20,717 nt of DNA. It comes from a virus. The stretch spans positions 1 through 20,717 of the IMG/VR virus record IMGVR_UViG_3300025828_000247; one strand, written 5' to 3'. The notes below the pieces were generated by a model, which did no database searches, was not told the origin of the DNA, and saw nothing but the letters and a program-made list of their open reading frames with translations. Made by a program: the position numbers and the translations under genes. Below, in pieces: positions 1 to 20,717 of the stretch (the first letter of the stretch is position 1; every line of letters begins with the position of its first letter).

Positions 1-1022
1 AGACTATTGTTCTGCATCCAGCCCTTGATTAGCCACGATATAGGCGCGGGAGAGTTGCGGAAGTCGTTACCATCGAGCAACCAGTCAAACGTTTGCTCAG
101 GCGGCTCTAGGAGGGCTGAGAGATCGTTGCCAGCCAACAGATAGTCATTCGCATCCATGCCATCTACAGGGGGGATGATGACGGTCGCACCAAACTTAGC
201 CGATGCTTGGTCGGCATAGTTTTTACCAACGCCGTTCGCGTCGTTATCGGCGACAATGATGATGCGCTTTGACGGGCCGTAACGATCCCTCAGCAGGCCA
301 GTTACGGTAGGAATATTTGATGCAGAGTACGCCACATAACAGGCCTTCTCGGTGACCTGAGATATTGTTGCAGCCGTTGCAAAACCTTCCGCAATGTAGA
401 TATGCGAATCTTCATTATCACCAATGCGCCAGTACGATCCGCCAGTCTTACCGCCAGTGTGATAGAGCTTGCCACCGGACGCGTCAATATACTGGACGGT
501 CGTCATCTCGCCATCGGCATTGAATAACGGCACGATAAGCCTACCGTCGCCGGTGACTCTAGCGCCATTTGGATCAATTCTTTTCTTAACTAGATACGGA
601 TGATCTGCGTTAGCTTCTGCGGATTCAGACCATATCTTGTCCACAACGTCAGCCACGTTCTCACGCATCTTTTTCTCCGCCGCTTCACGAACTTTGCGAG
701 CCTCATCCATGTGACGCGCAAACTCCATTTCTTCACGGGCTGTTAGCTTACGCCCAATGTCGGCTACAAAGTTATGCTCAACTCCCCAACGCCAATCGCC
801 AAAGCGCCCAGCAGGAATGCCGTCGCCATAACCAACGTACCAACCGCTTTTATCACCAAAGCCAGACCTTCCCTTAGAGCCAGAATTAAAACGATGAATC
901 TTGCCATCAAGTATCACCTCGCTAGGCGGTTCAAGTCCTGCGTCAATTATAGCCTGACGAAACTGTATTTCGGGCGGATCAGTCCTCTTTGAGTCTTTCC
1001 ATAAGTCTCGTATATCAGCCAT
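1..1022 (-). CDS. TOPRIM primase-helicase, N-terminal 340 residues (runs off left edge)
   Basis: The minus strand is open from an ATG at 1022 to the window edge. Residues 41-80 carry the pattern GWYVGYGDG..PAGRFGDW, which I associate with the N-terminal region of phage and plasmid primases that lack a CHC2 zinc finger; no Cys cluster is present. A TOPRIM core follows: EGFATA at 211-216 (acidic E212) and ADNDANG at 258-264 (D259, D261). At about residue 313 a new segment begins (DWLLDG..ISWLIKGW), which looks like the start of a RepA/DnaB-type helicase domain whose Walker A lies off the edge. The expected role is priming and unwinding at the phage replication fork. Its ATG overlaps the end of the upstream repressor gene (ATGGCTGA), so translation is probably coupled. 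The TOPRIM call is firm; the helicase half is inferred. Confidence 0.85.
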   Translation of the reverse strand, partial: MADIRDLWKDSKRTDPPEIQFRQAIIDAGLEPPSEVILDGKIHRFNSGSKGRSGFGDKSGWYVGYGDGIPAGRFGDWRWGVEHNFVADIGRKLTAREEMEFARHMDEARKVREAAEKKMRENVADVVDKIWSESAEANADHPYLVKKRIDPNGARVTGDGRLIVPLFNADGEMTTVQYIDASGGKLYHTGGKTGGSYWRIGDNEDSHIYIAEGFATAATISQVTEKACYVAYSASNIPTVTGLLRDRYGPSKRIIIVADNDANGVGKNYADQASAKFGATVIIPPVDGMDANDYLLAGNDLSALLEPPEQTFDWLLDGNDFRNSPAPISWLIKGWMQNNS

Positions 1023-1203
1023 TTGTCCACCCAGGAATCGTCGTGTTGAAGTAATCCTGCAACTTCTCAACCGTACTCAAATTCGGATCTGGATGTTTTA
1101 TTTTGACTAAGTTTCGTAACGTCGAGTAACTGATGCCAGTACGACGGCTCACTTCCCGCAAGTTTCTGTCGGATAGTAAGCGCTTGATTTCATTAATGTT
1201 CAT
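1015..1203 (-). CDS. Small HTH repressor, Cro/XRE-like (62 aa)
   Basis: A 62-residue protein that is nearly all DNA-binding domain. Residues 16-40 (LREVSRRTGISYSTLRNLV) form the helix-turn-helix, and STVEKLQDYF supplies the last helix, as in Cro-like phage regulators. The ATG is preceded by AGGAGA at good spacing. Its stop overlaps the start of the primase-helicase gene, so the two form one operon read from the promoter at 1233-1261. An operator-like inverted repeat overlies that promoter, and a matching repeat lies at the rightward early promoter near 1580. I infer that this protein binds both, repressing itself and the early genes. Whether it acts as a lysogeny repressor or a lytic Cro-type switch cannot be told; no integrase is visible. 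Confidence 0.8.
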   Translation of the reverse strand: MNINEIKRLLSDRNLREVSRRTGISYSTLRNLVKIKHPDPNLSTVEKLQDYFNTTIPGWTNG

Positions 1204-1223
1204 AATTTTCTCCTGTAAACGTT

Positions 1224-1249
1224 TTTTTTTACATGTTAGTGTAAAAAAA
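1224..1249. promoter_or_regulatory. Operator-like inverted repeat O1
   Basis: Perfect 10-base half-sites TTTTTTTACA (1224-1233) and TGTAAAAAAA (1240-1249) are separated by 6 bases. The repeat covers the -10 and spacer of the minus-strand promoter of the HTH gene. The core TTTTTAC-N8-GTAAAAA occurs again with identical spacing at 1556-1577, which argues for a protein-binding site rather than chance A/T runs. The presumed ligand is the adjacent Cro-like protein. Confidence 0.6.
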
Positions 1250-1261
1250 GGCTACTTTCAA
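1233..1261 (-). promoter_or_regulatory. Sigma-70-type promoter for repressor and primase
   Basis: On the minus strand TTGAAA (1256-1261) and TAACAT (1233-1238) are 17 bases apart. The start site would fall near 1226, just before the AGGAGA of the HTH gene. The -10 sits in the loop of the inverted repeat at 1224-1249, as expected for an autorepressed promoter. Confidence 0.55.
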
Positions 1262-1275
1262 GCGGGAGTCTAAAA

Positions 1276-1545
1276 ATGAAGGAAATAATTGCTTTCCTGG
1301 CGATCTTCAATCTGCACTATCCGCCGGAGACCGTAATCACTTCGAGCAACGCCACATTCTTTCTTGCTGGCGATATCCCTGTAATTTACGTCAGATGGGA
1401 CATGAATAAGCCCCACATAATCTTGCACGAGGCATGTCACGCGGCGCAATGGGCCAAATTTGAAGGCCCAGCACGGGATCATCGGGAGTGGATATGGCGC
1501 GAGCGGCAATGCATGGCCATCGAAAATGCTTGGCTGGAACAATAA
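1276..1545 (+). CDS. Small HExxH metallopeptidase-like protein (89 aa)
   Basis: Residues 48-58 read IILHEACHAAQ: a hydrophobic strand leading into HExxH (H51, E52, H55), the zinc-binding helix of metallopeptidases. About 20 residues later ERQCMAIENAW offers glutamates (E76, E82) as a third ligand, as in gluzincins. The protein is far shorter than usual peptidases and has no signal peptide, so it is either a minimal cytoplasmic enzyme or an inactive relative. GGGAG precedes the ATG by 7 bases. It lies between the two operators and is transcribed away from the HTH gene, a position that recalls ImmA-type proteases beside their repressors, although no overall similarity to ImmA is evident. A role in repressor inactivation is speculation. 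Confidence 0.6.
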   Translation: MKEIIAFLAIFNLHYPPETVITSSNATFFLAGDIPVIYVRWDMNKPHIILHEACHAAQWAKFEGPARDHREWIWRERQCMAIENAWLEQ

Positions 1546-1547
1546 AT

Positions 1548-1582
1548 AACACTTTTTTTTACTTTTTTATGTAAAAAGTGTT
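1548..1582. promoter_or_regulatory. Operator-like inverted repeat O2
   Basis: AACACTTTTT (1548-1557) is the exact reverse complement of AAAAAGTGTT (1573-1582). Inside it, TTTTTAC (1556-1562) and GTAAAAA (1571-1577) repeat the core of the inverted repeat at 1224-1249 with the same 8-base gap. Its right arm ends on the first two bases of the TTGACC -35 box at 1581, so a bound repressor would block polymerase at the early promoter. Confidence 0.6.
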
Positions 1583-1608
1583 GACCTGTATGCTGGTTAC
1601 TGTATGAT
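1581..1608 (+). promoter_or_regulatory. Rightward early promoter
   Basis: TTGACC (1581-1586) and TATGAT (1603-1608) are spaced by 16 bases, a near-consensus sigma-70 promoter. It would start transcription near 1615 and drive the plus-strand genes from 1662 onward. The operator at 1548-1582 abuts its -35. An imperfect dyad, ATGATCTAGGTCAT (1604-1617), covers the -10 and start point and could be a second control site. Confidence 0.65.
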
Positions 1609-1661
1609 CTAGGTCATGGGCAAACGGAATTGGCCGACAGCCCAAAACTAAGGAGAAGAAA

Positions 1662-1952
1662 ATGGAAAAATTCAACTTACACGAAGTCCTAGAATACTTT
1701 GAAGAGTTTGACAACGGCGGTGGATGTACCGCAGAAGTAGCGCAAATATTTAGGAATGATGTCTCATACGACGTGATCGTTACCAACCTAAGTGGAACCG
1801 ATTCACCAACAAACGAAGAAGGCATGATAATCGGCATATACAAAGAGTTAGCGTTTTACAACGGAGAAAGCGCAGAAGAGTTTTTTGAGTACGCTCCAGA
1901 GAATATGAAAGAGGGCGTAGCAAAATTAGCCGAACTCGTAAATTGCAAATAA
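1662..1952 (+). CDS. Acidic small protein of unknown function (96 aa)
   Basis: First gene behind the early promoter, with a strong ribosome site AAGGAGAAG seven bases before the ATG. The protein is strongly acidic (many Glu/Asp, few Lys/Arg), with no transmembrane segment, Cys cluster or motif that I recognise. It contains a central short-strand pattern (VSYDVIVTNLSG) and an acidic helical C-terminal half. Small acidic proteins made first after infection often act as inhibitors or decoys of host proteins; that is only a general expectation here. The next gene follows after 10 bases with the same AAGGAGAAGAAA leader, so both are probably co-transcribed and translated at a high rate. Confidence 0.7.
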   Translation: MEKFNLHEVLEYFEEFDNGGGCTAEVAQIFRNDVSYDVIVTNLSGTDSPTNEEGMIIGIYKELAFYNGESAEEFFEYAPENMKEGVAKLAELVNCK

Positions 1953-1962
1953 GGAGAAGAAA

Positions 1963-2286
1963 ATGAAAAAGTTTTGCAACCAGCACCTCTACACCGACAT
2001 TGAGCCTTATGAAGTTATCAGAGTGATCTCTGAGAAAACAATTGAGATCCGAGAGATGAAAGCAGTTGAAACAAATTGGGGCAGGGAGTTTATTGCTGGA
2101 GGATTCTTCGGACACGTCCCAAATCAACATAAGCAAAAGTGGCTCATTACATCGGACGAAACAAAACCAATTATCCGCGCTCGTCTCAACAAACCAAAGG
2201 GCTACAAGCACGGGTTCTGGAAAAGCAAACATGGTCGGCACTACCTAGCCGATGAGCCAATTAAATTTTACGACTACAACTTTTAA
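1963..2286 (+). CDS. Conserved phage protein of unknown function (107 aa)
   Basis: The sequence has the features of a small phage family I recall but cannot name: a start DIEPYEVIRVISEKTIEIREM, a middle AGGFFGHVPNQ..QKW, and the ending KPIKFYDYNF-type tail (here IKFYDYNF). It is basic at the C-terminus and aromatic-rich, with no catalytic motif, Cys cluster or membrane segment. The ribosome site is AAGGAGAAG, spaced 6 to 7 bases from ATG. It ends directly before a UUCG hairpin, so it closes the first short transcription unit. An alternative-frame ORF inside it (2066-2248) has no ribosome site and is not kept. Function unknown; the coding call itself is firm. Confidence 0.8.
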   Translation: MKKFCNQHLYTDIEPYEVIRVISEKTIEIREMKAVETNWGREFIAGGFFGHVPNQHKQKWLITSDETKPIIRARLNKPKGYKHGFWKSKHGRHYLADEPIKFYDYNF

Positions 2287-2290
2287 CCAA

Positions 2291-2306
2291 AGGGGCTTCG
2301 GCCCCT
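2291..2306 (+). terminator. UUCG-capped hairpin, likely weak terminator
   Basis: AGGGGC-TTCG-GCCCCT forms a perfect 6-bp stem with the very stable C(UUCG)G tetraloop, 4 bases after the stop of the preceding gene. The tail ACTTTAATG is poor in T, so termination is probably partial, or the hairpin protects the 3' end of the message. A new promoter follows within 20 bases, consistent with a unit boundary. Confidence 0.6.
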
Positions 2307-2322
2307 ACTTTAATGAAAAAGT

Positions 2323-2352
2323 TTGACACAAAAGTACCAAATCCTGTATATT
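2323..2352 (+). promoter_or_regulatory. Second rightward promoter
   Basis: A full-consensus TTGACA (2323-2328) and TATATT (2347-2352) are spaced by 18 bases, just after the hairpin at 2291-2306 and about 55 bases before the next ATG. It has no inverted repeat of the O1/O2 type, so it is probably not under the same repressor. Confidence 0.65.
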
Positions 2353-2406
2353 TCTAATAACGCGGACAAACTGATAATCAGACAGTCCCAAAACAAGGAG
2401 AATCAA

Positions 2407-2700
2407 ATGAAAACAGAAAATCTCAACCTTGCCTCAGTCGACGTACTCGGTGACTTACTTGCCAAGATCGCAGACTTACAGTCCAAAGCTAACGCGATCA
2501 AGGATTCCATCAAATGTACCGCTAACGCCGGTGGCCCCAAAGTTGTTGAGGGCGCACTGTTCCGAGCTACCTACGTCGAAGCTAACCGATCAGTCATCGA
2601 CTACAAAGCGCTGTGTGCAGATATGGGCGTACCTAGCGATGTGCTTGATAAGTACACCAAGACCAGCGCAGTCTTTAGCGTAAAGGTTACCAGCCGATGA
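2407..2700 (+). CDS. Small phage protein of unknown function (97 aa)
   Basis: The ATG at 2407 is chosen because AAGGAG lies 7 to 8 bases upstream; the frame is open further upstream to a TTG at 2323, but that codon is the -35 box of a promoter. The N-terminal half is a helix (VLGDLLAKIADLQSKANAIKDSI), and the C-terminal half holds EGALFRATYVEANRSVIDYKAL and SAVFSVKVTSR, a pattern I have seen in small early proteins of several phages without an assigned function. Its stop overlaps the next start (ATGA), so the following zinc-ribbon protein is translationally coupled. No membrane segment or catalytic motif. Confidence 0.8.
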   Translation: MKTENLNLASVDVLGDLLAKIADLQSKANAIKDSIKCTANAGGPKVVEGALFRATYVEANRSVIDYKALCADMGVPSDVLDKYTKTSAVFSVKVTSR

Positions 2701-2882
2701 AAGTTGATAAGCACCGGCAGGAATTGCGACGTATGAGGGAGGCAGTGGCAGAAGCAACGCAGGAGCGCCACTGCTCCTACTGCAACAAATACAAGCCACT
2801 CGTTGGTGGCAGATGGAAGCAAGTCCGTCACCAGCGCCGTTGGATGTGTGAACCGTGTTACGAACTTAGGAGATCAAAATGA
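2697..2882 (+). CDS. Small zinc-ribbon protein (61 aa)
   Basis: Residues 26-29 (CSYC) and 51-54 (CEPC) form a CxxC-N21-CxxC zinc ribbon set in a very basic chain (RRM, RWKQVRHQRRW, ELRRSK). Such tiny basic zinc proteins usually bind nucleic acid or another protein, and a role in regulating early phage or host genes is plausible. It overlaps its neighbours on both sides by ATGA, so it is made in step with them. It differs in spacing and sequence from Com, the zinc protein that activates mom translation in phage Mu. Confidence 0.75.
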   Translation: MKVDKHRQELRRMREAVAEATQERHCSYCNKYKPLVGGRWKQVRHQRRWMCEPCYELRRSK

Positions 2883-3157
2883 AAGTTCTGAAAGTCAACC
2901 TGTTGTTCCTTGCGATGGCGGCAGACCGCGATCACGAGATCCCAAGCATTATCAAAGTCGATGGCAAATGGGCTTTTATTGACCGTGACGATAAAGACTT
3001 GCCTCAATTGTTAGAGTATGCCGGATATTTTGCGGAGCTTATGACTGTTGACGTTGATAGTTACGAGTTCCAAATGCACGTTGAAGGGAAGCGGTTCTGC
3101 CAGTTGGTAGAGCCAGCCATGATAGAAAAATTTGAATTAAGGACTGTATATGATTAA
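2879..3157 (+). CDS. Hypothetical protein (92 aa)
   Basis: The start overlaps the preceding stop (ATGA) and is preceded by TTAGGAG, an adequate ribosome site. The protein is acidic, begins with a short hydrophobic stretch (VLKVNLLFLAMA) followed by RDHEIPSIIKVDGKWAFIDRDD. The hydrophobic run is too short and lacks a cleavage site, so I read it as a buried strand or helix, not a signal peptide. No family recognised. It overlaps the next gene by 8 bases. Coding is supported by tight packing and unbroken frame, not by homology. Confidence 0.65.
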   Translation: MKVLKVNLLFLAMAADRDHEIPSIIKVDGKWAFIDRDDKDLPQLLEYAGYFAELMTVDVDSYEFQMHVEGKRFCQLVEPAMIEKFELRTVYD

Positions 3158-3404
3158 AAAAATACATAATTTTGTGGATAACTTTGGTGTGGAGCGAGCT
3201 TTGCACTGGCACTTAAACATCTGCATTGGCGTAGCCTTCATGATCAATTTGATATTGGTCTTAATCCTAATTGATTTGAAGTACAATCTCCCACATGAAA
3301 CGCAAGAAATTCGTATCGATACAACAAGACTCGCAGAAATTGGTGGAACTGATATCAATGAGCGCGTCCGATCCTTACTACTGGATATCCAACCTTTATC
3401 TTGA
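3150..3404 (+). CDS. Single-pass membrane protein (84 aa)
   Basis: AAGGA lies 7 bases before the ATG, which overlaps the end of the previous gene. Residues 24-44 (ICIGVAFMINLILVLILIDL) form one clear transmembrane helix after a basic, aromatic N-terminal segment. The remaining 40 residues (TTRLAEIGG..NERVRSLLLDI) look helical and would lie outside the membrane, periplasmic if the N-terminus stays inside. A membrane protein in an early region may alter the envelope, for example in superinfection exclusion, but no known family is recognised. Its last 47 bases overlap the next gene in another frame. Confidence 0.55.
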   Translation: MIKKIHNFVDNFGVERALHWHLNICIGVAFMINLILVLILIDLKYNLPHETQEIRIDTTRLAEIGGTDINERVRSLLLDIQPLS

Positions 3405-3585
3405 AGGCCCAGGTTTGTACGTTATTGAGTTTTCTGACGATGAGGCAATTGGTGAGAATTTGGAAGATATGTTTCCTGGCGCTGACCTCTCAGATAAAAG
3501 TGAGCGAGACGAAGCGTTTGAGGAATACGCAGATTTATTAGTAGCGTCCCAAGAGTATATTCCCATACCTAAAAGACTCTGCTAA
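3358..3585 (+). CDS. Acidic hypothetical protein (75 aa)
   Basis: The frame is open from an ATG at 3295, but that start has no ribosome site and would overlap the preceding gene by 110 bases. The internal ATG at 3358 gives MSASDPYYWISNLY, is preceded by a weak GGTGGA, and overlaps by 47 bases only, so I prefer it. The protein is rich in Asp/Glu and aromatics (GLYVIEFSDDEAIGENLEDMF, then DEAFEEYADLL). Such composition is common among small phage inhibitors, but no family is recognised. The frame and the start both remain less certain than those of the neighbours. Confidence 0.55.
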   Translation: MSASDPYYWISNLYLEGPGLYVIEFSDDEAIGENLEDMFPGADLSDKSERDEAFEEYADLLVASQEYIPIPKRLC

Positions 3586-3594
3586 TATTTAAGT

Positions 3595-3619
3595 AGGCGA
3601 ACGGATAGTCCGACCGCCT
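3595..3619 (+). other. RNA hairpin before the recombination genes
   Basis: AGGCG (3595-3599) pairs with CGCCT (3615-3619), and CGGA (3602-3605) with TCCG (3609-3612), with a 2x2 internal loop and a 3-base apical loop. Only TTT follows before AACATAAGG, so it is a poor terminator. It fills the only gap in this part of the operon and could be a processing or stabilising element at the 5' side of the ATPase gene. Confidence 0.45.
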
Positions 3620-3637
3620 TTAACATAAGGAAAAAAA

Positions 3638-4300
3638 ATGTCAGTTAATTTAAGGAGTACGTCGTCCGTATCGTCTACCGGCGTGAAGGTGCTTGTATAT
3701 GGCCAAGCCGGTGCTGGTAAGACCACGTTAATCAAAACACTGCCCAATCCGATCATTCTGAGCGCTGAGGGCGGCTTGTTATCAATCAGTGACACTGAAC
3801 TACCTTTTATCGAGATCAGCACAATGGCGGATCTCAGGGAGGCTTATTCGTGGCTTGTTGATAACGCCAAAGACTTTTCATCCGTAGCTGTGGACAGTAT
3901 CTCGGAGATAGCAGAAGTCGTGCTGAACTCTGAGAAAAAAGTAGCAAAAGACCCGCGCCAAGCATACTCGGCAATGCAGGAACAGATGACGGATTTGATT
4001 CGGGCATTCCGCGATTTGCCGATGCATGTCTTGATGACCGCCAAATTGGAAAAAACGCAAGATGAAAATGGAAGGCTGTTGTGGTCGCCATCCATGCCTG
4101 GAAACAAAGTAGGCCAATCTTTGCCTTATTTCTTCGATGAAGTCTTAGCTATGCGTATAGAAGTGAACTCTGATGGTGTCGCATGGCACGGCTTGAAATG
4201 CAGGGGAGATAACAGTTGGTTAGCCAAAGATCGTTCGGGAAAGCTCGATGAATGGGAAGAGCCGAACTTATCAAAAATCATTGCGAAAATTGGAGGCTGA
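3638..4300 (+). CDS. Sak4-like RecA-fold ATPase, single-strand annealing recombinase
   Basis: A 220-residue AAA_24/Sak4-type protein. Walker A is GQAGAGKT (22-29); the strand before it is VKVLVYG. Walker B is the hydrophobic run ending VAVDS (about 82-86), and MHVLMTAKLEK fits the later sensor strand. This family is a minimal Rad51/RecA core used by phages for ATP-dependent or SSB-assisted annealing of single strands during recombination and replication. AAGGAAAA lies upstream of the ATG. Two genes downstream is a DUF669 protein, the usual ssDNA-binding partner of Sak4, and then an Fe-S exonuclease, so the three probably form one recombination pathway. Family call from motifs and context; enzymatic details are inferred. 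Confidence 0.85.
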   Translation: MSVNLRSTSSVSSTGVKVLVYGQAGAGKTTLIKTLPNPIILSAEGGLLSISDTELPFIEISTMADLREAYSWLVDNAKDFSSVAVDSISEIAEVVLNSEKKVAKDPRQAYSAMQEQMTDLIRAFRDLPMHVLMTAKLEKTQDENGRLLWSPSMPGNKVGQSLPYFFDEVLAMRIEVNSDGVAWHGLKCRGDNSWLAKDRSGKLDEWEEPNLSKIIAKIGG

Positions 4301-4301
4301 T

Positions 4302-4715
4302 ATGAGTATGAGTCCCGCAGCAGCAGAAGATGATGAAGTACGACGCTTGAGTATGATTTGGATCGAAGCCAAAGAGAAAGAGCGCCAAGCAGTTGAGCAA
4401 CGCCGTGAAGCAGAAGATCAGTTATCTAAGTTGCTCGCTGTCGATGATTCAAAAGACGGTACGGTCAATCTGCATCTTGGGCCGTACAAAGTCAAAGTTG
4501 TAAGCAGATTGAACCGCAAAGTGGACGGCGAAAAATTGCAAGACGTTGCCCGTGAAGCTGGTTTGTCTGATTACTTGCCAACTCTGTTCCGATGGAAGCC
4601 AGAGATCAATTTAAGTAGCTGGAGAAGTGCTGATGAAAAGATCACCAATCCTTTACTTGAGGCAATCACCACAATTCCATCACGTCCATCTTACACAATC
4701 ATTTTTGGAGAATAA
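4302..4715 (+). CDS. Conserved phage protein with coiled-coil N-terminus (137 aa)
   Basis: The ATG at 4302 is used because GGAGG lies 6 bases upstream; it starts one base past the ATPase stop. An in-frame ATG at 4248 lies inside the ATPase gene without a ribosome site. Residues 10-42 are a charged helix with heptad character (EKERQAVEQRREAEDQLSKLL). Then come a beta-like part (TVNLHLGPYKVKVVSRLNRKVD) and a compact helical C-terminus (WKPEINLSSWRS..NPLLEAI). The order helix-then-GPYKVKV resembles a family found between Sak4 and DUF669 genes in other phages, so a role in recombination or ssDNA handling is likely but unproven. Confidence 0.8.
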   Translation: MSMSPAAAEDDEVRRLSMIWIEAKEKERQAVEQRREAEDQLSKLLAVDDSKDGTVNLHLGPYKVKVVSRLNRKVDGEKLQDVAREAGLSDYLPTLFRWKPEINLSSWRSADEKITNPLLEAITTIPSRPSYTIIFGE

Positions 4716-4717
4716 TC

Positions 4718-5191
4718 ATGGCTACATTAGAGTTTGACTCATCTGATTTTGAAGAATTTGAGTCTGAAGAAAAAAAATACGACACTTTGCCAGATGGCTG
4801 GTATGAGGCAATTGTTGAAAATGTTGATCTTAGGACAACAAAAAATGGGAACGGAGCATATTTTGCGGTAACATATAACATTATTGGTAATAATTATGCC
4901 AACCGCAAAGTATGGGGAAACGTGACATACAAAAATCCTAACGCCACGGCAGAGAAAATTGGTCGAAGCCAAATAGTAAGAATGGCTGCAGCAGGCGGAA
5001 TAAAAGATTCCTTAACCGACTCAGATCAATTAATAGGACTAAAAATGTCGATCAAAGTTGGAACAACTCCAGCAACTGATCAGTATGCGGCTCGAAATGA
5101 AGTGAAAGATTGGAAGTCCATAGGAGGCGGATCGCCTCTACCAAAAGCTCAAGAAACTAAATCTAACGCAGCACCTTGGGCTAAACAATAG
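4718..5191 (+). CDS. DUF669-family ssDNA-binding-like protein
   Basis: A 157-residue protein with the DUF669 layout: LPDGWYEAIVENVDLRTTKNG at 24-44, an OB-fold-like beta region (GAYFAVTYNIIG..RKVWGNVTYKNPN), then IGRSQIVRMAAAGGI, and a flexible C-terminal tail ending in APWAKQ. DUF669 proteins accompany Sak and Sak4 recombinases and are thought to act as phage single-strand-binding proteins; the acidic start and disordered tail fit this. It begins 2 bases after the preceding stop. Together with the upstream ATPase and the downstream nuclease it makes a recombination module. Its base composition is A+T-richer than the preceding genes. Confidence 0.85.
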   Translation: MATLEFDSSDFEEFESEEKKYDTLPDGWYEAIVENVDLRTTKNGNGAYFAVTYNIIGNNYANRKVWGNVTYKNPNATAEKIGRSQIVRMAAAGGIKDSLTDSDQLIGLKMSIKVGTTPATDQYAARNEVKDWKSIGGGSPLPKAQETKSNAAPWAKQ

Positions 5192-5201
5192 GGAGGTAGC
5201 C

Positions 5202-5507
5202 ATGTCTATAAAAGCAGTAAAAATGGCTATAAAAAACATTGGAAGCCAAAAGAAAACAGCAGAATTGTTGGATGTTAGTCAGCAATACATAAGCAATTGC
5301 GTAACTAGAGGATATTTTCCAGTTAGCCACGCAATAAAAATTGCAGACAAGTCAAAGATTCATCCAATACATTTGATAAATCCAGAAGTTGAACGTTGTG
5401 CAATTGATTTAGTGTGGCCAAAAGATCGTGAACCAAGAAGAGGCGATGAAATTTATCAAGAAATTGATAGTGACCATCCTTCTCATCCGGCTTTTGGACT
5501 TGTTTAA
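5202..5507 (+). CDS. YdaS/Cro-like HTH regulator (101 aa)
   Basis: Residues 13-36 (GSQKKTAELLDVSQQYISNCVTRG) form a helix-turn-helix of the YdaS type; IKIADKSKIHPIHLINPEV completes that domain. Afterwards comes a polar tail with DREPRRGDEIYQEID. GGGAGG lies 6 bases before the ATG; an in-frame ATG at 5223 is possible but lacks a ribosome site. It lies between the ssDNA-binding gene and the exonuclease, and a UUCG terminator hairpin follows at once. It is the second of three HTH proteins in the window and may control the timing of middle or late genes; targets are unknown. Confidence 0.8.
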   Translation: MSIKAVKMAIKNIGSQKKTAELLDVSQQYISNCVTRGYFPVSHAIKIADKSKIHPIHLINPEVERCAIDLVWPKDREPRRGDEIYQEIDSDHPSHPAFGLV

Positions 5508-5508
5508 C

Positions 5509-5533
5509 AAGGGGGCTTCGGCCCCCTTCTCTT
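5509..5533 (+). terminator. UUCG-capped hairpin terminator
   Basis: AAGGGGGC-TTCG-GCCCCCTT is a perfect 8-bp stem followed by CTCTT, starting just after the stop of the HTH gene. It has the same loop as the hairpin at 2291-2306. No promoter is visible between it and the next gene, so some read-through must feed the downstream genes; it likely sets a step down in expression. Confidence 0.7.
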
Positions 5534-5542
5534 AGGAGCATC

Positions 5543-6550
5543 ATGAGCAAAATCGTAGAACGCATTGACGAATACCATGCAAAAAATACTGACACTCAAC
5601 GCGGACACATGGGCGGATCAATACTTGGCCACAAGTGTGAGCGATATTTGTGGTACATGTTTCGTTGGGCTTTCTCCGAAAACTTTCCTGGCCGCATGCG
5701 CCGTTTGTTTCGTCGAGGGCAACTAGAAGAGAGAACGATAGTATCTGACCTTCGAGCAATCAATATCAACATCCGTAATGTTGGCGACAATCAATCTCGC
5801 GTTGAGTTTGGCAATCATATTAGCGGTAGCGTTGACGGCATCATTTATGGTGGAGTGCCTGGGCATGAGGATGAAAAGTTTATTGCTGAGTTCAAAACTC
5901 ATAACAAAAAGTCTTTTGATCTTGTGACGAGAAAAGGCGTGCAGGAAACAAAGCCACTGCATTACGCGCAAATGCAAGTGTATATGAACGGCATGAAGAT
6001 TTATAAAGCGTTATACGTTGCCGTGTGCAAGGATAACGACGAGATGTACACCGAAATAGTTGAGTACGATGAGCAATTCGCTGAACGGTTATTAAAAAAG
6101 GGCGAATTCATTACATTGGCAAATGAAGCGCCACCAAGATTATCGGACGATCCTACTTGGTTTATGTGCAAAACTTGTCCGGCTAAACACATATGCCACG
6201 AAGGGCAACCGACCAAGCAAGTTAATTGCAGAACGTGCGCGCACTCCACTCCAAAGCCTAACGGGACATGGGACTGCGACAGATTTAAAGCTGAGGATAT
6301 TCCAGAGGACTTTCAACGTAAAGGATGCGACTCGCACGTCTTACATCCTGACGTTGTGCCTTGGACTCGATTGGAAAGTAGCGATCCGAACGAGGCAGTG
6401 TGGGAGATCCAAGGAAACTTTATTAGGAACGGCGAGAGCGATGCTAACACATACGCCAGCACCGAGTTAGTAAGTAATCTTGATGCGTGCCTGAAGCCTG
6501 ATCAGTTCATGGCGGACTTACGTTTTGATGGCGGGAAGATAGTTGGATGA
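5543..6550 (+). CDS. PD-(D/E)XK exonuclease with Cas4/AddB-type Fe-S site
   Basis: A 335-residue RecB-family nuclease. GSVDG supplies the motif II aspartate (D98), IAEFKTH the E-x-K (E116, K118), and QMQVY the QxxxY motif (Q143-Y147). One Cys before the core (C32, in HKCERYLWY) and three after it (C209, C212, C218, a CX2CX5C set) match the four ligands of the [4Fe-4S] cluster in Cas4, AddB and Dna2. A further Cys/His-rich tail (C229, C232, C245, C262, H265) looks like an added zinc ribbon. AGGAG lies 6 bases before the ATG. Near the Sak4-like and DUF669 genes, it probably resects DNA ends for recombination. A Cas4 role in CRISPR is unlikely; no array or cas gene is present. Confidence 0.85.
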   Translation: MSKIVERIDEYHAKNTDTQRGHMGGSILGHKCERYLWYMFRWAFSENFPGRMRRLFRRGQLEERTIVSDLRAININIRNVGDNQSRVEFGNHISGSVDGIIYGGVPGHEDEKFIAEFKTHNKKSFDLVTRKGVQETKPLHYAQMQVYMNGMKIYKALYVAVCKDNDEMYTEIVEYDEQFAERLLKKGEFITLANEAPPRLSDDPTWFMCKTCPAKHICHEGQPTKQVNCRTCAHSTPKPNGTWDCDRFKAEDIPEDFQRKGCDSHVLHPDVVPWTRLESSDPNEAVWEIQGNFIRNGESDANTYASTELVSNLDACLKPDQFMADLRFDGGKIVG

Positions 6551-7122
6551 AAAATCTTTGCGTAAAAAAAATATCTTATCAAGATACAAAGCCATTTATT
6601 TTAAACATTCATTACGCAAAAAGAATGCCATCAATTAGTCATGCTTTTGGATTATTTGATAATAATCAATTAACAGGAATTGTTTCTTACGGATCGCCAG
6701 CTTCTCCATCTTTATGCAAAGGAATATGTGGAGAACATAATAAAAAAAATGTAATAGAACTTAATAGATTGGTCTTAAAAAATAATGAAAAAAATTATGC
6801 TTCATTTTTAGTTTCAACATCTTTAAAAATGTTACCTAAACCTAAAATTGTTGTTTCTTATGCTGACACGGCACAAGGACACGTTGGATATGTTTATCAA
6901 GCAACTAATTTTTATTTTACTGGTACAACAAAATCAAGAACTGACATTGCATCTAAAAATGGAAAACATAGTAGGCATCATTTGGGCGATAGATCGCAAA
7001 GAGTTTTTAGATCATCTAAACACAGATATGTAATTTTTATTGGAAGCAAATCTGAAAAAAAGAAAATGATTAAAGATTTAAATTACAAAATATTAAATTA
7101 TCCAAAAAATGCGGAAAAATAG
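6547..7122 (+). CDS. Mom-like DNA-modification protein
   Basis: A 191-residue protein with the run of motifs I associate with the Mom family: HYAKRMPS (22-29), HAFGLF, GIVSYGSPAS, VIELNRLVL, then IVVSYADTAQGHVGYVYQATN, TGTTKSRTD and KHSRHH, ending KHRYVIFIGSK. In phage Mu, Mom, a GNAT-like enzyme, converts adenines to a methylcarbamoyl form that blocks many restriction enzymes. The start overlaps the nuclease stop (ATGA). The gene is visibly A+T-richer than its neighbours, suggesting separate acquisition. A cytosine methyltransferase follows directly, giving a two-enzyme protection set. Mom-like chemistry is inferred from family resemblance; some members may do something else. Confidence 0.7.
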   Translation: MKNLCVKKISYQDTKPFILNIHYAKRMPSISHAFGLFDNNQLTGIVSYGSPASPSLCKGICGEHNKKNVIELNRLVLKNNEKNYASFLVSTSLKMLPKPKIVVSYADTAQGHVGYVYQATNFYFTGTTKSRTDIASKNGKHSRHHLGDRSQRVFRSSKHRYVIFIGSKSEKKKMIKDLNYKILNYPKNAEK

Positions 7123-7126
7123 TTGA

Positions 7127-7966
7127 ATGAAAGTCCTCGATCTGTTTTCAGGTATTGGTGGATTTAGTCTTGGCCTTGAAAGGGCAGGATTTGAAACTGT
7201 GGCATTTTGTGAAGTAGATAAGAAATGCCACCAGGTATTGAAAAAACATTGGCCGAATGTGCCTATTTTTGATGACGTAAAAACATTGAATGGAGACGAC
7301 ATTGGACAACCAATTGACGTTATTTGCGGAGGATTCCCATGCCAAGACATCAGCCTCGCAGGAAAAGGAGCAGGACTTGAAGGCAAAAGATCGGGACTCT
7401 GGTGGGAGTTCCACCGGCTCATCAAAGAAATCAAACCGAAGTACGCGATCATCGAAAACGTTAGCGCCCTTCGCAATCGAGGACTGGATCAAGTCCTCCG
7501 GTCGCTCGCTGAGATCGGCTACGATGCGGAATGGCATTGTATTCCCGCTTCCGCCGTTGGCGCTCCTCACCGTCGGGACAGAATCTGGATCGTGGCCTAC
7601 GCCAACAACATCGGATTACAAGGGGGCGGCGAGTCCAGAATCGGTAAAGAAATGGGAGAAACGCGGCCACAATCTACCGGAAGCGGTGCAGTTAAACACG
7701 ATAGGGATGTGGCCAACACCGACAAGCTCGGAACACAAATATCGTTTGAAGGGGAATTCTCAACAGAGCAATTGCTTGGAGGCGCGAGCGAGGCGTGGAG
7801 AATTGCAGTCGGGGATTGCTGGACAACTGAACCCGACGTGGGTCGAGTGGCTAATGGGATTCCCAATCGGGTGGACAGACTTAAACAATTAGGCAATGCG
7901 GTAGTTCCTCAGATACCGGAACTGATTGGTCGAGCAATTATTGAGTTTGAAACAAAAGAAAGATAG
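7127..7966 (+). CDS. DNA (cytosine-5-)-methyltransferase
   Basis: A 279-residue C5-cytosine methyltransferase. Motif I is DLFSGIGGFSLGLE (5-18), motif IV GGFPCQDIS with catalytic C72, motif VI ENV (110-112), motif VIII in APHRRDRIW (R150, R152) and motifs IX-X in RLKQLGNAVVPQI. The target-recognition part between about 160 and 240 is short. It moves the methyl group of S-adenosylmethionine to C5 of cytosine in a short target; in a phage without a partner endonuclease this mainly gives protection from restriction. The start lacks a good ribosome site and follows the Mom-like gene by 4 bases, so it may depend on coupling. About 600 bases of the gene also hold a second long frame. Function is firm; target unknown. 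Confidence 0.93.
   Translation: MKVLDLFSGIGGFSLGLERAGFETVAFCEVDKKCHQVLKKHWPNVPIFDDVKTLNGDDIGQPIDVICGGFPCQDISLAGKGAGLEGKRSGLWWEFHRLIKEIKPKYAIIENVSALRNRGLDQVLRSLAEIGYDAEWHCIPASAVGAPHRRDRIWIVAYANNIGLQGGGESRIGKEMGETRPQSTGSGAVKHDRDVANTDKLGTQISFEGEFSTEQLLGGASEAWRIAVGDCWTTEPDVGRVANGIPNRVDRLKQLGNAVVPQIPELIGRAIIEFETKER
7290..7892 (+). CDS. Possible overprinted protein inside the methyltransferase gene (200 aa)
   Basis: A 200-codon frame lies entirely within the methyltransferase gene, in the +1 frame. Its product has features of a protein type I recall next to phage cytosine methyltransferases: an N-terminal LTLFAEDSHAKTSAS (9-23), two WPTPT elements (102 and 141) and the ending LNPTWVEWLMGFPIGWTDL (180-198). 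The last block is read from the same bases as the methyltransferase VGRVANGIPNRVDRL. Serine, threonine and charged residues dominate. The ATG has no clear ribosome site. It may be a real overlapping gene, or its conservation may be imposed by the methyltransferase frame. Function unknown. Confidence 0.4.
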   Translation: METTLDNQLTLFAEDSHAKTSASQEKEQDLKAKDRDSGGSSTGSSKKSNRSTRSSKTLAPFAIEDWIKSSGRSLRSATMRNGIVFPLPPLALLTVGTESGSWPTPTTSDYKGAASPESVKKWEKRGHNLPEAVQLNTIGMWPTPTSSEHKYRLKGNSQQSNCLEARARRGELQSGIAGQLNPTWVEWLMGFPIGWTDLNN

Positions 7967-7970
7967 TCGG

Positions 7971-8705
7971 GTGAAAAAAATTTTTGATATTTTTAAAAAA
8001 CAAAAAGAGCCAAAAGTAATATGGTGGTCTGTAATTGATGGCTTGGAGAAAGTAATTCCAGTTGTTAAATCTAAAGAATATATTCCAGATTGGTGGAGGA
8101 AGGCAGAAAGGTTTACAGATAATAAAGATTTAATGGACAGAGGAACAATAAAAAATTGTCCTTCAATGCCAGAATTTTTGTCTCAAGGATATGTTTTGCC
8201 ATTATGGTGCGATTTACATATAACAATAAATGAAAATGGATTTATATTGCAATCGCCTGAGCCAATGTTTACTTTTTCATCTCATAATGACGCTCAATTC
8301 AAAAATTTTCTTCCTCAAGATATTCAAAATAATATCAGCATGGTTCTAAAACCAAATTGCCCTTGGAGAGTAAAAACGCCAGATGGATGGTCTTTAATGC
8401 AGTTACCTATGTTTTACGAATTTAATCCTATTTTTGAAGTTTTGCCTGGAGTTATATGGTCAGACATTCATTATGAGATAAATCAACAAATGTTGATAAA
8501 AAAATACGGAGAATTTGAATTGAAAAGAGGAACACCTTTGGCAATGTATGTTCCTTATAAAAGAGTTAAATACAAAACAGATTTACAAGGAACAACACAA
8601 GAAAATTCTAATTGGTCAAACGAAAGTTATTTGCACATAAAAACAAAATTTAATAATGGATACAGATTAAATCAAAAAAATAAATGTCCATTTTCTAAAA
8701 TTTAA
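7971..8705 (+). CDS. Conserved phage protein of unknown function (244 aa)
   Basis: The frame is open from 7926, but the GTG at 7971 (VKKIFDIFKKQ) is preferred: it follows the methyltransferase stop by 4 bases and avoids overlap. The protein is rich in Trp, Pro and Tyr: IWWSVIDGLEKVIPV, YIPDWWRKAERF, CPSMPEFLSQGYVLPLWCD, CPWRVKTPDGWSLMQLPMF, LPGVIWSDIHYEINQQ, KRGTPLAMYVPYKR. I recall this layout from proteins of environmental phages but know no assigned function. No signal peptide, membrane segment or nucleotide-binding loop. The gene is strongly A+T-rich, like the Mom-like gene upstream and unlike the helicase after it. Its position in the modification group suggests a linked role, which is a guess. 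Confidence 0.75.
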   Translation: MKKIFDIFKKQKEPKVIWWSVIDGLEKVIPVVKSKEYIPDWWRKAERFTDNKDLMDRGTIKNCPSMPEFLSQGYVLPLWCDLHITINENGFILQSPEPMFTFSSHNDAQFKNFLPQDIQNNISMVLKPNCPWRVKTPDGWSLMQLPMFYEFNPIFEVLPGVIWSDIHYEINQQMLIKKYGEFELKRGTPLAMYVPYKRVKYKTDLQGTTQENSNWSNESYLHIKTKFNNGYRLNQKNKCPFSKI

Positions 8706-10307
8706 ATGTTAAGAAAATATCAACAAAAAGCGATTGATGATCTATACGAATGGTTTCGCGCTAATAAGTACGGCAACCCGTGCATCGTATTGCCAACCGG
8801 TAGCGGTAAGTCGCACGTTGTCGCGGCAATATGCAAGGATGCAATATCGCAATGGCCTGAAACTCGCGTGTTGATGGCAACTCATGTAAAAGAATTGATT
8901 GAACAGAATGCCGAAAAAATGTTACTGCACTGGCCTGATGCGCCGTTAGGAATATATAGTGCAGGAATTGGGCGTAAAGAATCCCATGAACAAATCACGT
9001 TTGCTGGAATACAGTCTATCAGAAAGAAAGCCGGTGACCTAGGGCGAATAGACCTTATGATCGTCGATGAAGCGCACCTGATATCGCATAACACCAACAC
9101 CAGCTACAGGAAACTAATTGACGGCCTGAAGATCATCAATCCCGCAATGCGGATAATCGGATTGACCGCCACTCCTTACCGGCTAGGGCAAGGGATGCTT
9201 ACCGATAAAGGCGGCATATTTACTTCGTTAATTGAACCAACAAGCATTGAGGCGTTAGTTGAGGATAAGTATTTGGCGCCGCTAAAGTCTAAGTTGACTG
9301 GCGTTCAGTTGAATGTATCTGGCGTGCATAAACGCGGCGGTGAGTACATAGAAAAAGAACTGCAGGCAGCAGTCAACAAAGATCACACCAACAACGAAGC
9401 AGTAGACGAAGTTATTAAATTAGCCGGTGACCGCAAGGCTTGGCTTTTCTTTTGTGCTGGAGTTAAGCATGCAATGGCGATTAAAGACATATTGCTTGAT
9501 CGAGGCATTGAGGCCGAATGTATCACGGGAGAAACTCCCAAGCCTGAACGGGAAAAAATCATAAGTGAGTTTAAGTCTGGCAAGATTCGAGCGCTGACTA
9601 ACGCCAACGTGCTAACTACTGGCTTTGACTATCCAGACATGGATCTTATCGTAATGTTGCGCCCAACTATGTCGCCTGGATTGTATGTGCAAATGGCTGG
9701 GCGCGGGATGCGGATCAAAAGCCACACTGACCACTGCATGGTGCTGGACTTTGCTGGCGTTGTTCAAACGCACGGGCCTATCACTAACGTTAAATCGCCA
9801 AACAAGCCAGGCAACGGAACCGGCGAAGCTCCAGTCAAAGTATGCCCAGAGTGCGATAGCTTACTGCCTCCAGCAGTTAAGACTTGTCCAGATTGCGGTT
9901 ATGAGTTCCCGCCACCTAAAGAGAAGCGCATGAGGCTTCATGATGTAGATATCATGGGCAGGAAAAGCAGAATGATGCCTATAGGAACTTGGCATTGGTC
10001 TAAGCATGTATCGAAAGCAAGCGGCAAGGAAATGATCAAAGTTAGGTATTACTCAAAACAAATCATGGATCCTATTGTTTCTGAGTATTTTGCGATAATG
10101 CATGAAGGATATGCCGGAGAGAAGTCACGCCAAAAGATTATTGAGATAGCTCACAAATCAAAGATTAATGCTTCATCGATATTTTCTATGGCAGATGATT
10201 TAGACCAATTATGTTCAATATTGAATACGGGGCGATGTCCAAATGAGATATCATACGCGCAAGAAGGTAAGTTCTATAAAGTCACTAAAAGAGAGTGGGC
10301 GAACTGA
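8706..10307 (+). CDS. Superfamily 2 DEAD/DEAH-box helicase with C-terminal zinc ribbon
   Basis: A 533-residue SF2 helicase. YQQKAIDDL (5-13) is the Q-motif region; Walker A is LPTGSGKS (29-36); motif II is DEAH (121-124); motif III is TATP (154-157); and motif VI is QMAGRGMR (329-336). A four-Cys zinc ribbon follows (C380, C383, C394, C397: CPEC..CPDC). The last 130 residues hold an uncharacterised part including TWHWSKHVSKASGKEMIKVRYY. This type serves replication or recombination in many phages that lack a T4-like set. The ATG directly abuts the preceding stop and has no strong ribosome site, so coupling is likely. A VRR-NUC nuclease overlaps its end, a pairing often seen in phage replication blocks. 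Confidence 0.92.
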   Translation: MLRKYQQKAIDDLYEWFRANKYGNPCIVLPTGSGKSHVVAAICKDAISQWPETRVLMATHVKELIEQNAEKMLLHWPDAPLGIYSAGIGRKESHEQITFAGIQSIRKKAGDLGRIDLMIVDEAHLISHNTNTSYRKLIDGLKIINPAMRIIGLTATPYRLGQGMLTDKGGIFTSLIEPTSIEALVEDKYLAPLKSKLTGVQLNVSGVHKRGGEYIEKELQAAVNKDHTNNEAVDEVIKLAGDRKAWLFFCAGVKHAMAIKDILLDRGIEAECITGETPKPEREKIISEFKSGKIRALTNANVLTTGFDYPDMDLIVMLRPTMSPGLYVQMAGRGMRIKSHTDHCMVLDFAGVVQTHGPITNVKSPNKPGNGTGEAPVKVCPECDSLLPPAVKTCPDCGYEFPPPKEKRMRLHDVDIMGRKSRMMPIGTWHWSKHVSKASGKEMIKVRYYSKQIMDPIVSEYFAIMHEGYAGEKSRQKIIEIAHKSKINASSIFSMADDLDQLCSILNTGRCPNEISYAQEGKFYKVTKREWAN

Positions 10308-10641
10308 ACACGTTGAGCAACGGGAGTTTGTAAGCTGGTTTCGCAAGACCTACAAAGCCAAGATAATAGCGATACCAAACGGCGGCCAAAGAAACATCGT
10401 AACCGCCGCACGTCTCAAGGCAGAGGGCGTAACACCAGGAGTCCCAGACCTATTCGTTCCAGAATGGCTACTTTGGATTGAAATGAAGAAAAAAAGTGGT
10501 GGCGCTGTATCCAAAAGCCAAATAGAATGGCACAATTATTTAAAATCTATCAACCAAAGTGTTATAGTATGCAAAGGGTGCGAAGATGCTCAGTGCCAAG
10601 TCGAGAATTTTTTTAAGGAGATGGAACATGAACATGTCTAA
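10243..10641 (+). CDS. VRR-NUC domain nuclease
   Basis: A 132-residue stand-alone VRR-NUC enzyme of the PD-(D/E)XK fold. EHVEQREFVSWF holds the first acidic residue (E22 or E25), followed by IPNGGQRN, then GVPDLFVP (D69), WIEMKKK (E80, K82) and SKSQIEWH (Q93). Such small proteins cleave branched or single-stranded DNA and sit beside phage SF2 helicases. The start at 10243 overlaps the helicase by 65 bases; no later ATG, GTG or TTG precedes the domain in a useful position, and a weak GGGG lies upstream. It overlaps the following HTH gene by 14 bases. It probably processes replication or recombination intermediates, possibly together with the overlapping helicase. Confidence 0.9.
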   Translation: MRYHTRKKVSSIKSLKESGRTEHVEQREFVSWFRKTYKAKIIAIPNGGQRNIVTAARLKAEGVTPGVPDLFVPEWLLWIEMKKKSGGAVSKSQIEWHNYLKSINQSVIVCKGCEDAQCQVENFFKEMEHEHV

Positions 10642-10960
10642 ATCATCAAGATTTTCAACATATTTGAAGGAAATGAGAGCCAAGCACAATATGACTCAAA
10701 AGGACTTGGCAGACAAATTGGAAGTACACCACAAAACTGTCAGTAGCTGGGAAAACGGCAATAGTTGCCCAAATATACATAAGATACTGAAGGCAGAAGA
10801 AGTGTTTAATAGCATAGCTCAAGAGCTTACATACTCAGATCCTGAGCATAGCATCCTTGGGGCAGACAAGATCAGCATTATCGGTATGGGCGCAATGGTT
10901 TTACTTATACTATTTTTTGTGTCTATGTATTTTGGATTGGCAGAAGTGCTTGGATGGTGA
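10628..10960 (+). CDS. Membrane-anchored XRE-type HTH protein (110 aa)
   Basis: The start at 10628 follows AAGGAGATGG; an in-frame ATG at 10586 lies inside the nuclease gene. Residues 9-56 are a standard XRE domain (YLKEMRAKHNMTQKDLADKL, then HHKTVSSWENG, with the SxWExG signature). After a short acidic linker, residues 82-104 (ISIIGMGAMVLLILFFVSMYFGL) form a transmembrane helix near the C-terminus. A DNA-binding domain tethered to the inner membrane is uncommon in phages; it could sense envelope state or place phage DNA at the membrane. It overlaps the nuclease gene upstream and the next gene downstream, so it is part of the same operon. Domain and membrane calls are clear; role unknown. Confidence 0.8.
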   Translation: MNMSKSSRFSTYLKEMRAKHNMTQKDLADKLEVHHKTVSSWENGNSCPNIHKILKAEEVFNSIAQELTYSDPEHSILGADKISIIGMGAMVLLILFFVSMYFGLAEVLGW

Positions 10961-11172
10961 GCATCAATTTACGCAAGTTTAAGAAGCGCATAAAGCACAT
11001 AAAGTTTGGGCCATATTATATGGTGGCTACTGGAAAAGAACGCGCTGGAGAGCCTCTATTTACGTTTATTGACGGGAAAATATACACAACCTCTGAGGCT
11101 CTTGCTTTGGCTAGAAAATACGGATATGATTCAGTTGAGAGAATTTATGAGGCATTTAACTCTCTCGGATGA
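10954..11172 (+). CDS. Small basic protein of unknown function (72 aa)
   Basis: Last gene of the rightward block, overlapping the HTH gene by 7 bases; GTGCTTGGATGG precedes the ATG, with only a weak ribosome site. Very basic N-terminus (LRKFKKRIKHIKFG), then YYMVATGKERAGEPLFTFIDGKIYTTSEALALARKYGYDSVERIYEAF. The second half reads like a small helical module. No known family recognised. The stop is followed after 18 bases by a strong terminator, which supports it as the end of the operon. Confidence 0.65.
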   Translation: MVSINLRKFKKRIKHIKFGPYYMVATGKERAGEPLFTFIDGKIYTTSEALALARKYGYDSVERIYEAFNSLG

Positions 11173-11188
11173 TTTTCTCCTCCTCCCC

Positions 11189-11458
11189 TCAAGCCCCGCG
11201 TTTTGGGGCTTTTTTTATGGACTCCATATTAAATCTAGCCTCTCTTTTGATCCAAGCCTTCGGGATATGCATCTTGGCGTTTGATTCTTTTTTAGATATG
11301 GCGGAAGCAACGCATATAGCTTTGTCGTCCTCGGCCACAATGAAGCCCAAAGTGTAGCAATCGTGTAGCTCAGGTTTCTTGGTTTCTTCCCAGCCAGAAT
11401 CAGATACGGCATCCACCCACTCTATATAGATACATTTATGGTCTGTAGCAGTCGACAT
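11189..11458 (-). CDS. Small conserved phage protein of unknown function (89 aa)
   Basis: The sequence has the pattern IEWVDAVSDSGWEE at 12-25, then GFIVAEDDKAICVASAIS and MHIPKAWIKR, which I recall from small proteins in late regions of many phages (W-x-D-x-x-S-D..W, then MxIPKxWI). Function unknown. The stop lies within the convergent terminator. The start overlaps the lipoprotein gene by 23 bases, and a coupled translation is likely. No membrane segment. The tail KKAPKRGA is basic. Confidence 0.75.
   Translation of the reverse strand: MSTATDHKCIYIEWVDAVSDSGWEETKKPELHDCYTLGFIVAEDDKAICVASAISKKESNAKMHIPKAWIKREARFNMESIKKAPKRGA
11191..11216 (+). terminator. Strong intrinsic terminator ending the rightward operon
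   Basis: AAGCCCC (11191-11197) pairs with GGGGCTT (11205-11211) around a 7-base loop; the last two T bases begin a run of seven T (11210-11216). It stops the plus-strand block just where it meets the leftward late operon. The end of the convergent gene at 11189 overlaps it. On the minus strand it lacks a T run, so another site must stop the late transcript. Confidence 0.85.
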
Positions 11459-11675
11459 CTATGTCACAATCCTCAAAATACCTGTCCATCATAAGCTCCT
11501 GCATAACAGCATGCCGGATCTCTTCCTTAGCTCGATCAGTGATCAAGGCTGGGCATTGATATGTAACATTGTACACCGGAGCAGGCCTAGCAGCGTCCAG
11601 TATCTTCTTGGCCGCAATGACGCTACATCCTGAGCAGGCAAGTGCTACAAGCAAGCTCAGGATTCGCGTGAACAT
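11436..11675 (-). CDS. Probable lipoprotein (79 aa)
   Basis: The N-terminus [19 protein letters not shown] is a typical lipoprotein signal: one Arg, a hydrophobic stretch, then Cys at 14 and 17. Neither gives a perfect lipobox (ALAC or CSGC), but both are close. The mature part of about 62 residues has two further Cys pairs (C41 region and CDIDVDC near the end) and a helical middle (DRAKEEIRHAVMQELMMD). Its start overlaps the preceding stop (TAATG). In a late phage operon near a holin-like gene, an outer-membrane lipoprotein could be a spanin subunit of the Rz1 kind, although it lacks the Pro-rich body of Rz1. The lipoprotein call is fairly firm; lysis role is inference. Confidence 0.65.
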   Translation of the reverse strand: MFTRILSLLVALACSGCSVIAAKKILDAARPAPVYNVTYQCPALITDRAKEEIRHAVMQELMMDRYFEDCDIDVDCYRP

Positions 11676-11812
11676 TACTTTTTCTTTTTGCCAGCCCTAC
11701 GTTTTACTGAGTAAGCAATAGCAACAGCCTGTTTTGGCGGTTTGCCAGCCTTAATTTCAGCCTCAACGTTCTTTTTAAAAGCGGCTTTTGATTTGCTTTT
11801 AACTAGAGGCAT
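11675..11812 (-). CDS. Small Lys-rich phage protein (45 aa)
   Basis: An open frame of 46 codons: [20 protein letters not shown], then [19 protein letters not shown] and a Lys-rich end. The core [13 protein letters not shown] matches a tiny basic protein that I recall from the structural regions of many environmental phages. Its ATG overlaps the stop of the upstream 38-residue gene (TAATG), and its own stop overlaps the lipoprotein ATG in the same way. The role is unknown; the high Lys content could suit DNA binding or packing with nucleic acid inside the head. Confidence 0.75.
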
Positions 11813-11928
11813 TAGTATCCCTTTTTAGCTTTGGTTTTCTTGGACTTTTTTTTAGCCGCTTTCTTCATCATGCATTCACCGGCAGCCATGCATTTTTTAG
11901 GATTTGGGCAAGTTGGGCAAGTTTTCAT
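11812..11928 (-). CDS. Cys- and Lys-rich mini-protein (38 aa)
   Basis: [20 protein letters not shown] carries four Cys in the order CxxC-x5-C-x5-C, which could bind one zinc or iron, followed by a tail of almost only Lys and Ala. A GGAG site lies 7 bases before the ATG, and that site begins right after the holin-like gene stop (TAAGGAG). Its stop overlaps the next start (TAATG). The unbroken chain of overlaps on both sides is the main support for translation. No known family is recognised. Confidence 0.65.
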
Positions 11929-11937
11929 TTTATCTCC

Positions 11938-12408
11938 TTAACGTTTAACTGCGGATGAGCCTACATAAAAACTAAATACCATTATAAGCACTTGGTCATA
12001 TGTAGTCCTGAACATGGCAGCGTGTTCAATAATCTTCCACTCAGTCCATGTTTTTGTAGTGTCAATCAGCCCAAATAAGTATCTACCGCCAGACTTCATT
12101 TCAACTGGAACCGCAATATCTATTGGGGCAATCATTGGCGCAAGACTGATAACAACCACCATAGCTAGAAAAGCCAGTACCAATATGCGCCTTGTTAAAC
12201 TTGAAAACTTGTCAGCAGTCCTTACTTGGAACTCTTTATTTGATAGCTCTGAATGGATTTTCTCTCGTTCAAGATCGAACGTGAGCTTCTCCATCATCAT
12301 TTTATGTTGGTCTGCTTTTGCCTTTTGCGCGTTCGCCAGTAAACCGGACACAATGCCCATGAGATTACCGCCAGCAGCCAATAACACTTCCGGCCCCATT
12401 CCAAACAT
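11938..12408 (-). CDS. Holin-like membrane protein (156 aa)
   Basis: Residues 8-25 are weakly hydrophobic (LLAAGGNLMGIVSGLLAN). A charged helical part follows (30-70, with coiled-coil character), and two firm transmembrane helices come after it at about 75-94 (ILVLAFLAMVVVISLAPMIA) and 137-153 (VLIMVFSFYVGSSAVKR). The ending FSFYVGSS resembles the 3-TM holin family of gene transfer agents and related phages, which make the lesion in the inner membrane at lysis. AAGGAAG lies 6 bases before the ATG and sits inside the overlapping HNH gene. A structural or packaging role in the membrane cannot be excluded. Confidence 0.55.
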   Translation of the reverse strand: MFGMGPEVLLAAGGNLMGIVSGLLANAQKAKADQHKMMMEKLTFDLEREKIHSELSNKEFQVRTADKFSSLTRRILVLAFLAMVVVISLAPMIAPIDIAVPVEMKSGGRYLFGLIDTTKTWTEWKIIEHAAMFRTTYDQVLIMVFSFYVGSSAVKR

Positions 12409-12698
12409 AACTGCTTCCTTTTAAATCGTTTTAAATATCTAATAGCTTTACTTAAACTTTTAGGATTGTCTTTAAAAAGCCCAAGTCCTGTGTTGCATTT
12501 CTGACAAATTAATCCTCTAATTTGATCAGATTCGTGGCAGTGATCAACAGATAATTTACCTCTATCTGTGTCCTTACCGTCTATCCCGCAGATCAAGCAT
12601 TTATTGTTTTGCTTAAATGCTATCTCAACGTATTGATTAAAAGTTATGCCGTAGGCGTTTTTGTAACGAGAATTACGCCTAGCTAATCGATCAGCCAA
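12297..12698 (-). CDS. HNH endonuclease of the endonuclease VII family
   Basis: Residues 16-92 form an endonuclease VII-type HNH domain: YGITFNQYVEI, two zinc-binding pairs CLIC (34-37) and CQKC (65-68), the catalytic DHCH (52-55), and the closing GLFKDNPKSLSKAIRYL. Such enzymes resolve branched DNA or act as mobile homing nucleases. The start is TTG at 12698 (no ATG precedes the domain), 1 base after the preceding stop. After residue 95 the product continues for about 38 residues through the start of the holin-like gene in another frame, with no domain character; a normal stop seems to have been lost. Placement between small structural genes suggests a mobile insert. Confidence 0.85.
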   Translation of the reverse strand: MADRLARRNSRYKNAYGITFNQYVEIAFKQNNKCLICGIDGKDTDRGKLSVDHCHESDQIRGLICQKCNTGLGLFKDNPKSLSKAIRYLKRFKRKQLCLEWGRKCYWLLAVISWALCPVYWRTRKRQKQTNIK

Positions 12699-12848
12699 TT
12701 ACTTCTTTTTAGCGGTTTTCTTAGATTTCCTAAATGCCGCAGCAGTTGGCGCACCTTTAGTTCCTGGCTTTCTCATTTTCTCACCAGAACCAGCCTTAAT
12801 TCTTTCACGCTTGGCGTGAATGTTTGCGTAGAGTCCTCGTTTCATCAT
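12699..12848 (-). CDS. Small conserved basic phage protein (49 aa)
   Basis: An open frame reading KRGLYANIHAKRERIKAGSG, then EKMRKPGTKGAPTAAAF and a Lys-rich end. The block GLYANIHAKRERIKAGSGEKM is one I recall from many phage genomes as a tiny conserved protein of unknown function. The start overlaps the preceding stop (ATGATG around 12845-12848; either ATG may be used) and the stop is followed at once by the TTG of the HNH gene. Highly basic; possibly DNA-binding. Confidence 0.75.
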   Translation of the reverse strand: MMKRGLYANIHAKRERIKAGSGEKMRKPGTKGAPTAAAFRKSKKTAKKK

Positions 12849-13120
12849 TTACTCTTTTTATGTTTGTTAGCAAAATTTCTTGCGGCTTCAACACTGCCAA
12901 AGCCCCAAGCCTTTAGCGCCAACGCTTTACGAGTTGGACGACCTTTTTCATCTTTCATTGGCCCAGCCATTCCGGCAAACCTAGCCGCAAAAGATACGCG
13001 TCGAGGATTAGTCCCAGACTTAACCGGAGCCTTTAGGTCTCCGCCATCTTTGTTCTCAAAGTATTTACGGCCTTTTTCGTTTAGGCCACCTTTTGGATTT
13101 TGATAGACTTTTTTAACCAT
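12845..13120 (-). CDS. DUF6321-like phage protein (91 aa)
   Basis: NPKGGLNEKGRKYFENKDG near the start, then VSFAARFAGMAGPMKDEKGRPTRKALALKAWGF: this is the arrangement of the DUF6321 type, small basic proteins found in late regions of phages (the GPMKDEKGRPTR block is the marker). Function unknown. The ATG overlaps the stop of the coiled-coil gene (13120) and its own end overlaps the next start. Together with the neighbouring tiny Lys/Arg-rich proteins it forms a run of basic late products that could associate with packaged DNA. Confidence 0.8.
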   Translation of the reverse strand: MVKKVYQNPKGGLNEKGRKYFENKDGGDLKAPVKSGTNPRRVSFAARFAGMAGPMKDEKGRPTRKALALKAWGFGSVEAARNFANKHKKSK

Positions 13121-13833
13121 TATTGCTCCGACAAAATGTTAGTCATAGCTCGATCTATGCGCTTGTTCATACGCTCTTCAAGCTCTTTCATTTGTGCGTC
13201 AACTGATACGACGCGTTCGTCAAACCATTTCTGAGCGTTTACAATTGCTTCTCTGTTGCGCTCTTCCCATGCAACCGCATTCTCATTAAATGCCGCCATC
13301 CTTGATTCAAACTTAGATTGGGCGTCATCTAGTGCCTTGCGACTTTTGTCCAAGTTTGCCTGAGACTGCGCATCTACTGACTGCAATCTTTCGTCAAACC
13401 ACTTTTGAAAGTCCTCAACAAGTTTGCGGTTGGAGCTTTCGTTTTCTTTAGACTTGCTATCTATCTGTCCAATGCGATCTTCAAAATAGATTTTAGCTTC
13501 TGCCAAAACATCACGATTCCGTTTTTCAACATCTCGCATGGCTTTTTCAACATCAGATAAAGCGCTTTCAACATTGATAACATCAGTTCGTAAATCTTCT
13601 TTAATATCTCTTGCATAGCTAATTGCCTCCTCTACCTTAATCATAGAAGTGTTTACTTGAGTCTCAATTGCGCCTGGATCAAGATTTCTGAGTTTTGCTT
13701 TTAAGCCCTCATAATCTTGCCAGAACAATGCGGCTCCCCAAACGATACCGGCAGCACTACTTAGTGCCGTCAATACCGCAAAAACTTTTCCACCAGTAAA
13801 TTTAATGCCGCCTACGTTAATTTCTGTACTCAT
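13120..13833 (-). CDS. Membrane-anchored coiled-coil protein with four 29-residue repeats (237 aa)
   Basis: Residues 16-38 (KVFAVLTALSSAAGIVWGAALFW) form an N-terminal transmembrane anchor; the remaining 200 residues are charged and helical. From 106 to 221 four tandem units of exactly 29 residues begin at N106, N135, S164 and N193, each with the pattern [N/S]R-x(6)-A-x-x-x-F-x-x-R. The 29-residue period equals eight helical turns, so the same face is repeated. The protein probably forms a long rod or oligomeric coiled coil on one side of the membrane. The start overlaps the exported 416-residue protein gene by 17 bases and the stop overlaps the next gene. A spanin-like or tail-related role is conceivable; no family is recognised. 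Confidence 0.75.
   Translation of the reverse strand: MSTEINVGGIKFTGGKVFAVLTALSSAAGIVWGAALFWQDYEGLKAKLRNLDPGAIETQVNTSMIKVEEAISYARDIKEDLRTDVINVESALSDVEKAMRDVEKRNRDVLAEAKIYFEDRIGQIDSKSKENESSNRKLVEDFQKWFDERLQSVDAQSQANLDKSRKALDDAQSKFESRMAAFNENAVAWEERNREAIVNAQKWFDERVVSVDAQMKELEERMNKRIDRAMTNILSEQ
13171..13518 (-). repeat. Four 87-base coding repeats (29 codons each)
   Basis: Units lie at 13432-13518, 13345-13431, 13258-13344 and 13171-13257. The protein copies are clear (QKWFDERLQSVDAQ in unit 2 and QKWFDERVVSVDAQ in unit 4 differ by only 2 of 14 residues), while the DNA copies have diverged, so the duplications are old and kept by selection on the protein. Confidence 0.7.
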
Positions 13834-15067
13834 ATTGTTCGTCCACCATTTCGTTCCATTTTTTATCGTCTAAGTAAATTGCGCCCCAAAGTCTATCTTT
13901 TAGCTTGTTAGTTTCTTTAAGTTCTATAATATCGTAAAACTCAGCATCTTGAAGTTGCGCCACTGCCTCATAGCTTGGCGCTGACATTGACATAACCGCA
14001 ATAGCTACCGCCTGAGCCTGCGCGTCATAGGCTGAATCAAAGTTAGCGGCAACCTGTTGCATACTCATTTCGGTGATCGTTATGACATTAGACTTAGTTT
14101 CAGAACTACCAGAAGAAGATGATTCAGATGATTCTTGCTGTTCAGACTGCGCCTGCTCAACTTTAGCTTCAGGCTCTTGCGAAGATTGTTCTTGCGCCAC
14201 TTCTGGCTCTTGCCGTTGTTCGGCTGGGGCTGTTTCTGGAGTTGGTTGCTGATCTGACATTTCGATCTCAACTACGACCTCTTCTGACATTTCTGGAGAT
14301 TCCATTGGCGCTATCTCCATGTCTGGCATGCTCATGTCCGCCATGTCCATTGGAGTGTCCATAGTTGTGTCCATTGCAGGCATATCGATCTCAACAACTA
14401 TTGGATCGAGCGCAGGCATTGTAGTGTCAACTCCAATATCCATAGATGGATCAATGCCAATGTCGGCAACTGGATCTATTGCTATATCAGAGAAGTCTGG
14501 ATTGATAATGTCATCTAGCGCCGGATCAGTAACTAGCATCTCGGTGTAAGTGTTGTAATCGATATTGAAATATACGTCCGTAGTGGCGCTGGCAAAGTAT
14601 CCCTCCCATCCGCCTGGATCTTGCGAAGTGAAGCTAATAGTTGCCGTGCTGTAATCTTCTGTAGCTGTAAACGAAAAGTCGTAATCTACAAAGTAATCGT
14701 TGTAATTTAACGTTACCGTATCGGTGTAAGTGTTATTGCCATAATTAACAGTAACAGTAAGAGTGTCGTAGTAACTGGTGTCAGCAGTTTGATTGCACCA
14801 CGTTCCGTTAGGAGTGTTGTTGCATCCGTATGCGCTCATGCCGTATCTTATGTCGCCAATAAACTCGTACTGGCTTAAATCTATTACCTGAGATACGGTT
14901 GCTTCTGTATTGCTATAAACCCATATAACACTGTCAGCGCCAGATTGCCAAAAATCTATATCGCCATCAATGATCCATTGATCATTGTCAATAAGATTAT
15001 CGGTAGTATCTACCGCAAAACAAAAGCTAGGAACTAATAGCGATAATGCTACCTTACGGAATGCCAT
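13817..15067 (-). CDS. Exported beta-rich protein with acidic low-complexity linker (416 aa)
   Basis: Residues 1-18 form a signal peptide (MAFRKVALSLLVPSFCFA). The next 170 residues are Asn/Thr/Tyr/Trp-rich with alternating strands (YYDTLTVTVNYGNNTYTDTV), like a jelly-roll or carbohydrate-binding fold, with one possible disulfide (C82, C91). Residues 185-330 are low complexity: Asp/Pro/Met-rich runs such as DIGIDPSMDIGVD, then Gln/Glu/Ser-rich. The last 85 residues are a compact helical domain ending LDDKKWNEMVDEQYEYRN. It overlaps both neighbours. A Sec-exported phage protein of this size in a late operon is unusual; it could modify the envelope or cell surface. No family recognised. Confidence 0.75.
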   Translation of the reverse strand: MAFRKVALSLLVPSFCFAVDTTDNLIDNDQWIIDGDIDFWQSGADSVIWVYSNTEATVSQVIDLSQYEFIGDIRYGMSAYGCNNTPNGTWCNQTADTSYYDTLTVTVNYGNNTYTDTVTLNYNDYFVDYDFSFTATEDYSTATISFTSQDPGGWEGYFASATTDVYFNIDYNTYTEMLVTDPALDDIINPDFSDIAIDPVADIGIDPSMDIGVDTTMPALDPIVVEIDMPAMDTTMDTPMDMADMSMPDMEIAPMESPEMSEEVVVEIEMSDQQPTPETAPAEQRQEPEVAQEQSSQEPEAKVEQAQSEQQESSESSSSGSSETKSNVITITEMSMQQVAANFDSAYDAQAQAVAIAVMSMSAPSYEAVAQLQDAEFYDIIELKETNKLKDRLWGAIYLDDKKWNEMVDEQYEYRN

Positions 15068-15618
15068 TGACGTGGGCCTTGTGGCTTTTCATGCTTGGCT
15101 TTAAACTTTTCTGCCCTCTCAACTTCTGCAGCCATTACTACCTTTTCATACTCAAGTGCGCCTTCTGGCACTCGATCAAGATTAGCAAGCCATGCCTGTT
15201 TTGCGTTTTTACCAATCAGGCCATTGATTGGGCAATATGTACCAGCGTCCCACATTGCTTGAAATACTCGATAATCCGCCATACATAATAATGAAACTGC
15301 GGCAACTTTCATGCCCATAGCGTATAACTGTTTTGACAACTTTAAGTTTTCACAATTAACGTCACGAATAGTAGTTGCGCCAGATATGCCAAGTATCTGA
15401 GTCTGCACCGCACCGGCAACTCCAGTTGTACAGATATCGGTATTGTTTACGATTACGTTTGGAGAGTGTGCGCTGTTTACTGTTTTATCTACAGTAGTAG
15501 TGCCAACTGTATTTGATGAGCTAGAAACCGTACTAGATACCGTGCTACTTACAGTATCTGTTGCGGTAGAAGTCGCAACTGGAATAGTTAAAAGTAGCGC
15601 TAGTAGTAGTTTTCTCAT
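15049..15618 (-). CDS. Exported Cys-containing protein (189 aa)
   Basis: MRKLLLALLLTIPVATSTA is a signal peptide with a probable cut after A19. A Ser/Thr/Val-rich stretch follows (DTVSSTVSSTVSSSSNTVG). The central domain has four Cys (C63, C89, C112, C129), enough for two disulfides, around GISGATTIRDVNCENLKLSK and MGMKVAAVSLLCMAD. The tail is basic. I recall the block CENLKLSK..LYAMGMKVAA from proteins of environmental phages but no function. It precedes, and overlaps by 19 bases, the exported 416-residue protein, so the two probably act together in the periplasm. Start ATG overlaps the upstream stop (ATGA). Confidence 0.75.
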   Translation of the reverse strand: MRKLLLALLLTIPVATSTATDTVSSTVSSTVSSSSNTVGTTTVDKTVNSAHSPNVIVNNTDICTTGVAGAVQTQILGISGATTIRDVNCENLKLSKQLYAMGMKVAAVSLLCMADYRVFQAMWDAGTYCPINGLIGKNAKQAWLANLDRVPEGALEYEKVVMAAEVERAEKFKAKHEKPQGPRQWHSVR

Positions 15619-15740
15619 CGGAATAATGGACTCTTAGGTTTAGATTTCTTAGCTATTTTTGCTAGTTTCTTGCGTTTACTTAATTTTTTTCTTTTAGGAA
15701 CTGGCTTTGCTTTTACGTCAAAAGATTTAACTTTGGCCAT
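15615..15740 (-). CDS. Small Lys-rich protein (41 aa)
   Basis: A 42-codon frame: MAKVKSFDVKAKPVPKRKKL, SKRKKLAKIAKKSK and PKSPLFR. About half the residues are Lys or Arg, as in nucleic-acid-binding tails. The start overlaps the previous stop (TAATG) and the stop overlaps the next start (ATGA), which supports real translation even at this size. With the other tiny basic proteins of this operon it may bind packaged DNA. Confidence 0.65.
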   Translation of the reverse strand: MAKVKSFDVKAKPVPKRKKLSKRKKLAKIAKKSKPKSPLFR

Positions 15741-15991
15741 TATTTGTCAGCCTTTCCGTCAATCTTAGCGTCGATAACATCTAATTTATCAATAACTCTA
15801 TCGACAAATCTTTCAAATTCTTGGCGTTTAACATAGCTGCCGGCGACCAATACTTCTACTTCACTGAGTCTTGTTTGAAGCCTCGATTGCGCTCTTTGCA
15901 TATCTCGTATAGAACTCCATATGGTATGAGCAAGAAATCCTAGCGATGTAGTAGCTATACCAAAAACCCAATTGAATACAGTTTGATCCAT
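15740..15991 (-). CDS. Small membrane protein with coiled-coil tail (83 aa)
   Basis: The start at 15991 (MDQTVFNWVFG) is preferred over 16009 because it overlaps the upstream stop (TGATG). One transmembrane helix at about 6-26 (FNWVFGIATTSLGFLAHTIW) is followed by a charged helix: RLQTRLSEVEVLVAGSYVKR, EFERFVDRVIDKLDVIDAKIDGKAD. The SEVEVLVAGxYVxRxEF block is one that I recall from a widespread phage protein located near holin or lysis genes, of unknown function. It may belong to the holin/spanin group. A second membrane-anchored coiled coil follows in the same operon. Confidence 0.75.
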   Translation of the reverse strand: MDQTVFNWVFGIATTSLGFLAHTIWSSIRDMQRAQSRLQTRLSEVEVLVAGSYVKRQEFERFVDRVIDKLDVIDAKIDGKADK

Positions 15992-16281
15992 CAGTATGTT
16001 CCTTCCCATACTCTTAACTTACTAAAATCGCCAGATAATATCTTGCGCTTAATAACTTCTTTGGCCGCTTCATGATCAGTCCAACTAATGCCAGCCTCTT
16101 TGAGCCATTGCGCCATTATATGCAAAGGAATGCGTCCTACCAGTCTTTTATCGCCAGTCTGTCCTAATCCGGCATCTTTTATTTCCTTGACAGAATCTAA
16201 AACTGGCTGGTTGTCATACACTCTCTCAATGGTAAGAGTATCTCCACCATCGTCGTGATGAACTATTTCTTTAATTTTCAA
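15991..16281 (-). CDS. Small conserved head-region protein (96 aa)
   Basis: Start codon TTG at 16281, supported by AGGAG 7 bases upstream; no ATG is in reach. The second half (LVGRIPLHIMAQWLKEAG, then KEVIKRKILSGDFSKLRVW) has the pattern IPLxxxxQWxxEG..IKRxLxxxxxxxLR that I recall from small proteins coded just after the capsid gene in podovirus-like genomes. This may be a head or head-tail completion protein, but the function is not established. It is the first gene after the terminator that follows the capsid gene, so its level is probably well below that of the capsid. Confidence 0.7.
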   Translation of the reverse strand: MKIKEIVHHDDGGDTLTIERVYDNQPVLDSVKEIKDAGLGQTGDKRLVGRIPLHIMAQWLKEAGISWTDHEAAKEVIKRKILSGDFSKLRVWEGTY

Positions 16282-16292
16282 AACAAGCTCCT

Positions 16293-16318
16293 AAAAAAAG
16301 GGGGGCATTTAGCCCCCC
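16293..16318 (-). terminator. Terminator/attenuator after the capsid gene
   Basis: On the minus strand GGGGGGC (16318-16312) pairs with GCCCCCC (16306-16300) around TAAAT and is followed by seven T (16299-16293), a classic intrinsic terminator, 9 bases after the capsid stop. No promoter is visible before the next gene, so partial read-through likely sets the lower level of the downstream genes. Confidence 0.88.
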
Positions 16319-16326
16319 ATACATCA

Positions 16327-17283
16327 TTAAGATGTTGTGTTGTCAAATACGCCGCCATGTGCTTTCTCGTTGTTACATACGAGAGTTAGCTCGGTTACGA
16401 CTTGACGCTTGGTGTTGTCACCAGTTTTTGCAAGCTCAGTGTTTGTAGTTCCGCGAAGAACTGCAACTGACCACATGTCGTCTTGCATAATGAACACGTC
16501 TCTTGAACGGTTTTCACGAGATGGAAGGAACTCAATTGTTCCCCAAGGCGTGACGTACACGTCGAGAGATTTAACAACTTTCATGTCACCAGCTTGAACT
16601 GCTGAACGCTGATTGTTGTTACCAGTGAAAGCAAGAGCTTTGTTCATCTGGAATGCTGAAAGATAAACAGTGTCTGGCTTACCACCAGCTTCCCAAATTG
16701 ACTGCATAACACCGTCAAAACGAGTTTGATCAAACGCTTGAAGCGTAGTCGTCTCGTCTGTACGAGCGTCAGTTCCGTCACCAGTTGGATCTGCACCTTC
16801 GTTGTCGCCAAAGTCGGTGTTAGAAATCAACCATGCAGGAGCGCCAGCAAGTTCACGAGCGGTTGAGCTATTGCCAGCAACGCGAGCGTTGTTGTCAAAT
16901 AGTGCCTTCTCAATGTCAAGCTTCTGCTCTTTAGCAGTCTTGAGCATTTGATAAGCAATCTCAGATGCGCGACCAGCTTTGTTCAAACCTTTGTCAGTAT
17001 CAGGAATGATAACTGCGTTTTTAAAGATTTGAGTGTAGTTACCACGACGTGTAGTTGCTGAACGTGAGTTAGCAGTTGTGTCATCGCCTTCAATGTGAGC
17101 GTTAGCTGCTGAAGAACGAAGAGCGTCTGTCTGCCACTCATGGTAAGTGTTGGTTGCTTTTACTTTTTTTGCTTTAGAGTAAAAAGGTGTATCTTCTGGA
17201 GATACGTCATAAATGATATTAGAAAGATCCTCTCTAATACCAACAGCATCATAGCTGTCAAAAGTATTACTTGGTTGTGCCAT
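16327..17283 (-). CDS. Major capsid protein, SU10/DUF5309 type
   Basis: A 318-residue shell protein. The start SNTFDSYDAVGIREDLSNII and the block YDVSPEDTPFYSKAKK are typical of DUF5309 (phiEco32/SU10-like) capsid proteins, as are GNYTQIFKNAVIIPDTDK near 81-98 and the late EFLPSRENRSRDVFIMQDD. It has an HK97-like fold by family. The order portal, small gene, scaffold, capsid agrees. GAGG precedes the ATG by 9 bases. A strong terminator follows. The gene is very evenly used in codon terms, in line with high expression. Very confident of the role; the subfamily is by pattern memory. Confidence 0.93.
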   Translation of the reverse strand: MAQPSNTFDSYDAVGIREDLSNIIYDVSPEDTPFYSKAKKVKATNTYHEWQTDALRSSAANAHIEGDDTTANSRSATTRRGNYTQIFKNAVIIPDTDKGLNKAGRASEIAYQMLKTAKEQKLDIEKALFDNNARVAGNSSTARELAGAPAWLISNTDFGDNEGADPTGDGTDARTDETTTLQAFDQTRFDGVMQSIWEAGGKPDTVYLSAFQMNKALAFTGNNNQRSAVQAGDMKVVKSLDVYVTPWGTIEFLPSRENRSRDVFIMQDDMWSVAVLRGTTNTELAKTGDNTKRQVVTELTLVCNNEKAHGGVFDNTTS

Positions 17284-17300
17284 TTTAATTTACCTCAAAG

Positions 17301-18305
17301 TTATTCATTAACAATAAAGCTAAGAGCATCTTCGATGCGTCCGCTTTGTTTAAATTTGGCCCGTTGCCGTTCCATTGCTTTTTGGCGCGTATTTTCAACT
17401 TTCTTTGCCCCAGGCTTTATGACTGGTTTCGCGCCTTTGACTTTCGCCTCGGCCTTCGACTTGCCATCCATCATATTCCTGTACTTCGTGGCATCTACTA
17501 AGATCCTAGCCGCTCTGCTGTCTATTAGTTTCTCCATATCTTCATGAGTGTAACCATAGTATTCAGTAGCTAACTTATACATCCTATTTTTCAGAGATTC
17601 AGATTTTTGCGGATCTTTTAACTCAGGCACTAATTCGATTAATTTAATCGCTTCCTGCTGAGTATATTGAGCTATAGCTCTTTTTTCGGCTTCTTTTGCG
17701 TAATGCATTTCTTCCGCAATTTTCCGTCTTTGAGCTTGATATTTCTGAATGTCCTCTTCATATTGGGCTTTTGCTTCTACATATCCTAATGGATCTTCGT
17801 CGAAGAGAGCCTTTGTAGGTGCTTTTGGTTCTTGCAGAATTTGACCAGATTGATACATCTGCTCTAGTTGGATTACGTTCTGCCTTATAGCATTGATATC
17901 GCTGTACATTGACTCAAGCTCTTTTCGAGATTGAGCAACTTCCTGCATACCTTTTTGGATATACTTTTGGCCTGAATAACCTCGCTTTAGATCCTCTAGG
18001 CTTACCCGCTCTTCCACGCCGTCTACTTTGACAACGTGCCAAACTGGTTCCTCAGAATCGGCTTCGTCATCAGCCTCTTCGTCACTATCCTTCGCTTCGA
18101 CTTCTACTTCTTCTTCCTCGCTGTCGTCGTCCTCAGCGTCATCTACTTCATCCGATACTTCTTCTGACGCTTCCATCTCTGAAGTGGCATCTTCGGATTC
18201 TGTAATTTCTTCTGTCTCTACTTCTTCTGGCTCGTCAGTTCGTACAATAAGTCCAACTGCTTGCTCAATACTTCCGTCAAATTGGTTTTCAGTCGTGTCA
18301 GACAC
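17301..18305 (-). CDS. Capsid scaffolding protein
   Basis: The start is GTG at 18305, with GGGAG 9 bases upstream. Residues 25-88 are almost only Glu, Asp, Ser and Val. Then VWHVVKVDGVEERVSLEDLK and RGYSGQKYIQKGMQEVAQ (about 90-125), a long coiled coil to about 215 (YEEDIQKYQAQRRKIAEEM), and a basic C-terminus rich in Lys with KFKQSGRIEDAL at 314-325. This is the layout of phage scaffolds, which bind the capsid subunit by a basic helix-rich C-terminal part and leave or are degraded after assembly. Placed directly before the capsid gene. No protease motif, so an external protease or exit is likely. Confidence 0.88.
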   Translation of the reverse strand: MSDTTENQFDGSIEQAVGLIVRTDEPEEVETEEITESEDATSEMEASEEVSDEVDDAEDDDSEEEEVEVEAKDSDEEADDEADSEEPVWHVVKVDGVEERVSLEDLKRGYSGQKYIQKGMQEVAQSRKELESMYSDINAIRQNVIQLEQMYQSGQILQEPKAPTKALFDEDPLGYVEAKAQYEEDIQKYQAQRRKIAEEMHYAKEAEKRAIAQYTQQEAIKLIELVPELKDPQKSESLKNRMYKLATEYYGYTHEDMEKLIDSRAARILVDATKYRNMMDGKSKAEAKVKGAKPVIKPGAKKVENTRQKAMERQRAKFKQSGRIEDALSFIVNE

Positions 18306-18319
18306 GGTGCTTATCTCCC

Positions 18320-18547
18320 TTAGTTGTTTTTATCAAAGATTTTTTCGTCAGTTAAAACTGAGTTAATGTAATCCTTGACTTCGCTTAATGCACAAATAAC
18401 GTTGTGCGCCTTTTCTCGATCCTTTTCAGTAGAGTTTGAATTTAAAAAAACTGCAACTTGCTTAGATTTGACAGCCTCTATAACTGAGATAAAAGTCTCG
18501 TCGTTTTGAAGCTGTCTAACCTTTGATGCTTTATCTTTAATGTTCAT
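18320..18547 (-). CDS. Small protein between portal and scaffold (75 aa)
   Basis: The ATG overlaps the portal stop (TAATG) and is preceded by GGAAGG. The sequence is helical and polar, with DETFISVIEAVKSKQVAVFL, then NSNSTEKDREKAHNVICALS. I recall this FLNxxSxxxDREKAHxxIxAL pattern from a small protein in the same place in other phages; no function is known to me. The position suggests an assembly helper or minor head component. Confidence 0.75.
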   Translation of the reverse strand: MNIKDKASKVRQLQNDETFISVIEAVKSKQVAVFLNSNSTEKDREKAHNVICALSEVKDYINSVLTDEKIFDKNN

Positions 18548-20640
18548 TAAAACCTTCCGCCGGTAACAGCTTGAGCAGGAGCTTGATCTGGATATCTAGG
18601 AGCTTGTTGGGCCTGTTTTATAGCCTCAACATCAACTTTTGCTCCATATTGTCCAAGTATCTTTGCGGCCTCAATAATCAAATCTTGATCCATCTTATCG
18701 CGCTCTCTGTCATCCTGAGCAATAGCCTTTTGAGCATCCACTTGCATCTTTACCAAATCAGTTTGAGCCTTAGTCTGAGCCTTTAGTTGCTCGGCCTGTA
18801 CCATTGCTGTTCCAGGATCAAGTGGTTGTGGCTTCTGCGATGCTTCCATCATCTTCATCTGTATTAACTGCTGTTCCATTTGCTCATTCAATGGCGAGAA
18901 GTATCTATCGCTGTTTCTAATGCCAGCAACCGCCAACATATCAGCCAACGTATTGCGGATTAGAGTCATCGTTACCAAGCCATTGCCTGGGCCATATGTC
19001 TGCCATATCTGCATTTGTAGCCCTAGAGCTTGTTGCAGTGCGGCGGCCTTCTGATCATCCTGTCCTGTACCAAGACCGACGTTACACATAACGTCCATAC
19101 TGGTGTTCCAAGAACGTGGATCAATAGGTACAAACTGGCTATTCATACGCATTAATTGCTCTTCGTCACTGTTCTCTACAAACAGCCTCAACATGAGCTT
19201 AAATAAGCGCCTCATGCCACCTTCTGCCAGATTCCTTGCCATTACCTCTACCTGAGCAGCGCCACCCTGTGCGGTCAACTGAGCCGCCGTAGCGGTAGTA
19301 TTTTGAAGGGCATCTGGATCTAGCCCCATAGCGGCCCTAGAAACGCCTGTCTTGCCCTCAATCATCTGATCCATATACTGGATAGCCGTAAGCGTGTTAG
19401 CGGCTACAAACGGCACAGATATCTCTTGTATGGAGTTTGGAGACTTCATGCGGATAATCCCGCCAATCTCGTTATTTAGAAGATCGTCTACATTTACCTG
19501 ATTTTCAACAAAGCCAAGCCTTGGATTGTTGGTCAATGCCACGTTATCCAGAACGCCACGAAGCATGGCCGTAGCAGCGTCTTGATCAGTCATAATCAAA
19601 TCTGCAACAGATCGGCCAAAGAATGCGTGTGGCTCTGGATCTATCTCAAATATGGCGAATGGCACTTCTGTCCAAGGCTCATAATCCAATAACTGATAAT
19701 CATTGCCGCCAAGCATAAATTTGTATAACTGGGCAACTCCAGTGCCTTCGATATCCATCTTCATGTAGGCCTCGGTAATTGCCACCAGCTTCATTGACAA
19801 GTCTGGCGTTTGCTCATCCTCGTCCATTTGGTATCCGCGACGCTCAAAATCTTCTTGTTCTGAGTATGTATCGCTGGAACCAATTCCGGTTAGCTTTGAG
19901 ACTTGATCAAAATCGTATCCCATGTTTACAACGTCAGATACACGCATTTCTGTGCGGTGAGCTATGACATAGAAGTCATCTATTGATCGAGCATTTCTGT
20001 CCACCATAAATTCCTCTGGCGGAACTGACTCGACCTTTAAACGCCCTTTTTCATTCTTTCGTATAATCGTGACAGAATGTTCTCTAGCTTCCATTTCCAT
20101 GCCCATTTCATCAATGGATATAGAACTTTCTTCGCTATGCTCAATAACTTCAATGTCATCTTCACTAACAATTGCGGTAAATTCATCATCGGTTAAATTT
20201 GTATAAGAGTAAGTTTCAGATTCTGTATATTTGTCCCAATATACCTTTAGAACTCCAACTTTCTTAACTAATGCGTCATGAAACGCATCATTTACAATGC
20301 GGTATCCGCCAAGCTCGCTGAATGCCCAGTGCATGTACTGAGTAGCCATTTGAGCCGTTGCTATATCTTCTGGCCCTTTTGGAACGTACTCAACAGGCTT
20401 ATCCGTAGATAGAAACACGCGCATAAGGCTTGGCTTAATAGCTCGAACCGTGTCTCGAACTTTAGTGGCAACTACCTTTGATCTGCCGTCCTCTTGGCCA
20501 ATATCTACTTCGCCGTCAAAGTAACGTTGAGCTTTAATCCTATCTTCTGCTATTTCGCTTTCAATGAAGTCAACAGCATCTTGCACAGCGTTCTGTACAA
20601 TGCCTTCAATCTTCGTTTTATCCATGCGTTCTGGCTTCAT
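18547..20640 (-). CDS. Portal protein
   Basis: A 697-residue portal protein of the large environmental-podovirus kind. Early part: ESEIAEDRIKAQRYFDGEV, then GRSKVVATKVRDTVRAIKPSL near 50-75, the usual clamp and wing strands; then many Glu-rich inserts. A hallmark of such portals appears at about 330: PHAFFGRSVADLIMTDQD, then AAMGLDPDALQNTTATAAQL. A Gln-rich helical C-terminus (MEQQLIQMKMMEASQ, AEQLKAQTKAQTDLVKM) is probably the barrel. It forms the twelve-fold ring for DNA entry. AAGGAA lies 7 bases before the ATG. The stop overlaps the next start. Confidence 0.9.
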   Translation of the reverse strand: MKPERMDKTKIEGIVQNAVQDAVDFIESEIAEDRIKAQRYFDGEVDIGQEDGRSKVVATKVRDTVRAIKPSLMRVFLSTDKPVEYVPKGPEDIATAQMATQYMHWAFSELGGYRIVNDAFHDALVKKVGVLKVYWDKYTESETYSYTNLTDDEFTAIVSEDDIEVIEHSEESSISIDEMGMEMEAREHSVTIIRKNEKGRLKVESVPPEEFMVDRNARSIDDFYVIAHRTEMRVSDVVNMGYDFDQVSKLTGIGSSDTYSEQEDFERRGYQMDEDEQTPDLSMKLVAITEAYMKMDIEGTGVAQLYKFMLGGNDYQLLDYEPWTEVPFAIFEIDPEPHAFFGRSVADLIMTDQDAATAMLRGVLDNVALTNNPRLGFVENQVNVDDLLNNEIGGIIRMKSPNSIQEISVPFVAANTLTAIQYMDQMIEGKTGVSRAAMGLDPDALQNTTATAAQLTAQGGAAQVEVMARNLAEGGMRRLFKLMLRLFVENSDEEQLMRMNSQFVPIDPRSWNTSMDVMCNVGLGTGQDDQKAAALQQALGLQMQIWQTYGPGNGLVTMTLIRNTLADMLAVAGIRNSDRYFSPLNEQMEQQLIQMKMMEASQKPQPLDPGTAMVQAEQLKAQTKAQTDLVKMQVDAQKAIAQDDRERDKMDQDLIIEAAKILGQYGAKVDVEAIKQAQQAPRYPDQAPAQAVTGGRF

Positions 20641-20650
20641 TTATATTTCC

Positions 20651-20717
20651 TTATGGCATTTCTGGCAAACTTTGTTGAGCTTCTTTTATTGCGCTTTCAG
20701 AAGATGGCCCTAAATAT
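20651..20717 (-). CDS. C-terminal end of an upstream gene (22 aa visible)
   Basis: The minus strand is open from the edge to a TAA at 20651-20653, reading YLGPSSESAIKEAQQSLPEM then P. The stop merges with the portal ribosome site (TAAGGAAATATAAATG), as is usual in this operon. Large terminase genes commonly precede portal genes, so this may be its tail or a small gene in between; 22 residues cannot tell. Confidence 0.5.
   Translation of the reverse strand, partial: YLGPSSESAIKEAQQSLPEMP

Follow-up and report, generated by a model that had tools for sequence, protein, structure and literature searches.

A conserved +1-frame gene nested in phage C5 methyltransferase genes, probably encoding a second subunit of the enzyme

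The window analysed here, a stretch of 20,717 nucleotides of viral DNA (IMG/VR record IMGVR_UViG_3300025828_000247), carries a C5 cytosine methyltransferase gene (alpha) in which a second, +1-frame gene (beta) is nested. There is strong support for beta being a coding sequence that is conserved and under selection, and not a shadow frame. With a probability that we put at roughly 80%, the locus encodes a two-subunit C5 methyltransferase in a single stretch of DNA, beta being the second subunit and the partner of alpha. Both halves of one two-part enzyme thus appear to lie on the same DNA in hundreds of phages and prophages, a broad natural system in which one sequence is selected in two frames. 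This settles a question of annotation, as a phage family labelled 'DNA methyltransferase' or 'hypothetical' corresponds to a genuine overlapping gene, which probably supplies the subunit that the overlapped enzyme lacks.

The original prediction described a 200-codon +1 open reading frame at 7290-7892 within the methyltransferase gene. It is found as described, initiated by ATG and covering 72% of the gene. As also proposed, bases 7827-7883 serve both frames, the translations being LNPTWVEWLMGFPIGWTDL in the +1 frame and VGRVANGIPNRVDRL in the methyltransferase frame. Both open reading frames are present at 100% identity in an IMG/VR contig (L006). The features of the locus are the following.

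7127-7966, + strand: alpha, frame of the C5 methyltransferase catalytic subunit, 279 aa, with motifs I-VIII and X (PF00145, 9e-54; phrog_363, 4e-89; AlphaFold2; Foldseek)
7290-7892, + strand: beta, nested +1-frame gene, 200 aa from ATG 7290 or 196 aa if initiated at TTG 7302 (open reading frame and constraint tests)
7292-7295, + strand: GGAG, candidate Shine-Dalgarno sequence 6 nt before TTG 7302 (sequence; counts of start plus Shine-Dalgarno in relatives)
7302-7304, + strand: candidate TTG start codon of beta, at a position that close relatives share
7337-7345, + strand: motif IV of alpha, PCQ, with the catalytic Cys72 (translation; conserved in the alignment of relatives)
7593-7709, + strand: module 1 of beta (WPTPTTSDYKG..., 39 aa), proposed target-recognition unit (module survey; beta-frame constraint)
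7616-7864, + strand: alpha residues 164-246, predicted unfolded, with little constraint at 164-231 (AlphaFold2; substitution rates)
7710-7826, + strand: module 2 of beta (WPTPTSSEHKY..., 39 aa), proposed target-recognition unit (module survey; beta-frame constraint)
7827-7883, + strand: motif IX-like segment of beta, LNPTWVEWLMGFPIGWTDL (conservation, synonym lock, profile comparisons)
7889-7912, + strand: motif X of alpha (LGNAVVPQ), at which beta ends (positions 303-330 of the canonical methyltransferase profile, i-E 0.005)

A Mom-family DNA modification gene (PF25680, 1e-38; phrog_1384, 2e-58) lies at 6547-7122, directly upstream of the methyltransferase gene, so that two DNA-modification genes adjoin. 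On the other side, the listed TTG start of the open reading frame 7926-8705 (phrog_7084, unknown function) falls inside the end of alpha; this frame probably starts further downstream, since its phrog_7084 match begins at residue 38.

Beta has no match among Pfam and NCBIfam models but matches phrog_1008 (E=3e-24) and, more weakly, phrog_26627, 31772, 27243, 16143, 26324 and 10223, several of these families carrying the label 'DNA methyltransferase'. The separate predicted protein that the original prediction placed beside phage methyltransferases does exist in databases, phrog_1008 and the other families consisting of the beta frame itself. Some depositors have annotated the nested gene, as DIVA_50 ('g49 internal gene') or as ORF30 of K1G ('Mte8-like protein').

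Relatives were gathered by the +1 protein, by the methyltransferase protein, from annotated phages and from bacterial and archaeal genomes. In those analysed (more than 100 phage genes and 80 bacterial or archaeal loci), the +1 frame stays open in the same register, and a search for stops in close relatives found that the frame is not lost there. Among 78 relatives selected by the methyltransferase, the longest +1 run spans 105-356 codons (mean 233), versus a mean of 59 for the +2 frame. Shuffles of these 78 genes that keep the amino acids and the junction dinucleotides give a mean +1 run of 159, which indicates that the length of the frame exceeds chance, yet is partly due to methyltransferase composition. 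Open-frame length was discarded as sole proof, since shuffles often match it in GC-rich members, in several of which all shuffles equal the real length. A +1 profile trained without 31 held-out loci, which had not been selected by the +1 frame, scores these at a mean of 212 bits versus 107 for their shuffles, the real gene outscoring all 20 shuffles in 31 of the 31 loci.

Substitutions were then compared in both frames. In 46 independent pairs, differences per codon at the third alpha position amount to 0.47 and 0.50 at the two non-overlapping ends of the gene, to 0.28 and 0.31 over codons 91-165 and to 0.17 over codons 236-256; across codons 166-235, variation is higher at the first position (0.51) than at the third (0.41). 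Changes that are silent in alpha and alter beta occur, in 37 pairs, at 1.02 and 0.90 of the neutral rate outside the overlap and are depressed along it to 0.76, 0.54, 0.59, 0.61 and 0.16. Those that would create a stop in beta fall to 0.10-0.19 of neutral in codons 60-163 and 232-252, versus 0.82 in the poorly aligned codons 164-231. In these same codons 164-231, substitutions that change alpha and are silent in beta are neutral (0.985 of the neutral rate).

The conserved alpha residues 236-250 are, moreover, locked to one synonym each in a set of 106 genes (Pro236 CCC in 101 of 102, Gly239 GGT in 99 of 99, Val241 GTG in 101 of 101, Ala242 GCT in 95 of 95, Gly244 GGG in 105 of 105), even though the locked codons are used at 18-24% elsewhere. 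First alpha positions, which are third positions of beta, remain free within the needs of alpha (Arg240 is encoded by CGA in 83 genes and by AGA in 21), and all synonyms are back from alpha codon 256, where beta has already ended in most members. Some of these counts are dominated by loci picked through the beta motif, but the lock is also present in the held-out set of 31 genes not selected by the +1 frame.

A constraint beyond that of the methyltransferase frame is thus clear, as is the maintenance of the frame in relatives, and both strongly favour the true overlapping gene that had been put forward as one of two possibilities. The other, that database entries copy a shadow frame, is rejected by the constraint at alpha-silent sites and by the synonym lock. 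More generally, a non-functional frame held open by the codon and amino-acid constraints of the methyltransferase would account for the coincidence of the conserved stretches of beta with conserved methyltransferase motifs and for the long +1 frames that often open by chance in GC-rich members. We consider it scarcely credible in view of the locked synonyms, the constraint at alpha-silent sites, the selection against alpha-silent changes making beta stops (0.10-0.19 of neutral in codons 60-163 and 232-252) and the +1 third-position pattern found in the modules described below; it is refuted unless there exists a nucleotide-level constraint that has exact +1 codon periodicity.

In the phage of the window, beta would start by internal initiation, at ATG 7290 or TTG 7302. 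The ATG directly follows a stop in the same frame (TGA ATG, 7287-7292), and close relatives have AAGGAG ahead of the same TTG. In many relatives, an ATG or TTG at alpha codon 55-60 opens the beta frame and is preceded by a Shine-Dalgarno sequence, as in AAAGGAGAAGACATTG and AAGGAGGATATCAATG. A simple scan detects such a pair of start and Shine-Dalgarno in 54 of 106 genes, nearly half being without it; shuffles yield 28.9 +/- 3.6 (maximum 37). These starts, which lie at the very beginning of the beta frame and often right after a beta-frame stop, argue against a fusion of alpha and beta made through programmed frameshifting or transcriptional slippage. Such a fusion would join the N-terminal half of alpha to the modules and motif IX of beta into a nearly complete one-chain enzyme, and the shared region is indeed open in both frames; but in the usual layout it would be devoid of motif X, and we regard it as improbable.

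What beta does is suggested by what alpha lacks. Ordinary C5 methyltransferases carry motifs I-VIII, a target-recognition region, motif IX and motif X on a single chain. Alpha carries motifs I-VIII, including a conserved PCQ and an invariant ENV (PF00145, 9e-54), and resembles these enzymes up to residue ~165, then again at motif X (LGNAVVPQ; i-E 0.005). Between them, no target-recognition domain or motif IX is recognisable: Pfam and canonical profiles end near residue 165, and residues 164-256 align nowhere with canonical methyltransferases in hhalign comparisons. The AlphaFold2 model of alpha has pLDDT mostly of 86-98 for residues 1-163, mostly below 50 for 164-246 and of 93-97 for the motif X helix (262-278), with no folded small domain predicted. 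Its best Foldseek matches are M.HhaI and M.HaeIII, over ~165 columns. Alpha residues ~232-252 are nevertheless conserved (0.48 of neutral), so that alpha must also have some role there.

Alpha is therefore devoid of a recognisable motif IX and of any predicted recognition fold, and a motif IX-like segment is found at the right place in beta, which ends in relatives with a near-invariant GxLNPxWVEWLMGFPxGWT. This segment is the only point at which the beta profile meets canonical methyltransferases (hhalign E 0.007-0.03, with 0.007 for the C-terminal part), in a match so short (18-19 columns) that it is not significant alone at database size. Likewise, the beta profile retrieves from all PDB sequences just two entries, with an insignificant E of 1.6, both of them C5 methyltransferases matched at the motif IX-like LEPDEVEMLLGFPKNHT. 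Joining alpha 1-163, beta 106-200 and alpha 254-279 yields a composite that aligns colinearly with one-chain enzymes over 263 columns, compared with 168 for alpha alone. It is the combination of weak single matches, colinearity and a complementary gap in alpha that points to beta as the missing part of the methyltransferase. The fold of beta and the recognition role of its modules remain putative, given the poor, low-confidence AlphaFold2 model of beta alone (mean pLDDT 57), for which a Foldseek comparison with viral structures gave no usable match.

The anti-restriction or regulatory role evoked by the original prediction is disfavoured, since the C-terminal motif of beta resembles the C5 methyltransferase motif IX that is absent from the methyltransferase frame, which makes a methyltransferase subunit the better reading. 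An independent protein of this kind (anti-restriction factor, regulator or DNA-binding protein), encoded by a real overlapping gene but acting outside the methyltransferase, would fit with the own initiation signals seen in many relatives, with an N-terminal half of beta (LFAEDSxAKTS, SGxMRNG...LPPL) unlike any known methyltransferase part and with a chain that is not confidently folded alone by AlphaFold2. It is unlikely, though less so than a fusion, because alpha lacks motif IX and the recognition domain exactly where beta has its motif IX-like segment, because two natural variants described below, Phonnegut and L219, hold motifs IX and X jointly in the frame of beta, and because beta always accompanies methyltransferase motifs. 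Indeed, a search for stand-alone homologs in the best 80 bacterial or archaeal loci and in 274 gammaproteobacterial genomes (10 of which carry phrog_1008) found none without methyltransferase motifs, these being present in all of the 80 loci.

As a methyltransferase subunit, beta would also bring the region that reads DNA. From the end of alpha motif VIII up to motif IX, it consists of 1-6 modules beginning with WPTP, at least two being present in 152 of 175 betas, with a median spacing of 34 residues and a last module placed 39 residues from motif IX. In 336 ungapped pairs of modules, which were defined from beta's own motif, identity reaches 78% in the beta frame and 42% in the alpha frame, at 71% DNA identity; of 77 independent pairs, 76 show the higher conservation in the beta frame, and the differences counted at the three alpha codon positions (0.50, 0.20, 0.16) bear the signature of +1 coding. 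Like modules are also found at different positions of the array (44 pairs, partly among close relatives). From their position, size and variability, these modules are probably target-recognition units. In this variable region, the constraint sits on the nested gene, which inverts the usual picture of a nested gene as a passenger.

The nested pair is found in phages of Paenibacillus, Escherichia, Klebsiella, Mycobacterium, Rhodobacter, Lacticaseibacillus and others, as well as in loci from many bacterial phyla and from two archaeal bins (Poseidoniaceae; L203 and L236, whose contigs may be viral or mis-binned). Beta is nested in the +1 frame in all typical relatives, and no nested +1 frame was found in the one-chain C5 methyltransferases sampled from genomes. 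A quick tree of alpha, with long branches, places nested and canonical enzymes on opposite sides of one branch, with a support of only 78. The 77 flanking proteins submitted to a Pfam tally are for the most part those of phages (integrase, Mu Gam, GPA); the 25 families listed, out of 58, include no restriction-system endonuclease. Two loci (L195, 1824-3728, and L230, 2703-4767) each contain two adjoining nested pairs.

Several variants depart from the typical layout. In Mycobacterium phage Phonnegut (L170, 1604-2618; gp85/gp84), alpha extends only as far as motif VIII, and motifs IX and X lie together in the beta frame; Paraburkholderia adhaesiva (L219, 2694-4236) has the same arrangement, with both motifs in the +1 open reading frame. 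Judging from the distribution of their motifs, both are ordinary split enzymes, an AquI-like version of the nested beta family. A few of the best 80 bacterial or archaeal loci have an interrupted or truncated alpha; in three (L204, L234, L237), a single stop interrupts alpha and the overlapping beta stays open, which could reflect a degenerate prophage or a sequence error. Indels swap the frames in two others, the N-terminal part of alpha running into beta (L240, 2761-3625) or beta running into motif X of alpha (L241, 2347-3801), as a result of either a sequence error or a real rearrangement. Brochothrix BtpYZU03, considered as a half-beta match, was rejected, being a canonical one-chain enzyme with motif IX in frame.

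Taken as a two-subunit enzyme, the locus would work as follows. The zero frame would give alpha, with cofactor binding, the PCQ and ENV motifs, motif VIII, an apparently unfolded linker and motif X. The +1 frame, from an internal start at alpha codon ~55-60, would give beta, which would supply the WPTP target-recognition modules and motif IX. We infer that the two chains assemble, that both are needed and that beta recognises DNA, occupying the place of the small DNA-reading domain of one-chain enzymes; with the alpha-beta enzyme, the phage would probably mark its DNA as a protection from host restriction. The large frame cloned or annotated alone would then yield half an enzyme, a possible reason for inactive phage methyltransferases and for specificities that are missing. 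On a broader scale, the chances seem to us evenly balanced that these loci define a class of cytosine methyltransferases spread across phages, in which two chains are obligatory and multispecificity is frequent, and whose DNA-reading half (tandem shuffleable modules and motif IX) lies in an overlapping +1 gene and acquires new specificities by swaps of beta modules. If so, the alpha frame merely tolerates these swaps, staying open through its disordered linker, and many annotated 'DNA methyltransferases' are half enzymes.

M.EcoHK31I and M.EaeI are natural two-polypeptide C5 methyltransferases, the small open reading frame of M.EcoHK31I being nested in the large one in a different frame. Two proteins are reportedly required for in vitro methylation by M.EcoHK31I, as the title of Lee et al. 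is said to state. Multispecific phage C5 methyltransferases such as M.SPRI and M.phi3TI carry tandem target-recognition domains in a single catalytic chain. In the open-licence literature, no paper describing a beta-type nested gene in phages was found, prior recognition being possible, notably in REBASE, nor any record or paper explaining phrog_1008-type proteins as a methyltransferase subunit. Phrog_1008 and its relatives (annotated as 'DNA methyltransferase' or unknown), DIVA_50 and the K1G protein are the same +1-frame product as beta.

The family described here resembles a variant of the two-subunit C5 methyltransferase of the M.EcoHK31I type, the likeness being one of layout. In the passage of PMC3404938 that describes M.EcoHK31I (YGGCCR), citing Lee et al. 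1995 (NAR 23:103), the larger polypeptide has motifs I-VIII and X and the predicted target-recognition domain, and the smaller one has motif IX. Similarly, the large chain here holds motifs I-VIII and X; motif IX may lie on the small nested chain, whose near-invariant C-terminal segment aligns with it colinearly, though weakly by itself. However, the recognition domain of M.EcoHK31I is in the large subunit, whereas the corresponding region of alpha is predicted to be unfolded and is barely constrained, the conserved modules being in beta; furthermore, M.EcoHK31I belongs to a restriction-modification system, whereas the loci found here are phage or prophage-like. In M.AquI, another split C5 methyltransferase, the second, small chain carries both motifs IX and X (PMC3404938). 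Here too, the motifs of one enzyme are divided between two chains, and Phonnegut and L219 show the same split (I-VIII, then target-recognition domain, IX and X), but the window and nearly all relatives keep motif X in alpha, with beta nested. Finally, the WPTP modules, if they do recognise DNA, would recall M.SPRI and M.phi3TI, with tandem, exchangeable modules of ~35-40 residues between motifs VIII and IX; unlike in these enzymes, the modules are encoded in an overlapping second frame and not in a single catalytic chain.
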